From contig NZ_JH725116.1 in the NCBI RefSeq assembly GCF_000278115.1, forward strand, positions 92,517-156,516: a stretch of DNA of 64,000 nt, written 5' to 3'. Positions 1 through 64,000 of this stretch are shown here, in pieces. The number at the start of each line of letters is the position of its first letter. Position 1 is the stretch's first letter. A program made the translations under genes and the position numbers. The DNA comes from Bartonella sp. DB5-6 (GTDB taxonomy: Bacteria > Pseudomonadota > Alphaproteobacteria > Rhizobiales > Rhizobiaceae). Below the pieces are notes generated by a model, which was not told where the DNA came from, searched no databases, and was given only the letters and a program-made list of their open reading frames with translations.

Positions 1-1
1 A

Positions 2-1084
2 ATTACGAAATATTTTGGTGAATTTAAAGCGTATGACCAAATTGATGCGGCACCAGAAGAGCGTGCACGTGGAATTACCATTTCTACGGCGCATGTTGAA
101 TATGAAACAGAGAAACGACACTATGCGCATGTTGATTGCCCTGGTCATGCAGATTATGTAAAAAATATGATCACGGGAGCGGCACAGATGGATGGAGCAA
201 TTTTGGTTGTTTCTGCTGCTGATGGTCCGATGCCTCAAACGCGTGAACATATTTTGCTCGCACGTCAGGTTGGTGTCCCAGCGATTGTTGTTTTTCTCAA
301 TAAGGTTGATCAGGTTGATGATGCTGAACTTTTGGAGCTTGTTGAGCTTGAAGTACGTGAGCTTTTGTCAAAATATGATTTTCCAGGGGATGATATACCA
401 GTCGTTAAAGGTTCAGCGCTGGCAGCTCTTGAAGATAAAGATAAAAGCATTGGTGAAGATGCGGTTCGTCTTCTGATGAGTGAAGTTGATAATTATATAC
501 CAACACCTGAGCGTCCAGTTGATCAGCCATTTTTGATGCCGATTGAAGATGTTTTTTCGATTTCGGGACGTGGTACGGTTGTTACTGGTCGTGTTGAGCG
601 TGGTGTCATTAAAGTTGGTGAGGAAATTGAGATTATAGGTATTCGTCCGACATCTAAGACGACGGTTACAGGTGTTGAAATGTTCCGCAAGCTTTTAGAT
701 CAAGGACAAGCTGGTGACAATATTGGCGCATTGCTTCGCGGGGTTGATCGTGAAGGGATTGAGCGTGGACAAGTTCTGGCGAAGCCTGGTTCAGTTACGC
801 CTCATACGCGCTTTAAAGCAGAAGCTTATATTTTGACGAAAGATGAAGGTGGACGTCATACTCCATTTTTCACGAATTATCGTCCTCAATTTTATTTCCG
901 TACAACGGATGTTACGGGGATTGTTACGCTTCCAGAAGGAACAGAGATGGTTATGCCTGGTGATAATGTTGCGATGGATGTTTCTTTGATTGTTCCAATT
1001 GCCATGGAAGAGAAGCTTCGTTTTGCTATTCGTGAAGGTGGTCGTACTGTCGGTGCAGGAATCGTTTCTAAGATCATTGAATAA
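2..1084 (+). CDS. tuf: Elongation factor Tu, 5'-truncated by window edge
   Basis: This is the GTPase that delivers aminoacyl-tRNA to the ribosome. The reading frame is open from base 2 and gives 360 residues. About 31 N-terminal residues, including the P-loop, lie left of the window, so the first in-frame ATG at 167 is not the start. Visible GTPase motifs are DCPGH (G3), NKVD (G4) and GSAL (G5). Domains 2 and 3 follow and end in VSKIIE. It directly precedes rpsJ, as in the str-S10 arrangement of alphaproteobacteria. Many alphaproteobacteria carry two tuf copies; this would be the one beside the S10 cluster. Confidence 0.98.
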
Positions 1085-1149
1085 ATAATAGTTACTAAGG
1101 GTGTCTTTAATTGTTAAAGGCGCGTTATGTGGCAAGGAAATAAAAGAGC

Positions 1150-1458
1150 ATGAACAGTCAGAATATCCGCATTCGCTTGAAAGCGTTTGACCACAGAATT
1201 CTTGATGCGTCGACGCGTGAAATTGTGTCGACCGCTAAACGTACTGGTGCAAATGTCCGTGGTCCTATTCCGCTTCCAACGCGAATTGAGAAGTTTACGG
1301 TCAATCGCGGGCCGCACATCGATAAGAAGAGTCGTGAGCAGTTTGAAATGCGTACACATAAGCGTCTTCTTGATATTGTTGATCCAACACCACAAACAGT
1401 GGATGCGCTTATGAAGCTCGATCTTTCTGCTGGTGTGGATGTAGAGATTAAGCTCTGA
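1150..1458 (+). CDS. rpsJ: 30S ribosomal protein S10
   Basis: At 102 residues this is the normal S10 length, with the family sequence [11 protein letters not shown] at the start and the loop motif [12 protein letters not shown]10 sits in the 30S head and also serves as NusE in antitermination complexes. It is the first gene of the S10 cluster, 65 bases after tuf, and the next gene begins 27 bases downstream. The start ATG at 1150 has only a weak upstream purine tract. Confidence 0.98.
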
Positions 1459-1485
1459 GGTTTGAGGACAGAAGGAACAGACCCG

Positions 1486-2226
1486 ATGCGTTCAGGTGTA
1501 ATAGCACAGAAGCTGGGCATGACCCGTATTTATAATGAAGCTGGTGAGCATGTGCCGGTAACAGTACTTCGTTTAGAGAATTGTCAAGTTGTTGCTCAGC
1601 GTACAGTTGAAAAGAATGGTTATACTGCTGTTCAGTTAGGTGTAGGCTTTGCTAAGGTTAAGAATACATCGCAAGCTCTTCGTGGGCATTTTGCTAAGGC
1701 TTCTGTTGAGCCAAAAGCTAAAATAGCAGAATTTCGTGTGAGTCCCGATAATCTCCTTGATATCGGTACTGAAATTACAGTAGAACATTTTGTTCCAGGG
1801 CAAAAAGTCGATGTAACAGGTACGAGTATCGGTAAAGGTTTTGCTGGTGTTATGAAACGGCATAATTTTGGTGGACATCGTGCTTCTCATGGTAATTCTA
1901 TCACACACCGTGCTCATGGTTCAACAGGACAGTGTCAAGATCCAGGTAAAGTTTTTAAAGGTAAAAAAATGGCTGGTCATATGGGGCAGGTCCGTGTAAC
2001 AACACAGAATATTGAGGTTGTTTCCACAGATGTTGAACGTGGTTTAATTTTGGTGCGTGGTGCTGTTTCTGGTTCCAAAGGCTCTTGGATTTTAGTGCGA
2101 GATGCCGTAAAGAGACCTCTTCCTGATAATGCGCCGAAGCCTGCGGGTATTCGTCGTTTTGTTAATGAGAAGACGGAAGTGGTTGCTCCGGCAATGGAAA
2201 TCTCTGAAGTTGAGGGAGCCGAATAA
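1486..2226 (+). CDS. rplC: 50S ribosomal protein L3
   Basis: L3 binds 23S rRNA near the peptidyl transferase centre and helps start 50S assembly. I chose the ATG at 1486, which opens [14 protein letters not shown] and has an AGAAGGA ribosome binding site about 8 bases upstream. The in-frame TTG at 1462 adds eight non-family residues. The protein is 246 residues long and contains the conserved segment [11 protein letters not shown] with nearby glycine- and lysine-rich loops. Its stop overlaps the rplD start by one base, so the two are probably translationally coupled. Confidence 0.97.
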
Positions 2227-2846
2227 TGGATCTTGTAATTAAAACGCTTGATGGTAATGAGACTGGTAAGTTGAAAGTTTCTGAAGCTGTCTTTGGTCTT
2301 ATTCCGCGTAAGGATATTTTACAACGTGTTGTTCGTTGGCAACTTGCACGTCATCAGCAGGGAACCCACCAGTCACAGGGACGCTCTGATGTGTCTCGAA
2401 CAGGGGCAAAGATGTTTAAACAAAAAGGAACTGGACGTGCACGGCACTCTTCTGCTCGTGCTCCGCAGTTTCGGGGTGGTGGTAAGGCACATGGTCCGGT
2501 GGCCCGTAGTCATGCGCATGATCTTCCTAAGAAAGTTCGTGCACTTGGATTGCGACTTGCGTTATCAGCAAAATTAAAGGCAAAGGATTTGATTGTTGTT
2601 GAGGCGCTGAGCGTTAAGGATGCTAAAACTAAAATGCTTGTTTCTCATTTTTCGAAGCTTGGGTTTGATAATGCTCTTTTGATTGGTGGTAAAGAGATTG
2701 ATATTAATTTTTCTCGTGCAGCATCTAATATCCCTAATATTGATATTCTACCAATTCAAGGAATTAATGTTTATGATATTTTGCGTCGCAGCAAACTTGT
2801 TTTGTCAAAAGAAGCTGTAGAGTTTCTTGAGGAGCGTTTTAGATGA
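2226..2846 (+). CDS. rplD: 50S ribosomal protein L4
   Basis: L4 is a 206-residue 23S rRNA binding protein whose long loop lines the exit tunnel. The loop is visible as the basic stretch around residues 45-95 ([33 protein letters not shown]). In enterobacteria L4 also autoregulates the S10 operon; I see no leader evidence for that here. It overlaps rplC by one base and rplW by four bases (ATGA). Confidence 0.98.
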
Positions 2847-3136
2847 CAGATCTTCGCCATTATGATGTAATTGTTAGTCCGGTTATTACTGAAAAGTCGA
2901 CTATGATTTCTGAATATAATCAAGTTGCTTTTGATGTCGCGCCGAAAGCGACGAAGCCCGAAATTAAGGCTGCTGTTGAGGCGCTTTTTAGCGTTAAAGT
3001 TAAAGCAGTTAACACGATAATCCGTAAAGGTAAAGTGAAGCGTTTTAAAGGCATTGTTGGTCGGCAGAATAATGTTAAGAAAGCGATCGTAACGTTGGCT
3101 AGTGGGCAGTCTATCGACGTTTCGACAGGTCTTTAA
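2843..3136 (+). CDS. rplW: 50S ribosomal protein L23
   Basis: This 97-residue protein has the L23 signature PVITEKST near the N-terminus and a basic loop [10 protein letters not shown]23 lies at the tunnel exit and docks trigger factor and SRP. The start ATG overlaps the rplD stop, indicating coupled translation. The rplB start is 23 bases downstream behind a GAGGTTCGGAGAT purine-rich leader. Confidence 0.98.
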
Positions 3137-3158
3137 AGAGGTTCGGAGATAAAGAATA

Positions 3159-3992
3159 ATGGCACTTAAGCACTTTAATCCAACTACACCTGGGCAACGT
3201 CAGCTTGTTATTGTAGATCGTTCTTGTCTTTATAAGGGTAGGTCTATAAAAACTCTGACTGAGGGCTTGTCATCAAAAGGTGGGCGTAATAATCGTGGTC
3301 GCGTTACTGCTCGTTTTCAGGGTGGTGGTCATAAACGCAGTTATCGATTTGTTGACTTTAAGCGTCTTAAACGTAATGTTTCTGCAAAAGTTGAGCGTCT
3401 AGAATATGATCCAAATCGTACTGCTTTTATTGCATTAATTCGTTATGAGGATGGACAGTTGAGTTATATTCTCGCACCACAGCGTCTTGGTGTGGGTGAT
3501 GCTATTATAGCTGGTTCTAATGTTGATGTTAAGCCAGGTAATGCTATGCCGCTTGGTAATATGCCGGTGGGTACAATTATTCATAATGTTGAAATGAAAC
3601 CTGGAAAGGGTGGACAGATTGCGCGTTCAGCTGGCACTTATGCGCAGTTGGTTGGACGAGATCAAGGAATGGCTATTCTTCGTCTTAATTCTGGAGAGCA
3701 ACGTTTGGTGTCTGGTAGCTGTTTTGCAACTGTTGGTGCTGTTTCAAATCCGGATCATGGGAATATTAATGATGGTAAGGCAGGGCGATCACGTTGGCGT
3801 GGTAAGCGTCCACATGTTCGTGGTGTTGCTATGAATCCTGTTGATCATCCACATGGTGGTGGTGAGGGGCGTACATCAGGGGGGCGTCATCCAGTGTCTC
3901 CTTGGGGTAAGCCTACGAAAGGTAAGCGTACGCGCTCCAATAAAGCCACTGATAAGTTTATTATGCGTACGCGTCATCAGCGCAAGAAATGA
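3159..3992 (+). CDS. rplB: 50S ribosomal protein L2
   Basis: L2 is needed for subunit association and peptidyl transfer. The 277-residue length is normal. The conserved C-terminal segment [14 protein letters not shown] carries the histidine implicated in activity, followed by a basic tail ([17 protein letters not shown]). It sits between rplW and rpsS with 15 bases before the next start. Confidence 0.98.
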
Positions 3993-4007
3993 GAAAGGTA
4001 GTCTGAA

Positions 4008-4286
4008 GTGGTTCGTTCAGTTTGGAAGGGTCCGTTTGTCGACGGCTATCTTCTTGGAAAAGCAGAGAAGGTACGTGCAAGTGGGCGTAATGAAGTTATT
4101 AAAATATGGAGTCGTCGCTCTACTATTTTACCACAATTTGTTGGTTTAACTTTTGGTGTTTACAACGGAAATAAGCATATTCCTGTTTCTGTTTCTGAAG
4201 AGATGGTTGGACATAAGTTTGGTGAGTTTTCTCCCACTCGGACTTATTATGGGCATGGTGCAGACAAGAAAGCGAAGAGGAAGTAG
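4008..4286 (+). CDS. rpsS: 30S ribosomal protein S19
   Basis: S19 contacts S13 and tRNA in the 30S head. The protein is 92 residues and starts at a GTG ([15 protein letters not shown]), preceded by an AGAAAGGTAG binding site. No ATG fits the family N-terminus. The motif [12 protein letters not shown] near the C-terminus is typical. The rplV ATG follows two bases after the stop. Confidence 0.97.
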
Positions 4287-4288
4287 TA

Positions 4289-4678
4289 ATGGGAAAAGCT
4301 AAGATTCCGCGCCAGCTTAAGGACAATGAGGCGAAAGCTGTCACACGGACAATTCGTGTTAGTCCGCAGAAACTTAATTTGGTTGCTGCGATGATTCGTG
4401 GTAAAAGAGTGAATATGGCGTTAGCTGATTTGACGTTTTCACATAAACGTATTGCTGGGACTGTGAAAAAAACTCTTGAATCAGCGATTGCAAATGCAGA
4501 AAATAACCACGATCTTGATATCGATTCGCTTGTTGTTGCAGAAGCTTATGTTGGTAAGTCGATAGTGATGAAGCGTTTCCATGTTCGCGGTCGTGGACGT
4601 GCTAGTCGGATTGAGCGTCCGTTTTCGCATCTTACTATTATTGTTCGTGAAGTTACCGAAAAAGTGGAGGCCGCATAA
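4289..4678 (+). CDS. rplV: 50S ribosomal protein L22
   Basis: L22 is a 129-residue protein with a globular domain and a beta-hairpin reaching into the exit tunnel. The hairpin is recognisable as the stretch near residues 85-100 ([15 protein letters not shown]). The start ATG is close to the rpsS stop and the stop codon overlaps the rpsC ATG by one base. Confidence 0.98.
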
Positions 4679-5388
4679 TGGGTCAGAAGATCAATCCAAT
4701 AGGACTTCGTCTCGGAGTTAACCGGACTTGGGATTCCCGTTGGTATGCTGATAGTGGTGAATATGGGCGTCTTCTTCATGAGGATTTAAGGATTCGTTTA
4801 TATGTTCTTGAAGAGCTGAAGCAAGCAGCTATTTCTAAGGTTGTTATTGAACGTCCTCATAAGAAATGTCGTGTAACGATTCATTCGGCGCGTCCTGGTT
4901 TAATTATTGGTAAAAAGGGAGCTGATATCGAAAAGCTTCGTCGTAAGCTTTCGGAGATGACAAGTGCTGAGACTTCACTGAATATTGTGGAAATTCGTAA
5001 ACCGGAAATTGATGCTACTATTATAGCGCAATCGATTGCTCAGCAATTAGAACGTCGTGTTGCTTTTCGGCGTGCAATGAAGCGTGCGGTTCAATCAGCT
5101 ATGCGTCTTGGAGCGGAAGGAATTCGTATAAATTGTTCTGGTCGTCTTGGTGGGGCGGAAATTGCTCGTATGGAGTGGTATCGTGAAGGTCGTGTTCCGC
5201 TTCATACCTTGCGTTCTGATGTTGATTACGGTACAGCAGAGGCTAAGACCGCTTATGGTATTTGTGGTGTTAAGGTTTGGGTTTTTAAGGGTGAAATTCT
5301 TGAGCATGATCCGATGGCTTCAGAGCGTCGTGCTACAGAGGCTGATCATTCTGGTTCCTCATCGAATCGTCGCCGCGAAAATGCTTAG
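4678..5388 (+). CDS. rpsC: 30S ribosomal protein S3
   Basis: S3 forms part of the mRNA entry channel. The 236-residue protein contains a type II KH domain with GLIIGKKG at residues 74-81, then the C-terminal S3 domain ([19 protein letters not shown]). The serine/arginine-rich tail ([12 protein letters not shown]) is typical of alphaproteobacterial forms. It overlaps rplV by one base, and rplP follows after 36 bases. Confidence 0.98.
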
Positions 5389-5424
5389 TTTTTGTGATTG
5401 AACTAGAATTTGGAGTAGAGAGCA

Positions 5425-5838
5425 ATGTTGCAGCCAAAGCGCACAAAGTTCCGTAAACAGTTCAAGGGCCGTATTCACGGTGTTTCGAAGGGTGGTACGG
5501 ATTTGAATTTCGGTGCTTACGGTTTGAAGGCTGTTGAGCCAGAGCGGGTTACTGCCCGCCAAATTGAAGCGGCACGTCGTGCGATTACACGTTATATGAA
5601 ACGTTCTGGTCGCGTGTGGATTCGTATTTTTCCGGATCTTCCGGTTACATCTAAGCCGACTGAAGTTCGTATGGGTAAGGGTAAGGGAAGTGTAGATTAT
5701 TGGGCGACTCGTGTTGCACCTGGACGTGTCATGTTTGAGCTTGATGGGGTTCCTGAAGATGTAGCACGTGAAGCACTAAGATTGGGTGCTGCTAAGTTGC
5801 CTATAAAGACACGTTTCATCCAGCGTATTGCTGAATAA
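5425..5838 (+). CDS. rplP: 50S ribosomal protein L16
   Basis: L16 is 137 residues long and organises the A-site region of 23S rRNA. The family start [16 protein letters not shown] and the motif [14 protein letters not shown] are present. A GGAGTAGAG binding site precedes the ATG. rpmC begins 12 bases after the stop. Confidence 0.98.
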
Positions 5839-5850
5839 AGAGGTTAAGCG

Positions 5851-6051
5851 ATGAGAGCCACAAAATTACGGGCGCAAACGCTCGACCAGATGAAAGATGA
5901 GTTGGCTAAGTTAAAGAAAGAGCAATTTAATTTGCGCTTTCAAAGAGCAACAGGCCAATTGGAAAAGACTGCACGTGTTAGGCAAGTTCGTCGTGACATT
6001 GCGCGTGTTAAAACTTTTCTTCGCCAGAAGATAAACGAAAGTAAGGCTTAA
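5851..6051 (+). CDS. rpmC: 50S ribosomal protein L29
   Basis: This is a 66-residue two-helix protein with the L29 motif [18 protein letters not shown] followed by a basic helix ([14 protein letters not shown]). L29 lies next to L23 at the tunnel exit. An AGAGGTTAAG ribosome binding site precedes the ATG, and the gene sits in its standard place between rplP and rpsQ. Confidence 0.97.
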
Positions 6052-6062
6052 GGAAATAAGTG

Positions 6063-6302
6063 ATGCCTAAACGCATTTTGCAAGGTGTTGTCGTTAGTGA
6101 TAAGAACGATAAGACTGTTGTTGTTAAAGTGGAGCGTCGTTATTCTCATCCACTTCTCAAAAAGACTGTTCGGCAGTCTAAAAAGTATAAAGCGCATGAT
6201 GAGAGTAACCAGTTCAAAGTTGGTGATCAGGTTTCTATTCAGGAATCTAGACCAATTTCGAAAGATAAGCGTTGGACTGTCGTTAAAGGCAGTGTAGCGT
6301 AG
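6063..6302 (+). CDS. rpsQ: 30S ribosomal protein S17
   Basis: S17 is an OB-fold primary 16S rRNA binder. I chose the ATG at 6063 ([18 protein letters not shown], 79 residues), with AAGGAAATAAG upstream; a GTG three bases earlier would only add one residue. The motif [23 protein letters not shown] is typical. A 146-base non-coding gap separates it from rplN and may hold an internal promoter, although I cannot assign boxes with confidence. Confidence 0.96.
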
Positions 6303-6448
6303 TTAATTAATTTGTTGTTTTGAAATTTAACAGTGGTTTTATTTCCGTTGGTAGATTTAGGGATGATTTTTTGTCGTTATTTGGCAGGCAAATCTGGATG
6401 TGTTAAGAGACATAACCGGGTATAACTATTAAGAGAAGGTGGCCAGTC

Positions 6449-6817
6449 ATGATTCAGATGCAAACAAACCTCGACGTTGCCGATAATTCTGGTGCCCGTC
6501 GTGTCATGTGCATCAAGGTGTTAGGCGGTTCAAAGCGAAAATATGCTTCGGTCGGTGACATTATTGTTGTTTCGGTCAAGGATGCTATTCCTCGTGGTCG
6601 TGTTAAAAAGGGTGATGTGATGAAAGCTGTAGTAGTTCGTACTGCTAAGGATATTCGTCGCGCAGATGGTAGTGTTATTCGTTTTGATAGCAATGCTGCC
6701 GTTTTAGTGGATAATAAGAAAGAGCCGATCGGTACACGTATCTTCGGACCAGTTCCCCGCGAGCTTCGTGGTCGGAATCATATGAAGATCATCTCGCTCG
6801 CTCCTGAAGTGTTGTAA
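6449..6817 (+). CDS. rplN: 50S ribosomal protein L14
   Basis: L14 is 122 residues long and forms part of the inter-subunit bridge. The start [19 protein letters not shown] and the motif [12 protein letters not shown]-like segment ([13 protein letters not shown]) identify it. A GAGAAGGTGG binding site lies before the ATG. In other bacteria this gene opens the spc operon, which fits the preceding 146-base gap. Confidence 0.98.
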
Positions 6818-6829
6818 GGAGTGGGTGGT

Positions 6830-7144
6830 ATGCAAAAAATTCGAAAAGGCGATAAAGTTGTAGTTTTATCCGGTAAAGATAAGGGGTGTAGTGGTGAAGT
6901 AATTAAGGTGAATCCGAAGGAGAGCAAAGCTTTTGTTCGTGGGGTTAATATGATTAAACGTCATCAACGCCAAACGCAAAAGCAAGAGGCTGGAATCATT
7001 TCTAAGGAAGCTCCGATTCATCTATCTAATTTGGCGATTGCTGATCCTAAAGATGGTAAGCCTACGCGTGTAGGTTTTCGTGTGAATGCAGATGGTGGTA
7101 AGGTTCGTTTTGCCAAGCGTTCGGGAGAGTTGATTAATGGCTGA
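6830..7144 (+). CDS. rplX: 50S ribosomal protein L24
   Basis: L24 initiates 50S assembly and contains a KOW motif, here [20 protein letters not shown] at the N-terminus. I chose the ATG at 6830 (104 residues) because AAGGAG lies 8 bases upstream; a GTG at 6821 falls on the binding site itself. The last eight bases overlap the start of rplE, implying coupling. Confidence 0.96.
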
Positions 7145-7694
7145 GGAAAAACAAACGCCGCGCATGAAGGTGCATTATTTTGAAGTTGTTCGTAAAGCTC
7201 TTCAAGAGAAGTTTAATTATAAGAATGCAATGCAAATTCCGCGGGTTGATAAGATTGTGATTAATATGGGGGTTGGTGAAGCAACTGCCGATTCTAAGAA
7301 ACCATCTGTTGCTGCTGAGGATTTAGGGTTAATAACAGGTCAGAAAGCTGTTGTAACCCGCGCGCGTAATTCTATTGCGACCTTTAAGGTTCGTGAAGGA
7401 ATGCCGCTTGGGGCTAAAGTTACGTTGCGTAAAGATCGTATGTTTGAGTTTTTGGATCGTCTTGTTACGGTTGCGCTTCCGCGGGTTCGTGACTTTCGTG
7501 GTTTGAATTCCAAAAGTTTTGATGGTCGTGGCAATTTTGCTATGGGTATTAAAGAGCACATTGTGTTTCCAGAAATCAATTATGACAAAGTTGATCAAAT
7601 TTGGGGCATGGATATTATCGTTTGTACGACAGCAAAAACGGATGATGAGGCGCGTGAATTGTTGCGTGCTTTTAATTTTCCTTTTCGTTCGTAA
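7137..7694 (+). CDS. rplE: 50S ribosomal protein L5
   Basis: L5 binds 5S rRNA and contacts P-site tRNA. The protein has 185 residues. Family segments are [31 protein letters not shown] and the C-terminal [14 protein letters not shown]. It overlaps rplX by eight bases and precedes rpsN by 24 bases. Confidence 0.98.
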
Positions 7695-7718
7695 CGGCAA
7701 ATGTAGCGAGGTAAGATT

Positions 7719-8024
7719 ATGGCTAAAGTAAGTGCCGTTGAGAAAAATAAGCGTCGTGAGGTGATGGTAAAGCGTTATGCCGCGCGTCGTGCCCGCTTGA
7801 AAGCGGTAGTTATGGATCAGAAGGTTTCTCTTGAGGAGCGCTTTAAAGCGTCTGTTCAATTGGCAGGGTTACCACGCAATTCTGCAAAAGTTCGGGTTCG
7901 TAATCGCTGTGAGGTTTCAGGGCGTCCTCGGGCTTATTATCGTAAATTGAAAATGTCTCGGATTGCATTGCGTGAACTTGGTTCTGTAGGGCATATTCCT
8001 GGCATCGTTAAGTCTAGTTGGTGA
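7719..8024 (+). CDS. rpsN: 30S ribosomal protein S14, zinc-free type
   Basis: This is the long S14 form of 101 residues that does not bind zinc. The C-terminal motif [16 protein letters not shown] has only a single cysteine, in place of the CxxC pairs of the short form. S14 helps assemble the 30S head. A GCGAGGTAAG binding site precedes the ATG. rpsH follows after 14 bases. Confidence 0.97.
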
Positions 8025-8038
8025 GAGGAGATTACTCA

Positions 8039-8437
8039 ATGTCTATGTCGGATCCTCTTGGTGATATGTTAACGCGTATTCGTAATGCGCTTGGTCGTAA
8101 AAAAGGAAAAGTGGTTACGCCTGCTTCTAAGCTTCGTGCTCGCGTTCTTGATGTTCTTCAGTCTGAAGGTTATATTCGCGGATATAATCAAGTTGATTGT
8201 GGTGATGGAAAATCTGAAATTGAAATCGAGTTAAAATATTTTGAAGGGTTAGCTGCTATTCGTGAGATTTCACGTGTTTCGAAGCCTGGTCGTCGTGTAT
8301 ATGTTTCTGCTAAGTCACTTCCTCAAGTGGCAAATGGTCTTGGTATTTCTATTTTATCAACTCCTAAGGGAGTTATGGCAGATCATGAGGCACGTGAGCA
8401 GAATGTTGGTGGAGAGCTCCTTTGTCGTGTTTTCTAA
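8039..8437 (+). CDS. rpsH: 30S ribosomal protein S8
   Basis: S8 binds the central domain of 16S rRNA, and in E. coli represses the spc operon. The chosen ATG at 8039 has GAGAGGAG about 10 bases upstream and gives 132 residues starting [16 protein letters not shown]. An upstream TTG at 8018 would extend back across the rpsN stop. The C-terminal motif [13 protein letters not shown] is characteristic. Confidence 0.97.
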
Positions 8438-8474
8438 GTTATGTAAAGAAAACAGAAAAAAGTAGGTTAGAATA

Positions 8475-9008
8475 ATGTCTCGTATTGGAAAAAAGCCCAT
8501 CTCAATTCCTTCTGAGGTTACTGCAACGGTTGAAGGTCAACTGGTTAAAGCCAAAGGTCCGAAAGGTGAGTTGAGTTACGTTGTTAATGATGAAGTTTTG
8601 GTAAAACTTGAGGAAAATTTTATATCAGTTTCACCACGAGATCAGTCAAAAGATGCACGCTCAAAATGGGGGATGTCGCGTTCAATGATTGAAAATATTT
8701 TTTGTGGTGTGAAAGATGGCTTTGAAAAAAGATTGGAAATTAACGGAGTTGGTTATCGTGCTGCTTTGCAGGGCAAAGATGTTCAGCTGTCGTTAGGTTT
8801 TTCGCACGATGTGATTTATAAAGTGCCATCGGGTGTTACTATAACAGTTCCCAAACCTACAGAAATTGTTATTTCTGGAATTGATAAGCAGCGAGTTGGA
8901 CAAGTTGCAGCAGAAATTCGCGAATATCGTAGGCCTGAGCCTTACAAAGGTAAGGGCGTTAAGCATGCAGATGAGCGTATCTTTCGTAAAGAAGGTAAAA
9001 AGAAATAA
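8475..9008 (+). CDS. rplF: 50S ribosomal protein L6
   Basis: L6 is 177 residues long with two related alpha/beta domains near the sarcin-ricin loop. Family features are the start [15 protein letters not shown], the mid segment [11 protein letters not shown] and the C-terminal [16 protein letters not shown]. It is preceded by AGTAGGTTAGAATA and followed 12 bases later by rplR. Confidence 0.98.
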
Positions 9009-9020
9009 GGATTTTGTATT

Positions 9021-9383
9021 ATGGTTTCATCTAAGAACATTATCCAGCGTCGCGCACGACGTGTTCGTCGTAGAATCAAGATGTTTTCTAGTAATCGTCC
9101 GCGGCTTAGTGTTTATCGTTCAAATCAGAACATCTATGCTCAAATTATTGATGATTTGCGGGGGTATACGCTTGTTTCAGCATCTACCCTTGAAGGTGAT
9201 TTAAAGAAATCTTTAAAAAGTGGTGCTAATAAAGAGGCAGCTTTTGCTGTTGGTAAGTTAATTGCTGAGCGTGCAAAACAGGCTGGTGTTAATGAGGTGG
9301 TTTTTGATCGTGGAGCATACGTGTACCATGGTAGAGTAAAGGCTTTGGCTGAGGCTGCTCGTGAAGGTGGTTTGAGCTTCTAA
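9021..9383 (+). CDS. rplR: 50S ribosomal protein L18
   Basis: L18 is a 120-residue 5S rRNA binding protein. The basic N-terminus ([11 protein letters not shown]), [20 protein letters not shown] and the C-terminal [19 protein letters not shown] identify it. A 114-base gap without an evident gene follows before rpsE. Confidence 0.98.
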
Positions 9384-9497
9384 AGTATTTTATTTAGAAA
9401 TTTTAGTTAGGGGATTTTAGGGTGTTTCGTGTGAGTTCCTTTGGTTTGATGATGGAACTTTTTTAGCGTGCTTCCGGAAAAGAAGAAGGAATGAGGA

Positions 9498-10046
9498 ATG
9501 GCACATAAAGAACGTGGTGAGCGAGATGAGCGTGATAGTGAATTTGTCGATAGACTTGTTCATATCAATCGTGTTGCTAAAGTTGTGAAAGGTGGGCGGC
9601 GTTTTGGTTTTGCGGCTCTTGTTGTTGTTGGGGATCAAAAAGGGCGTGTGGGCTTTGGTCATGGTAAGGCGCGTGAAGTGCCAGAAGCGGTTCGTAAGGC
9701 TACAGAAGCTGCAAAGCGTGCAATGATTTATGTTCCGCTTCGGTCTGGACGTACATTGCATCATGATCTTGAAGGTCGTCATGGGGCTGGTCGTGTTTTA
9801 TTGCGTTCTGCCTCAGCTGGTACAGGTATTATTGCTGGTGGGCCGATGCGCGCTATTTTTGAAACTCTTGGTATGCAGGATGTTGTGGCAAAATCATTAG
9901 GATCGTCAAATCCGTATAACATGGTGCGTGCAACATTTGATGCCTTAATGCATCAAATGCATCCTAGAGATATTGCGGCTCAACGCGGTATAAAATATTC
10001 AACTTTGCAGGCACGTCGTAAGCATTTAGTTGATGTGGAAGGCTAG
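9498..10046 (+). CDS. rpsE: 30S ribosomal protein S5
   Basis: S5 takes part in translational fidelity. The 182-residue protein has the dsRNA-binding-like N-domain ([20 protein letters not shown]) and the motif [15 protein letters not shown]. The first 18 residues are highly charged ([14 protein letters not shown]). GAAGGAATGAGGA precedes the ATG. rpmD starts 31 bases downstream. Confidence 0.98.
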
Positions 10047-10077
10047 TTTCTGAGATTATCAGAAAAGGAATTAGGAA

Positions 10078-10284
10078 ATGGTTCAAAAAAAATCTCAGAG
10101 TAGCAAAACTGTAACGGTAGAACAAATTGGTAGCCCAATTCGGAATTCGCGGATTCAGCGTGCAACTTTGAAGGGGCTCGGGTTGAATAAAATGCGGCGG
10201 CGGCGTGTTTTAGAGGATACGCTTTGTGTGCGGGGTATGATTGCTAAGGTTCGGCATCTTGTTCACGTTATAGATAAAGATTAA
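10078..10284 (+). CDS. rpmD: 50S ribosomal protein L30
   Basis: L30 is a small protein of 68 residues with the family segment [12 protein letters not shown] and the basic [13 protein letters not shown]. An extended N-terminal lysine/serine stretch precedes the domain, as in other alphaproteobacteria. TTAGGAA lies before the ATG. The gene sits between rpsE and rplO as expected. Confidence 0.97.
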
Positions 10285-10304
10285 CGGTTGCGGGAGTATA
10301 GAAT

Positions 10305-10772
10305 ATGAAACTCAATGAGCTGCGCGATTGTGAAGGTGCAACGAAAGATCGTAAACGTGTTGGGCGTGGTATTGGTTCTGGTACCGGTAAAACTGCTGGT
10401 CGTGGTGTAAAGGGGCAGAATTCACGTTCTGGTGTTTCGCTTAATGGTTTTGAAGGTGGGCAAATGCCTATCTATCGTCGTTTACCAAAGCGTGGATTTA
10501 AAAATTTTTTTGCTAAGAACTATAACGAAGTTTCGCTGAGGCGTATTCAATTAGCAGTTGATGCGGGTAAGTTGAATGTTGAAAAACCTGTTGATATTGT
10601 TGCACTGAAAGAGGCTGGTATTATTCGTCGTATGAGGGATGGTGTACGTATTCTTGCTGATGGTGAATTGAAAGTAAAGATTATAGTTCATGTTTCTGGT
10701 GTTTCTGATGCTGCTCGTATTAAGATTGAAAAAGCTGGTGGTCAGGTTATTCTTCCTGAGACTGTTCGGTGA
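10305..10772 (+). CDS. rplO: 50S ribosomal protein L15
   Basis: L15 has 155 residues. Its glycine-rich, basic N-terminus ([21 protein letters not shown]) is the typical extended rRNA-binding arm, followed by [15 protein letters not shown] and a C-terminal L18e-like domain. A 166-base gap with no recognisable gene separates it from secY; it may contain an additional promoter but I cannot define one. Confidence 0.97.
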
Positions 10773-10938
10773 GCTTATTTTAACATGAATGATATCCTGA
10801 GCAGTTTTTTATGCTTCGTTTGAGGATGTTTTTATGGAGAATTATTTAAGTTTTGTATTTATTTATGTATGACGACAGGGATTTCTGGAGTTATACTCTT
10901 GTGATTTAAAGAACTAAAGTGGAGATTGGAGAGGTTTT

Positions 10939-12285
10939 ATGGCGTCAGCGGCAGAGCAGTTTGCTTCCAATATAAACTTTGGAACTTTTTCACGTGCAAC
11001 CGAATTGAAAAAACGTATTTGGTTTACCTTAGCTGCGCTTCTTGTTTATCGTTTTGGTACTTATATATCTCTTCCTGGTATTAATATTGATTCTTTGCGT
11101 CAAACATTTGAACATCATGCTTCTGGTGTTTTGGGGTTGTTTAATATGTTTGCTGGAGGAGCTGTTGGGCGTATGGCAATTTTTGCACTGGGAATTATGC
11201 CTTATATATCGGCATCAATTATTGTGCAATTGCTAACTTCAGTTATCCCTTCGTTAGAAACTCTTAAAAAAGAGGGTGAATTAGGTCGTAAGATTATTAA
11301 TCAGTATACACGCTACGTAACAGTAGTTTTAGCAATTCTGCAAGCGTTTGGTATTGCGGTTGCGCTTGAAACAGGTATAGGGACAGGGCTTCAAATTGTT
11401 GTGGAGCCTGGGTTTATGTTCCGTATTTCTTCTGTTATTACACTTGTTGGTGGAACGATGTTTTTAATGTGGCTTGGCGAGCAAATTACATCACGTGGTG
11501 TTGGTAATGGGGTTTCTCTTATTATTTTTACAGGTATTGTAGCTAATCTCCCTTCTACTTTTGCTCAACTTTTGACTGCTCATAGTCAGGCTGATTTATC
11601 AACTTTTTTGTTAATAGGGATCGTTCTTATTGCGGTTTCTGTTATAGGAATTATTGTTTTTGTAGAGCGTGCACAACGTCGGATTCTTATTCAGTATCCG
11701 AAACGTCAAGTTGGTAATCAGATGTTTCAAGGAGACATGTCGCATCTCCCTTTAAAACTGAATACTGCTGGCGTTATTCCACCAATTTTTGCTTCATCTT
11801 TGCTGTTATTGCCTGCAACTATTAATAATTTTTCTGATAAAATGCCGCAATGGGTTCAGGCTATTTCTTATTCTCTTGGTCATGGACAGCCACTTTACAT
11901 GATTGTCTATGCTATTTTAATGGCCTTTTTTTGCTTTTTTTATACAGCTATTGTGTTTAATCCAAGTGATACGGCGGATCAGTTGAAAAAGCATTCTGGT
12001 TTTATTCCAGGAATTCGCCCTGGTGAACGTACAGCTGAGTATATTGATTATGTTTTGACGCGCATTACTGTTGTGGGAGCGGTTTATATTATTTTGGTTT
12101 GTTTATTACCTGAGTTTATGATATCTGCACTACAGGTTCCTTTTTATCTTGGGGGGACGTCTTTGTTGATTGTCGTTACTGTTACGCTTGATACAGTTGC
12201 TCAAATCCAAGGGCATCTTGTTGCTCACCAATATGAAGGATTGATTAAAAAGTCAAAACTTCGTGGAGGTAGAAGGAATCGATGA
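10939..12285 (+). CDS. secY: Protein translocase channel subunit SecY
   Basis: SecY forms the inner-membrane protein-conducting channel with SecE and SecG. The 448-residue protein has about ten hydrophobic segments. Family features are the N-terminal [19 protein letters not shown], the plug region [14 protein letters not shown], and the cytoplasmic C-terminal loop [18 protein letters not shown] that contacts SecA and ribosome. An AGATTGGAGAGG binding site precedes the ATG at 10939. Its stop overlaps the adk start by four bases. Confidence 0.98.
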
Positions 12286-12860
12286 GAGTTGTTCTTTTAG
12301 GACCTCCTGGAGCTGGAAAAGGCACACAAGCTAAAATGTTGACTGAGGAGTATAATATCCCTCAGTTATCGACGGGTGATATGTTACGTGAAGTTATTGC
12401 CAAAGAAACGGAAGTTGGCAAAAAAGCTAAAGCTGTTATGAGTTCTGGTGCTTTAGTTCCTGATAGTATTGTTAATCAAATTGTATCAGAACGAATTGAC
12501 GCAAGTGATTGTATAAATGGTTTTGTCTTGGATGGGTATCCGCGGACTGTGGGGCAGGCAGAAGCATTGCAGCAGATTTTGCAGTCGAAAAATATGCAGC
12601 TTGATGCTGTTATCGAACTAAGTGTTGATGAAGATGCGTTGATTGAAAGAATGAAGAAACGTGTTGAGGAAACAATAGCTACTGGTGGGCACGTTCGTTT
12701 AGATGATAATCCTGTTGCCTTTGCGAAGCGATTAGTAGAATATCGTGAAAAAACAGCTCCCTTATCAAAATTTTATTCAGAGAAGGGATTATTAAAGGTG
12801 ATTGATGGAATGATTGGTATTAGTGAGATATCAGATGTAATTAAAAAGTCTTTTCAATAA
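12282..12860 (+). CDS. adk: Adenylate kinase, short LID form
   Basis: Adk catalyses ATP + AMP to 2 ADP in the cytosol. The P-loop GPPGAGKGT is at residues 7-15, the AMP-binding segment is STGDMLR, and DGYPRT is the family signature. The protein is 192 residues with a short LID ([16 protein letters not shown]) and no zinc cysteines, the form usual in alphaproteobacteria. It overlaps secY by four bases, so translation is likely coupled. Confidence 0.98.
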
Positions 12861-12947
12861 GATTTTTTTTAGAAATAGATGAAAAGTGTTGACTTTTTCG
12901 GTGAAATCTATCAGAAAAAGCCTCAGTTTATTTCAGTAAAGTAATTG

Positions 12948-12980
12948 GATTCGGGGTGTATTTGTGCCGAGTCTTTTTTC
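12948..12980 (+). terminator. Candidate intrinsic terminator between adk and rpsM
   Basis: GATTCGG at 12948-12954 can pair with CCGAGTC at 12967-12973 over a 12-base loop, followed directly by six T residues. The stem is 7 bp with one G-U. It suggests that transcription partly or fully stops after adk and that rpsM starts a separate unit. Confidence 0.55.
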
Positions 12981-13037
12981 TGTAAGGTACATCAAGTATT
13001 TTATGGTTAATTATCAACATAACCAAGGAGAGTAGGC

Positions 13038-13406
13038 GTGGCTCGTATTGCTGGCGTCAATATCCCGACAAATAAGCGTGTAATTATTGCGCTTCAGTAT
13101 ATTCACGGGATTGGACCGAAATTTGCTCAAGAAATTACTAAGAAGGTTGGCATTCCCATAGGGTGTCGTGTCCATGAGCTTTCGGATGCAGAGGTGTTGC
13201 AAATTCGTGAGGCGATAGATCAAGGCTATCAAGTTGAGGGAGATCTTCGCCGTGAGGTTGCGATGAATGTTAAGCGTTTAATGGATCTTGGTTGTTATCG
13301 TGGTTTGCGTCACCGCCGTTCTTTGCCTGTTCGTGGACAACGTACGCATACAAATGCACGTACGCGTAAGGGGCCTGCTAAGGCAATCGCTGGAAAGAAG
13401 AAATAA
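13038..13406 (+). CDS. rpsM: 30S ribosomal protein S13
   Basis: S13 lies in the 30S head and bridges to the large subunit. It has 122 residues, starting [14 protein letters not shown], with a helix-two-turn-helix domain and the basic tail [17 protein letters not shown]. An AACCAAGGAGAG binding site precedes the ATG. It starts the alpha-operon block after a 177-base gap that contains a candidate terminator. Confidence 0.98.
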
Positions 13407-13530
13407 TATTCTTTATTTTTATAGAGTTTTATTTTTTAGATATTCTGTTTTTTGTTAATTTTTTTAACAAGAATAAAGAGGGTGGAGCTGCTGGTGTTAC
13501 GGCAGTGAAGAGATCGTTGAAAGGAAAACT

Positions 13531-13920
13531 ATGGCCAAGGAAGCCACACGGGTTCGTCGTCGCGAGCGCAAAAATATATCATCAGGTGTTGTGCATATCA
13601 ATTCAACATTTAACAATACAATGATTACCATTGCTGATGCTCAGGGAAACACAATTGCGTGGTCGTCTGCTGGTGCTCAGGGATTTAAAGGATCGCGTAA
13701 GTCTACGCCTTTTGCGGCTCAGGTTGCTGCTGAAGATTGTGCTAGAAAAGCGCAGGAGCATGGTATGCGTTCTTTGGAAGTTGAGGTTTGTGGTCCTGGA
13801 TCAGGTCGTGAGTCTGCTTTGCGTGCTTTGCAATCTGTTGGTTTTGTCATTACTTCCATTCGTGATGTAACGCCAATTCCTCATAATGGATGCCGCCCCC
13901 GAAAAAGACGGCGTGTTTAA
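13531..13920 (+). CDS. rpsK: 30S ribosomal protein S11
   Basis: S11 lies on the 30S platform. At 129 residues it is standard length, with the family segments [35 protein letters not shown] and the C-terminal [29 protein letters not shown] binding site precedes the ATG. The 124-base gap before it contains a short T-rich inverted repeat (13452-13470) of unknown meaning. Confidence 0.98.
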
Positions 13921-14014
13921 TTGGTGTTGTTTTTTCGTTGTCAGAGGTTTCTCTGATGTTCACATTGTCCGTTGTGATTGAATGGTAGCGGAACTAAAGA
14001 ACGGGAATAAAAAT

Positions 14015-15028
14015 ATGATCCAGAAAAACTGGCAGGAACTGATTAAACCTAATAAGGTTGAGTTTTTCGCACATGATAATCCAAACGTTTTGAGTGTGAT
14101 TGCGGAGCCTCTTGAACGTGGTTTTGGTTTAACGTTAGGGAATGCACTTCGTCGTGTATTATTGTCTTCTCTTCGTGGTGCTGCGGTTACTGCTGTGCAA
14201 ATTGATGGTGTGTTGCACGAATTTTCATCAATTCCAGGTGTGCGTGAGGATGTTACAGATATTATTTTAAATATCAAAGAAATCGCACTTCGTATGGAAG
14301 AAGAGGGGCCTAAACGCCTTGTTCTTTGTAAAGAGGGTCCTAGTGTTGTAAGGGCTGGGGATATAAGTACTGTTGGGGATATGGTAATCCTGAATCCAGA
14401 GCACGTTATTTGTACTCTTGATGAAGGTTCTGAGATTCGTATGGAATTTATTGTTAATACAGGAAAAGGTTATGTTCCATCTGATCGTAATTATGTCGAT
14501 GATGCGCCAATAGGTCTTATTCCAGTTGATAGTCTTTATTCACCAATTCGTAAAGTCTCCTATAAAGTAGAAAATACACGCGAAGGTCAAGTGTTGGATT
14601 ATGATAAATTGACACTCACGATTGAAACAAATGGTGCTGTTAATGGAGAGGATGCTGTTGCTTTTGCTGCACGTATTCTTCAGGATCAATTATCATTATT
14701 TGTCAACTTTGAGGAGCCACAGAAAGAAATTGTTGAAGAGTCTGATTCAGAGCTTGCTTTTAATCCTGCGTTGCTCAAAAAAGTGGATGAGCTAGAACTT
14801 TCAGTTCGTTCTGCAAATTGTCTTAAAAATGATAATATTGTCTATATTGGTGATCTTATTCAGAAAACGGAATCTGAAATGCTTCGGACACCAAATTTTG
14901 GGCGAAAGTCGTTAAATGAAATTAAGGAAGTTTTGGCATGTATGGGGCTGCATCTTGGTATGGAAATTCCTGCATGGCCTCCTGAGAACATCGATGATCT
15001 TGCTAAACGCTATGAAGATCAGTATTAA
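14015..15028 (+). CDS. rpoA: RNA polymerase alpha subunit
   Basis: RpoA dimerises to seed RNA polymerase assembly. I chose the ATG at 14015 ([14 protein letters not shown], 337 residues, the usual alphaproteobacterial length); the upstream start at 13982 adds 11 residues that do not fit the family. The N-terminal domain (to about residue 235) has the motif [18 protein letters not shown]. The C-terminal domain (about 255-325) has [14 protein letters not shown] and [16 protein letters not shown], which contact UP elements and activators. Confidence 0.97.
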
Positions 15029-15052
15029 AGTTAGAATTTAAGGAGAAGGCTC

Positions 15053-15478
15053 ATGCGCCATAGTAACTCAGGTCGCAAATTGAACCGAACTGCTAGTCAC
15101 CGTAAGGCGATGTTTGCAAATATGGCGGTTTCGCTGATAGAGCATGAACAAATTGTGACGACGCTTCCAAAGGCTAAGGAAATTCGTCCTATCGTTGAAA
15201 AGTTAGTTACTCTTGGTAAACGTGGGGGATTGCATGCGCGTCGACAAGCGGTTTCTGCACTTCGTGATGCAGGGAAAGTTGCAAAATTATTTGATACGCT
15301 TGCTCCGCGTTATGCATCGCGAAACGGTGGATACTTGCGTATTATGAAAGCGGGGTTTCGTACAGGTGATAATGCTCCCATGGCTGTTATAGAATTTGTT
15401 GATCGAGATATCGATGCGAAAGGTGCTGTAGATCGTGCGCGTGCAGAAGATGCTGTAAATGAAAAAGCGTCGTCTTAA
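15053..15478 (+). CDS. rplQ: 50S ribosomal protein L17
   Basis: L17 is 141 residues with the family start [21 protein letters not shown] and the segment [10 protein letters not shown]. An AAGGAGAAGGC binding site lies just before the ATG. It is the last gene of the alpha block and is followed by a strong intrinsic terminator. Confidence 0.98.
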
Positions 15479-15500
15479 TATTTTTTTCGTTGTGTTTGAG

Positions 15501-15529
15501 AAAGCCGCCTCTTAGGGCGGTTTTTTTGT
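15501..15529 (+). terminator. Intrinsic terminator after rplQ
   Basis: CCGCC and GGCGG form a GC-rich stem with a TCTTAG loop. The stem is extended by AAAG against TTTT and followed by a run of seven T residues. It closes the ribosomal gene block. Confidence 0.85.
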
Positions 15530-15732
15530 TAGCATTACAGAGTAGACTTTATTCAAGTGATAAAAGTAAAAATGAGGATATAAAATATTGAATTATTTGT
15601 TTTTTATAATATTTATTGTTCAAATAGGTTGTTTTTATTCTCAAGTATAAATATTAATGGGGATCTTTAATTTATGGGAGAAGAGAGGTGGCTGTCCTCT
15701 TAAAGAGTAGATTAGTTTATAAGGAGTGAATA

Positions 15733-17127
15733 ATGAAGAATTCTCTTTTTGTTGGGCTTTTTTTTGTGATTATAGCGCAAATGTCATTTTCTTGCGCATT
15801 TGCCAAAATTCCGCAAACACAGTCAGAAATTACTCTTTCATTTGCTCCTTTAGTTAAAAAATCTATTCCATCTGTTGTAAATATTTATGCAGCTCGGCAA
15901 ATTAGAGCGCGTTCACCTTTTGAAGGTGATCCATTTTTTGAGCAGTTTTTTGGTCGTTTTCAAAATAATCTGCCTGTACGTAAGCAATCTTCATTAGGAT
16001 CTGGGGTGATTGTTGATGCACGTGGTTTGATCGTTACGAATTATCATGTCATTAAGGATGCAAACGAAATTAAAGTTGCTCTCTCTGATGGACGAGAATT
16101 TGAGAGTAAGGTTATGCTAAAAGATGAAGCAACGGATATTGCCGTGCTTGAAATTGATGCAAAAGGTGCGCAGTTTCCTGTTCTTCTTTTAGGAGATTCC
16201 GATGAGGTTGAAGTTGGTGATCTTGTTTTAGCAATTGGTAATCCTTTTGGTGTTGGTCAAACCGTTACAAGTGGTATTGTGTCAGCGCAAGCACGTACAC
16301 GTGTTGGTATTTCTGATTTTGACTTTTTTATTCAGACAGATGCTGCTATTAATCCAGGGAATTCTGGTGGGGCTTTGATTGATATGAAAGGGCAATTAAT
16401 CGGGATTAATACAGCTATTTATTCGCGTTCGGGTGGTTCTGTAGGGATTGGTTTTGCTATTCCGGCGAATCTTGTGAAGGTAATGCTTGATACCGTTAAG
16501 CATGGTGGAAAGTATTTTGTACCACCTTATATTGGTGCATCTTTTCAAAATGTTACGCCTGATATTGCAGGTGGTTTAGGTTTAGAGCGTCCCTATGGTG
16601 CTCTTATCATTGAAATTAGCAAAGATAGTCCTGCTGAAAAAGCTGGTTTGAAAGTAGGCGATGTTATTTTAAGTATGCAAGGGGTACGAATTGATAGCCC
16701 AGATAGTCTTGGATATCGTTTAATGACAGCAAGCATGGGGCAGAACCTTCCTTTAGAATATTTACGAAATGGCGAAACTTTCAAAACAGAAATAATCGTT
16801 TTATCAATACCGGAATCTGAATTCTTAAAATCTGAAAAAATTATTGGTGAAGGTCCTCTTTCTGGTGCTGAAGTATTGGATTTAACACCGCAAAATAGTC
16901 GACGTTTTCATCTTCCAGCATCTGCAAAAGGTGTTGTGATTACCAATCTTGACGAAATGAGCAATGCTGCTGGAATTTTTCGTCCAGGAGATATTTTGCG
17001 TGTTGTTAATGGCTACAAAATTCAAACAGTTAGTCAGTTGAAAAAGATTCTTGTGCAAGGTCGTCCGCGTATTTGGCAATTGGAATATGAACGTGATGGT
17101 ATGTATATTCGCCAATTTATTCGCTGA
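15733..17127 (+). CDS. degP: Periplasmic Do-type serine protease (DegP/HtrA family)
   Basis: HtrA proteases degrade or refold damaged envelope proteins in the periplasm. The 464-residue protein starts with a signal peptide of about 24 residues ending in CAFA. The trypsin-like domain carries a full triad: H105 in TNYHVIKD, D135 in TDIAVLE and S211 in NPGNSGGA. Two PDZ domains follow (about 255-350 and 375-460). AAGGAGTGA precedes the ATG. It could be any of the several HtrA paralogues that Bartonella carries, so the symbol denotes the family. rarA begins eight bases after the stop. Confidence 0.93.
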   Translation: MKNSLFVGLFFVIIAQMSFSCAFAKIPQTQSEITLSFAPLVKKSIPSVVNIYAARQIRARSPFEGDPFFEQFFGRFQNNLPVRKQSSLGSGVIVDARGLIVTNYHVIKDANEIKVALSDGREFESKVMLKDEATDIAVLEIDAKGAQFPVLLLGDSDEVEVGDLVLAIGNPFGVGQTVTSGIVSAQARTRVGISDFDFFIQTDAAINPGNSGGALIDMKGQLIGINTAIYSRSGGSVGIGFAIPANLVKVMLDTVKHGGKYFVPPYIGASFQNVTPDIAGGLGLERPYGALIIEISKDSPAEKAGLKVGDVILSMQGVRIDSPDSLGYRLMTASMGQNLPLEYLRNGETFKTEIIVLSIPESEFLKSEKIIGEGPLSGAEVLDLTPQNSRRFHLPASAKGVVITNLDEMSNAAGIFRPGDILRVVNGYKIQTVSQLKKILVQGRPRIWQLEYERDGMYIRQFIR

Positions 17128-17134
17128 GGTTTTT

Positions 17135-18448
17135 TTGAATAAAGATTTTTTTACTTCGTCGCTTGATTTCCAAGTTAATAAAAATCGGCCGCTTGCTGAG
17201 AGAATGCGTCCTCGCTCTTTTTGTGATGTAATAGGACAAGATCATTTAGTTGGGGAGGAGGGATTGCTTTCACGCATGATAGCAGCTGGTTCATTTGGTT
17301 CGATGATTTTCTGGGGACCACCAGGGACAGGAAAAACAACAGTTGCGCGCTTGTTAGCGCTTGAAACAAATTTCTCTTTTGAGCAAGTTTCTGCTATTTT
17401 TACTGGAGTTGCTGAACTTAAAAAGATTTTTGAAAGTGCTCGAACTCGTTTTATGTCTGGGCGGAGAACGGTTTTGTTTGTCGATGAAATTCATAGATTT
17501 AATCGTGCTCAGCAGGATAGTTTTCTTCCCGTTATGGAAGACGGTACGGTCATTCTTATCGGCGCAACAACAGAAAATCCCTCATTTGAACTTAATGCTG
17601 CTCTTCTTTCTCGTGCACGTGTTTTGACGTTTCTTCCCCATAACAATGAAAGTTTGAGTAAACTTTTGAAACGTGTAGAAGAAGTGGAAGGAAAACTTCT
17701 TCCCTTGGACGATGATGCCAGAAATGTTTTGATAAGGATGTCTGATGGTGATGCGCGGGCAGCGTTAACATTGGCTGAGGAAGTTTGGTGTGCTGCTCGA
17801 CAAGGAGAGATATTTGATGCTGTTGCTTTGCAAAAAATCATTCAGCGTCGTGCTCCAATTTATGATAAAGGACAAGAGGGGCACTATAATCTCGTTTCAG
17901 CGTTACATAAATCAGTTCGTGGGTCTGATCCTGATGCTGCTCTTTATTATTTGGCGCGTATGTTTGATGCGGGGGAAGATCCTCTCTATATTGGGCGAAG
18001 ATTGGTTCGTATGGCTGTTGAAGATATTGGTTTGGCAGATCCTCAAGCTCTTGTCATTTGTAATGCGGCAAAAGATGCTTATGATTATTTAGGATCACCT
18101 GAGGGAGAATTGGCTTTAGCACAAGCATGTCTTTATGTTGCAACTGCGCCAAAATCAAATGCGACATATCTCGCGTATAAGGCAGCTATGCATTGTGCAC
18201 GCAAAAATGGTTCTTTACCTCCTCCTAGGCACATTTTGAATGCACCTACGAAGTTTATGAAGGAAGAAGGGTATGGGCATGGTTATCGTTATGACCATGA
18301 TGAACCAGATGCTTTTTCTGGACAGGAATATTTTCCTGAAAAACTTGGGCGCCAGAGCTATTATCAACCACGAGAACGTGGTTTTGAGCGAGAAATTATG
18401 AAGCGTCTTGAGTGGTGGGAAAAATTGCGCAAAAAACGAGCCAATTAA
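17135..18448 (+). CDS. rarA: Replication-associated recombination AAA+ ATPase RarA (MgsA)
   Basis: RarA is a clamp-loader-like ATPase that acts at stalled replication forks. Walker A GPPGTGKTT lies near residues 61-69 and Walker B is LFVDEIHRF; the C-terminal half matches the MgsA domain. I chose the TTG at 17135 with TGAGG just upstream, giving 437 residues that begin NKDFFTSSLDFQ and line up with the family N-terminus. A start at 17051 would overlap degP by 77 bases and the first ATG (17205) would cut into the domain. Confidence 0.93.
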   Translation: MNKDFFTSSLDFQVNKNRPLAERMRPRSFCDVIGQDHLVGEEGLLSRMIAAGSFGSMIFWGPPGTGKTTVARLLALETNFSFEQVSAIFTGVAELKKIFESARTRFMSGRRTVLFVDEIHRFNRAQQDSFLPVMEDGTVILIGATTENPSFELNAALLSRARVLTFLPHNNESLSKLLKRVEEVEGKLLPLDDDARNVLIRMSDGDARAALTLAEEVWCAARQGEIFDAVALQKIIQRRAPIYDKGQEGHYNLVSALHKSVRGSDPDAALYYLARMFDAGEDPLYIGRRLVRMAVEDIGLADPQALVICNAAKDAYDYLGSPEGELALAQACLYVATAPKSNATYLAYKAAMHCARKNGSLPPPRHILNAPTKFMKEEGYGHGYRYDHDEPDAFSGQEYFPEKLGRQSYYQPRERGFEREIMKRLEWWEKLRKKRAN

Positions 18449-18741
18449 AAATGAAACTTTGATTAGGACAGGATTTTTATGGATCTTAAACTTATTTTAC
18501 ACAGTTATGTGACTATAATTGCATTAATAGACTAGGATATGTCTTAAACGCTTATTATTTTTCATAGAGTGAAAAATTTTTCTTTTCACATAAGAATTTA
18601 TATACCCTTAAAACCCAAATTCAATAAATATTTGTCTAGCTATAATTCGTGTGTTGCTTTGTATTTGTGGTTTCAGTTGTATGCGATGTATTGTGGTTTT
18701 GATTGATGAGGAATTTTGGGGTTATCAATAGTTGGAGATTA

Positions 18742-18766
18742 GCTTAAGAGATATGATCTCTTAAGC
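18742..18766. repeat. Perfect 11-bp inverted repeat with 3-base spacer
   Basis: GCTTAAGAGAT at 18742-18752 is the exact reverse complement of ATCTCTTAAGC at 18756-18766. The stem is strong but no clean T-run follows on either strand, so it is more likely an operator, a processing hairpin or a weak terminator. It lies about 290 bases before recA. Confidence 0.7.
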
Positions 18767-18845
18767 GTTTGAGAAGTAACATAAAGGCTGTATATAAAGT
18801 ACCATGTTAAATTTAAATTGTTTCTTTTCTGGAGGAGGGATATAA

Positions 18846-18971
18846 ATGTGCCAAGTTTCTTTTCTTAGCATGGAGGTTTTTTATCATAAAATAAGGAATA
18901 TCAAATCTTTCTATTATGATAATGATCTGTTGTCGACACAATGGGAGGTTAAAAATGGAAATAGTCTGTGA
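18846..18971 (+). CDS. Possible 41-residue small protein upstream of recA
   Basis: An ATG at 18846 is preceded by GGAGGAGGG about 5-10 bases upstream, a better ribosome binding site than most genes here have. The frame encodes 41 residues starting MCQVSFLSMEVFYHK and ends at a TGA 85 bases before the recA start. I recognise no family. The AT-rich surroundings and the lack of homology evidence make this tentative; it might be a leader peptide or chance. Confidence 0.3.
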   Translation: MCQVSFLSMEVFYHKIRNIKSFYYDNDLLSTQWEVKNGNSL

Positions 18972-19056
18972 AAATTGAAACTCAAGACTTTAGTTAAGTT
19001 AAAATAACAGTGTACACTGGGTGTTTAGTTGTTATGAATCTGTCAAGGATATAATC

Positions 19057-20100
19057 GTGGATAAAACAAAAGCTCTCGATGCTGCTCTCTCACAAATTGA
19101 ACGTTCTTTTGGTAAAGGCTCAATTATGCGTCTTGGGCAAAAAGAGCAGGTTGTTGAAATTGAAACAATTCCAACGGGCTCATTATCCTTGGATATTGCT
19201 TTGGGTGTTGGTGGATTACCGAAGGGGCGTATTGTTGAGATTTATGGACCAGAAAGTTCTGGAAAAACAACATTAGCTCTTCATGCTATTGCTGAGGCAC
19301 AAAAAATTGGTGGGATTTGTGCTTTTATTGATGCGGAGCATGCTCTTGATCCTATTTATGCGCGTAAGCTTGGTGTTGATTTAGAAAATTTGTTTATTTC
19401 TCAACCCGATACTGGCGAACAAGCATTGGAAATTACAGAAACGTTGGTTCGTTCTGGTGCTGTTGATGTACTCGTTGTTGATTCCGTAGCGGCTTTGACA
19501 CCACGGGCGGAAATTGATGGTGAAATGGGTGATGCTTTACCTGGGCTGCAAGCTCGGTTAATGAGTAAAGCATTGCGAAAACTAACAGCAGCAATTTTTC
19601 GTTCTAACTGTATGGTTATCTTTATTAATCAAATTCGCATGAAAATTGGCGTCATGTTTGGTTCTCCTGAAACGACAACAGGCGGAAACGCTTTAAAGTT
19701 TTATGCTTCTGTTCGTTTAGATATTCGTCGTATTGGATCTATTAAAGATCGGGATATGATCGTTGGTAATCAGACACGTGTTAAAGTCGTCAAAAATAAA
19801 TTGGCTCCTCCGTTTAAGCAAGTTGAATTTGATATTATTTATGGTGAAGGCATTTCCAAAGTAGGTGAGTTAATTGATTTGGGCGTCAAAGTTGGTGTTG
19901 TGGAAAAATCTGGTGCATGGTTTTCTTATAATTCTCAGCGTTTAGGGCAGGGACGAGAAAATGCAAAGCAGTTTTTACGTGATCACGCGGAAATAGCTAC
20001 AGAAATCGAGACAGCTTTGCGGCAAAATGCTGGTTTAATTGCGATTGAATTGTTAGAAAATGTAGGGGCAGAAAATATAGAAAACGATGAAGAAATTTGA
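19057..20100 (+). CDS. recA: Recombinase RecA
   Basis: RecA forms filaments on single-stranded DNA, catalyses strand exchange and activates LexA cleavage. I chose the GTG at 19057, with AAGGAT upstream, giving 347 residues starting [21 protein letters not shown]. The earlier GTG at 19021 adds 12 residues foreign to the family. Walker A GPESSGKT is at about residues 64-71, Walker B is [10 protein letters not shown], and [14 protein letters not shown] carries the DNA-binding loop region. The acidic C-terminus (ENIENDEEI) is typical. Confidence 0.96.
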
Positions 20101-20298
20101 TGGAATGCTTATCTGAATATGCGGACGTCATTTATTTTTTTATTTGTTAGTGTTTTAAAATATTGAGACCGCTTTTCTAAATTTCTTTGAACAAAAAACC
20201 ACTCTTTGATTAAATTAACTCTACGTATAGAAAAGAGGATATTTAATGGAGGGGAATTTTGCTTATATGGTTTTGCGCTGTACTCTACAGGTGACGAT

Positions 20299-22962
20299 AT
20301 GAATAGTGTTAATAGTATACGGTCAACTTTCCTAGATTATTTTCATCTCAATGGGCATAAAATTCTTTCTTCTAGCCCTCTTGTTCCGCGTAATGATCCT
20401 ACACTCATGTTTACAAATGCAGGAATGGTGCAGTTTAAAAATGTTTTTACTGGACTTGAACAGCGTTCTTATAAGCAGGTGGCAACGGCGCAAAAATGTG
20501 TGCGTGCCGGTGGAAAGCATAATGATCTTGATAATGTTGGCTATACGGCACGCCATCATACATTTTTTGAAATGTTAGGTAATTTTTCTTTTGGTGACTA
20601 TTTTAAAGAAGAAGCCATTTTTTTATCATGGAATCTTTTAACAAAAGAATTTTGTCTTCCAAAAGAGAAGTTGTTGGTGACAGTTTATCAAAGTGATGAT
20701 GTAGCTGCTGAGTTATGGCGTAAAATTTCAGGTCTTCCTGATGAAAAAATTGTTCGTATTGCGACGTCTGATAATTTTTGGGCGATGGGAGATACGGGGC
20801 CTTGTGGTCCTTGTTCAGAGATTTTTTATGACCATGGCGATGGAATTTTTGGAGGACCGCCTGGAAGTGCGGATGAAGATGGTGATCGCTTTATTGAAAT
20901 TTGGAATCTTGTCTTCATGCAGTATGAGCAGGTTGCTAAGGAAGAGCGTGTTGAGTTGCCTCATCCTTCTATTGACACGGGCATGGGGTTAGAGCGTATT
21001 GCAGCTGTTTTACAGGGTGTTCATGATAATTATGATATTGATCTTTTTCGTGCATTAATTGGTGCATCCCAAGAAATAACAGGGATTGAGGCAACGGGTA
21101 ATTTTGTTGCGAGCCATCGCGTGATTGCTGATCATCTTCGTTCATGTGCATTTTTGATTGCTGATGGTGTTCTTCCCTCCAATGAAGGACGGGGGTATGT
21201 TTTACGTCGTATTATGCGTCGTGCTATGCGTCATGCGCATCTCCTTGGTACTAAAGAACCTTTAATGTGGCGACTTTTGCCTGCTTTAATTCATGAAATG
21301 GGACAAGCTTATCCTGAATTAGTGCGTGCTGAATCTTTGATTGCAGAAACTTTAAAGTTAGAAGAAACGCGTTTTCGTAAAACGCTTGAACGGGGATTGG
21401 AGTTGTTGAATGAAGCAAGTACTGCTCTTAAAGAAGGAGATTATTTGAATGGTGAAGTTGCTTTCAAGCTTTATGATACCTATGGTTTTCCGCTTGATTT
21501 GACGCAAGATGCACTTCGAAGTCGCGGAATATCTGTTAACGTTGACGTTTTTAATAAGGCGATGGAACGTCAAAAAGAGAAAGCACGTGCCAATTGGTCT
21601 GGTTCTGGAGAGGCCGTTACGGAAAAGATCTGGTTTTCTATTCGTGAAAAAGTGGGGGGCACAGAATTTTTAGGTTATGAAACCGAAACAGCTAAAGGTA
21701 TTCTTACAGCTATTGTGTATGACGGAACAATAGTTGATCATATTTCTTTAGGGCAGAAAGCTATTCTTGTTGTGAATCAGACACCTTTTTATGGTGAATC
21801 TGGTGGGCAGATTGGTGATAGCGGTATCATTTCTCATGAAAGTTTTGTTTTTGAGGTGCATGATACTCAGAGAAAAGGTGATGGTGTTTTTATCCATATT
21901 GGAGAAGTGAAGTCTGGTCAGGCAAAAACGTCTGATTGTTTAGAATTAACCGTTGATATTGTTCGTCGTAAGAAAATTCGTGCAAATCATTCTGCTACCC
22001 ATTTATTACACGAAGCTTTACGCCAAACATTGGGATCCCATGTTGCACAGAAGGGCTCTCTTGTATTGCCAGATCGGTTACGTTTTGATTTTTCTCATCC
22101 AAAACCTGTTTCTTCAGAAGAACTGAAAAAGATAGCAGATTTAGCGAACGATATTGTTTTGCAAAATAGTGAGGTAAAAACTCGCCTTATGCTCGTTGAT
22201 GATGCAATTTCTGAAGGGGCAATGGCGTTATTTGGTGAAAGATATGGTGATGAAGTTCGCGTTGTTTCCATGGGAAACCAGCTTGAGCAGGGAGAGTTAA
22301 AGAGGAATTGGTCAATTGAGCTTTGTGGTGGCACACATGTGAAGAGAACAGGGGATATCGGTTTGATCCATATAGTTTCTGAAAGTTCTGTAGCTGCTGG
22401 AGTTCGTCGTATCGAAGCTTTAACAGGTACAGCCGCACGCCTCCATCTGAACCGCCAAGATGAGCGAATTCATGAAATTGCTGACCTTTTAAAAATTTCT
22501 CCGACTGATGTGGAAGAACGTGTCCGTATTTTACTTGATGATCGTCGTAAATTTGAAAAAGAGTTAAATGATGCACGCAAGAAAATTGCTCTGGACAGTG
22601 GAGGCATGAAGAGTGGTCAAGAAGATGTTACCATCATCAATGGCATTTCTTTTATGGGACGTGTTGTTGGAAACATTTTACCGCGGGATCTCAAAGCATT
22701 AGTGGATTCTGGAAAGAAGCAAATTGGATCTGGTGTTGTCACTTTCATCAGTGTTTCAGAGGATGGTAAGGGGAGTGTTGTTGTTGGTATTACAGGTGAT
22801 TTAATTCATAGATTGAATGCTGTTGATCTCGTTCGTGTTGTTTCAGGTATCCTTGGAGGTAAAGGTGGTGGTGGTCGTCCTGATATGGCGCAGGCTGGTG
22901 GACCTGATGGGAATAAGGCTGGTGAGGCACTTGCGGCATTAAAAGCTTTTCTTGAGGGATAA
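20299..22962 (+). CDS. alaS: Alanyl-tRNA synthetase
   Basis: AlaS charges tRNA-Ala and edits misactivated serine or glycine. I chose the ATG at 20299 ([15 protein letters not shown], 887 residues); the upstream in-frame start at 20206 adds 31 non-family residues. The class II catalytic core has [20 protein letters not shown]. The editing domain has the zinc motif HSATHLLH and CGGTHV. The C-terminal domain has the glycine-rich [16 protein letters not shown]. It follows recA by about 200 bases and converges with ndvA. Confidence 0.97.
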
Positions 22963-23061
22963 TTTTTTGTTGGTTATTTGTGTTGCTTCGCTTCGAGATT
23001 TTTTAAAGAGAGTAAAGTTTGTAATTTAGATAGGATCTTTCTTAAAGAGAGAGTGCTCATT

Positions 23062-24846
23062 CTATGATGCAATGGTTTCATGCAATGGGAATACGTTTTT
23101 ATCTTTTCCTATCACTGGTTGCTCGATTGTTAAACCGCTGGCTTGTAATAGTTTATAGAAGCGCCCACCTTTATTGATCAGCTCTTGAAAGCTTCCTTTT
23201 TCAATTAAATGACCATGTTCTAGAAAAAGCACAACATCAGCATTGCGTATTGTTGAAAGGCGATGTGCTATAATAAAAATGGTGCGGTTGTGACTTATGC
23301 AATCAAGAGCATCTTTAACGTGTGCTTCCGTTTCAACATCAAGGGCACTTGTTGCTTCATCTAGAATAAGGATGGGGGCATTTTTTAAAACAGCACGTGC
23401 AATTGCTAAACGTTGTCTTTCTCCACCTGACAATTGAGACCCCCGTTCGCCGACCATTGTGTCATAACGATCGGTTTTTGTTAGGATAAAATCATGGGCA
23501 GCTGCTATTTTGGCCGCTTCATAAAGTTCCTCATCCGTTGCGGTTGCCCGTCCTACCGAGATGTTGTCGTGAATAGTTCGATTAAAAAGTCCAGAGTCTT
23601 GAAATACTGTTGCTAAAGATTTGCGTAAAGATTCGCGATTAACAGAGCGTATATTTATTCCGTCAATGGAGATATGTCCAAATGTAGGATCGTACATACG
23701 CTGCAGCAAATTGATTAATGTTGTCTTGCCAGCACCTGTTGGTCCTACAATTGCAACAGTTTGTCCTGCTTTAACCTCAAAGGAGATGTCAAAAACACCT
23801 TGAGAAGAATTTGGGAATTTATAGGTAACGTGATGAAATTCTATGGCACCTTTAACATTTTGAAGGGAAGGTAGATTTTCAGGTTCATTGATATGAAAGG
23901 TTGAGTCTTCCATTGCAAAGAATTCTTGTAGTTTTGCTTGTGAGGATACGGTTAAATTAATAAAACTGCTCATTTGATCCAGACGGCTAATCATTAATTG
24001 CGCAAATCCGACGAAGGCGACTACCTCACCTACACGTAATTGGCTTTTTGCTACAAAAAAAGCTCCAAGCAGAAGAACACAAACTATTGAAATAGTTGAG
24101 GCCATTCGGTTTAAGCCACTTGCAAGAGCCCACCAATTGAGAACAGGATTTTGTGCTTTAAGAAGATTGTTTGTATGCTGATGTAATGTGGAAGTTTCTT
24201 CTTTTACTCGGTTGTAGCTTTGTACAATGGAAACGTTAGAGATTGAATCACTTACATGTTTAAAAAGATTATGATGGTAGCTTTCTACAGCGGCTTGTCC
24301 GTCTTTTGTTTTTTGCATTACTAAACGTGCAATCAGTACATAAATGATGGCGAGTACAACCAAGACTGTTGAAAGACGCCAATTCATGTTAAAAGCTATG
24401 GGGATAAGAATGAATAAAGCGACAAGAGTTGAGAGATGTTGACGCATAAAATCAAGCCATATGGTTGACATAGAATCTACGGCGCGCAAGAGTGTGTGGA
24501 GAGAGTTAGAAGTTCCTCGTTGTTGATGCCATATTAAAGGCATAGCAATGATACGCTCAAAGGATTCCGCTAAAACAGTTATGCGACGTCTATGTGCTAA
24601 GCGATCCGCACTGCGAGCTACAAGGACGTAAGCAATAATATGTGAAAGTCCAAAACATACCCAAATGGTGATGGTTAAAACAATACCTGATTTTTCTGCG
24701 ATAGCGTCAATGACGCGTCCAAATAAAATAGGTTCTGCAATGGTGATAATAGCCAATATAATATTTGCTGAACAGATTAAAAGAGATGTATTTTTTTCTC
24801 TGTTTAGGTAGGTAAGAACACGTGCATAGGTTTTGAATAAGGACAC
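23062..24846 (-). CDS. ndvA: Cyclic beta-(1,2)-glucan exporter, ABC permease/ATPase NdvA (ChvA)
   Basis: This is a half-size ABC exporter of 594 residues: a membrane domain with about six helices (1-310) fused to an ATPase (about 335-570). Walker A GPTGAGKT is at 368-375, the signature LSGGE at 472-476 and Walker B ILILDE at 492-497. The N-terminus MSLFKTYARVL and the overall pattern match NdvA/ChvA of rhizobia and Brucella, which export cyclic glucans to the periplasm. No glucan synthase (ndvB) lies in the window. Transcribed leftward, divergent from the rluC-like gene. Confidence 0.88.
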   Translation of the reverse strand: MSLFKTYARVLTYLNREKNTSLLICSANIILAIITIAEPILFGRVIDAIAEKSGIVLTITIWVCFGLSHIIAYVLVARSADRLAHRRRITVLAESFERIIAMPLIWHQQRGTSNSLHTLLRAVDSMSTIWLDFMRQHLSTLVALFILIPIAFNMNWRLSTVLVVLAIIYVLIARLVMQKTKDGQAAVESYHHNLFKHVSDSISNVSIVQSYNRVKEETSTLHQHTNNLLKAQNPVLNWWALASGLNRMASTISIVCVLLLGAFFVAKSQLRVGEVVAFVGFAQLMISRLDQMSSFINLTVSSQAKLQEFFAMEDSTFHINEPENLPSLQNVKGAIEFHHVTYKFPNSSQGVFDISFEVKAGQTVAIVGPTGAGKTTLINLLQRMYDPTFGHISIDGINIRSVNRESLRKSLATVFQDSGLFNRTIHDNISVGRATATDEELYEAAKIAAAHDFILTKTDRYDTMVGERGSQLSGGERQRLAIARAVLKNAPILILDEATSALDVETEAHVKDALDCISHNRTIFIIAHRLSTIRNADVVLFLEHGHLIEKGSFQELINKGGRFYKLLQASGLTIEQPVIGKDKNVFPLHETIAS

Positions 24847-25054
24847 AGGGCATTATCTCCAATAGTTATCATAAGTATAAAGGTTACAGTTCTGATAATC
24901 ACTAAGTTTTGAGTTAATAAAATTTTATCAGTAAGAAAATGCAATTTTAGATACTGATTGTAATATGGTGTGATAAAACCAATTCTATAGGGTATGGATT
25001 TTTGTGTTTAAGGCATAAAAAGGGCCAAGAAAATTGTCTGGTAAGGAAAGGGTT

Positions 25055-26038
25055 ATGGTAGGCGTCGAAATAAAACAGGTCGAAGTAGATGAAAATGGAA
25101 TGCGCTTGGATCGCTGGTTTAAAGTGCATTATCCAAGAGTTGGATTTGGATATTTACAAAAGTTGCTTCGTTCTGGACAGATACGAGTTGATGGTGGACG
25201 TGTTAAAACGGATACGCGTCTTCTCATGGGACAGGCTGTGCGTGTTCCACCTTTCCCTGTTGATGATAAGGAAAGCTTTCCTATAACGGATAAAACACTT
25301 CGTGGACAGGATGATGAAACTGTTTTGAAAAAAATGCTCCTCTATGAAGATCCAAAGGTTTTTGTTTTTAATAAGCCTGCGGGGTTAGCTGTACAAGGTG
25401 GCTCTGGCTTGACGCGCCACGTGGATAGCATGCTTGAGGCATGGCGCAATAAGAAAGGCGAAAAACCACGTTTGGTTCACCGCCTTGATCGTGAAACATC
25501 TGGCGTCCTCATCGTTGCGCGATCTAGGAGTGCTGCGCAGGCATTGACGGCTGCTTTTAGAGAGCGGGAAACGAAAAAGACTTATTGGGCATTGGTTCGG
25601 GGAGTACCTAAAAAAAAGCAGGATAAGATTTCAACATGGATGGTTAAGGATATCACTGCGCAAGGTGATAAAATGCGTGTTTGTGAACATGGAGAGCCAG
25701 ATTCTAACCATGCGGTTTCTTACTATCGCGTTTTAGATACTAGGGGGAGGGCTCTTTCGTGGCTTGAAATGGAACCCTATACAGGGAGAACACATCAGCT
25801 ACGTGTGCATGCCGCCCATATGGATCATCCTATCATTGGTGATTCAAAATATTTTTTTTCTGATAGTAATTGGGCATTACTGGGAGGAATTCAAAACCGT
25901 CTTCACCTTCATGCGCGCCGTATTCGTATCCCTCATCCTTCAGGAGGGGTGTTGGATATTGTAGCACCCTTACCACCCCATATGGTACAAAGTTTTAATC
26001 TTTTGGCTTTTGATGAGCATGATGGTGAGACAGAATAG
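25055..26038 (+). CDS. rluC: 23S rRNA pseudouridine synthase, RluC type
   Basis: The protein isomerises uridines in 23S rRNA. An S4 RNA-binding domain spans residues about 15-70 and the catalytic domain follows with HRLDRETSG at 142-150, D145 being the catalytic aspartate. The motif GRTHQLRVHAAHMDHPIIGD is also typical. I chose the ATG at 25055 (327 residues) with AAGGAAAGGG upstream; a TTG at 25034 would overlap that site. RluC rather than RluD is the likelier family because of the N-terminal sequence, with some uncertainty. Confidence 0.87.
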   Translation: MVGVEIKQVEVDENGMRLDRWFKVHYPRVGFGYLQKLLRSGQIRVDGGRVKTDTRLLMGQAVRVPPFPVDDKESFPITDKTLRGQDDETVLKKMLLYEDPKVFVFNKPAGLAVQGGSGLTRHVDSMLEAWRNKKGEKPRLVHRLDRETSGVLIVARSRSAAQALTAAFRERETKKTYWALVRGVPKKKQDKISTWMVKDITAQGDKMRVCEHGEPDSNHAVSYYRVLDTRGRALSWLEMEPYTGRTHQLRVHAAHMDHPIIGDSKYFFSDSNWALLGGIQNRLHLHARRIRIPHPSGGVLDIVAPLPPHMVQSFNLLAFDEHDGETE

Positions 26039-26721
26039 GTAGAATCGAATAAGGATTTTTGTCGTTTTTTCTTTTTGATTTGTGCAATTTTGTAGATTTG
26101 ATAAAGCGTTACAGAGATCATTTGTTATGGGGAGAGCCTTAATAAGTGATCATTGTTCAAGAATTGTATTTTTAGTGATAAATCTGGCACATATCATTTA
26201 CAATTTTTTCTACAGTTTCTTTATCCTATTATGCCCAAAAAATATTGTTGTTTAAGGGGATATAAGGCATGTAAATTTCATACACCAAGTGTATTTTATT
26301 GTAGGATATATTGACGAATAATGTCAATTGGTGTGCCTCCACAGCTACTAGCAACGTAGGATGATGACCAAGAGGTATTATTCCGTAACTTTCTTTGAGT
26401 GATAAGCATTTTTTCGGCTTTAGCGTTCTGCTAAAAACATCTTTTAAATCTGTTGACGACTGTAGATATTGCTAATTTAGGTGGGTATATAATTTGATCA
26501 ATATAATAAGCCAACGGAAATAAATGCTTCCTCGAAAGAGGAAAGCATAGCTCCAATTTTTATATTTTTTGTTAAGGACGAATTATACTTTAAATTTGCA
26601 TTCATATATTATTTAAAATACTAATTTGAAGTATTATAATCAATGAAAGCTCGATTCATTGTGGTTGATTCTATTCTACATATTTTAGTAATTTAGTCAC
26701 ATAATTGAAAGAATAGAGATC
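26039..26721. other. Gene-poor decayed region after rluC
   Basis: No intact gene is visible on either strand. The only recognisable content is a degenerate IS200/IS605 transposase fragment (26296-26580, - strand). The rest is AT-rich sequence with a hairpin near 26524-26548 (ATGCTTCCTC against GAGGAAAGCAT). The region marks the change from core genes to accessory DNA. Confidence 0.7.
26296..26580 (-). pseudogene. Degenerate IS200/IS605 family transposase (tnpA) remnant
   Basis: Translation of the - strand gives PPKLAISTVVNRFKR followed by a stop, then MLITQRKLRNN, WSSSYVASSCGG and TPIDIIRQYI, ending at a TAA at 26296. These blocks match the C-terminal two-thirds of small Y1 (HUH) transposases of the IS200 group, where W-SPSYFVASCGG is characteristic. 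At least one in-frame stop interrupts the frame, and the N-terminal part with the HUH motif is not recognisable. It is an old, inactive insertion. Confidence 0.75.
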
Positions 26722-27282
26722 GTGCAACCTGAAAATAATGTTTTTATCTATACACTTGACCCTGCGGATACTAATTGTGAAGCTGCGGCTCAATAGTGGT
26801 TTGACAATCATAGTTTAAATATCTCTCCTGCTGATTCAAAATCGCATATTATCTTATACGCAACTCTTGAAGAAGCCTTTAATGAACTTGCTCAGAAAAA
26901 AGATGGTTATCTCCTGAGTGGTGCTGCTTACCCCGATTTGCATACACTTATATTCACACGTTTAGGTGATATGCAATTATTTGATAGCTTTATCAGGCCT
27001 ACTCATCCTATGGTCTTAGCTAAACGCAATAACTCTGATGAAATTAAAACTGTAGCTACTCATCCTGCCCCACAATCTCTGGTGGCACATCAATATGACA
27101 AAATATTTGCCAACAGCAATGCTGACGCAGCGGTTCTTTGTAAAGCTGAAAGAGCAGATGCTTGTATCACGACGTTGGTTGCTGCAAAGCGCTACGAGCT
27201 GAATATTGTCAAAAAATTTGGGCAAGTGCCAATGGCCTTCTTGCTCCACTCACTAAAGTCAGCTCATCATGAAGCAATCTGA
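26722..27282 (+). pseudogene. Broken BacA/prephenate decarboxylase-like gene
   Basis: From a GTG at 26722 the frame reads VFIYTLDPADTNCEAAAQ, then an in-frame TAG at 26794-26796, then continues through about 160 residues to 27282. The pattern TL-P--TNCE-AA at the start, LYATLEEAFNEL, THPMVLAKR, ATHPAPQSLV and VKKFGQVPMAFLL resembles BacA-type non-aromatising prephenate decarboxylases and prephenate dehydratase-fold proteins, which act early in making anticapsin-type amino acids. The assignment rests on remembered family patterns. The last 14 bases overlap the next frame, as in an operon. Confidence 0.6.
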
Positions 27283-28474
27283 AACACTTCTTTCTATTGT
27301 TAACCTGGTTGACAAACTTCGTGTACGCCAAGAACTAGATGGTAGTATTAAATAACCAATTTCAGCAGATGGTGATATGATCAATGAATTGATCACTCTG
27401 TTGAACCGTCATGCAGATATTATTGACGGATTATCTCCGGAGCTTTTAGCTACCACTTCTGATGATTTTAATCAGTGGATGCTCAGCGGTTTAAATACTC
27501 CCCCAAAACTTGATAACACTTTGGCTGCATTCAAAGCGCCATTACCAGATTCTCCTCTATTTTTTTTAGCTCCAATGCGTGCTACGAATGGGCCTGATCC
27601 AGAAGGATTTCGGCTAGAATTAGTTACAGGCTACCGTCATGAAACACCCTATCTTGCAGAGGACTCAGAATATACAAAGAATTATGTATTACCGTTTCAA
27701 TGTATAAAAATGGGAATAACGTCAAGGGGATTTTTAGAAGGAAATTGTCTTGTTCTATTCCCAGAATCTGTGGCTACTGCTAAGAAAATTGATAAGCAAG
27801 CATTTGCTTTGTTTTTTTTCAGCAAATTCTTTGATATTTACAATGAGCAGACAATCGTAGAAGCTGAACGTTTACTCGGTCGAGATAGTAAATTCCTATT
27901 TGGCCAATTGAGTAGTCGTAGCTTATCTAAAGATGACGTTTATGATGTTCGTTGTTTGTGGGGCTATTATCATGACTATGCACACCATACTGGACCGCGG
28001 CCATTAGATAAGAATCTGTATATAAAATTAAATTGGTTTGCAGGTCTTCTAGAAGAAATTAAAGTGGACTTAATTACAGTGCGTATTATGCTACAAAATC
28101 GTCCAAAGTTTTGGAAAGAAATATCTGAGTTTGTCCTATTAGAACGCATATTTCGTTATCCAAAAGGTTCTGACCGGCATATGACGTTTGATGCTGGTAC
28201 AGGTATCTTACTTTTTGAAATATTGATGCGTAACAAAGCATTGATTGAAACAGGGCGAGCTTATCTTCAATTTGATTTGGAGCGTCTTAAAGAAGTAATA
28301 CCATTGATAATCGTAGATATAGAAGCATTTGAAGCATTGGATGATGACGCTTATTTAGCAGGTGCTAAAGATTATATCCAAAATAACCTTGGGAAGCCGA
28401 AAACTCCAAAGTCACGATTTGATTTTTCAACATCATATTATGCACGGCGAGTGATTGGAGGATTAAATCATTGA
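27269..28474 (+). pseudogene. Unrecognised histidine-rich protein, interrupted near its start
   Basis: The ATG at 27269 overlaps the previous gene and gives 28 residues (MKQSETLLSIVNLVDKLR and on) before an in-frame TAA at 27353-27355. The same frame then stays open to 28474, with a later ATG at 27377 giving 365 residues. The protein has no membrane segments. Its most striking part is YYHDYAHHTGPRP followed by WFAGLLEEIKVD, a cluster of His, Asp and Glu that could bind metal. It may belong to a DUF6421-like group, but I am not sure. It could still be expressed from the internal ATG, although no good binding site precedes it. Confidence 0.55.
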
Positions 28475-28770
28475 GTTTTTTAAAAGGACGGTTATTATTC
28501 TTTACTTTTACTATTCTAGTGTTGTTTTCCATAAGTTGGTTATTATCTAAGAATTTGGTTAACAGTATACCGGTAATGCATGCAGTTGGACTTAGGTTAT
28601 GTGCTACTGCTGCAGCTTTATGGTTGATCGTAGTATTTCGTGAGAAAGCCGTTTTAAGATCATTACCATTGCTTGCAATGATGCCTTCTTTTTTAATTCT
28701 ATCAGTATTAGGATTCTCGCTGTATTTTGTATGCAGCTTTGGCGAATACAGTACAAATAAAATCAAATAA
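28471..28770 (+). pseudogene. Truncated EamA/DMT-type transporter fragment
   Basis: A TTG start overlaps the previous stop (TTGA). The 99-residue product has about three hydrophobic segments (FFTFTILVLFSISWLL, LCATAAALWLIVVF, LILSVLGFSLYFVC), with the pattern of the first third of a ten-helix drug/metabolite transporter. The fragment ends abruptly 60 bases before the phage integrase stop codon, so it may have been cut by prophage insertion or an older deletion. Together with the two preceding frames it looks like the exporter of a small biosynthetic operon. Confidence 0.6.
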
Positions 28771-28810
28771 TTATGCTTAATGTAAGGGATTGGGCGGTTA
28801 TTGATTCTAT

Positions 28811-28850
28811 TACGTTTTTTTGCTCCTATCCCTAACTTTTTTGGAGCTTT
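28811..28850. terminator. Candidate bidirectional terminator at the integrase 3' end
   Basis: GCTCC and GGAGC can pair across a 17-base loop, with T-rich tracts on both sides (TTTTTTT before the stem and TTTTTTA after it). It overlaps the last codons of the integrase gene and would also stop readthrough from the EamA fragment. Confidence 0.5.
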
Positions 28851-29869
28851 TTTATCGATTCAAGAGCAAGTTTTTTACGATCTGCACTCTTTGTATAAAG
28901 AGATGCCATGTTGTCGTCTGTCCATCCAAAAAGTGCTTTCAATTGTGAAACTGTTGCACCGGAATTAGCGGCGCGTGTTGCTGCTAATTTTCTCAAACCA
29001 TGTGCTGATTTTTTTATACCCGCTTCATTGCATGCTTTGTAAAATAAAACCCCGAAGCTTTCTTTGGGTATTTTGTTTCCACGTCTACCACAAATGAATG
29101 TTTCATTTCCAATAGGACCAATTTTAAGGGTTTCGGCTAGTTCAGGCAAAATTGGTAGAAAAACATCTGTTTGGAATTTACTTTTCTCTGTCTTAAGATG
29201 AATGATATTATCTTTCACATCTTTCCAACCAATTCGTACGGCATCACCACGACGCAAACCCGTGTAAAGAAGAACATCAATCCAGACACGTTCATGGGTT
29301 CCTAGAGCCCATTTTTGATAATATTTCTCAACATCTTCTTCTGTCCAAACAGGAAATCCCTCTTTATTTTTAAGTGGAGGTTTTTTAACGCCTAAAGTTG
29401 GATTACTTTCCAAAAGTCCTTGATCAATCGCCCAATTAAAAAGACCATTAAGTGCCTTCAGAAAATTCCTAGCCATTGCTGGTGTTTCTTTACGCCTCTC
29501 AACACCGGCTATGATATGTTTTTTCTCGATTGCTTGATATGGAATATTTCCTATTGCATCGCACACCTTTATAAGAATGAGTTGATTTTGTTTCTTTGTA
29601 GCTTTAGCAAGGTTATGCCAATTGGAGCTGTTAAAGTATTGTTTAAGTAGCCATGCAAATGACCCTTCAACAAGTTTACCAGTTTTTGATTTAGGAAGTA
29701 TAAGCCCTTGTAACTCGGCAAGTGCGCTTTTGTAGTTATCAACAAACTCTTGCGTTCCATAGGTGCCGCGTATTCTAATACGTGGTCCATGACCAATACG
29801 TACATACCATATAATTTTACCATGGCGTGTGACTTCTTTGACAAGATGAGGGGGGCGTGGTTTAGGCAT
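28832..29869 (-). CDS. int: Prophage tyrosine recombinase (integrase)
   Basis: The 345-residue protein catalyses site-specific integration and excision. It has a SAM-like core-binding region (about 65-165) and a catalytic domain with R206 in TGLRRGD, H290 and R293 in HGLR, W316 in place of the second histidine, and the nucleophile Y325 in SLYTK. All catalytic positions seem intact. As the first gene at the left end, transcribed toward the host junction, it marks the attachment side. No tRNA gene lies next to it. Confidence 0.94.
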   Translation of the reverse strand: MPKPRPPHLVKEVTRHGKIIWYVRIGHGPRIRIRGTYGTQEFVDNYKSALAELQGLILPKSKTGKLVEGSFAWLLKQYFNSSNWHNLAKATKKQNQLILIKVCDAIGNIPYQAIEKKHIIAGVERRKETPAMARNFLKALNGLFNWAIDQGLLESNPTLGVKKPPLKNKEGFPVWTEEDVEKYYQKWALGTHERVWIDVLLYTGLRRGDAVRIGWKDVKDNIIHLKTEKSKFQTDVFLPILPELAETLKIGPIGNETFICGRRGNKIPKESFGVLFYKACNEAGIKKSAHGLRKLAATRAANSGATVSQLKALFGWTDDNMASLYTKSADRKKLALESIKKLQKS

Positions 29870-29875
29870 GGTATT

Positions 29876-30094
29876 TTACATCTTAGAGAGTGCGGTTTCG
29901 TAATATTCATTCTTTGACAAATCTAAAAGTTTGTCTGGGTGGTTAACTGAATTTGGTATTGGGATATCGGATTTAAGATAGATAAGCAGTTCACCGGTAG
30001 GTTTGATTTCTACGAGTTCACATCCTTGTTTTTTAGCTTCTCTTAAAGCGCGTGCAATGGCTGATTGCGTTATAGTAGCAGGGCGTGGCGCCAT
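29876..30094 (-). CDS. Small prophage protein next to integrase, possible excisionase role
   Basis: The chosen ATG at 30094 gives 72 residues starting MAPRPATITQSAIARALREAKK, with GTAAGGAGAAA seven bases upstream; an earlier in-frame ATG at 30142 lies in the hairpin repeat and lacks a binding site. TQSAIARALREAKKQG could form a helix-turn-helix-like pair. The position directly upstream of int suggests an excisionase or regulator, but I recognise no specific family. Confidence 0.6.
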   Translation of the reverse strand: MAPRPATITQSAIARALREAKKQGCELVEIKPTGELLIYLKSDIPIPNSVNHPDKLLDLSKNEYYETALSKM

Positions 30095-30118
30095 GTTTTT
30101 TCTCCTTACATTTAGATG

Positions 30119-30164
30119 CAATTCACGTGTGGCGTGAATCACGCATTACTTAAAAGTTGTTATG
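30119..30164 (-). repeat. Duplicated upstream hairpin element, copy 1
   Basis: This stretch of about 46 bases, with CAATTCAC, GGCGTGAATCACGC and TTAAAAGTTGTT in order on the + strand, recurs at 32188-32235. ATTCACG and CGTGAAT form a 7-bp stem. In the direction of transcription (-) it lies just before the 72-residue gene's ribosome binding site, so it may act in its 5' untranslated region. Confidence 0.65.
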
Positions 30165-30171
30165 AAAGGGC

Positions 30172-30199
30172 GGGGGTGCTGGGAGGAGAGAGCACCCCC
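30172..30199. repeat. GC-rich hairpin between DUF488 and the small gene
   Basis: GGGGGTGCT at 30172-30180 is the exact reverse complement of AGCACCCCC at 30191-30199. A related stem lies on the other side of the DUF488 gene (30730-30778). Neither has a clear T-run, so they may be mRNA processing or stabilising hairpins. Confidence 0.65.
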
Positions 30200-30227
30200 A
30201 TATGTAAAAAGTTTGTAAGTTTATTTT

Positions 30228-30716
30228 TTAGATGTGTTCAATTTCATATTTCCAATCAGGCAATTGAGTAAGAGCTAATGCGAGTTGTCCTCTATGGCAC
30301 ATGCATACATTGGCTTCAAAACAGGTGATTGCAACACGCTTTTTATTTAAAAAAATTTGATATAATTTATTTATTGCACAAGAATTATTCTTGAGAGTTG
30401 TATTTTGATAATCTTCAAAAAGGCGGTCATAATCTTTTTGTGTTTTCAAATTTCTTCGTTTTTCAGAAGCAATTCCAAGTTCAGGCATATGCATATATTC
30501 AATATCAATGTTGCTTACAGCTTGCTCTAATTGTCTTTTTGAAAATCCGCGTTTTCTACTTATTGGATTTTTACGAACATCACATAAAGTTTTGATATTG
30601 TTTTCTATGAGACTCTTAAGATAATTCTCAAGGGACCTACCTTCATAGCCAATGGTAAAAAAACAAAATTCCTCATCTTTAGCAGGCTGTATGATAATAT
30701 GTTTGATGTTACACAC
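30228..30716 (-). CDS. DUF488 family protein
   Basis: This 162-residue protein shows the DUF488 pattern: FFTIGYEGRSLENYL near the start, CDVRKNPISRKRGFSK, and ITCFEANVCMCHRGQLA in the C-terminal half. The two-cysteine CFE...CHR segment is conserved in the family. The biochemical function is not established. It belongs to the leftward early operon and is flanked on both sides by similar GC-rich hairpins, as though inserted as a unit. Confidence 0.8.
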   Translation of the reverse strand: MCNIKHIIIQPAKDEEFCFFTIGYEGRSLENYLKSLIENNIKTLCDVRKNPISRKRGFSKRQLEQAVSNIDIEYMHMPELGIASEKRRNLKTQKDYDRLFEDYQNTTLKNNSCAINKLYQIFLNKKRVAITCFEANVCMCHRGQLALALTQLPDWKYEIEHI

Positions 30717-30729
30717 GTTTAATTTCCTT

Positions 30730-30778
30730 AGTAAATGGGTGGGGGTGCTCGTAGATATGCGTGGAACAAAACACCCCC
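30730..30778. repeat. GC-rich hairpin upstream of DUF488
   Basis: GGGGGTG near 30731-30737 pairs with CACCCCC at 30772-30778 across a loop of about 34 bases. The arm sequence GGGGGTGCT is shared with the hairpin at 30172. It lies between the YqaJ-type gene stop and the DUF488 start. Confidence 0.55.
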
Positions 30779-30784
30779 ATAAGG

Positions 30785-31408
30785 TTAAGCAGCTTTTGTC
30801 AAGATTTGCTTCATGTCTTGATCTATTTCTGCTAAAAAGGCTTCAACAGTTTTATTAATCTGTTCAATTTGTTTCTCATCACGGTGAACACGCTTGACTT
30901 TCATGCGCAAATTAAATGATGCTCCCGCAAAACGTGAGTCATAGCTTACAAAATCACACCACTTTCGTCCTGTACAAGCCATTTGGAATTGCATTTGTGC
31001 GTGATATTCAGGCTTGATTTCGTCACTTATACAAAAGCGCATATGGTTTACTGATCTCGGGCATTTGACTTCGATTAATCCATCTTCTCCAATAAGACCA
31101 TCAGGGCTAGCCCCCGCCATTTCTATTGTGGGGTGTTGGATAAACCCGCATTTTGTTATATCGGCATCATAAATGAATGCATATTCTTTCAAGGCATCAT
31201 CCTCATGTTCAACGCCCCAACGCATATCTTCAGTTTCATAATAGGGGCTTATTTCCCTTGTTAAACGTTCTGTTATGAGTTTGATTTTGTAGTCCTCATA
31301 TTTGCTTGTAGGCAATCCTTTTGTAGTTTTACTGAGTATGTTGTAAATGTTTGATGCGGTGACTTTACCCAAGCGCGCTTGAAACCATTCTGCTGTTCTT
31401 TGTTCCAT
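30785..31408 (-). CDS. YqaJ-type phage exonuclease (lambda exonuclease fold)
   Basis: The 207-residue protein matches YqaJ viral recombinases, 5'-3' exonucleases that expose single strands for annealing. The family start is RTAEWFQARLGKVTASN. Active-site residues are in WGVEHEDDALKEY, GASPDGLIGEDGLIEVKCP (the D...ExK core) and YHAQMQFQMACTG. It lies one base after the ERF gene, so the two form a recombination pair like lambda Exo/Beta. Confidence 0.9.
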   Translation of the reverse strand: MEQRTAEWFQARLGKVTASNIYNILSKTTKGLPTSKYEDYKIKLITERLTREISPYYETEDMRWGVEHEDDALKEYAFIYDADITKCGFIQHPTIEMAGASPDGLIGEDGLIEVKCPRSVNHMRFCISDEIKPEYHAQMQFQMACTGRKWCDFVSYDSRFAGASFNLRMKVKRVHRDEKQIEQINKTVEAFLAEIDQDMKQILTKAA

Positions 31409-31409
31409 C

Positions 31410-32165
31410 TCACACCGCCGTTTGTTGTTGTGTTGGTGCCATTTGCTTGTTTTGTTTATCTTTCAAAAGATGCAAAACGGTTTGTGCGCTCTGATCAGAG
31501 ATATCATCAAGCTTTTCAACGTTTGCATAAGAAAGTATCTTTGCTTCTTCTGTTTGCGTTTGTACTATAAGTCTTCTGATTTCATTGATCTGGCGCGGCA
31601 AAGCAGGTTTAGTCGGCATATTTCCATCTGTATCGTCTTCTTTGCTTGCTACATTAAGAAGCATGCCTAACAGGTATCTTCGTGCGTAGGTAAGTGTAGA
31701 ACCAACGGATTGTATGCTATTTTTAGAGCCTGTACCGTCAATGGGAAATGTTCCTTGTGTTGAGATTTCCTTGCCTGAAGGATGAGACAGTGTCATTTCT
31801 ATGGTAATGTTTTTTTCTGTTTGATGCTTAATATGAGAAAACAAAGCAAAGTTGTGTTTTGCAAGTGTGTCCTTTACAGCATCAATATACTGATCAAGCG
31901 TAGCGTATTTGCTGTTTGTATGGTTATTCTTAGCAGTTTTTTCAATCTTTTGATATTCCGTTTGCATAGCGGAAAGATCAGAGACAAAGCTTTGATAGTT
32001 TTGCCGTTCTATTTCTTTTTCTCTTAAAGCAAGAAGACGCTCTAAGCGGTCCATGTCGACGTCATTTTCTAAGGCTCTGTTTAAAATGCGTTCCATAGCA
32101 GTTTGTTCGACGGCTAAGTGGTGTGTTTCTTCAACTTCTGTTAGGTTAGTGTTTTGTTCACTCAT
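31410..32165 (-). CDS. erf: ERF family single-strand annealing protein
   Basis: ERF proteins anneal complementary DNA strands and circularise phage genomes. I chose the ATG at 32165 (251 residues, MSEQNTNLTEVEET) with GGAGG eight bases upstream; the upstream start at 32195 lacks such a site. The ERF core runs from about residue 55 to 180, with SKYATLDQYIDAVKDTLAKHNFALF and GSTLTYARRYLLGMLLNVASKEDDTDGN. The glutamine-rich tail is variable in the family. Confidence 0.9.
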   Translation of the reverse strand: MSEQNTNLTEVEETHHLAVEQTAMERILNRALENDVDMDRLERLLALREKEIERQNYQSFVSDLSAMQTEYQKIEKTAKNNHTNSKYATLDQYIDAVKDTLAKHNFALFSHIKHQTEKNITIEMTLSHPSGKEISTQGTFPIDGTGSKNSIQSVGSTLTYARRYLLGMLLNVASKEDDTDGNMPTKPALPRQINEIRRLIVQTQTEEAKILSYANVEKLDDISDQSAQTVLHLLKDKQNKQMAPTQQQTAV

Positions 32166-32187
32166 CTTGATTTCCTCCATTTGCGCA

Positions 32188-32235
32188 CAATTCACCCGTG
32201 GCGTGAATCACGCTTGTGTTTAAAAGTTGTTTATG
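32188..32235 (-). repeat. Duplicated upstream hairpin element, copy 2
   Basis: This copy has the same CAATTCAC, GGCGTGAATCACGC and TTAAAAGTTGTT blocks as 30119-30164. In the - direction it lies directly before the ERF ribosome binding site and after the first beta-helix gene. Two copies in equivalent places suggest a shared post-transcriptional control. Confidence 0.65.
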
Positions 32236-32238
32236 CGG

Positions 32239-32787
32239 TTAGAAACGGCTTATGTAGCTTGGATAGATTGTTGAATATTCACTTTTGGAGATGATTGAAG
32301 TTTCTCCACGAATTTCAAAATTACCAGAAATATCTATATTATCGAAAACATATACTTTATCTTGAATTCTAATATCTCCAGAAATGTGTGCATTTTCACA
32401 TATAACGGCTTTTCCAAAAACACGAGCATTATCATAAACAAGACCATAAACATGTGCATTGTCATAAATTTGTGCATTGCCGAAGATTTGCGCATTGTAT
32501 TCAACACCAGCATTACCACAAACCTTGGCACTATCATAAACCTTGGCATTATCTCTAATTATTGATTTTTCGAATATCTGTGCATTACCAAAAACCTTAG
32601 CGTTATCACAAACCGCGGCATCATGCCAAACCCAACAGTCACCCTCATGACTTAAGTTGTCTTCTTTTGCTATAAAACCGCCTAGGTCACCTTTTTTAAT
32701 ATTTCTAAAGTCTCGTAATGCACGAATGCGGTGAAGAGTTTTGCCATAAACCTCCGTTGTTTCATCAGTAAGTTCGTATTTTTTCAT
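32239..32787 (-). CDS. YdcK-like hexapeptide beta-helix protein, paralogue A
   Basis: The protein has 182 residues. An N-terminal module of about 55 residues (KYELTDETTEVYGKTLHRIR, RDF, KKGDLGGFI, NLSHEGDCW) matches E. coli YdcK. It is followed by a run of hexapeptides of the form A-x-[VI]-Y-[GD]-N (NAKVFGNAQIF, NAQIYDNAHVYG). Such repeats fold as a left-handed beta-helix. The last 50 residues are less regular. The start overlaps the stop of paralogue B (ATGA). No catalytic residues are evident and the function is unknown. Confidence 0.85.
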   Translation of the reverse strand: MKKYELTDETTEVYGKTLHRIRALRDFRNIKKGDLGGFIAKEDNLSHEGDCWVWHDAAVCDNAKVFGNAQIFEKSIIRDNAKVYDSAKVCGNAGVEYNAQIFGNAQIYDNAHVYGLVYDNARVFGKAVICENAHISGDIRIQDKVYVFDNIDISGNFEIRGETSIISKSEYSTIYPSYISRF

Positions 32788-33326
32788 CTGGTCTTTTCTC
32801 CAGTTGAGATGACCTTATCTCCGCCAATCCATTCGTCCGAACATACATCTGCATTACCGTAAATTTTTACATTACCGTAAATGTGCGCATCATCGGAAAC
32901 TTGTGCATTACCGTAAACTTGTGCCTTATCGTAAACGCGTGCACTACCGTAAACTTGTGCTTCTGCGTAAATTTGTGCATTATCAAAAATTTCAGGTTCA
33001 CCGCAAATATATGCATCACCGTAAACTTCTGCATGACCGTAAATACGTGGTTCATTGAAAACTTCTGCATGTCCATAAATATGAGAATTACCGTAAACCT
33101 CGGCATAACCGTAAACTTGTGCATTTTCGTAAACCTTAGCATCATCATAAACACAAGCATAACCGCCAATCCAGCAATTACCATGATGCGATAGGTTGTC
33201 TTCTTTTTCGATATAGCCTCCTAAATCACCTTTTTTTACTTTTCCAAAATCTCTTAATGCACGAATGCGGTGGAGAGTTTTGCCATAAACCTCTGTTGTT
33301 TCATCAGTAAGTTCGTATTTTTTCAT
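32784..33326 (-). CDS. YdcK-like hexapeptide beta-helix protein, paralogue B
   Basis: This 180-residue paralogue has almost the same first 27 residues as paralogue A, and its 5' DNA is nearly identical too. About eighteen hexapeptides follow (DAKVYENAQVYGYAEVYGN and so on), ending in VISTGEKTR. Start and stop both overlap neighbours by ATGA, so A, B and C are translated as a coupled set. The helix part differs from A and C in sequence while keeping the period, as expected after tandem duplication and repeat shuffling. Confidence 0.85.
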   Translation of the reverse strand: MKKYELTDETTEVYGKTLHRIRALRDFGKVKKGDLGGYIEKEDNLSHHGNCWIGGYACVYDDAKVYENAQVYGYAEVYGNSHIYGHAEVFNEPRIYGHAEVYGDAYICGEPEIFDNAQIYAEAQVYGSARVYDKAQVYGNAQVSDDAHIYGNVKIYGNADVCSDEWIGGDKVISTGEKTR

Positions 33327-33742
33327 TTGGTTTTTTCTCCAGTTGAGATGGCGGTATAGCCGCCAACGTGTGCACCAAGACGAACTACCGCATCCCCGTA
33401 AACTTTTGCATCACCATACACTTCTGCATTGTCATAAATTCCAGCATCACCGTAAATCCTTGCATTATCGTGCACAAGTACATAACCACCAACCAAAGCA
33501 TTGTCATAAATCTCTGCATCATCATAAATCGAGGCATTGCCATAAATCCGTGCATTACCATAAACCTTAGCATTATGATAAATCCAACAGGAGTCTTCAT
33601 GAGATAAATTGCCTTCACGCTCTATATAACCGCCTAGGTCACCTTTCTCGACATCAGAAAAGTCTCTCAGTGCACGAATGCGGTGAAGAGTTTTGCCATC
33701 AACTTCGGTTGTTTCATCAGTAAGTTCGTATTTCTTTTCCAT
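33323..33742 (-). CDS. YdcK-like hexapeptide beta-helix protein, paralogue C
   Basis: The shortest of the set at 139 residues, this is first in the A-B-C operon. It has the shared N-terminal module (EKKYELTDETTEVDGKTLHR) and about twelve hexapeptides, ending YTAISTGEKTK like paralogue B. An AAAGGAG site lies before the ATG; B and A have no good sites of their own and rely on ATGA coupling. It lies in the left early arm, the position of host-takeover genes in lambdoid phages. The function is unknown. Confidence 0.85.
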   Translation of the reverse strand: MEKKYELTDETTEVDGKTLHRIRALRDFSDVEKGDLGGYIEREGNLSHEDSCWIYHNAKVYGNARIYGNASIYDDAEIYDNALVGGYVLVHDNARIYGDAGIYDNAEVYGDAKVYGDAVVRLGAHVGGYTAISTGEKTK

Positions 33743-33776
33743 GATTTTACTCCTTTAAGTTAGACTCTGCCTTTGT

Positions 33777-33794
33777 CGTTCTTGCAAAAGAACG
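33777..33794. repeat. Short hairpin upstream of paralogue C
   Basis: CGTTCTT and AAGAACG pair with a GCAA loop. AAAGAACGGC recurs about 35 bases to the right. The element lies in the leader between the 136-residue gene and paralogue C. Confidence 0.5.
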
Positions 33795-33838
33795 GCATTG
33801 CATTGTGTGGTCAATTTTTTGAAAAGAACGGCGCGCTT

Positions 33839-34249
33839 TTAGAAACGCCCTGTATAGTGAGGGTAGTTTGGAATAACGTCCCAAAGGGTTAAACGGTGCT
33901 GTTGTTCATAGGTACCAAACATTTCATCTTCATATCGCTGCTGTTCGATTTCTTCTAAAAAAAAACTGTATGCTGCGCTGTGTTCAATAAATTCGTGAGG
34001 TATTTTTCCATTTAAACACTGTTCTTCATGTTCTCTAAGGTAGAACTCCGCAATATCTTCAGAGATATCTTCACAACGATGAGTCGTTGGTTCGACGCGC
34101 AAGATTTGGACAGCATTCTCGGTTTGGTCGATAAATTTGATAATGTCCTTTTCTTCGTAGAAAGGACCAGATTTTGCAATGTTGTCTATCTCATCATTGC
34201 ACATCACTAAGAGAATTTCATCAGATTTTATAAACACTGGTTTATTCAC
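33839..34249 (-). CDS. First gene of leftward early operon, unknown function
   Basis: I chose the GTG at 34249 (136 residues, starting NKPVFIKSDEILLVMCNDEID) because GGAGG lies exactly six bases upstream; the ATG at 34261 overlaps that site. The protein is acidic and soluble, with no recognisable family and no membrane segment. As the first gene after the PL-like promoter it holds the place of lambda N, but nothing in the sequence (no arginine-rich N-terminus) supports an antiterminator role. Confidence 0.65.
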   Translation of the reverse strand: MNKPVFIKSDEILLVMCNDEIDNIAKSGPFYEEKDIIKFIDQTENAVQILRVEPTTHRCEDISEDIAEFYLREHEEQCLNGKIPHEFIEHSAAYSFFLEEIEQQRYEDEMFGTYEQQHRLTLWDVIPNYPHYTGRF

Positions 34250-34293
34250 AACTGCCTCCATTACCAAAATTTATAAATATCATTTTGTTACAA

Positions 34294-34319
34294 ACGTCTC
34301 TTGACAGGCGTTTTTTTTT
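34294..34319 (+). terminator. Terminator-like hairpin in the left operator region
   Basis: ACGTCT at 34294-34299 pairs with AGGCGT at 34306-34311 (one G-U), followed by nine T residues on the + strand. It lies between the PL-like promoter and the first leftward gene. On the - strand no T-run follows, so it would act only on rightward transcripts. Confidence 0.45.
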
Positions 34320-34333
34320 GAGGTTATGGCATG

Positions 34334-34362
34334 GTGATAATTGTATTTTATGCACAAGTCAA
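34334..34362 (-). promoter_or_regulatory. PL-like promoter with embedded operator
   Basis: Read on the - strand, TTGACT (34362-34357), a 17-base spacer and TATCAC (34339-34334) form a promoter facing the leftward operon. The spacer contains TGTGCATAAAATACA, an imperfect copy of the operator in the rightward promoter. The first 20 bases from -35 onward differ from that promoter at only one position. Confidence 0.65.
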
Positions 34363-34370
34363 TTAAAATT

Positions 34371-34385
34371 TTGCATAAAATGCAA
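34371..34385. promoter_or_regulatory. Candidate phage repressor operator
   Basis: TTGCAT and ATGCAA flank AAA to make a perfect 6+6 inverted repeat. The same core (TGCAT-AAA-ATGCA) lies in the PR-like promoter at 34912-34926, and a one-mismatch copy lies in the PL-like promoter. The likely binders are the repressor at 34514-34843 and the Cro-like protein. Confidence 0.6.
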
Positions 34386-34442
34386 AAAATTTTCTTAAAA
34401 AATGTAATTAATTTATACTCTATCCACAATTTAGGAGGTGTT

Positions 34443-34625
34443 ATGAGTAATATAGATAAAAAAATAGCTTCTATTTTTTCGTTATTTAATGAAAAAGAAC
34501 AATCAGTTGTTGCTTATTTTGTTTTTAATTTTTTTAGTAATTCAAGAAAATCAAGTACGGCTTCTTTATCGGCTGGTTCAAGAGAGGCACACATTTTCAT
34601 GAAATCTAAATCCACTTCTTTATAA
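34443..34625 (+). CDS. Possible small protein antisense to the repressor gene end
   Basis: An ATG at 34443 preceded by AGGAGGTGTT opens a 60-residue frame starting MSNIDKKIASIFSLFNEKE. The last 37 codons run antisense to the repressor gene. The strong binding site and AT-rich but plausible N-terminus argue for a real gene; the antisense overlap argues against the full length being selected. TTGACA (34301-34306) with a poor -10 lies upstream. Confidence 0.35.
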   Translation: MSNIDKKIASIFSLFNEKEQSVVAYFVFNFFSNSRKSSTASLSAGSREAHIFMKSKSTSL

Positions 34626-34843
34626 AAACTAGGTGGAGGCTCATTAAAAAATTCAGAGATTTTTACTAATTCATCTATGGTTATATCGCGGGTTTTCCCA
34701 TTTTGATAGGTATTAAGCATGCGATTCACTGCTGACGGGTGTAACTCTAGATGTGAAGCTAATAATGTTTGTGCACCGTGTCCACGTTCTTTAAGCCGCT
34801 CTTTAATCCATAGCTTAATTTGGGACTGAATATCTTGTTTCAT
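34514..34843 (-). CDS. Prophage repressor, Cro/CI-type helix-turn-helix
   Basis: The 109-residue protein has a helix-turn-helix at about residues 24-60 (GAQTLLASHLELHPSAVNRMLN), with the pattern of XRE-type regulators. The C-terminal helical region (EPADKEAVLDFLELLKKLK) could dimerise. There is no peptidase domain with S/K residues, so induction is probably not by LexA-like self-cleavage. AAGGAT precedes the ATG. It sits between two opposing promoters that share operators, which is where a lysogeny repressor is expected. Confidence 0.8.
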   Translation of the reverse strand: MKQDIQSQIKLWIKERLKERGHGAQTLLASHLELHPSAVNRMLNTYQNGKTRDITIDELVKISEFFNEPPPSFYKEVDLDFMKMCASLEPADKEAVLDFLELLKKLKTK

Positions 34844-34904
34844 GATTCATATAATCCTTAAAAATATACTTTTATGCAAAAAATGCTAAAAAGGCACAAT
34901 TGTG

Positions 34905-34933
34905 TTGACTTGTGCATAAAATGCAATTATCTA
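34905..34933 (+). promoter_or_regulatory. PR-like promoter with embedded operator
   Basis: TTGACT at 34905-34910, a 17-base spacer and TATCTA at 34928-34933 make a good promoter directed at the Cro-like gene, whose ATG lies 23 bases beyond. The spacer holds TGCATAAAATGCA, an inverted repeat that a bound repressor would use to block RNA polymerase. Confidence 0.7.
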
Positions 34934-34955
34934 TTGCGCTGTTATGGAGATAGAT

Positions 34956-35237
34956 ATGCCTTCGAGATTAATCATAAAATATTTAGGTGGTTACAAAACG
35001 GTAGCAACCATAGTTAAAAGGGATGTATCATCTGTTTGCAGATGGCGTAATTCGATACCAGCAAAACACCAGCAAAAAATTTTAAATTATGCACGTGACC
35101 ATGGCATAGATTTGCGTCCTGATGATTTCTTTTATCCTGAACGCTTGCAGAGATTAATGCAAGAGCAACACCCCCCAATTACGAAGATTTTCAAGAGCTG
35201 CGGCGTTGATAGCGCGGGTGAGACTTTGCGCTCTTAA
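34956..35237 (+). CDS. Cro-like/YdaS-type regulator
   Basis: The 93-residue protein starts at the ATG 34956 (MPSRLIIKYLGGYKTVA) with GGAGATAGAT upstream; an earlier ATG at 34944 overlaps that site. KTVATIVKRDVSSVCRWRNSIPAKHQQKIL is a helix-turn-helix like those of Cro and YdaS proteins. It is the first rightward gene, divergent from the repressor, which fits a lytic switch role. The fusion gene's binding site begins right at its stop. Confidence 0.7.
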   Translation: MPSRLIIKYLGGYKTVATIVKRDVSSVCRWRNSIPAKHQQKILNYARDHGIDLRPDDFFYPERLQRLMQEQHPPITKIFKSCGVDSAGETLRS

Positions 35238-35247
35238 GGAGATGATG

Positions 35248-36243
35248 ATGGCTGTAGAAAAGAAATATGAGTTCACACGCCAAGGAGTAACGCTTTATCC
35301 TGATAAGAATAATTCACATGGTATTGTAATGCTTCGTCGCATACGGGCACTGAGAGACTTTGGAAACGTTAAAAAAGGTGATTTTGGTGGTTTTATAGAA
35401 CATGAAGGTAACCTATCACATGAAGGGGATTGTTGGGTAGATGATTCGGATAATTCCTTTAGCCGTGGATATGTTTTTGGCAATGCTAGGATTTTTGGAG
35501 ATGCACGTGTTGGTGGCAGGGCTCGTGTTTTTGGAAATGCGGAAGTATACGGTTGTGCAGAAGTTTCTAATTTTGCGTATGTTTATGATCATGCAAAGAT
35601 TTACGGTAATAGCAAGGTTTATCATTCTCGCGTTTACGGTGAAGCACAAATTTATGAGAATGCTTTTGTTAGAGGTCAAGCAGAAGTTTATGGGAATTCT
35701 CGCATTTTTGGGAATGCTGAAATTTATACAAAAGCACGTGTGTACGGTCAAGCTAAGGTTTTTGGTAATGCCGAAGTTTTCAATCAATCTAAAGTTTATG
35801 ACAATGCGTTAGTTCACGGGCATGCCAAGATTAGAGAGAATGCCAAGATTTACGGCAATGCCGATGTTTGTGACTATGAAGATTTTCGCGATAACGACGA
35901 AGTTTACATGCGTAAACACGTTTCATATAGCACAAACGAAGCACATAAGGATGATGCTGGTAAGGCGCGTGTTGAACTAATCCCACCGTTGGCACTGATT
36001 GAAATCGGTAAAGTTTTAGAGTTTGGGGCAAAGAAGTACGGAGCAAACAATTGGCGTAATGGCATGCACTGGAGCAGGTTTCACGGTGCTGCTTTACGTC
36101 ATTTATTAGCATGGTTTGGTGGAGAGCATAAGGATGCTGAGAGTGATTTGTCACACTTGGCACATGCGGCTTGTTGCATTCTTTTTTTAATGGAATGCGA
36201 AGCACAACAGATTGGTCATGATGACCGCCTTCATAAAAATTAA
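35248..36243 (+). CDS. Fusion of YdcK-like beta-helix and DUF5664 (dATP/dGTP diphosphohydrolase-like) domain, paralogue D
   Basis: I chose the ATG at 35248 with AAGGAG six bases upstream (331 residues). Residues about 5-63 are the YdcK-like module (KKYEFTRQGVTLYP, RRIRALRDFGNVKKGDFGG). Residues 75-205 are hexapeptide repeats (NARIFGDARVGGRARVFGN and more). Residues 238-326 match DUF5664, the N-terminal domain of phage dATP/dGTP diphosphohydrolases related to MazG: GKARVELIPPLALIEIG, FGAKKYGANNWR, RHLLAWFGGE and DLSHLAHAACCILFLM. The enzymatic role is inferred; whether this single domain is active is unknown. The linker near 210-235 is acidic and aromatic. Confidence 0.8.
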   Translation: MAVEKKYEFTRQGVTLYPDKNNSHGIVMLRRIRALRDFGNVKKGDFGGFIEHEGNLSHEGDCWVDDSDNSFSRGYVFGNARIFGDARVGGRARVFGNAEVYGCAEVSNFAYVYDHAKIYGNSKVYHSRVYGEAQIYENAFVRGQAEVYGNSRIFGNAEIYTKARVYGQAKVFGNAEVFNQSKVYDNALVHGHAKIRENAKIYGNADVCDYEDFRDNDEVYMRKHVSYSTNEAHKDDAGKARVELIPPLALIEIGKVLEFGAKKYGANNWRNGMHWSRFHGAALRHLLAWFGGEHKDAESDLSHLAHAACCILFLMECEAQQIGHDDRLHKN

Positions 36244-36254
36244 AGGAGATAAAG

Positions 36255-36716
36255 ATGAGTTTAAATGAAATTTTATGGATAGTGACGTTTTCAGTTTTGC
36301 TTTTAGGAGGGGTCATATTTCGTTTTGCCTTGCATTATCGTGACCAAGTTAAAGCACTTAAAGAGCAGGTTAATAATCTTAAGAAAGAAATGAGAGAGAA
36401 TGAGTTGAGGTATTTAAAGGAAAGCAAGCAGACAATTGATGAATGTGATGCGGATCTTAAAGAACGTGACAAGATAATTGAAGAACTAAAACAAGAGCTT
36501 GAAGAACGCGACGAGGAAATGAAACAACTGAAACAAAAGACTGAAGAGCATGAAAAGGCGTTCAGAAATGTAAGTGAAGTTGTAATGACACTTGAAGCAG
36601 ATGTGCAATCACGTGATGCGGAAATTCAAAGACTAACACAAGAGCTTAAACAGCGTGATGAAGCAGTAAAAGCGCCGTCTCATAAAAATAAGAAGAGTAA
36701 GAAGAAGGGTAAGTGA
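36255..36716 (+). CDS. Membrane-anchored coiled-coil protein
   Basis: This 153-residue protein has one N-terminal membrane segment (EILWIVTFSVLLLGGVIF) followed by a long charged coiled coil (residues about 30-135, rich in E, K and Q) and a very basic tail (HKNKKSKKKGK). The topology resembles small phage envelope proteins such as i-spanins, but its early-region place does not fit lysis. An AAAGGAG site precedes the ATG. Confidence 0.65.
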   Translation: MSLNEILWIVTFSVLLLGGVIFRFALHYRDQVKALKEQVNNLKKEMRENELRYLKESKQTIDECDADLKERDKIIEELKQELEERDEEMKQLKQKTEEHEKAFRNVSEVVMTLEADVQSRDAEIQRLTQELKQRDEAVKAPSHKNKKSKKKGK

Positions 36717-36728
36717 GGTGTGGATAAG

Positions 36729-37487
36729 ATGACAGTTAAAAAGAAGTATGAATCTACTGATGAAACAATCGAAGTTAATGGAGTTACGCTTCACCGTATA
36801 CGTGCTTTAAGAAATTTTAGAGATGTGTACGCAGGTGACTTAGGTGGCTTTATTGAAAATGAAAGCAATTTAAGTCATGAGGGAGACTGTTGGGTTGGGG
36901 ACGATGCAAAGGTTTATGGTAGTGCTAGGGTTTACGGTCGAGCCAAGGTTTTTGGTAATGCCAACGTTTATGATAACGCTCATGTTTATGGCAATGCCAT
37001 TGTTTATTTTGATGCTAAAGTTTTTGATAATGCACATGTATACGGTACAGCAATAATTTGTGGAAATGCCCGTGTGTGTGGTAATGCATGGATTGATACA
37101 GGTTATATTAGTGGTTGTGATTTAGTTAATAGTAGTAAAAAGAAATACGAACTTACAGACGATACAGTTGATCTCGGTCCTTTCAAGTTACACCGAATAC
37201 GAGCATTGAGAAGCTTTGGCAAAGTAAAGAAAGGTGATTTAGGTGGCTGGGTAGAGAGTGAAGAGAACCTCAGTCACGAAGGTAATTGTTGGATTAGTGG
37301 TTTGGGGGCTGTTTTTGGTGGCGGCAGATTACGTGGTGATCACCTAGTTCCAAACTTTAATTACATTTCCAATACGACTTATAAATTGTCTATGTTAACA
37401 CCACAACAATACATGGCATCTCTACCTTGGCACCGTAGAATATGGGAGCGACTCCGTTATTATTGGGAGTGCGGAATATGGCTTTAG
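36729..37487 (+). CDS. YdcK-like beta-helix protein with two N-terminal modules, paralogue E
   Basis: The 252-residue protein has a first module (about 5-58), eleven or so hexapeptides (60-125), then a second complete module at 139-190 (KKYELTDDTVDLGPFKLHRIR, KKGDLGGWVE, NLSHEGNCW) followed by only a few repeat-like residues. The C-terminus is unrelated and rich in W, Y and R (WHRRIWERLRYYWE). I chose the ATG at 36729, about 10 bases after GAGG; a GTG at 36720 is too close to that site. It is probably a fusion of two adjacent paralogues. Confidence 0.8.
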   Translation: MTVKKKYESTDETIEVNGVTLHRIRALRNFRDVYAGDLGGFIENESNLSHEGDCWVGDDAKVYGSARVYGRAKVFGNANVYDNAHVYGNAIVYFDAKVFDNAHVYGTAIICGNARVCGNAWIDTGYISGCDLVNSSKKKYELTDDTVDLGPFKLHRIRALRSFGKVKKGDLGGWVESEENLSHEGNCWISGLGAVFGGGRLRGDHLVPNFNYISNTTYKLSMLTPQQYMASLPWHRRIWERLRYYWECGIWL

Positions 37488-38137
37488 CTATTAGAATTAT
37501 TCATGAAGAGCTTTCTTTTAAATAGTTTATCAAACCACGTTTTGTTTTGCTGGTTTGTCCACCGGAAAAAACCAAGACAAAACTTGGTTTCAAGCGCTGC
37601 TTCTGGATCATTACATGAGGTGTGTTCAACTACGATGGTTATAGGTTTTCTTAAACATGGTTTTTGTGGGTGTATGGTAAACCAAAGAGTCAATTTACTT
37701 TTGGCTTTTATACTAAAAAGATCAAAAAATCCCAAATGGTTAGGATCTAATTTTGGGTCTATTAAATCAATATACTTATCGCTTTTTAAAGCGATTTTCT
37801 TTGCATTTTTACGTTTTTTAGAATCTGAGATACCTTCGGTAGGATCTGGGTAGAGTGCTTCAGTAAATATAAATGGGTGTTTTTTAGGTATTTTGATGTG
37901 ATTTATTTTGATTATTTGGTTTGTAGGATTGTAAATGGCTAATTCCAATTCAACTTCAAGGTCACTAGGATGCTCTGGAGACAGATGTTCATAAACTGTA
38001 CGTACAGTACAGTTTTGCAACTTTTGTCCTAAACATTTTTCTTTTTGTTCTTTGTAGCTTTTATACAAAACAAAAAGTAGAGAGAACGTACTAATGATTA
38101 AAGAAATACATTCATATGTTGTTGGTGTATCTTCCAT
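37484..38137 (-). CDS. Membrane-anchored protein of unknown function
   Basis: From the ATG at 38137 the product has 217 residues with one N-terminal membrane helix (CISLIISTFSLLFVLY). The soluble part (about 30-200) has beta-rich blocks (LEVELELAIYNPTNQIIKINHI, KLTLWFTIHP) and ends in a basic tail. It runs against the surrounding rightward early genes, which suggests a separately expressed lysogenic gene. Starts further upstream would run into the RuvC-like gene. I recognise no family. Confidence 0.6.
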   Translation of the reverse strand: MEDTPTTYECISLIISTFSLLFVLYKSYKEQKEKCLGQKLQNCTVRTVYEHLSPEHPSDLEVELELAIYNPTNQIIKINHIKIPKKHPFIFTEALYPDPTEGISDSKKRKNAKKIALKSDKYIDLIDPKLDPNHLGFFDLFSIKAKSKLTLWFTIHPQKPCLRKPITIVVEHTSCNDPEAALETKFCLGFFRWTNQQNKTWFDKLFKRKLFMNNSNS

Positions 38138-38202
38138 ATTTTTCTCAGCCCGCTTTTGGAAAAAGACAATCCTATAAAACACATTTTGTATGGAGAGGCG
38201 CG

Positions 38203-38676
38203 GTGAATAACACGATTCTTTGTTTTGATCTAGGTACGAAGACGGGGTGGGCGATACGTGGTGCAAGTGGTGACATATTCAGTGGTACCGTGAATTTTCA
38301 ACCAAGTCGTTTTGAAAGCGGTGGGATGCGTTACTTGCGCTTTAAGAGATGGCTATCAGAAATAAAGCAGACAGCAGATGGAATTGATGCGGTGTATTTT
38401 GAAGAGGTGCACCGGCATATTGGTACAGATGCTGCGCATGTGTACGGTGGTTTATTAGGTCACTTAACGGCTTGGTGTGAACAGCATCAGATACCGTATG
38501 AGGGTATACCGGTTTGTACGATTAAGAAAGTGACGACAGGCAAGGGGAATGCGTCGAAAGAAGAGATGATTAAGGCGGTGCGTGCAAAAGGGCACAATCC
38601 AAAAGATGACAACGAAGCAGATGCTTTAGCAATTTTATATTTAGTTAAAGAAAGGGAATTGGGGTATGTCCAGTAA
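38203..38676 (+). CDS. RuvC-like Holliday junction resolvase
   Basis: The GTG at 38203, with GGAGAGG upstream, gives 157 residues. The RNase H-like fold is shown by CFDLGTKTGW (D9), AVYFEEVH (E67/E68) and DDNEADALAILYL (D136, D140), the acidic set used for metal-dependent cleavage. Phage RuvC-like enzymes resolve branched DNA before packaging. It overlaps the next gene by 11 bases. Confidence 0.85.
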   Translation: MNNTILCFDLGTKTGWAIRGASGDIFSGTVNFQPSRFESGGMRYLRFKRWLSEIKQTADGIDAVYFEEVHRHIGTDAAHVYGGLLGHLTAWCEQHQIPYEGIPVCTIKKVTTGKGNASKEEMIKAVRAKGHNPKDDNEADALAILYLVKERELGYVQ

Positions 38677-39808
38677 ATTACCGTGGACGAGACTTAATAC
38701 AGACCAGTGGCTATTTAAACTCTCTGATTTACCGCCTATGGAAGTCAATGTTTATGTGAAGTTGCGGATAAGAATGTTACACACGCGTGAACCTCTTTTG
38801 AATGATTCACGAATATTATCTCATTTTACTTGTTGTTCAGTAAAAAGATTTCAAAAGGCATTAGAGTATTTATTTAGATCTGGACACATCATTTGTTTAG
38901 AAGATGGTCGTTTGTGGAGTTCAGATGTTGAGGAAGAACTCAATAACTCAAACGAAAATTTAAATAAATTTTCAGAGAGAGCACAGAAGGCAGCGCAAGC
39001 AAAATGGGCAAAACATCATAAAGCAAAAACAATTAGTGATGATCAAGATGCTAAGCATGATGCTAAAGCAATGCTTAAGGATGCTAAGCATGATGCTAAC
39101 GGTATGCTTAAGAATGCTAAGCATAATGCTAAGCATGACGCTAGCAATGCACAAGCAATGCTTAATTATGCCATTAACAATAACAATAACATATATAATA
39201 AAAAAACTAATACTATCGTATTAGCAAAAAAAGAAATTGGTTCTGAAAATTTAGAAACAATCGATTTGGTTCAAGAGCCAACGGAGGTTCATGATCTCGA
39301 GAGCCAATCAGATCAAATCGCAACCTCATCAGAAAACCAACCTCCCATTCACGAGCAAGAGAGCGTTCCAGAAAAAGCAAAGCGGGTTAGAAATGACTGG
39401 GGCTGTCGTATCCCTGATGATTTCGAACCCGATTACGCTTTTGCCATTGCAGAGGGGTTGCCTCCAGAGCGTGTGAAAGTCGAAATCGCAAAGTTTCGAG
39501 ATTTTTGGAAAGCTAAAGCAGGTAAGGATGCACGCAAAACGGATTGGAAAGCAACGTGGAGAAACTGGGTGCGAAAGGCTATCGAGGATTTAGAGAAAGG
39601 AAAAAATTATGGAAAACAAACCAATTCCCAAACAGGACAACAGCGCGGGTGGAATTATCGAGTTGCACAGCACATGTCCGATATCAAAAATTCAGATAGT
39701 GTTTACAAATTTTTATTCGAGGATGGAGAAAGAACCACCATTCCTTTGGAAAATGGGTCAAAAGCCCTCGATTGTAGAAGTGGAGAGAGTTACTTCATTA
39801 GTCAATGA
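38666..39808 (+). CDS. Phage replication protein, DUF1376-type N-terminus
   Basis: The 380-residue protein begins with a winged-helix-like DUF1376-type domain (about 1-100: WTRLNTDQWLFKLSDL, RMLHTREPLL, SVKRFQKALEYLF). A repetitive linker follows (DAKHDAKAMLK three times, 128-160). After a low-complexity segment comes a C-terminal replisome-organiser-like part (VRNDWGCRIPDDFEPDYAFA, WKATWRNWVRKA). It probably opens the phage origin and recruits host helicase. The gene contains the likely origin (repeat feature at 39047). Its last 200 bases overlap the next frame. Confidence 0.78.
   Translation: MSSKLPWTRLNTDQWLFKLSDLPPMEVNVYVKLRIRMLHTREPLLNDSRILSHFTCCSVKRFQKALEYLFRSGHIICLEDGRLWSSDVEEELNNSNENLNKFSERAQKAAQAKWAKHHKAKTISDDQDAKHDAKAMLKDAKHDANGMLKNAKHNAKHDASNAQAMLNYAINNNNNIYNKKTNTIVLAKKEIGSENLETIDLVQEPTEVHDLESQSDQIATSSENQPPIHEQESVPEKAKRVRNDWGCRIPDDFEPDYAFAIAEGLPPERVKVEIAKFRDFWKAKAGKDARKTDWKATWRNWVRKAIEDLEKGKNYGKQTNSQTGQQRGWNYRVAQHMSDIKNSDSVYKFLFEDGERTTIPLENGSKALDCRSGESYFISQ
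39047..39145 (+). repeat. Three 33-bp tandem repeats inside the replication gene (candidate origin iterons)
   Basis: Units at 39047-39079, 39080-39112 and 39113-39145 share GATGCTAAGCATGATGCTAA at their start with some substitutions, each containing the near-palindrome ATGCTAAGCAT. A very AT-rich stretch follows (about 39171-39215, AACAATAACAATAACATATA). Iterons within an initiator gene beside an AT-rich segment is the layout of the lambda origin in gene O. Confidence 0.65.
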
Positions 39809-40214
39809 TGCGTTGAAAAAGCTTGAAAAAAAAGCGAGCGAAGAGGAAATCCAAACGACGTATCTTGTCCTTTCAAGTGGTCTCAAAAGCCAATTGGGAT
39901 CAGACGCAAAATCAACAGCGCTTGCGTATCTTTACGCTCTTGAAGGTGTGAGCAGCTGGGTATTGCAAACAGCAACAAAGAACGTTTTGAAAGGCAAAGC
40001 AGAGGGATTAAATCCAACATTTATGCCCTCAACAGCAGATTTTTATCGTTATTGCGAAAAGCTTGAAAGCGATATTCGCTTTCGTGCAAATCGCCTTCTA
40101 AAGAACCTTGAAAAGCCTGAAAAAGGAACAAATCAAAAGGCACCGATGCCATCAGAACGCATTGAAAAGCTTCAAAAAGAACTTGAAGAGATTTTAAAGG
40201 GCATTGAAGGATAA
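39609..40214 (+). CDS. Phage protein of unknown function, overlapping the replication gene
   Basis: The ATG at 39609 has AGAAAGGAAA upstream and gives 201 residues, but this overlaps the replication gene by 200 bases in another frame. Later ATGs at 39723 or 39753 are also possible and would leave a smaller overlap. The main part is helical and charged (VTSLVNDALKKLEKKASEEE, ALAYLYALEGVSSWVLQTATKNVL), with a C-terminal coiled coil. No family recognised; the setting suggests a replication accessory role. Confidence 0.6.
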   Translation: MENKPIPKQDNSAGGIIELHSTCPISKIQIVFTNFYSRMEKEPPFLWKMGQKPSIVEVERVTSLVNDALKKLEKKASEEEIQTTYLVLSSGLKSQLGSDAKSTALAYLYALEGVSSWVLQTATKNVLKGKAEGLNPTFMPSTADFYRYCEKLESDIRFRANRLLKNLEKPEKGTNQKAPMPSERIEKLQKELEEILKGIEG

Positions 40215-40225
40215 ACAGCAAAGTA

Positions 40226-40357
40226 GTGAAATTTGCTGAACGTTTTGAGAATAGATATGCGTTTAAATTGACAGAAAGACACCGTACAGAGCGATTTAAA
40301 GATTTTATGATAAAAACTACATTGAAATTAAAAACGCTTCTGTACGGTCCATTTTGA
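40226..40357 (+). CDS. Possible 43-residue protein spanning an inverted repeat
   Basis: A GTG at 40226 opens a frame of 43 residues (KFAERFENRYAFKLTERHR and on) without a good binding site. The interval also holds an inverted repeat: CCGTACAGAGCG at 40282-40293 against CGCTTCTGTACGG at 40335-40347, with about 40 bases between. The repeat may be the more meaningful feature. Confidence 0.25.
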   Translation: MKFAERFENRYAFKLTERHRTERFKDFMIKTTLKLKTLLYGPF

Positions 40358-40395
40358 GGCAAATAGACACATTGGTAAAATTATGGACTAAAAGC

Positions 40396-40743
40396 ATGAG
40401 GATTTTAAAACATTTGTTCTTAAAAAACCGTAAACAGCCAATGCAAAAAAAGTTTATCGCAACAGCTGTTGGCTATGTCCCATGGGGGGACGGAGCGGCA
40501 GAGTATTTTTACAACCTCTACGAATATCCTGATGGCACAAGAGAGTGTGAAAAGTTTGATGGCGGACAGTATTATACCACACCAGAAAATGCGGATTTTA
40601 GTACCAAAGCGCAAGTGAAAGCGTGGGTTTATGGAGGTAATGTTCCGAAAAGCGTTCTCAATTACGAACCTCTCATAGATGAGATCAATAAAGAGATCAA
40701 AAAATTATCGAAAACCACAGGAAATAAATATGTTTACAGATAA
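40396..40743 (+). CDS. Small prophage protein of unknown function
   Basis: The ATG at 40396 gives 115 residues starting MRILKHLFLKNRKQPMQ. Other possible starts are a TTG at 40354 and an ATG at 40441; none has a clear binding site. The middle (VGYVPWGDGAAEYFYNLYEYPDGTRECEKFDGG) is aromatic-rich and looks like a small beta domain. The 3' end overlaps the next gene by 14 bases. No family recognised. Confidence 0.5.
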   Translation: MRILKHLFLKNRKQPMQKKFIATAVGYVPWGDGAAEYFYNLYEYPDGTRECEKFDGGQYYTTPENADFSTKAQVKAWVYGGNVPKSVLNYEPLIDEINKEIKKLSKTTGNKYVYR

Positions 40744-41245
40744 ACAACTAAGAGCCTTGTTTGGCATTATAACTTTTATATTTTTATGTTTTTTAGGAAT
40801 TAAAAAAAATCTTGACTTTATTCAGAGTATTTTGACATTCGCATCTGTTTCTTTGGTAATAGTCACAACGGTTTTTGCAATTTTATGCAATTCCAATATC
40901 CCTTTTGAGTTGCAAAACAACCCAAAATACAAATGCGGAAATACAACAGGTTGGAAGATATTAACACGTGATTTACAACAGTATATGCATAGACTTTTAA
41001 AGCTAATAAGTTTAGCGCTTGTCGTTTTAATTTTCCCAAGTAGTTATAAAGAAACTGTTTCTTTGTCTGTCGTTTCTAATTACGTGGAATACAAGCTTTC
41101 TTTTCCATTAGATACTGTACTTTGGTACTCAGATATTGCTCTTTGGTATTCTTTTTTAGTTTGTGTATTGTTTCTTATGTTACATACACGCAGTTTAATA
41201 AATATATCTATTTACACACTACAGTGCTCAGTTAAAAAGCCATAG
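40730..41245 (+). CDS. Prophage membrane protein of unknown function
   Basis: From the ATG at 40730, preceded by AGGAAATAA, the 171-residue product has about four hydrophobic segments (LFGIITFIFLCFLGI, ILTFASVSLVIVTTVFAIL, LLKLISLALVVLIF, FLVCVLFLMLHT). No signal cleavage site is apparent. The arrangement could suit a superinfection-exclusion or holin-like protein, but the sequence gives no specific support for either. Confidence 0.6.
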   Translation: MFTDKQLRALFGIITFIFLCFLGIKKNLDFIQSILTFASVSLVIVTTVFAILCNSNIPFELQNNPKYKCGNTTGWKILTRDLQQYMHRLLKLISLALVVLIFPSSYKETVSLSVVSNYVEYKLSFPLDTVLWYSDIALWYSFLVCVLFLMLHTRSLINISIYTLQCSVKKP

Positions 41246-41652
41246 TAAAATTTCCTATTTTATACTTTTTTACAAAGACTTCATTCTTATGACCTTATAG
41301 ACAGCAAGCTAGAAAAAGCGCTTAATATTCAATTAGGTAAGCATCAAAATGAAAAAATATGAAAAAATAAAAAATACGTATTGACATTAAAAGAAGGTTC
41401 GTTTAGAAGGACGTCAAGTGTGTAGAAACACTTACGAATAGCGGATAGGTTACGAAACAGCCTCTCCCATGCCTTTAAGAAACTGACTTTCTTTTATGCT
41501 ATTATTGGCATATAACGATTTTGTCGGGCGTAGTATGTTATACAATACCCTTTTTAGGGGAAAGCATACAGCGGACTATTCGCCGTGTTTCTAGCGCCCG
41601 ACGCCCTTATAGGGTGTCAATAGAAACCTTTTTTACGAATAGGATTACTAGC
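41246..41652 (+). other. Non-coding interval with hairpins before the sixth beta-helix gene
   Basis: About 400 bases hold no convincing gene. A TTGACA at 41381-41386 could be a -35 box with a weak -10. A perfect hairpin follows (AAGTGT/ACACTT, 41415-41432) and then a larger predicted structure (41523-41602). Transcription toward the beta-helix gene at 41653 is likely to begin here. Confidence 0.5.
41523..41602 (+). ncRNA. Candidate structured RNA or leader (three-way junction)
   Basis: GTCGGGCG at 41523-41530 pairs perfectly with CGCCCGAC at 41595-41602 and the stem extends by TAG/CTA with one bulge. Inside, GTATG pairs with CATAC around a CCCT/AGGG hairpin, and GCG/CGC forms a second arm. 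The fold was found by eye on an 80-base span. It sits about 50 bases before the start of paralogue F and could be a cis-acting leader or a separate small RNA. Confidence 0.4.
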
Positions 41653-42423
41653 ATGAATGCTACAGTAAAAAATCAAAAAACATCTCCAAAATATGAACTT
41701 ACTAATGAAAACTGCGTTGTTAACGGTGTGACTTTACACCGCATTAGAGCTATTAGAGATTTTGCTGATGTAAAAGCTGGGGACCTCGGGGGCTTTATTG
41801 AAAATGAAAGCAACCTTTCTCATGATGGCAATTGCTGGGTGTATGATGATGCTATGGTTATTCAAGCAAGCGTTTCCGAAAATGCCAAAATACGCAATAA
41901 AGCCTGCGTTGTGAATTGGGCTAGGGTTTATGGTAATGCCGTGATTAGTGATAAGGCATGGGTTTTGAATGATAAGGCACATGTTTATGACAATGCAGTC
42001 ATTAATGGCAATGCAAAAATTGGAGGCTATGTTTTTGGCAATGCTGTTGTGAGTGATAATGCCGTTATTACAGAGGGGGCTCTTATTTACGATAATGCCC
42101 GTGTTTATGAAAATGCGTATGTGAGTGGGCTTGTGTTTAATGATGCCCATGTCTATGGGAAATCACGCCTTGCTGCGTGGTCAAAAGCTTATGGAAATGC
42201 TCATGTTTTTGATAACGCTATAGTTTATGATGGTAGCAATATTTATGACAATGCCAAGGTTTCTGGCTCGGCGCGTGTTGGTCCCTGTGCAAAAATTCAC
42301 GATAATGCTCATGTGAGTGGCAAGGCACAAATTTGCCAATTTACAACGATTTATGGCAATGCTGTGCTTAAAGAAAATAAGAAATTTTCTGAAGATGTCT
42401 GTGGTGATGATAAAGCAGCGTAA
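41653..42423 (+). CDS. YdcK-like hexapeptide beta-helix protein, paralogue F
   Basis: This is the longest uninterrupted helix of the set at 256 residues. The N-terminal module (PKYELTNENCVVNGVTLHRIR, DVKAGDLGGFIENESNLSHDG) is closest to paralogue E. About thirty hexapeptides follow (NAVVSDNAVIT, NARVYENAYVSG, NAKVSGSARVG). I chose the ATG at 41653 with AGGAT upstream; the open frame further 5' crosses the structured leader. It lies apart from the other copies between a membrane protein and ssb, with its own non-coding leader and a hairpin after it. Confidence 0.85.
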   Translation: MNATVKNQKTSPKYELTNENCVVNGVTLHRIRAIRDFADVKAGDLGGFIENESNLSHDGNCWVYDDAMVIQASVSENAKIRNKACVVNWARVYGNAVISDKAWVLNDKAHVYDNAVINGNAKIGGYVFGNAVVSDNAVITEGALIYDNARVYENAYVSGLVFNDAHVYGKSRLAAWSKAYGNAHVFDNAIVYDGSNIYDNAKVSGSARVGPCAKIHDNAHVSGKAQICQFTTIYGNAVLKENKKFSEDVCGDDKAA

Positions 42424-42741
42424 ATAAAATAACGGCGCGGGGGGCTGCTTTATAGCAAAAAAACCGCATCAAAATGAATTGATACGGCTTTTATGATCAA
42501 AAAAATAGCGATCTAAATAAACGATTAAAATGATCAATCGAAATTAAAAGAACATCTCTTTATTGCACAAAACGTATCAAAATGCAAGCTGTTAAATAAA
42601 GTAAAAATGGGATTCATTCTTTAGATTCAGTGTGTTATAATAAATTTCGTTTGTAATTACACACCATAATGTGTTATACCACCATCAGTTGTGAGTTCAT
42701 TTTGTTCTAAGTACTATTTTCCATTAAAGGACAGAAAGCAA
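42424..42741 (+). other. Non-coding interval before ssb with terminator-like hairpin
   Basis: CCGCATCAA at 42464-42472 pairs with TTGATACGG at 42479-42487 (one mismatch), followed by CTTTTAT, a likely terminator for paralogue F. The rest is AT-rich. TGTGTTATA occurs twice (near 42630 and 42670) and may include a promoter for ssb. No gene seen. Confidence 0.5.
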
Positions 42742-43182
42742 ATGCTTAATAAAGTGATCTTAATTGGTCATTTAGGTACCAATCCAGAAAGAAAAACTAT
42801 GACCTCTGGTGGTGAGGTGGTTAATTTTCGAATGGCAACTACTGAGAGCTATACAGACAAGGCAACCAATAAGAAAGTAGACAAAACAGAATGGCATTCC
42901 ATTGTGGTGTTTAATCCACACCTTGCAAAAATAGCTCTCCAGTATCTCAATAAGGGCAGCAAAGTTTATATCGAGGGGCGACTACAAACTCGTAAATGGC
43001 AAGATAAAAACGGTGTTGAACGGTATGTAACAGAAGTCATATTGCCTCAGTACAAAGGCGAGTTAAAGCTTTTAGATGGCAAAAATAATGATAATCAAGA
43101 GCAGTCATCCCCTTATGACAGAAGCTTTCAGAGACCTCTTGATATGCCTACAAACGCTTTAAATGATGAGATTCCTTTTTGA
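42742..43182 (+). CDS. ssb: Phage single-stranded DNA-binding protein
   Basis: SSB coats single-stranded DNA during replication. I chose the ATG at 42742 with AAAGGACAGAAAG upstream; this gives 146 residues starting MLNKVILIGHLGTNPE, the family N-terminus. The OB-fold runs to about residue 108 (EWHSIVVFN, KVYIEGRLQTRKWQDKNG). A short linker leads to the acidic tip DEIPF, which binds partner proteins. This is a phage copy; the host should have its own. Confidence 0.93.
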   Translation: MLNKVILIGHLGTNPERKTMTSGGEVVNFRMATTESYTDKATNKKVDKTEWHSIVVFNPHLAKIALQYLNKGSKVYIEGRLQTRKWQDKNGVERYVTEVILPQYKGELKLLDGKNNDNQEQSSPYDRSFQRPLDMPTNALNDEIPF

Positions 43183-43194
43183 GGTGGTGTGAAA

Positions 43195-43527
43195 ATGAGT
43201 GATGTAAAATTAGAGGCAGGACGTAAATCTTATCATGCTATTACAGAGCAACAGAGACAGATATTAGAGAGTCATGATGTATGTAGGCGCGATTTTAATC
43301 TTATTATAGGTATCATATTGGGGGTGGCGTCATCTATCTTTATTATGACACCACTTAGTGGTGGAGATTGGAAAAACTGGACAGCCATAATTGTAGCTTT
43401 CATTTTATTCATATGGCTATGTGTTTTGAATGAAAAAGTGCGTTCAGTGTCAGATAAAATTTGGCAAGATATTAAACAGGAATCTGGGGACATAAGTGAA
43501 AAAAAACAAAAAGAGGGGACGCCCTAA
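43195..43527 (+). CDS. Small prophage membrane protein
   Basis: The ATG at 43195, after GAGGTGGTG, gives 110 residues with two hydrophobic segments (LIIGIILGVASSIFIM and WTAIIVAFILFIWLCVL) between charged ends. It overlaps the next gene by 32 bases. No family recognised; a holin function cannot be excluded but the position is early rather than late. Confidence 0.6.
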   Translation: MSDVKLEAGRKSYHAITEQQRQILESHDVCRRDFNLIIGIILGVASSIFIMTPLSGGDWKNWTAIIVAFILFIWLCVLNEKVRSVSDKIWQDIKQESGDISEKKQKEGTP

Positions 43528-44026
43528 AATAGCAGGGCAGGTAAGAGAGCCAAATGGTCGTATAACACGTGCAAAAGCACCGCGTGAAGCCGTTGATAAA
43601 TTGGCAATAGAAATACGTGCAAAGCGCTTCGGTTTAACGCTACAGGAGGCAAAAAATCCACTTTCTGGTACTTACATAGGGCGGCTTTGTTTGCAAGGCG
43701 TACTTACACAAGAGCAATATGACGCCTCGCAACAGTATTTACAGATAAGAAACGACTATTTGTGTGCAAAAGGCTTGCCAAGTGCTGTTTATGATGAAAT
43801 GCCCTCATCAGCAGATGATAAGGCAAGAGATAAGTGGGTAGAATTTGCAACAGAACAGTTTTCTAATATGCAAGAGGCACTAAAAGAAGCCCAGTGTCTT
43901 TATAGACAGTACAATCTTTATGCAGCGCTACAGTACCTCGTTATAGAAGATCAAATGCTACCACATCTTGTGAATTCACTGCGGGTTGCTCTTGATGCGC
44001 TTCAAAAGCATTTTGATCGTAAATGA
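43496..44026 (+). CDS. Prophage protein upstream of terminase, unknown function
   Basis: The GTG at 43496 lies within the previous gene and gives 176 residues. The N-terminus is basic with an AT-hook-like KKRGRPK. The remainder is helical (EAVDKLAIEIRAKRFGLTLQEA, LYRQYNLYAALQYLVIEDQML). The position before terminase suggests a DNA-binding or packaging-related role, but this is inference from place only. Confidence 0.6.
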   Translation: MKKNKKRGRPKIAGQVREPNGRITRAKAPREAVDKLAIEIRAKRFGLTLQEAKNPLSGTYIGRLCLQGVLTQEQYDASQQYLQIRNDYLCAKGLPSAVYDEMPSSADDKARDKWVEFATEQFSNMQEALKEAQCLYRQYNLYAALQYLVIEDQMLPHLVNSLRVALDALQKHFDRK

Positions 44027-44035
44027 CAATCTCTA

Positions 44036-44659
44036 TTACGGTTTCATTATATAGTATATCCATTCTATGGTGTTGCAACGTTTCTTTAGTAATTCAATCG
44101 TTTCATAATAACCGTTTCTCACATTATATACTAGATCAGTAATTTGTTCTTCTAAGTCAAATTCAGGGTCCTTCGTAGTTTTAAGAAATTCTTTCGCATA
44201 ATAAATCATTGGATTTTTGCTGTTATTTGATTCGTTATATGCCCACATAAAATACATTGGCTTCCAAAGATATTTCCTGCGTAAATGATCTATCACATTG
44301 GGTAGAGCCATGGGTAGATCCATATGTGACATCAATATATTATAATCACCCCGCAATAAATTCACATAGCGTCCGCAATAAATAACCCATAGATGACGTT
44401 TCAATATAAGATCAGTTTCGGTGTATCCATGTCTGTGTGCATATTCTTTTGCTTCGAGTATCTTTTCAGAATGCGTAGAGCCAATATATGATTCACTCGC
44501 GTATTTGTTGTAAAGTTTATTATACTTCTCTTTAGTATCTACACTTGTAAACATACGCGTCAATTTGTCTATAAATCCAAATGACGCTGATGCAGGTAGC
44601 GCTGATATAGAAAAGAAAGCTATAAATGTTATGATGCGTGTTATGGATAATGATTTCAT
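44036..44659 (-). CDS. Secreted protein on the opposite strand (possible lysogenic conversion gene)
   Basis: The 207-residue protein has a clear signal peptide (MKSLSITRIITFIAFFSISALPASA, cleavage near residue 25). The mature part is helical and rich in Y and K (KYNKLYNKYASESYIG, RRKYLWKPMYFMWAYNE), with two cysteines. It runs opposite to flanking phage genes, with its own AT-rich upstream region, a pattern typical of cargo genes expressed in the lysogen. I recognise no family. Confidence 0.65.
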   Translation of the reverse strand: MKSLSITRIITFIAFFSISALPASASFGFIDKLTRMFTSVDTKEKYNKLYNKYASESYIGSTHSEKILEAKEYAHRHGYTETDLILKRHLWVIYCGRYVNLLRGDYNILMSHMDLPMALPNVIDHLRRKYLWKPMYFMWAYNESNNSKNPMIYYAKEFLKTTKDPEFDLEEQITDLVYNVRNGYYETIELLKKRCNTIEWIYYIMKP

Positions 44660-44820
44660 CGTTTTGAATCCCTAATTATTATAAGCGCTGTTTAACCGAT
44701 TCCTTTTGAATGTATCAATATGTGTTATTTTTATGTTGACAAAGTGTAGCAAATCGTATTTAATGACATTGCTGTACTTGGTCGTATTGTATCTAGACGA
44801 GAGGCAGTGCAGTTTGAAAT

Positions 44821-44842
44821 CCCCGCAAATGCGGGGTTTTTT
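44821..44842 (+). terminator. Intrinsic terminator before terminase genes
   Basis: CCCCGCA and TGCGGGG form a perfect 7-bp stem with an AA loop, followed by TTTTTTA. It insulates the packaging operon from upstream transcription. The small terminase ribosome binding site GGAGGG lies 13 bases beyond. Confidence 0.85.
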
Positions 44843-44863
44843 ATTATCTGGAGGGCGTATTTT

Positions 44864-45196
44864 ATGACATCACAAAATACAGAACAGGCTCCACAACCCA
44901 TTAAAAAGCGTATACCCCCAAAGGCAGGTCAAGGGCGGGTTAAAGGCGTTCCCAATAAAATGACGCGCATTTTAAAAGAAGCAGTGGTTAAGGCTGCTGA
45001 GAATGCTGGGAATAAAATTGGCAATGATGGTTTGATTTCCTATTTGGAAAAGCAGGCTATGGAATGTCCAGCGGCTTATTTAGCGTTGCTTGGTAAGGTG
45101 TTGCCTTTACAGGTAACAGGTGAAGATGGGGGAGCCGTTAAGGTGATAACGCGTGTAGAAATCGCGCCTTTGGTCAATGACGACACGACAGATTAA
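44864..45196 (+). CDS. Terminase small subunit-like protein
   Basis: The ATG at 44864 (110 residues) has GGAGGG upstream; the open frame begins further 5' but crosses the terminator. The protein starts with a basic GQGRVKGVPNKMTRILKEA segment, as in small packaging proteins that recognise phage DNA, followed by NDGLISYLEKQAMECPAAYLALLGKVLPLQV. Its last 20 bases overlap the large terminase gene. The assignment relies on position and general pattern. Confidence 0.7.
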   Translation: MTSQNTEQAPQPIKKRIPPKAGQGRVKGVPNKMTRILKEAVVKAAENAGNKIGNDGLISYLEKQAMECPAAYLALLGKVLPLQVTGEDGGAVKVITRVEIAPLVNDDTTD

Positions 45197-46505
45197 TATT
45201 GTTCCAAAGCTTATACCGATTTTTACAGGTAAGGCTTTGGTACGAGCGGCTTGGGGAGGGAGAGGTTCTGGGAAGACAAGATCATTTGCCTTGATGGCTG
45301 CTTTAAAAGGCTATCAATTTGGCATGGGAGGAATATCAGGCACTATTCTTTGTGCACGGCAGTTTCAGAATTCTCTAGCAGAAAGTTCATTGGAGGAGAT
45401 TAAACGCGCCATTGAAGCGCATGACTTTTTAAAGGACTATTACAAGGTTGGGGAGTCCTCGATTAAGTCGAGAGATGGTCGTATAGCCTTTCAGTTTTCT
45501 GGTCTTGACCGCAATATTGCAAGTATCAAGTCTATGGGGCGTATTTTGCTTTGTTGGGTTGATGAGGCAGAGCCCGTTACAGAGACAGCTTGGCAAACGC
45601 TTATACCGACGTTGCGTGAAGAGGGAGAGGGATGGCACGCAGAGTTATGGGTCACATGGAACCCATTGCGAGAAAATGCCCCCGTTGAGAAGCGGTTTCG
45701 CTTTTCAGACAATAAGGCAATTAAGCGTGTTGAGATCAATTGGTCAGACAATCCGAAGTTTCCAAAGATCTTGAATGAAGCGCGTCTTGATGACCTTAGA
45801 AACCGCCCTGAGACCTATAAGCATATTTGGGAGGGGGCTTATCTTACAGCGGTTCAAGGCGCTTACTATCAAAAGGAAATGTTGGCAGCCGAGCAAGAGG
45901 GGCGGATAGGGCGTGTTGCTCGTGATCCTTTAATGCAGATACGCGCCTTTTGGGATATTGGGGGAACAGGAGCCAAGGCAGATGCAACAGCGATATGGAT
46001 AGCACAGTTTGTGGGGCGAGAAATCAGGGTGCTTAATTATTACGAAGCACAGGGACAACCGTTATCAGAACATGTAGGCTGGTTGCGTCAAAATGGCTAT
46101 GAGAAGGCGTTGATGGTTCTCCCCCATGATGGTGCGACCAGAGACCGTGTGCACAATGTGAGTTTTGAAAGCGCTCTTAAACAGGCAGGCTTTCAAACAA
46201 AAGTTATCCCTAATCAGGGAGCAGGGGCTGTTAAGATACGTATAGAAACAGTCCGCCGTGTTTTGCCTTCTGTTTGGTTTAATGAGAAGACGACGGTAGC
46301 AGGACGCAAGGCACTGAACTGGTATCACGAGAAATGGGATGAGAAGCGTAATATTGGCTTGGGAGCAGAGCATGATTGGTCCAGTCATGGGGCAGATGCC
46401 TTTGGATTGATGTGCATTTCATACAAACCACCAAAAGAAATACAAAAGCGACCAGCTTATAGCGGCAGAACGGAATATGAGAGTACCTCATGGATGGCAG
46501 AATGA
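45177..46505 (+). CDS. terL: Terminase large subunit (PBSX/P22-like)
   Basis: The 442-residue enzyme powers DNA packaging and cuts concatemers. The ATPase domain has Walker A GGRGSGKT at 27-34 and Walker B ILLCWVDEAE with D129 and E130. The nuclease domain follows, with FWDIGGTGAKADATAIW and HDWSSHGADAFGLM supplying acidic residues. The start ATG overlaps the small subunit gene, and the stop overlaps the portal start (ATGA). Confidence 0.94.
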   Translation: MTTRQINIVPKLIPIFTGKALVRAAWGGRGSGKTRSFALMAALKGYQFGMGGISGTILCARQFQNSLAESSLEEIKRAIEAHDFLKDYYKVGESSIKSRDGRIAFQFSGLDRNIASIKSMGRILLCWVDEAEPVTETAWQTLIPTLREEGEGWHAELWVTWNPLRENAPVEKRFRFSDNKAIKRVEINWSDNPKFPKILNEARLDDLRNRPETYKHIWEGAYLTAVQGAYYQKEMLAAEQEGRIGRVARDPLMQIRAFWDIGGTGAKADATAIWIAQFVGREIRVLNYYEAQGQPLSEHVGWLRQNGYEKALMVLPHDGATRDRVHNVSFESALKQAGFQTKVIPNQGAGAVKIRIETVRRVLPSVWFNEKTTVAGRKALNWYHEKWDEKRNIGLGAEHDWSSHGADAFGLMCISYKPPKEIQKRPAYSGRTEYESTSWMAE

Positions 46506-48499
46506 TGCATGATGATGAACATTTAGAGAAAGACAGCAAAGTCTCTGATCTTTCTCATGAAGGTTTGTTTCGCAAGCTTGTCAGTTGGTACAAAGAAGAT
46601 GTGGAGCATGTGAACAAATGGCGTGAACATGCACGGGAGGATTTTGGTTTTTACAATGGTGATCAATGGAATGAAGAAGATTTATCGGCGTTAAAAAAGC
46701 AACGCCGCCCCGTTATGACCTTTAATCGTATTGCCCCATTGGTCAATGCTGTTGTGGGGTCAGAGCGCAATAACAAGCGCGAAGTGCAGTTTATTCCACG
46801 TCAAGTAGGTAAGGCATTGCCAAGTGAATTGCTTACCGGTGCAGCGGAATGGTTTAGAGATACAGCGCATGCAGAATACGCTGATAGTGATGCGTTTCAG
46901 GATGCTGTCATTTGTGGCATGGGCTGGACTGATACCCGCCTTGATTATGAAAACAGCCTCGATGGTGAACCGGTAATTACCCGTTTAGACCCGTTAAAGA
47001 TGGTTTGGGATAGTGCAGCGGTGCAACCGAACTTAACCGATGCACAACGTTTGTGGTATGTGGACCGCAAGCCTTTGGAAGTAGCCAAGCAGATGTTTCC
47101 CAAAGCCCATTGGAGTGAACTGAGTGCGGATTGGGCAATGGATGGGAGCTCTCATGGAGGTATTCACCACAATGATCTTGATTATTACAGTGATGAGGGG
47201 AGCATTGATGTTGAAAATGGTCGTCGGATGGTCACGCTTGTTGAATGCCGTTGGTTTGAAAGCGAGAGGTATTACAAAGCGCCCGATTTAAGCACTGGAG
47301 AACTTCGTGATTATAGCGAGGAAGAATTTAAGCAGCTACAGTGCATGATGCCGGATATCCAAGGGGCGGCTTTTAATAAAAAGGTTATTAAGCGCGCTTT
47401 TTTAGGCAGGAAGGTTTTGCTATGCCCCGATCAACCCATGGTTCCAGCTGGTCAATTGGGTTGGGAGTGTATAACGGGATATTTTGACAAGATAGAACGG
47501 CAATTTTATGGGGTTGTACGTCCGACAAAAGACCCGCAACGGTGGGCGAATAAATATTTTAGTCAAGTTATGTATATCCTCAATAGCCAATCCAAAGGGG
47601 GGCTTATTGTCGAGGAAGGGGCGTTTAAGGACATCGGGCAGGCTATGCAAGATTGGGCACGGGCTGATGCGTTGCTGGTTGCTGAAGATGGCGCTCTTGC
47701 ACAAGGAAAGATCCAACCCAAACCCGTAGCAGAATTTCCAACGGGGTTTTTCCAGCTGTTTAATGAAGCTAAGGAAGCAATTAATCAGGTGACGGGTTTA
47801 TCGCCAGAATTCATTGGCACAAGAGAAGTGACACAAGCGGGTATTTTGGAGGCACAACGACGCCAATCCAGTTTAAATCTGCTTGCTTGTCTGTTTGATG
47901 ATTTACGTTTGTATCGCAAAAGGCAAGGTAAGATTATTTTGCACTTGATACAGAATTACTTGTCCGATGGGCGTTTGGTACGGATATCTGGTGAAGAGAA
48001 TGCGCAATATATTCCATTGACGCGTGAAGGAGTAACGAGTGTCGAGTATGATATTGTGGTTGATGATGCGCCAACCAGCCCGAATGAGAAAGAGCGCACC
48101 TTCGGTATCATCACACAGCTTTTACCGTTACTCCAAAATGCTATTACGCCGGATATTATGCTTGATCTACTTCGTTATTCACCATTACCAGCGTCGTTAC
48201 TCAATCGTGTCAGTGAGAAGTTCCAACAGCAACAAATGGTACAACAACAGCAGATGGACCCTGAGCAGGAAATAAAGTTGCAGGAAAAACAACAAGATTT
48301 AGAGACGAAAGCACAGATGCATCAGATGGATTTGCAACAAAAGCAGATTGATCTGTTTGTGCATCAAGAGAGAGCAAAAACAGAAGCGGAACTGATGCAA
48401 CAACGCTATGAGATTGAACGGCAGAAGCTTCTCAATGATCAGGCACACAATCAGATCATGCGAGAGCGAATAGCATTACACAGAGGTATGCATAGTTGA
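46502..48499 (+). CDS. Portal protein, P22 type
   Basis: The portal ring is the DNA gate at the capsid vertex. From the ATG at 46502 it has 665 residues. Family-like segments are DFGFYNGDQWNEEDL, RPVMTFNRIAPLVNAVVGSE, GYFDKIERQFYGVVR and the core NQVTGLSPEFIGTRE. The C-terminal 100 residues are a glutamine-rich coiled coil (QQQQMVQQQQMDPEQEIKLQ), matching the long helical barrel of P22-like portals. It overlaps the terminase stop by four bases. Confidence 0.92.
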   Translation: MMHDDEHLEKDSKVSDLSHEGLFRKLVSWYKEDVEHVNKWREHAREDFGFYNGDQWNEEDLSALKKQRRPVMTFNRIAPLVNAVVGSERNNKREVQFIPRQVGKALPSELLTGAAEWFRDTAHAEYADSDAFQDAVICGMGWTDTRLDYENSLDGEPVITRLDPLKMVWDSAAVQPNLTDAQRLWYVDRKPLEVAKQMFPKAHWSELSADWAMDGSSHGGIHHNDLDYYSDEGSIDVENGRRMVTLVECRWFESERYYKAPDLSTGELRDYSEEEFKQLQCMMPDIQGAAFNKKVIKRAFLGRKVLLCPDQPMVPAGQLGWECITGYFDKIERQFYGVVRPTKDPQRWANKYFSQVMYILNSQSKGGLIVEEGAFKDIGQAMQDWARADALLVAEDGALAQGKIQPKPVAEFPTGFFQLFNEAKEAINQVTGLSPEFIGTREVTQAGILEAQRRQSSLNLLACLFDDLRLYRKRQGKIILHLIQNYLSDGRLVRISGEENAQYIPLTREGVTSVEYDIVVDDAPTSPNEKERTFGIITQLLPLLQNAITPDIMLDLLRYSPLPASLLNRVSEKFQQQQMVQQQQMDPEQEIKLQEKQQDLETKAQMHQMDLQQKQIDLFVHQERAKTEAELMQQRYEIERQKLLNDQAHNQIMRERIALHRGMHS

Positions 48500-48512
48500 G
48501 AGAGGTGAAAGA

Positions 48513-49400
48513 ATGAATGCAGAAATGAATGAAGCTATGAATAAAGATTATAGAGTTGGGGCACCGGTCTTGGATGATGAGAGCTCTTTTGATGGCGGCG
48601 GTGACAGTGAAACCGTTACCAGTGATGATGTAAGTTCTCAAGAGCCGGTCTCACAGCCTGTTCATGAGGTTTCGGAGATATCTACGGTAGAGGAGCAGCG
48701 TGCAGAAGAACAAGCCTGCCAAGCGCGTGAAGCCCTTATGAAGTTTTATGACCAGAAATCTCAGGAATCTTATGTTGACGGTGATGACACACCGCTTGAC
48801 TTGGAGAAAGACCCAAAAGGTTATATTCTGCGGATGGACAAGAAGCTTCAAGAACAAGGTGCGTTTATTAAAGCACAACAGGAAGCACAAAGGCAGGCTT
48901 TTGAACAACAACAGCACGATGCGCATTTGAACCAGTTTTTAGAAAATTCTGTTACAGCGGTTAAAAAGAAGTACAGTGATTTTGATGCAGCGGCGGATTA
49001 TCTTTATGAGACGCGTGCTAAGCAGTTAGCAGCTTGGTCAACGGTTTATCCTGAGTATGCGCAAAAGAGTACGATAGATGCGATTATAGGCAATGAATTA
49101 CGTACGATTGTAGCTACATGTGCACAAAAGGGTATTAATCCAGCAGACGAGCTTTATGGGATAGCAAAAAATCTTGGTTATCAAAACCAAGTGGAACAAG
49201 CCAATAATCAGGTAGCAGAGCTTCAAAGTCGTCAGAATTCTGCGCGGACTTTGACGGCATCTGGTGGAGGGGTGAGTGTTGGACCAACCACTTTAGCAAG
49301 CATTGATAGGATGTCAGAAGAAGAATTTGACGCTTGGATATCCATTCCGAGAAATAAAGAAATATTCCGGCAATTACATGGTGCAGGTAACGGGTATTAA
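48513..49400 (+). CDS. Scaffold-like capsid assembly protein
   Basis: This 295-residue acidic protein lies between portal and capsid genes, where scaffolding proteins are found. The first 80 residues are disordered-looking and acidic. A coiled coil rich in Q and A follows (RMDKKLQEQGAFIKAQQEAQ). The C-terminus has a short helical domain (MSEEEFDAWISIPRNKEIFRQL). GAGAGGTGAAAG precedes the ATG. The role is inferred from composition and position. Confidence 0.75.
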   Translation: MNAEMNEAMNKDYRVGAPVLDDESSFDGGGDSETVTSDDVSSQEPVSQPVHEVSEISTVEEQRAEEQACQAREALMKFYDQKSQESYVDGDDTPLDLEKDPKGYILRMDKKLQEQGAFIKAQQEAQRQAFEQQQHDAHLNQFLENSVTAVKKKYSDFDAAADYLYETRAKQLAAWSTVYPEYAQKSTIDAIIGNELRTIVATCAQKGINPADELYGIAKNLGYQNQVEQANNQVAELQSRQNSARTLTASGGGVSVGPTTLASIDRMSEEEFDAWISIPRNKEIFRQLHGAGNGY

Positions 49401-49446
49401 GTGCGCTTTTTTATAGAAACTAGCCTGTTTTATGCAGGTTGATAGT

Positions 49447-49471
49447 CCGGCTTTTAAGCCGGTTTTTTTTT
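49447..49471 (+). terminator. Intrinsic terminator between scaffold and capsid genes
   Basis: CCGGCTT and AAGCCGG form a stem with a tight TT loop and are followed by nine T residues. It may tune the ratio of scaffold to capsid transcripts; a promoter for the capsid gene would then be expected but I cannot place one. Confidence 0.8.
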
Positions 49472-49493
49472 ACAGCAAAGAAAGGTTAAATCA

Positions 49494-50621
49494 ATGGCAT
49501 TAACAACAGTTAGAGCAGATGATCCTCATGCGATAAGCACGTGGTCAAAATTATTAAATACAGAAGTTTCAAAGGCGATACCTATTGCCCCTCTTATAGG
49601 CAGGGGGTCGAACAGTATTATTCAACTTAAAACTGAAACACAGAAGGGCAGAGGAGATTGTGTTACATTTAGCTTGCGTGCACAGCTTTTGGGACGGGGT
49701 GTCACCTCAGGACAGACGCTTGAAGGGAATGAAGAGGCATTACAATTCCTTCATGACAGATTGTATATTGACGAGCTTTCGCATGCAGTTCGTGTAGAAA
49801 ATGAAGGTAGTATAGCGCAGCAACGTACAACATTTGATTTGCGTGACGAAGCAAAAGATGGCTTGGTTGATTGGTATGCAGATCGCCTAAGCTTGATGTT
49901 TTTCATTCAAGCTTGTGGATATACAGCAAGGACAATCTCTTTTGAAGATCGGATGATAGATATCGAGAATGTGCATTATGGATTTAATGAACCTCTGGCA
50001 CCAAGCAGTAAGCGAATTATCCGTCCAGATAGTAAAACCAAGGATGAAGAGCTAAGTGAAGCCCCAAAACACAGCTTTAGTTTGAAGCTTATTGACGAAG
50101 CTGTAAAAATGGCCAAACTTGCTAATCCCAAAATTCGACCAGTGCGTGTGAATGGGGAGAGTGTTTATGTTCTTTATTTGCATCCAACACAAGTGATGCA
50201 ATTGCGTACCAATACAGAAACGGGTCAGTGGCTTGATATTCAGAAAGCTGCTTACACAGGCTCTCGTGCGAAAAACCCAATCTTTGATGGTTCTTTAGGC
50301 ATGTATAATGGTGTGATTTTACGTGAATCTGAACATGTCACCCATGGGGTTAAATCCACCGATCATACAGCGAAAAAAAGTGTGCGTCGCGCTGTTTTGC
50401 TTGGTGCACAGAGTATCGTTATGGCTTTTGGGAATAATCGCAATGTCAATCGCTATAAATTGGTGGAAGAGCATTTCGACTATCAACGTTACTATGGTTT
50501 GTCTGCGAAAACACTGATTGGCATGAAGAAAACCCGTTTCAAATTTCCAAATAGCTCTCAAGCAGCCCAAGATTTTGGAACGATTGTCATTCCCACTTAC
50601 AGTGGTGAACCTGATAATTAA
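49494..50621 (+). CDS. Major capsid protein, N4-gp56 family
   Basis: The 375-residue protein has the pattern of N4-gp56-type capsid proteins: start ALTTVRADDPHAISTWSKLL, the segment GDCVTFSLRAQLLGRGVTSG, LRDEAKDGLVDWYADRLSLMFF, and VLYLHPTQVMQLRT. The family adopts an HK97-like fold. GAAAGGTTAAATC precedes the ATG. Combination with a P22-type portal and tail factors is a recognised mosaic in phages of alphaproteobacteria. Confidence 0.9.
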   Translation: MALTTVRADDPHAISTWSKLLNTEVSKAIPIAPLIGRGSNSIIQLKTETQKGRGDCVTFSLRAQLLGRGVTSGQTLEGNEEALQFLHDRLYIDELSHAVRVENEGSIAQQRTTFDLRDEAKDGLVDWYADRLSLMFFIQACGYTARTISFEDRMIDIENVHYGFNEPLAPSSKRIIRPDSKTKDEELSEAPKHSFSLKLIDEAVKMAKLANPKIRPVRVNGESVYVLYLHPTQVMQLRTNTETGQWLDIQKAAYTGSRAKNPIFDGSLGMYNGVILRESEHVTHGVKSTDHTAKKSVRRAVLLGAQSIVMAFGNNRNVNRYKLVEEHFDYQRYYGLSAKTLIGMKKTRFKFPNSSQAAQDFGTIVIPTYSGEPDN

Positions 50622-50641
50622 TCATATGGAGGAAACAAGAC

Positions 50642-51022
50642 ATGGCAGATCAATTACCACCTCCATTACAGGGAAGAACTCTTCATACCCAACAGGTGAG
50701 TTTCTTACGTTTGAATATCTCGCATAAAGATAAACATCTTACGGAGAAAATAGGAATTTTGCCTCGAGGTGCTTTGATCACTTCGATGAAGGCTTTTGTC
50801 AAGACCGCGTTTTCTGAGGCAAAATTAAAGATAGGTAGCACCTATGGCGGCAATGAGTTTGGTGAAAAGGATATCAAAACCCAAGGCACACAGGACTTTA
50901 CGCCAACAGATCAAAAGTTTTTTGTTGCAGCTGATAAGGAAGTTACCCTTTATGCAACACGGGATAAAACAACTGCGGCTGGTGAGTGTGTTGTGGTTGT
51001 GCAATTCGTGACTAATCGTTGA
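50642..51022 (+). CDS. Structural protein of unknown function, tandem paralogue 1
   Basis: This 126-residue beta-rich protein begins MADQLPPPLQGRTLHTQQVSFLRLNISH. It is closely similar in length and sequence to the next gene, so the two arose by tandem duplication. The position directly after the capsid gene suggests a head decoration or stabilising protein. GGAGGAAAC precedes the ATG. Confidence 0.65.
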   Translation: MADQLPPPLQGRTLHTQQVSFLRLNISHKDKHLTEKIGILPRGALITSMKAFVKTAFSEAKLKIGSTYGGNEFGEKDIKTQGTQDFTPTDQKFFVAADKEVTLYATRDKTTAAGECVVVVQFVTNR

Positions 51023-51033
51023 GGGGATAAGAT

Positions 51034-51414
51034 ATGGCAGATTATTTACCACAGCCCTTGCAAGGGAGAAATCTTCATACCCAGCAGGTAAGCTTTTTGC
51101 GGCTTAATTTTAGCCATGAAGTTAAAGAGCAAGTGATGAAAATAGGCACTTTACCTTGTGGAGCCCTGATTACCTCGATTAAGGTTTTTGTCAAAACGGT
51201 TTTTACAGATGCCAAGTTACAGATTGGCAGCACTGCTGGAGGAAAAGAGTTTGGTGAACCTGATATTAAACAACAAGGTGTTCAAACGGTCACGATAAAC
51301 AATCAAAAAGAGTTTGTACCTTCTGATAAAGAGGTCACTCTCTATGCGAAAGTAACGAAATCGGTTCAATCCGGTGAAGCAACGGTGGTTGTTGAGTTTG
51401 TGACTAATCACTGA
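51034..51414 (+). CDS. Structural protein of unknown function, tandem paralogue 2
   Basis: Also 126 residues, it matches its neighbour at MAD-LP-PLQGR-LHTQQVSFLRLN, GALITS-K-FVKT-F, GSTxGGxEFGE-DI and the end VVVEFVTN. The middle differs more (EVKEQVMKIGTLPC). GAGGGGATAAG precedes the ATG. Two diverged copies may have taken distinct places on the capsid. Confidence 0.65.
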   Translation: MADYLPQPLQGRNLHTQQVSFLRLNFSHEVKEQVMKIGTLPCGALITSIKVFVKTVFTDAKLQIGSTAGGKEFGEPDIKQQGVQTVTINNQKEFVPSDKEVTLYAKVTKSVQSGEATVVVEFVTNH

Positions 51415-51448
51415 AATTGGGGGAGATATGTATTAACTCCCTCTCAGT

Positions 51449-51733
51449 TTATGAAGTAGAAGACTGTACAGAGAGTTGCAAATTAAGGGCAGATAAGACA
51501 GCGACTAAAGTAGAAAGTTTAGGGTCACCTGTTTTGCTTAAAGAGCGGTATAATCCACTGCGTTCGCGATTGGTTTCTTTTGCTAAGGCACTCATATTTT
51601 GAGCTCGCGCAACTATACCAAGGGCATCCGCTATATGAGCAGCATCACCTGTTTTGAAGGCTTCATTGAGAAATATTTGTTGTTCCTCAGTGGTTTCAAG
51701 ATATTCTTCTGGTTTAAATGGTGTAGTTTTCAT
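51449..51733 (-). CDS. Antitoxin, HigA-type helix-turn-helix
   Basis: The 94-residue protein has the pattern of addiction-module antidotes with a C-terminal helix-turn-helix (MSALAKETNRERSGLYRSLSKTGDPKLSTLVAVLSAL). The N-terminal part (TPFKPEEYLETTEEQQIFLNEAFKTGD) would wrap the toxin. I chose the ATG at 51733 with GAGGAG upstream. Its gene follows the toxin gene and overlaps it by 20 bases, the reverse of the classical order but normal for HigBA-type pairs. Confidence 0.85.
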   Translation of the reverse strand: MKTTPFKPEEYLETTEEQQIFLNEAFKTGDAAHIADALGIVARAQNMSALAKETNRERSGLYRSLSKTGDPKLSTLVAVLSALNLQLSVQSSTS

Positions 51734-52022
51734 CACTGTACTCCTCTTTTAACTTTAACGCTTGTTCAATATCTCTTTTCTGCGTTGATTTATCTCCACC
51801 GCATAACAAAAGGATAAAATCAGAGCCTCTTTGGGTAAAATAAATTCTGTAACCAGCCCCATAGTGGATACGTAATTCACCAATGCCATTAAAAAACTTC
51901 GCATCACCTAAAAGACCTTGTCTTAACCGTACAACACGTTGAAGAATAATAGCTTTAACGCTTTTATCTTTAAGTTTCTTAAGCCAAGTATCAAATTCTA
52001 TCGTTTTATGAATGGTTACCAT
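51714..52022 (-). CDS. RelE/HigB-type toxin
   Basis: The 102-residue protein matches RelE/ParE-like killer proteins: FDTWLKKLKDKSVKAIILQRVVRLRQG, GELRIHYGAGYRIYFTQRG and LLLCGGDKSTQKRDIEQAL. Family members cleave mRNA on the ribosome. An AGTGCACT palindrome lies just upstream of the ATG and may be the antitoxin operator. The pair faces left within the rightward structural genes. Confidence 0.87.
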   Translation of the reverse strand: MVTIHKTIEFDTWLKKLKDKSVKAIILQRVVRLRQGLLGDAKFFNGIGELRIHYGAGYRIYFTQRGSDFILLLCGGDKSTQKRDIEQALKLKEEYSDENYTI

Positions 52023-52087
52023 CAGTGCACTATACTACACAAAATATATAATATCAATAGTAATAATTTTTACTGAAAGGTATTTTG

Positions 52088-52795
52088 ATGACACGTCATT
52101 ATATTCGGGTTAAGACCGGAGGACCAATACCTGTAAAGCGAGATGTTTATCGTCATAAGAGAACACTTTCGCACCTTGTGTCGGTCATTCAAGATGAGAT
52201 TGATGACATAGCGGATGAGTATGTTCATCAAATCCAAGAAAGTATTTTTGCAGCCATTCGTTTTTGTGAACGGGAGACCTTTTACTTTAACGAAAGCCGT
52301 TATGTGGTGTTTGAGACACGGGCGGGACAAGGTGTTTATGATGCAAGCACTACCAGCCATATCGAAAGTGCTGTTAAAATCAAAAACGTTTATCTGAGTT
52401 CTGATCAACATCACAAGCTTGCATTGGAGTGTAAGGACCATGTTTCTTTAGAGCCTTTGTTATCATCAGAGCAGCAAGGAACGCCGGTTTGTTACAGTTA
52501 TTTTGATAGGCAATTACATCTTTATCCCACACCGGATAGAGCCTATCAGATTCAACTCATTCTCTCACCTATGCGTTTATCAGAGATAGAGAGTGTCGAT
52601 GAGGAGCATCCATGGTTTGTCCATGCCTTTGATCTGATCAAAGCGCGTGCAAAGTATGAATTGTATAAGAATATCTTGAAAGAACCAGATTCTGCCGCGG
52701 CGGCTTACAATGACTTTAACGAACAGTTGCGAGAATTGCGTGCAGAGACGTCTCAACGTCATAACGTGACCAGAATAATTCCAACGGATTTCTAA
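52088..52795 (+). CDS. Head-tail adaptor, P22 gp4-like
   Basis: The ATG at 52088, with GAAAGG upstream, gives 235 residues. Features are a helical N-terminus (LSHLVSVIQDEIDDIADEYVHQIQESIFAAIRFCERE) and the pattern FNESRYVVFETRAGQGVYDAS, as in phage adaptor proteins of the P22 gp4 group. These attach below the portal and close the channel. The next gene starts one base after the stop. Confidence 0.75.
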   Translation: MTRHYIRVKTGGPIPVKRDVYRHKRTLSHLVSVIQDEIDDIADEYVHQIQESIFAAIRFCERETFYFNESRYVVFETRAGQGVYDASTTSHIESAVKIKNVYLSSDQHHKLALECKDHVSLEPLLSSEQQGTPVCYSYFDRQLHLYPTPDRAYQIQLILSPMRLSEIESVDEEHPWFVHAFDLIKARAKYELYKNILKEPDSAAAAYNDFNEQLRELRAETSQRHNVTRIIPTDF

Positions 52796-52796
52796 G

Positions 52797-54254
52797 ATGG
52801 TTTATTTTCCCATTGCTGATTACAGACCAGATGTTGCGGTTGTTAACAGCAACTTTACTGATAGGCTTGTGAATGTTTTACCGGCGGATGGTTTTTACAT
52901 GCCCATGCCCAGTGCTACGGTAATTTCTGCTCCTTTGGGAGAGAAGCCATTGGGCATGATAGCGTTTAGGACAGGCAATAGTGTTAAGATAATCGTTGGA
53001 GGAGCGCAGAAGCTCTATAGTTATGATAGTCAAACGCGTGGTTGGCAAGACATTAGCCAAAGTGGTGTGACATATCAGGCGAATGAGGAAAACAAATGGT
53101 CGTTTGCGTTATTTGGTGAAAGCATTATTGCGGTGAACAGAAACGACAAACCACAGCTTTTCAAGGTTCGCAGTTCTCAACAGTTTGAAGATTTAGCAGG
53201 TAATCCGCCCAAAGCAGGTTTGGTAAAAGTTTGGGGTGATTTCGTTTGCCTGATGCAGCTAACAGATCATCCCAATCGTATCCATTGGTCAGGCTTGAAT
53301 GATGCAAGCCATTGGACGGTTGGTGGTAAAGATTGTTATTATCATGACTTTCATGATGGTGAACATGTGCAGGGTGCGACAGAATCGAGCAATCCACTTG
53401 TTTTTCTACGTTCTGCTGTTTATGCCGGTTCTTTTACCTTAGGGTCTAAGGTTCCGTTTATTTTTCAAAAGATCCAAGACAAGCGTGGGGCAAGAAGTTC
53501 TGGAGCTATTGCTTGTCGTGGTAGTGATGCCTTTTTTGCCGGTGATGGTGGTTTTTATCAGATGAGCACTGATGGTCAACTTTTACCGATAGGTTTTGAA
53601 AAGGTTGACCGAACGGTATTCTCGACGTTTGATAAGCTTGCCCTTGATGAGATGCAAGGGGTGATAGACCCTGTTTATAATCGCGTTTATTGGTCTTTGA
53701 AGAGTGGCAATAGCAAACAAACCACCTTTGTTTATGATTGGGGTTTGCAGAAATGGTCGACCCTTCAAGGAGAACTTTTTACGTTCTTTCCAGTATTCAC
53801 GGCAGGCTATACATTGGAACAATTAGATGAGATTTCCACAAGTCTTGAGAGCTTACCGGCTTCTCTTGACAGTTCTATTTGGCAAAGTGGAGCACCTATG
53901 CTTGGTGCTTTTGATAAGAAAAACAGACTTGTTGTGTTTACAGGAGCGCCGATGGAGGCGATTGTTGTTTCGCAAGAGATGGGTGCGCCTGATGGGAGTT
54001 TTAGTTTTTTCACCAAGATGTTTGCAGAGGTTGATACGCAAGAAGGACTTTTAAGCATAGGAGAGCGGAGAGTTTGTAGTAATAACACACCGATTACATG
54101 GCACAAGGAGAGGATATGTTCCTTTGTGACGGGTGTTTATCATGTTCGTTCACGCAATCGCTATCACCGCTTTAAATTGCGGATTCCTGAAGGTGTTACG
54201 TGGAAACACATCACGGGCTTTAATGTGGATTTACGGTCACTAGGCAGAGGCTAA
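52797..54254 (+). CDS. Tail accessory factor / packaged DNA stabilisation protein, P22 gp10-like
   Basis: The 485-residue protein is beta-rich with many short strands, as in the propeller-like gp10 of P22, which plugs the tail beneath the adaptor. Typical places are the start FPIADYRPDVAVVNSNFTDRLVNVLPADGFY, HPNRIHWSGLNDASHWT and AIACRGSDAFFAGDGGFYQM. It lies in the expected order after the adaptor. The stop overlaps the next start by one base. Confidence 0.8.
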   Translation: MVYFPIADYRPDVAVVNSNFTDRLVNVLPADGFYMPMPSATVISAPLGEKPLGMIAFRTGNSVKIIVGGAQKLYSYDSQTRGWQDISQSGVTYQANEENKWSFALFGESIIAVNRNDKPQLFKVRSSQQFEDLAGNPPKAGLVKVWGDFVCLMQLTDHPNRIHWSGLNDASHWTVGGKDCYYHDFHDGEHVQGATESSNPLVFLRSAVYAGSFTLGSKVPFIFQKIQDKRGARSSGAIACRGSDAFFAGDGGFYQMSTDGQLLPIGFEKVDRTVFSTFDKLALDEMQGVIDPVYNRVYWSLKSGNSKQTTFVYDWGLQKWSTLQGELFTFFPVFTAGYTLEQLDEISTSLESLPASLDSSIWQSGAPMLGAFDKKNRLVVFTGAPMEAIVVSQEMGAPDGSFSFFTKMFAEVDTQEGLLSIGERRVCSNNTPITWHKERICSFVTGVYHVRSRNRYHRFKLRIPEGVTWKHITGFNVDLRSLGRG

Positions 54255-54703
54255 TGGCAAAGATAGTTCTCACGACTTCTTGGGATAAGGAGCGCATAGC
54301 TCCTTATCTTGAAGAGATAGTTGCAGCTTTTCGTCGTTATAGTGAACGTTTCAAGCACGAACTTACTTTGCAAGAACTCCTTGAAGAGATTTGCAATGGC
54401 AAGAAGCAGTTATGGTTGGTGCTTGATGACGATGATGCGTTTTTAGCAGCGGTTACGACCCAACTTCAATATACGGCATTAGGAAAGAAGCGTGCGCTTG
54501 TTTGTGGTTGTAGCGGTAAGGGCGGGTTAGAGCTTGTTGATCACCTAAGCGTTATAGAGGATTGGGCATATGAGAATGGTGCTTTTGAGATGGAGATCTT
54601 GGGACGTTTAGGGTGGAAACCGGCACTGAAGAAGCAAGGTTATGGAATAGATATGGTATATTATAGAAAGGGATTAGAAGATGGGGGAAAAACGCCCAAC
54701 TGA
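54254..54703 (+). CDS. Phage GNAT-like protein
   Basis: The 149-residue protein has the order of elements of an acetyltransferase-like fold: LVLDDDDAFLAAVTTQ, RALVCGCSGKGG (in the cofactor loop position), LSVIEDWAYENGAFEMEILGRLGWKPALKKQGY. Similar short proteins occur among tail and ejection genes of podoviruses. Whether it binds acetyl-CoA is unknown. It overlaps the next gene by 23 bases. Confidence 0.55.
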   Translation: MAKIVLTTSWDKERIAPYLEEIVAAFRRYSERFKHELTLQELLEEICNGKKQLWLVLDDDDAFLAAVTTQLQYTALGKKRALVCGCSGKGGLELVDHLSVIEDWAYENGAFEMEILGRLGWKPALKKQGYGIDMVYYRKGLEDGGKTPN

Positions 54704-55565
54704 AACCAAACAACATCAGGTACAAACCACAGCACCTCCTTCTTGGGTGGATAACCTCTTTAGACAGGGAGGTGCACATGCATTTGGTCTTTATAACTCA
54801 GGGGCAGGTGGTAATGTTTACGGTGGACCGCGTGTAGCACCGTTAAGTGCTCCAACCACCCAAGCGATTGGAGGTATTGGGAGTGTACCATTGCACTATC
54901 AAAACCGTTCTCTGTTGAATTTAATCAACAATCCAACGGCATCTGCGAACAATCTTGGGCGTATAGCTTCTGGTGGTATGATGGGAAGGAATTCGTATTT
55001 TGGTCAGGCGCTTCAAGATGGATTGGATGATGTAGAAAATAGAATTAACAGATATTTCTCAGGTATAGGTCGCTATGGAACTCCTGATCATAAAGATGAA
55101 TTGCGGAAGGGGAGTGGCTCTGTATATGCGCGTGCTATGGCTGATCAATATAATCAAGATTTGCAGCACATGATGCAAGCCAATGCGATGATTGATCAAA
55201 CCAATCAGAACCAATTGGGAGCGGCGAATAATTTCTTACATGGATACAGTAATGCCTATACCAATGCCATGCAAGGGGGAGGTGTGCTTGATGCTTACAA
55301 CCAAAGACTTGTTGATGCCAATCGTGAACGTTGGCTGGAGCAAGACAATAGCGGTTGGAATAGACTGAACATGTTGATGAATGCCGCGCATGGCTTTGCA
55401 GGCAATTACGGCTCAACGACGAATAATAATACAGCCTCTATGATGCAAGGCAACGACCCTTGGAAGAATTTTGCGACAGTAGCAGGTCTTGCGACAAGTT
55501 TTATGGGTGTTCCTGATATTTCTAAGCCTTTTGGCGCATTTTTAGGCAAAAAATTTGGTGTATAG
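54681..55565 (+). CDS. Virion-associated protein, candidate ejection protein 1
   Basis: This 294-residue protein is rich in N, G and Q (MQANAMIDQTNQNQLGAANNF) with a mainly helical prediction by eye and a proline-rich start (QTTAPPSWVDNLF). It resembles in place and composition the P22-type internal proteins released before DNA. The start ATG lies within the preceding gene. No enzymatic motif is visible. Confidence 0.55.
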   Translation: MGEKRPTETKQHQVQTTAPPSWVDNLFRQGGAHAFGLYNSGAGGNVYGGPRVAPLSAPTTQAIGGIGSVPLHYQNRSLLNLINNPTASANNLGRIASGGMMGRNSYFGQALQDGLDDVENRINRYFSGIGRYGTPDHKDELRKGSGSVYARAMADQYNQDLQHMMQANAMIDQTNQNQLGAANNFLHGYSNAYTNAMQGGGVLDAYNQRLVDANRERWLEQDNSGWNRLNMLMNAAHGFAGNYGSTTNNNTASMMQGNDPWKNFATVAGLATSFMGVPDISKPFGAFLGKKFGV

Positions 55566-55576
55566 GAAAGAAAGAA

Positions 55577-57031
55577 ATGGAAAAAAGTTCTTGGTTCGAT
55601 AACATTTCGCGTTTTTTTATTCCTCCTGATCAAGGTGAACATCCTTTAGTTAGAATGTCTAGAATAGGAGCAGATGGTTTAATACAACATAGTGCACATC
55701 TTCCACCTACAGTACAACGTGCTAGAAGAACATGGTCTACAGTTCAAGAAGAAAGAGAACGCCAAAAGCGTGAAGAGATCTATGGTCGTAAGCTCTTAGG
55801 GATGGTTATTCCGAAAATTGGTGAGAGACCGATTGATAAAATGAATCTGTTACAGCAATTGATACAGCAGCATCAAGGTCCTGTTGTTCCTAGTGCAATT
55901 TCTATTGATAAATCATTTGATACGGGTTCTCTTTCTTCTCTTAACGTAGGTTCTATTATTCCTGATGGAATCTATCATGAGAAGAAAGAGCCCTATATGG
56001 TTCCTGAAGCGCAAATACCACTTGGTGTAGGTGATCATCCATCACTCCCTAATGCACAGGAGATTAAACAACTTACGCCTATAGTAGAGGCAGCTTCAAC
56101 ACCACAGCCACAACCTTCTCCAGCAGATACTCGAACTGGTTTTGAAAAGTTTGTCCAGTCTGATTTTTATAAAAAGCTTCAAGATCTTTTTGCAGGTATG
56201 TCGGCAGCACCGTCAGGCGGTTCTGGGTGGGATGCGCTTGCAAGTGGTGTTAAGCAACTTAATGCAGGCGATAAACAAAGAGGGCAGATTAACCAAACTG
56301 TCGAGTATCTAAAGTCCAAAGGCTATAGTGAAGAAGAAGCGCGGTTCATGGCTGGGAATAAAGATGCGTTGAATGCTTTTCTATTACAAAAAGTGAATGG
56401 CGGTTATGACACTAAATCTAAAGAAGAATTGGACCGCCTACGAGAAACGATAGAGCTTAAAAATAGAGAAACTATCAGTAATAATACACTCCATGACATT
56501 GAACGTTTTATGAACTATATAGAAGAAAATGGTGAATGGGCTACAGGTAATGCGGCTAGTATACAAGCTCAGTTGGGTGTTCCTCAACACCGTGATATGA
56601 GTTCACTGCTTGATTCCATTAAAAATCGTATAGGTATTGATCGTTTAGAAACGATGAGACAGTATTCGCGTAATGGCGCCTCAGGTTTTGGAAATCTCAC
56701 AGAAAGAGAGCTTGATATCTTAAAGAGCTATTTAGGAGAGATAAAGTACAACTTGGGTCATAAAGAGCTCTTGTTTAGATTGAAAAAAATCCATGAAATT
56801 TTGGGTAAGATGAAATCAGACGTATTGTCTTTGCTAGAAAACGGTCACGTTGCATTAACGAAAGAGAATGTTGATAAGGTTACCTCACAGCCGCATTTTA
56901 ATGCTCCACAGCAAGGACATAGTGCAAATGCGCCTGTAGTAAAAAGTGCAGAAGAAATTGAAGCCTTACCGAAAGGGGCAGATTTTATTGTTATTGATGC
57001 CGATGGTAAAAGAATGACTATAAGAAAATAG
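55577..57031 (+). CDS. Virion-associated protein, candidate ejection protein 2
   Basis: The 484-residue protein has an unstructured, proline-rich region near 150-190 (PQPQPSPADTRTG), then helical segments (GFEKFVQSDFYKKLQDLFAG, LKSKGYSEEEARFMAGNKDAL, LKKIHEILGKMKSDVLSLLEN). The C-terminus has a small beta motif (ADFIVIDADGKRMTIRK). AGGAAAGAAAG precedes the ATG. It is the second of three large genes placed where P22 has 7, 20 and 16. Confidence 0.55.
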   Translation: MEKSSWFDNISRFFIPPDQGEHPLVRMSRIGADGLIQHSAHLPPTVQRARRTWSTVQEERERQKREEIYGRKLLGMVIPKIGERPIDKMNLLQQLIQQHQGPVVPSAISIDKSFDTGSLSSLNVGSIIPDGIYHEKKEPYMVPEAQIPLGVGDHPSLPNAQEIKQLTPIVEAASTPQPQPSPADTRTGFEKFVQSDFYKKLQDLFAGMSAAPSGGSGWDALASGVKQLNAGDKQRGQINQTVEYLKSKGYSEEEARFMAGNKDALNAFLLQKVNGGYDTKSKEELDRLRETIELKNRETISNNTLHDIERFMNYIEENGEWATGNAASIQAQLGVPQHRDMSSLLDSIKNRIGIDRLETMRQYSRNGASGFGNLTERELDILKSYLGEIKYNLGHKELLFRLKKIHEILGKMKSDVLSLLENGHVALTKENVDKVTSQPHFNAPQQGHSANAPVVKSAEEIEALPKGADFIVIDADGKRMTIRK

Positions 57032-57041
57032 GTTATGTTTC

Positions 57042-59147
57042 ATGTCTGAACTTAAGAATTATGATAAGTCACTTCTTCCTGAATGGGCTAGAAAGTATAA
57101 GGTTATTGGTATTGCTGAAGATGTTCAAAAGGAAACAGATTATCCTGAACTTAAGGATTATGATAAATCACGTCTCCCTGAGTGGGCTAGGAAATATAAA
57201 GTGATTGGTATTGCTGAGGATATTCCTAATACTCAAGAAACATCTAATGATTTTTCATTTGATGATAAAGATCTTACGTGGTTGGATGCGGTTATGAGAC
57301 ATAGCGCATCTGGTGCAACGGCAGGTTATTTTGACGAAATGAAAGCAGTACGTGAAGCAGGTGTGAGGGATTATTGGAGCGGCGATAAAAAGGCAGAAGA
57401 GGTTTATAACAGAAGAGTAGCCAAAGAACGCGCTTACCAAAAAGCCTTGGAAGAGAAACATCCATGGTTATCTTCTGGTGCTTATATTGCTGGTTCGATT
57501 TTACCAACATTAGCATCATTTGGTATTCCAGCATTAAATTTTTTGCGAGCAGGCTCGACTTTAGGAAGTTTGGGCAGGGGAGCTCTTGTTGGGGCAGGCT
57601 CTGGAGCTTTACATGGTTCTGGTGCAGGAGAAGGTTACAATGATACGGTAAATTCGGCATTAGCTGGTGGTGCTGGTGGAGCAATTTTGACACCAGCTGC
57701 TAGTTTAGCAGGTGCGGGGGTTTCTAAGTTAGGTGGTTTACTTGTAAATGCTTTAAAATCGCCTCCACTTGTAAGGAATTATTTTAATCCCGCTCATAAA
57801 GAGGTTTCCAATAAGGCTTTGCGAGAAGTTGCCAAGCAACTTTACGATAATAAACCCCAAAAAATTACCGAACGTCTTAGCTCAGAACCTCAGGAAGTAT
57901 TTTTGACAGATATTAATGAAAAACTACGACAGACTTTGTGGAATGCGTCTAAAACAAATGAAGATGTTTATCATCTCTTGAAACAAGCGCATGAGAAAAG
58001 ATTAGGCGGTTCTGTTCAACGTCTTGATGATATGATGGAGCAGACAATTGTTCCATACCAGCATAGGGATACTTTAAGCAGGACGCTTAAAGAGCAAGGG
58101 GAAGAAGCACATGGTTCTCTCTATGCACAAGCCTATCGTACTCCAATAGAAAAAAGATATTATCCAGCTCTTAATAGGCTTTTTAAACAAGAAGGATTTC
58201 AAGACGCTCTTAAGCACGCTGTCAAAAAGTTAGAAAGAGACCCCCGCACAGCAATACCTCAACGATTCTATGCAAAAGAGTTTAGCCATATCAATTATAA
58301 ACCTACAATGGAGTTACTAGATCGAAGCAAGAAATCCCTTGATGTTTTAATCAGAATGAATCGAAAGCTTGGTGATGAAGAAGGGGCTTCTACATATCAA
58401 ATTTTGAAGAACAATTTGGTAAAAATAACGGATAAAATTTCTCCTACTTATAAAGCAGCACGGGGTAGCGCAGCAAAATACAAAGGCTTTGCAGATAGCT
58501 TTGAAAAAGGTAGACAAGCTCTTGGAACAAAGCTTGAAAAGAGTTTTGAAAGGGATGCAGTTCAGGAAAATCTTTCTAAAGGGAACTGGACAAAACAAAA
58601 TAATACCTATCAGATGGGTATGAGAGATGCATTAGATGATTTACTCAGAAAAAATGATGACCCTATTAATGAATTTTCTAAACTTTTAAAACAAAATCTT
58701 GCATCTGAGAATCTTAAAAGGATGATAGGACCGGAACGGTTTTCTACTTTTAAAAAGGCAGTAGATCAGGAGCAATTCTATTCTGATGCAGCAAAAGAGG
58801 GTTTTAGCAAATTTGAAGGCATTCCTAAGATTTCTCTTTTTGATGGAGTTCGTGTACCACATAGTATTCCTGATATACCAGCTCAAGGCTTAAAATTAGC
58901 ACGAAACATATTTTTTCATCCAAATGCACCAGAGGCGGTACGAGCAAGACAAGAGCTAGAGCGCGGAATAGCGAAGTTAGCAACTTTTGGCGTTAAAGGA
59001 ATGGAGCGCAATGAAATTGCCAAATTGATTCAAAGTGCTTTGAACTGGCATAAAGCCGGTGTGATAACTGATGAAGGCTTGAAGATTGTTTCTAGGGCTA
59101 TAGCAAAAGGGTTAGGTCCTAGTGCTTCAATAGAGTATGCGAAATGA
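57042..59147 (+). CDS. Large virion-associated protein with repeated N-terminus, candidate ejection protein 3
   Basis: The 701-residue protein begins with two near-identical segments of about 30 residues (YDKS-LPEWARKYKVIGIAED, at about 7-27 and 40-60). A glycine/alanine-rich hydrophobic zone follows (about 145-230, SGAYIAGSILPTLASFGIPA, GALVGAGSGALHGSGAG) that could insert in membrane. A long helical region reaches the C-terminus. This matches proteins that form a DNA channel through the host envelope. The stop overlaps the transglycosylase ATG (ATGA). Confidence 0.6.
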   Translation: MSELKNYDKSLLPEWARKYKVIGIAEDVQKETDYPELKDYDKSRLPEWARKYKVIGIAEDIPNTQETSNDFSFDDKDLTWLDAVMRHSASGATAGYFDEMKAVREAGVRDYWSGDKKAEEVYNRRVAKERAYQKALEEKHPWLSSGAYIAGSILPTLASFGIPALNFLRAGSTLGSLGRGALVGAGSGALHGSGAGEGYNDTVNSALAGGAGGAILTPAASLAGAGVSKLGGLLVNALKSPPLVRNYFNPAHKEVSNKALREVAKQLYDNKPQKITERLSSEPQEVFLTDINEKLRQTLWNASKTNEDVYHLLKQAHEKRLGGSVQRLDDMMEQTIVPYQHRDTLSRTLKEQGEEAHGSLYAQAYRTPIEKRYYPALNRLFKQEGFQDALKHAVKKLERDPRTAIPQRFYAKEFSHINYKPTMELLDRSKKSLDVLIRMNRKLGDEEGASTYQILKNNLVKITDKISPTYKAARGSAAKYKGFADSFEKGRQALGTKLEKSFERDAVQENLSKGNWTKQNNTYQMGMRDALDDLLRKNDDPINEFSKLLKQNLASENLKRMIGPERFSTFKKAVDQEQFYSDAAKEGFSKFEGIPKISLFDGVRVPHSIPDIPAQGLKLARNIFFHPNAPEAVRARQELERGIAKLATFGVKGMERNEIAKLIQSALNWHKAGVITDEGLKIVSRAIAKGLGPSASIEYAK

Positions 59148-59794
59148 CCCGTTATAGTCCTTCTGTCAATCAAGCGATACGGCAAACGGCAGCGCGTTAT
59201 GGTTTGCCTGAGAGCTATTTATACCGTGTTGCGCAAGTGGAAAGTGGAGGCAATCCGAATGCGCGCAATCCGCGTTCTTCTGCTGGTGGTTTGTATCAAT
59301 TTATCGATAGCACAGCAAAACAATATGGTTTGCAAGACCGTTTTGACCCCATGCAAGCGGCAGATGCCATGGGGCGGTTGACACTTGATAATCGCAATCA
59401 TTTAAGCCGTCTGTTGGGGAGAGCGCCTAGTGAAGCAGAATTGTATTTAGCGCATCAACAAGGTGCAGGAGGAGCCGCCCGTCTTTTGCAAAACCCTCAT
59501 GCCAATGCAGCGCAAATTGTTGGCAGCAATGCGGTAGGTTTGAATGGTGGGAATAATACCATGCGAGCCGGTGATTTTGTGCACCGTGTGTTGCAGGTGT
59601 ACGGTGGGCAGCCTTATAGAGCAAGTCCTACAGCGCATGGTGGCATTAGAAATAGAGACAACTTGCTCGAGGTTTTAAGGGCATTATTAGCATCACAAGA
59701 AGAGGCATCAGAAGAAGCTGATGAGAGATCTGATGATAATCCTTTGATGAGGCAATTCATGCGTGCGTTTTACGGACCGTTTTATAAGATTTAG
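59144..59794 (+). CDS. Virion lytic transglycosylase (SLT domain)
   Basis: The 216-residue protein has a lysozyme-like transglycosylase domain (about 1-110): YGLPESYLYRVAQVESGGNP with catalytic E33, SSAGGLYQFIDSTAKQYG and YLAHQQGAGGAARLL. Such enzymes open a local hole in peptidoglycan for DNA entry. The C-terminus has an acidic linker (SQEEASEEADERSDDN). It overlaps the preceding gene by four bases. Confidence 0.88.
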   Translation: MTRYSPSVNQAIRQTAARYGLPESYLYRVAQVESGGNPNARNPRSSAGGLYQFIDSTAKQYGLQDRFDPMQAADAMGRLTLDNRNHLSRLLGRAPSEAELYLAHQQGAGGAARLLQNPHANAAQIVGSNAVGLNGGNNTMRAGDFVHRVLQVYGGQPYRASPTAHGGIRNRDNLLEVLRALLASQEEASEEADERSDDNPLMRQFMRAFYGPFYKI

Positions 59795-59806
59795 GATTCA
59801 CAAGAG

Positions 59807-60808
59807 ATGTCAACGATTTATGATTGGTCGCTTAGGGCGTCGGAGAACACGCGCGCCGATGATTTGGTTGATTGGTCAGAGGGGCAGCATCCTAGCAGTG
59901 TGAACAATAGCGCTCGTTTTATGATGCAAAGGATAAGAGAATATTTGTCAGATACGGGAGGCGTACTTGAAGGTAGTGTTACGGTTGATAGCGCACAACA
60001 AACGAGTGTGATAAGACTTCAAAGCCAATCGCAATTTTTAGAGTATAAGAATGGTATCGTTTTGCGCTTTATGGCTATGGGTAAGAATGTTGGCGCAACC
60101 ACGATTGTCTTAAATACTTTAGATGGCAAGCCGGTTTATAAAGCAACGGAATTAGGGGTTGGTCCTTTATCAGGGGGCGAAATCCAACAGGGGTGCATTT
60201 ATAGCTTGGTTTATAATGAAGATCATTGGCATCTCGTTAATCCGACCTCTATCCCTTTAGAAGTAGAAAGCATTCTTTATCCCACGGGTTTTATAGGAAC
60301 GTTTGGAATGCGCGGGATTCCAAAGGATTGGCTACCTTGTGATGGGAAGGCTTATTTACGTCGTGATTATCGTGATTTATTTGAGACGATAGGCACGGTT
60401 TGGGGAGAGGGGGATGGCGTTACAACGTTTAATGTTCCAGATTTTCGAGGGATGTTTTTACGGGGTGTTGATGGAGGGCGCAATATTGATGAGGGGCGTT
60501 CTTTTGCAAGTGTGCAAACAGATTTAATCGAGTCGCACCAACATCAAGGACAGAGCCTTTCGATGTCTCATTTTACCAGCAACGAAAACTTTTGGGATGG
60601 GAATACGACGGATGTGTTGGGCTATCGTCTAGGCTTGTTTGGGGGGAGCTCTCTAGCGAATTTTATGGGCATAGAGCGTGAGAATTTAGGAGGCTACATT
60701 GTAAGTTCTCATACTCTTGATGAGAGCCAAGAGGTTGTTTTGGAGAGCACTGGTGAGGGCGAGACGCGTCCAGTAAATGTGAGTGTTCTGTTTGCGATTA
60801 AGACATGA
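59807..60808 (+). CDS. Tail-collar fibre protein, tandem paralogue 1
   Basis: The 333-residue protein starts STIYDWSLRASENTRADDLVDWSEGQ. A middle beta region follows, then a phage tail-collar domain at about 160-230 (PTGFIGTFGMRGIPKDWLPC, DFRGMFLRGVD). The end (GEGETRPVNVSVLFAIKT) is shared by all three copies. The segment between collar and end (about 235-315) is unlike the others and could form the receptor-binding part. It overlaps the next frame's upstream codons only. Confidence 0.82.
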   Translation: MSTIYDWSLRASENTRADDLVDWSEGQHPSSVNNSARFMMQRIREYLSDTGGVLEGSVTVDSAQQTSVIRLQSQSQFLEYKNGIVLRFMAMGKNVGATTIVLNTLDGKPVYKATELGVGPLSGGEIQQGCIYSLVYNEDHWHLVNPTSIPLEVESILYPTGFIGTFGMRGIPKDWLPCDGKAYLRRDYRDLFETIGTVWGEGDGVTTFNVPDFRGMFLRGVDGGRNIDEGRSFASVQTDLIESHQHQGQSLSMSHFTSNENFWDGNTTDVLGYRLGLFGGSSLANFMGIERENLGGYIVSSHTLDESQEVVLESTGEGETRPVNVSVLFAIKT

Positions 60809-60816
60809 GGTTTAAG

Positions 60817-61830
60817 ATGTCAACGATTTATGATTGGTCTTTAAATGCCTCCTTGAATGCCTATTGTGATGATTTGATTGATTGGTCAAAAGGACAACGT
60901 CCTAGTAGCGTGAATAACAGCGCCCGTGTGATGATGCAGCGTGTGCGTGAATATTTATCCGATACGAGTGGTGTGATTGAAAGCACTTTTACGGTTGATG
61001 CTGAACAACAGACGACGTTGATAAGACTTCAAAGTAAATCGCAATTTTTAGAGTATAAGAATGGGATATCAATATATTTTAAAGCAAAGGGTAAGAATAT
61101 TGGGGAAACCGCAATTGCCTTGAATGATTTGGCGGCTAAACCTGTTTACAAGGCGACGGAATTAGGCATCCGTGCATTATCGGGAGGTGAACTTCAAAGG
61201 GGGTGCATTTATAGCTTGGTTTATAGGGATCATGCTTGGCAAGTTTTAAATCCTACGCCTCTCTCTTTATCACAAGAGCCGGTTATTCCCGTTTATCCTA
61301 CAGGGACGATAGGGATTTTTGGGATGCAAGTTTTGCCAGATGGCTGGTTACCCTGTGATGGGAAGGCTTATTTGCGCAGTGATTATCCTGCTCTTTATGA
61401 TGCGATAGGGATCAGATGGGGTGGAGCTGATAGTTGGACGAAGTTTAATGTTCCCGATTTGCGTGGTGTTTTTTTACGAGGTGTTGATGATGATCGCGAG
61501 ATAGACCGCTTTCGTTATCTTGGCACTTTACAAAATGACGCTATGAGAAAGCATGACCATGGTGGTCAGACATTTTCTATTTTGAATAGTGAAGGGGATT
61601 CGGAAAGCTGGTATGGGGATATCACTATCCTATGGGGTTACGAGCTTAATAAACAGCAAAGATTGAAACTTGCCGAACGTTTGGGTGTGAGGGCAGAAGA
61701 TATACGCGTGCACCATAAGCTAGCCTTTCCCCATTCCCACCTTCACATGCGTGATGTTGCTTTGGCAAGTTCAGGTGCAAGTGAGACGCGTCCGATTAAT
61801 ATGAGTGTTGTGTTTGGAATCAAGACGTGA
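60817..61830 (+). CDS. Tail-collar fibre protein, tandem paralogue 2
   Basis: From the ATG at 60817 (337 residues) the order is the same as in copy 1: STIYDWSLNASLNAYCDDLIDWSKGQ, collar domain (PTGTIGIFGMQVLPDGWLPC, DLRGVFLRGVDDDREID) and the end GASETRPINMSVVFGIKT. The variable segment is longer and histidine-rich near its end (HHKLAFPHSHLHMRD). A GAGGTTTAAG site precedes the ATG; the frame's earlier ATG overlaps copy 1. Confidence 0.82.
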   Translation: MSTIYDWSLNASLNAYCDDLIDWSKGQRPSSVNNSARVMMQRVREYLSDTSGVIESTFTVDAEQQTTLIRLQSKSQFLEYKNGISIYFKAKGKNIGETAIALNDLAAKPVYKATELGIRALSGGELQRGCIYSLVYRDHAWQVLNPTPLSLSQEPVIPVYPTGTIGIFGMQVLPDGWLPCDGKAYLRSDYPALYDAIGIRWGGADSWTKFNVPDLRGVFLRGVDDDREIDRFRYLGTLQNDAMRKHDHGGQTFSILNSEGDSESWYGDITILWGYELNKQQRLKLAERLGVRAEDIRVHHKLAFPHSHLHMRDVALASSGASETRPINMSVVFGIKT

Positions 61831-61837
61831 GGTTCAT

Positions 61838-62965
61838 ATGTCGACGATTTATGATTGGTCTTTAACGGCATCTGAAAATGGTGGTGCTGATGCTTTGATT
61901 AATTGGTCAGAGGGACAGCATCCTAACACGGTCAATAATAGCGCCCGTGTGATGATGCAAAGGATAAGTGAGTATTTATCGGATACGGGCGGCGTGCTTG
62001 AAGGGATTGTGACGGTTGATAATAACCAAAAGACGAGCGTGATAAGGCTTCTAAGCCAATCGGCATTTTTAGAGTATAAGAATGGCATATCGGTTTGTTT
62101 TAAAGCGAAGGGCAAGAATGTTGGGGCGACAACAATTGCTTTAAATAATTTAGCCGGTAAGCCCGTTTATAAGGCGACAGAAACCGGTTTATTAGCCTTA
62201 CTGGGAGGAGAGATACAAGATGGCTGTCTTTATACCGTTATTTACGATGAAGATATAACCGGTTGGCAAGTTCTCAACCCGACAAGTGGCAAAGTTTCTT
62301 CCTTAAAACGCTTACCCTCCGGTCTGATAGGACCGTTTGCAATGGAGCGCTTGCCGGATGGTTGGTTGCCATGTGATGGGCGTGCTTATTCACGGTATGT
62401 TTATTGGGATTTATTTTGTGTCATAGGAACGACGTGGGGAGAAGGGGATGGCGTTGAGACGTTTAATGTTCCCGATTTTCGGGGGCTATTTTTACGGGGA
62501 CTTGATAATGAACGCAATTTAGACCCTTGGCGTTCTTTTGCAAGTCAGCAAGGCTGTTCTTTAAAAGCGCATGAACATTTTATAGGTCCAGCGTCATCAG
62601 AAGGTCTTTCTTCTCGAAAAAAACGGGATGTTTCTTCTTCTGAAGCTCACTTGCAAAGGCGAAAGAGATTTGTAGACGAAGAGTGTGTAGGTTTGAGTGG
62701 GGATGCCTTGGAAAGGTGTAATCAAGAATTTGACCGAATAGTGGGCATTTCAGAGGTTCCATTTTGGTTTACAGAAAAAGACAAGCCGCCTCGCTTACCT
62801 TGGTTTATCAGGAGCCCCTTTGCTAATTTTTTATATTATTCAACGCCTATAACAGAAGGTCTGAATGACAGAGAGCATCATGAACATCACCTTATGGCAG
62901 AGAGGGTTGGTGGTGTTGAAACGCGCCCCGTTAATGTGAGTGTAATTTATGGGATCAAGACATGA
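61838..62965 (+). CDS. Tail-collar fibre protein, tandem paralogue 3
   Basis: The ATG at 61838 gives 375 residues. It keeps the shared N-terminus (STIYDWSLTASENGGADALINWSEGQ), collar domain (PSGLIGPFAMERLPDGWLPC, DFRGLFLRGLDNERNLD) and C-terminal ETRPVNVSVIYGIKT. The variable segment is the longest and has an unrelated charged insert (SSRKKRDVSSSEAHLQRRKR and CVGLSGDALERCNQEF). GAGGTTCATATG starts it directly after copy 2. Confidence 0.82.
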   Translation: MSTIYDWSLTASENGGADALINWSEGQHPNTVNNSARVMMQRISEYLSDTGGVLEGIVTVDNNQKTSVIRLLSQSAFLEYKNGISVCFKAKGKNVGATTIALNNLAGKPVYKATETGLLALLGGEIQDGCLYTVIYDEDITGWQVLNPTSGKVSSLKRLPSGLIGPFAMERLPDGWLPCDGRAYSRYVYWDLFCVIGTTWGEGDGVETFNVPDFRGLFLRGLDNERNLDPWRSFASQQGCSLKAHEHFIGPASSEGLSSRKKRDVSSSEAHLQRRKRFVDEECVGLSGDALERCNQEFDRIVGISEVPFWFTEKDKPPRLPWFIRSPFANFLYYSTPITEGLNDREHHEHHLMAERVGGVETRPVNVSVIYGIKT

Positions 62966-62974
62966 GGAGTTGAA

Positions 62975-63208
62975 ATGTCATTAAAACCGTTTGCGATATC
63001 AGAGATTAGCGACCCGTCTCAAGTACGGGTCGTTTTGTATTCGGGAGACCGTTTTGTGCATGCGCCGCTTCATGGGATTTTAGATTTGTTGAAGGCGTCT
63101 TTGAAGGCAGAGCTTTCTGGTTCATTTGAGGCTTTAGAAAGGCAATTAGAAAGGTTGAGGGATGATGTTGATGAATTGAAAGAGTGTTCATTTGATGAAT
63201 TGCTCTGA
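62975..63208 (+). CDS. Short coiled-coil protein after the fibre genes
   Basis: The 77-residue protein has a beta-like first half (SDPSQVRVVLYSGDRFVHAPLHG) and a coiled-coil second half (LERQLERLRDDVDELKE). GAGGAGTTGAA lies before the ATG. It may be a fibre adaptor or chaperone. No family recognised. Confidence 0.6.
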   Translation: MSLKPFAISEISDPSQVRVVLYSGDRFVHAPLHGILDLLKASLKAELSGSFEALERQLERLRDDVDELKECSFDELL

Positions 63209-63229
63209 ACTGATGTGAGGATGAAAGAA

Positions 63230-64000
63230 ATGTGGATACCAAATCACACACATGAATATTTACTACCTGTAGCAACAAAAGAAGAAATGCTAGAGGGGAC
63301 TTCACAGGATGTTGTCGTTGTCCCAAAATTGTTAGGAACAGCGTCTCTTTATGCTTATGAAGCTTTTGCAACAGCAGAACAAGTTGTGCGTGCAAGACAA
63401 GAAGCAGAAAAAGCCATGGCGCGTGCGAATGGCGCGCAACAAACAGCAGATCAAGCGAAAACTATAGCAGACAATGTCAAGGAATTATCGGATGCAGCGA
63501 CGACGACGATAGCGCAAGCAGCAGGCACAGCAGCGAGTGCAGTTACTGTAGCTTCTGAAGCCAAGACGACAGCTGAGACAGCTTTAGAGCAGGCAAAAAC
63601 AGCATTAACAGCCTCCAATGCCGCCAAGACGACAGCAGAGGAATCGAAAGTTTCCTCAGAAGATGCCAAGAGGAAATCAGAAGCGGCAGAGAGTTTAGCG
63701 CAAGAAGCCAAGCGTATAGCGGAGAATGTTAAAGGTGCAGCCGATAGAGTGACGACAGCAGTCACGGATAGCACAAAAATAGTTACGCAAGTTGAAAGTA
63801 CAGTAGCGACAGCTTTGACAGAGGCAAGAGAAGCGAAGGCAACGGCAGAGAGTGCCAAAACACTATCCGAACACTCTCAGAGTGCTGTTGATGATGCCAA
63901 GCGGGTGATGGGTGAAGTGAAGAGTGTTGCAGAAACAGCGCAACAGACAGCCAATGCTGCGAAGTCACTAGCAGATGAAATAAAGGGAATTGCTGAAGCA
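63230..64000 (+). CDS. Alanine-rich coiled-coil fibre protein, 3'-truncated by window edge
   Basis: The frame is open from the ATG at 63230 to the last base (257 codons) with GTGAGG nine bases upstream; an in-frame ATG at 63221 is too close to that site. After a short head (MWIPNHTHEYLLPVATKEEMLEG) the protein becomes a long alanine/lysine/glutamate-rich repeat (AKTTAETALEQAKTALTA, AKRKSEAAESLAQEAK), typical of trimeric coiled-coil shafts. It is probably the main tail fibre, with its receptor-binding end outside the window. The opposite strand is also largely open but that frame looks like a shadow. Confidence 0.75.
   Translation, partial: MWIPNHTHEYLLPVATKEEMLEGTSQDVVVVPKLLGTASLYAYEAFATAEQVVRARQEAEKAMARANGAQQTADQAKTIADNVKELSDAATTTIAQAAGTAASAVTVASEAKTTAETALEQAKTALTASNAAKTTAEESKVSSEDAKRKSEAAESLAQEAKRIAENVKGAADRVTTAVTDSTKIVTQVESTVATALTEAREAKATAESAKTLSEHSQSAVDDAKRVMGEVKSVAETAQQTANAAKSLADEIKGIAEA

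Follow-up and report, generated by a model that had tools for sequence, protein, structure and literature searches.

Why does one prophage carry six YdcK-like genes in its early region, and what might govern their expression? In the window, by which we mean the whole 64,000-nucleotide stretch of Bartonella DNA analysed here, the first-pass annotation had placed six copies (A to F) with a common N-terminal module on both early arms, taking about 4 kb. Open reading frames, Pfam matches and PHROG matches agree with this reading (Table 1): all six frames are open and uninterrupted, with a summed length of ~4.0 kb, and the early region is divergent, A-B-C running leftward before the ERF gene, with 4-base overlaps at A/B and B/C, and D-E-F running rightward. 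The shared module holds as well, with 23 of the 33 invariant columns in an alignment of A-F lying inside residues 1-53 of A. These six are only a part of the 16 module hits in the whole source genome. That annotation had in view neither the leader RNA nor the association with restriction genes, nor that the Bartonella copy number had already been published in part.

Table 1. Features of the early region, in window coordinates
Feature	Position	Strand	Remarks
ERF single-strand annealing protein gene	31410..32195	-	adjoins C; PF04404 match
YdcK-like gene C	32239..32787	-	182 aa; directly upstream of ERF gene
YdcK-like gene B	32784..33326	-	180 aa
YdcK-like gene A	33323..33742	-	139 aa; N-terminal cap and beta-helix coils
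YdcK-like gene D	35248..36243	+	331 aa; C-terminal dGTP_diPhyd_N domain
Transmembrane (by eye) and coiled-coil gene	36255..36716	+	
YdcK-like gene E	36720..37487	+	two N modules; ATG alternative 36729
5' sense copy ACGAATAG of leader	41434..41441	+	
Leader RNA core, sRNA-Xcc1 fold	41521..41618	+	Rfam match 41523-41610
Hairpin loop with antisense heptamer CTATTCG	41574..41582	+	
Second sense copy ACGAATAG	41635..41642	+	overlaps likely Shine-Dalgarno of F
YdcK-like gene F	41653..42423	+	256 aa; 3' of leader RNA
ssb-like gene (named by inspection)	starts 42691		downstream of F

The family itself is already filed, as Pfam B_solenoid_ydck (PF18836), in which five of the six exceed the 30-bit gathering cut-off and E scores 29.9, and as PHROG 5070, 7964 and 20149 (a 53-aa N-module family), which carry no function and which all six proteins match, the weakest being D against 20149 (E 1.4e-15). 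What we describe here are the gene slots, the fusions and the control RNA of its phage members. The C-terminus of D is a dGTP_diPhyd_N domain (PF18909, E 2.2e-34), a domain that also occurs as a stand-alone gene at L195:15265-15597, and relatives of the transmembrane and coiled-coil gene are fused to a YdcK-like protein at four loci (L025, L049, L072, L111), whilst tblastn found no match to this gene in other phages. The protein of B recurs with the same sequence in a second prophage stretch (L195:9074-9616). Within the ERF gene, the PF04404 match covers 31617-31982 (G000:C3:124133-124498). The sole regulator examined, an ORF at 34944-35237, gave a P22_Cro match below the cut-off (E 1.2e-4).

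The first-pass annotation had proposed a beta-helix fold and kinship with E. coli YdcK, and named a predicted structure lacking a beta-helix as the result that would tell against it. The model of A (pLDDT 95.8) is a beta-helix; its residues 4-139 superpose on residues 3-145 of 2f9c_A (Z 19.7, 134 residues, 1.6 A), and F matches this Salmonella YdcK at E 1.4e-18. We can thus predict with high confidence that A is a beta-helix bearing the YdcK N-terminal cap. Some phage copies are annotated as acyltransferase or glucosamine N-acyltransferase, and the helix of A does resemble hexapeptide acyltransferases (Z up to 14.0), yet YdcK is by far the closest structure, and across the helix columns of 50 rows the invariant or near-invariant residues are Ala and one Val only, with no His that is invariant or 90% conserved where a hexapeptide acyltransferase would keep a catalytic one. 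We therefore find it hardly credible that these proteins are enzymes of that type.

Are so many copies kept for a purpose, or simply carried along? The family is present in 26 of 37 Bartonella genomes, one of which (G035, 2.7 Mb) has 108 copies, and outside Bartonella at least two copies lie within the fetched stretch at 21 of 64 loci. Counting by tblastn places was rejected, as one gene can give several: in the stretches read, the seven places of phiST1 and the six of P26059A are one gene each, and LfeInf has four genes, phiXacJX1 two, Javan174 one and KLEB27-3 two. The earlier suggestion that selection favours many diversified copies stands in its first half, the copies being intact, under purifying selection and recurrently multiple, and neither mostly single nor mostly broken in Bartonella, the pattern that had been named as fatal to it. 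The diversifying half falls: dN/dS over 76 independent Bartonella pairs is 0.19 for the module and 0.27 for the helix, and by repeat position it spans 0.05-0.44, below 1 throughout (the top two 0.44 and 0.37), on which ground positive selection on outward helix positions was rejected.

In a tree of 248 of the 259 Bartonella copies, 202 with a slot label, copies group by slot (51 changes against a shuffle mean of 101) and do not group by locus (169 against 167 shuffled), in shuffles that ignore relatedness. Since the copies are sorted by slot and not by locus, they are not a fresh local burst, and as each slot keeps its own lineage, they may have separate jobs. Very high copy numbers are tied to amplified islands, as would be expected of selfish passengers with no function for the element; however, purifying selection, lineages bound to slots, control RNAs with matched loops and the 106 of 108 G035 module hits that lack a stop make this a very improbable account. 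As for genomic surroundings, a universal neighbour gene was sought and rejected, 142 near neighbours at non-Bartonella loci sharing no family of more than three members (133 far genes serving as control). ERF is the nearest downstream landmark for 42 of the 259 Bartonella copies, and adjacency to an annealing protein, seen in Bartonella, phiST1 and Javan174, is not general.

A more specific association is that with type ISP restriction genes. In G035, 20 of 21 such genes are followed within 3 kb by a YdcK gene on the same strand, the YdcK genes so placed amount to 88 of the 108 copies, and restriction and YdcK copy numbers correlate across the 37 genomes (rho 0.81); Tad2-like genes account for two of the 142 non-Bartonella near neighbours. 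Could the YdcK-like proteins be decoys or anti-defence proteins, directed against host factors such as restriction enzymes? The linkage is weaker in eight other genomes (21 of 40 restriction genes, with contig edges uncorrected), islands may bring both gene kinds together by descent, and PADLOC gave no match below 0.01 for six or seven of eight YdcK proteins and one weak match at 0.0048. Nor is DNA mimicry a trait of the family, its median charge per 100 aa being near neutral (-0.3 for 270 Bartonella proteins, -1.7 for 114 others), though A and B are acidic, near -10. On balance, we regard an anti-defence role as unlikely.

We turn instead to the RNA that precedes F. This leader reaches 53.9 bits against sRNA-Xcc1 (RF02221), for which the gathering score is 53, and 95.4 bits against the R1 model, the window's row being among those from which R1 was built; the fold of 41412-41626 has a z of -4.04, and in the minimum-energy fold the 5' copy pairs with the hairpin loop. 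Scanning with a consensus gave no sigma-70-like promoter at the leader, and site counts for the region were on a par with those in shuffles. At the array L202, whose leader also reaches the RF02221 gathering score, a good promoter can be read by eye upstream. Within the window the leader stands at F alone of the six genes (one R1 match), so that A-E must be controlled by other means. Three genomes have leaders but no YdcK, and two have YdcK but no leaders. In a wider Pseudomonadota sample, sRNA-Xcc1 occurs in 58 of 398 genomes at E<=0.001, 40 of them above the gathering score.

What does the hairpin loop recognise? A fixed CGAATAG motif is present in few leaders, so the loop varies between them. 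Leaders were picked by BLAST similarity of the leader itself, independently of any loop match; 75 of a 77-row set were analysed, two lacking a recognised loop (the dropped rows are given as 13). In 68 of the 75, the loop is exactly complementary, over a full 7 nt, to the downstream ribosome-binding region, against 0 of 1500 trials when loops of other leaders serve as control, and 29 of the 32 distinct loops do so; a match to the leader's own 5' copy is found in 66 of 75, against 31 of 1500. The leaders share with C4-type antisense control a loop that varies and is complementary to its target at the ribosome-binding region. Outside Bartonella, among 30 RF02221 loci of which one has no hairpin, matches of at least 6 nt are found at the ribosome-binding side in 16 of 29 leaders (control 19 of 800), leaving 13 of 29 without one, and at the 5' side in 21 of 29 (control 30 of 800). 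In the A7 alignment (63 leaders with both exact copies, 59 aligned), the pair counts of 100% and 91.5% are descriptive, since rows were pre-selected for both copies. Judged from sequence, pairing of the loop with the ribosome-binding region is strongly supported.

The genes that follow the 75 leaders are YdcK-like in 48 cases, Rha/Ant-like in 13, other in seven (three of these Rha-like by eye) and not found in seven; some leaders precede ~100-aa proteins of unclassified kind. Among the 45 hairpins parsed in G035, 21 stand before YdcK genes and 21 before genes that are antirepressor-like by pattern. Pfam, PHROG and NCBIfam scans list no Ant, Rha or KilA antirepressor family for A-F, and, as far as sequence goes, the likeness of YdcK-like genes to phage antirepressors is one of shared control RNA only.

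How might these elements fit together? We put at about even the chance that F and the arrays encode binding scaffolds of the entry phase, with a C4-like antisense RNA gating their expression. The YdcK-like genes would supply accessory proteins from the early regions of phages and mobile islands, in which the N-terminal cap nucleates a rigid and probably non-enzymatic beta-helix of adjustable length, serving as a binding scaffold and in some cases carrying further domains or an anchor in the membrane. A leader of sRNA-Xcc1 type would gate F and, in Bartonella islands, the gene that opens many of the tandem arrays. Its loop heptamer would pair either inside the leader, with the 5' target copy, or with the start of the gated gene, to whose ribosome-binding region it is antisense. 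By analogy with C4 of P1/P7, and much as some phages silence the genes that break lysogeny, we infer that a resident element would keep its own gene silent and act in trans to silence an incoming element of the same loop, whilst one with a different loop would make its protein when it enters or is induced; the protein, antirepressor-like, could then act on a factor of the host or of the resident element.

Alternatively, the leader may act in cis only, attenuating or switching the transcript to which it belongs, with no trans immunity, the matching triple merely keeping a drifting switch in working order. The minimum-energy fold, where loop and 5' copy are paired, would suit such a switch; the authors of the Brt study propose a riboswitch besides a trans role (PMC5387305); and elements of one genome can share a loop, the G035 hairpins having 22 distinct loops, some repeated partly through recent duplication and thus not strictly private. 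However, a switch has no need of a hypervariable heptamer, and the presence of 32 distinct loops among 75 leaders points to selection for differing specificities, as with C4 (PMC5320573). We consider a purely cis-acting leader possible but doubtful. Equally tentative is a broader version of the gated-scaffold reading, in which sRNA-Xcc1 and Brt-type RNAs form a widespread addressing system of self and non-self: each mobile element would have a short loop code that fits its own entry gene, allowing dozens of co-resident elements to be told apart, and YdcK beta-helices would be new entry or antirepressor-like effectors released where the code is mismatched.

The implications extend beyond this prophage, as both the sRNA-Xcc1 RNA family and a phage family without a function (108 copies in a 2.7-Mb genome) gain a testable mechanism. 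If the loop code sets element specificity, mutual silencing of entry genes among prophages and islands could be predicted from sequence alone, and the mode of action of Brt in B. henselae becomes a defined base-pairing question. Among the papers listed for YdcK, none has function as its subject by title, and a literature search for DUF7666 gave none.

Enterobacterial YdcK (PF18836; 2f9c, 2pig) has the N-terminal cap and beta-helix in common with A, but occurs as single chromosomal copies in a frame of ~320-380 aa (seven sampled genomes, all of one other family), and the window's proteins, at 75.9-123.2 bits, fall far under the cut-off of 350 for the YdcK equivalog NF040481. The multiplication of the family in Bartonella has been published in part: B. 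grahamii has 29 copies of an Sfi18-like gene, most of them clustered in threes (Berglund 2009, PMC2697382); Sfi18 gp229 matches gene A, and this gene almost surely belongs to the family described here, although the available portions of that account give neither a fold, nor a leader RNA, nor a restriction link. Published descriptions treat sRNA-Xcc1 as an sRNA that acts in trans or is linked to virulence, and matching of its loop to a ribosome-binding site does not appear in their accessible parts, nor in those of the Brt literature. The Brt RNAs of B. henselae are 194-203 nt long, multi-copy and strongly folded, and sit in a plastic prophage region before a regulator gene (Tu 2016, PMC5387305); their nine copies in Houston-1 compare with eight R1 hits in G013, a likeness of size, copy number and place rather than of compared sequence, and they precede HTH genes, whereas the leaders here precede YdcK and antirepressor-like genes. 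Closest in principle is the C4 RNA of P1/P7 and Acinetobacter relatives, a leader-derived RNA whose variable loops base-pair close to the ribosome-binding site in an antirepressor operon (PMC5320573; precedent also in PMC8546580). The leader here is of a different Rfam family, with no match to RF01695 on 41350-41700 at E up to 1, and its loops are matched to YdcK genes as well.

All six YdcK-like genes that the first-pass annotation had placed in the prophage (A, B and C on the minus strand; D, E and F on the plus strand) are intact with open frames, and profile scans match them to the YdcK solenoid and to three PHROG families without known function. E carries two N-terminal cap modules, whilst D bears a dGTP_diPhyd_N domain that is encoded by a gene of its own in another prophage stretch of this genome (2.13 Mb in 25 contigs, with 16 module matches in all). 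An AlphaFold2 model of A, built from 50 rows, reached a pLDDT of 95.8, and its top match among solved structures was Salmonella YdcK (Foldseek E 2.8e-8). By VIA-align the two superpose with Z 19.7 across 134 residues, N cap included; the next-best family reaches Z 14.0, over the helix part only. In the 50 rows, invariant residues are confined to the cap, the helix being nearly invariant only at Ala and one Val. From the model and this conservation pattern, we infer that the YdcK-like protein is a scaffold rather than an enzyme. The same prophage encodes a DUF488 protein between its recombination genes and its integrase end.

The module occurs in 26 of 37 Bartonella genomes, this one counted, and in none of 24 others of the order. 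A sample of the class gave it in the DB5-6 genome alone (1/289), and 9 of the 398 genomes in a sample of the phylum carry it; the two from Bartonella have 16 and 5 copies, the other seven a single copy. Among INPHARED phages, 83 of 50,697 records contain it, and at least two copies were found in 21 of 64 fetched loci outside Bartonella. Three Saccharibacteria contigs (L058, L089 and L093) hold tandem YdcK arrays, with RecG-type helicase and GTP1/OBG proteins nearby that suggest a chromosomal place. One Bartonella genome, G035 (2.71 Mb, single contig), has 108 modules, which fall into 30 clusters; 106 contain no stop. Multiplication of the gene in Bartonella is already in print: the available text of one study gives B. 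grahamii 29 copies of a gene resembling one of phage Sfi18 (PMC2697382), and in our INPHARED search gp229 of Sfi18 matches A.

Across 76 independent Bartonella pairs, the module had a dN/dS of 0.19 and the helix one of 0.27, with single helix positions ranging from 0.05 to 0.44. On a tree of 248 copies, 202 of them labelled by slot (class of genomic position), slot labels required 51 changes against a mean of 101 and a minimum of 92 in 300 shuffles that ignore kinship, and locus labels 169 against 167. Since slot labels cluster and locus labels do not, the copies appear to be long-established lineages, each tied to its slot, and not recent tandem expansions. Some copies at L036, L082 and L115 shift frame within the repeats and stay open, because stop codons are rare in the alternative frames of the repeat DNA. 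Masked runs occur in the fetched stretches L195, L198, L199 and L078.

G035 also holds 21 copies of a type ISP restriction-modification gene (PF18135). A same-strand YdcK module begins no more than 3 kb downstream of 20 of these, and 88 of the 108 YdcK copies have such a gene at most 6.5 kb upstream. Across 37 genomes, YdcK copy number correlates with that of PF18135 (rho 0.81; 0.55 with ERF, the annealing-protein gene beside C; 0.10 with genome size), and in eight other genomes YdcK lies downstream of 21/40 PF18135 genes, uncorrected for contig ends. Island amplification could explain this link without any shared function.

In other phages, a DUF7666-like, DUF551 or unnamed (GCF) domain lies C-terminal to the helix. 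A GCF profile made from six protein tails matched 24 genes in the fetched set, every one a YdcK gene. Pentapeptide-repeat proteins of the Listeria phages B025 (E 7.3e-7) and AG20 (E 8.7e-8) match it too, at their ends, with E-values computed for a nominal database of 11,000 sequences; thus two different β-solenoids precede one C-terminal domain. A membrane/coiled-coil gene, separate in the window, is fused to a YdcK-like protein in four Bartonella loci.

Coordinates of features named in the text
Sequence	Positions	Feature
Window	30228-30716	DUF488 protein
Window	36255-36716	membrane/coiled-coil gene
Window	41434	ACGAATAG
Window	41523-41610	leader, directly upstream of F
Window	41635	ACGAATAG
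L202	11287-16329	PF18135 gene, one of 21 in G035
L220	2611-3150	GCF-ended pentapeptide-repeat protein, Listeria phage
L221	2111-2626	GCF-ended pentapeptide-repeat protein, Listeria phage
L049	9089-10201	membrane/coiled-coil + YdcK fusion
L072	1742-2731	membrane/coiled-coil + YdcK fusion
L025	156-998	membrane/coiled-coil + YdcK fusion
L111	5114-6211	membrane/coiled-coil + YdcK fusion
L204	3716-3816	place where the leader precedes a ~100-aa protein
L053		~100-aa protein behind leader
L077		~100-aa protein behind leader
L111		~100-aa protein behind leader

In the L202 array of G035, ~1.5 kb lie between the restriction gene and the YdcK genes, a gap in which no ORF of at least 80 aa was found and which contains a strongly folding leader (z -3.2), to which BLAST found 86 similar stretches. 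Both this leader and that of F match Rfam sRNA-Xcc1 (RF02221), the latter at 53.9 bits (gathering 53) with a predicted fold of z -4.04 whose loop pairs with a 5' copy. When leaders are aligned, the hairpin loop starts with CT and its next five bases vary; its reverse complement is found twice, 5' in the leader and beside the Shine-Dalgarno of the downstream gene. For F, the heptamer CTATTCG is complemented by ACGAATAG at both places, with no further copies in 21.7-64 kb of the window. A loop was recognised in 75 of the 77 leaders, which had been chosen on BLAST similarity only, and 32 different loops were seen among them. A leader's own loop was matched over all 7 nt at the ribosome-binding side in 68/75 cases and at the 5' side in 66/75, against 0/1500 and 31/1500 for other leaders' loops; pair counts agree, in a subset chosen for both copies and hence not independent.

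The genes behind these 75 leaders were 48 YdcK, 13 Rha/Ant-like and 7 other, with 7 not found. In G035, 45 stretches gave 45 hairpins with 22 loops, which recur among leaders, and a ribosome-binding copy in 39; by pattern-based assignment, 21 precede YdcK and 21 antirepressor-like genes. A ~100-aa protein of unassigned kind (ITTDFLCDLWMAV) also follows a leader at four loci. R1, an RNA model built from the leaders, matches 27/61 relatives, all Bartonella, and finds no such leader upstream of A to E in the window. RF02221 was present in 58/398 Pseudomonadota genomes and 0/14 controls. Thirty of its loci outside Bartonella yielded 29 hairpins, with matches of at least 6 nt at the ribosome-binding side in 16/29 (control 19/800) and at the 5' side in 21/29 (control 30/800); by eye, their downstream genes include some BRO, KilA-N or Rha-like antirepressors.

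A control RNA common to antirepressors, F and the arrays suggests that F and the arrays would be silent in the resident element and produced at entry or induction. In the available accounts of P1 and P7, C4 RNA represses an antirepressor operon, covering the ribosome-binding site with one loop and drawing specificity from another (PMC8546580, PMC5320573); as far as those accounts go, the Bartonella leaders have this control logic in common with C4 but belong to a different Rfam family. The Brt RNAs of B. henselae, compared on size, place and rough copy number alone as given in the available part of their description (PMC5387305), are like the leaders in all three.
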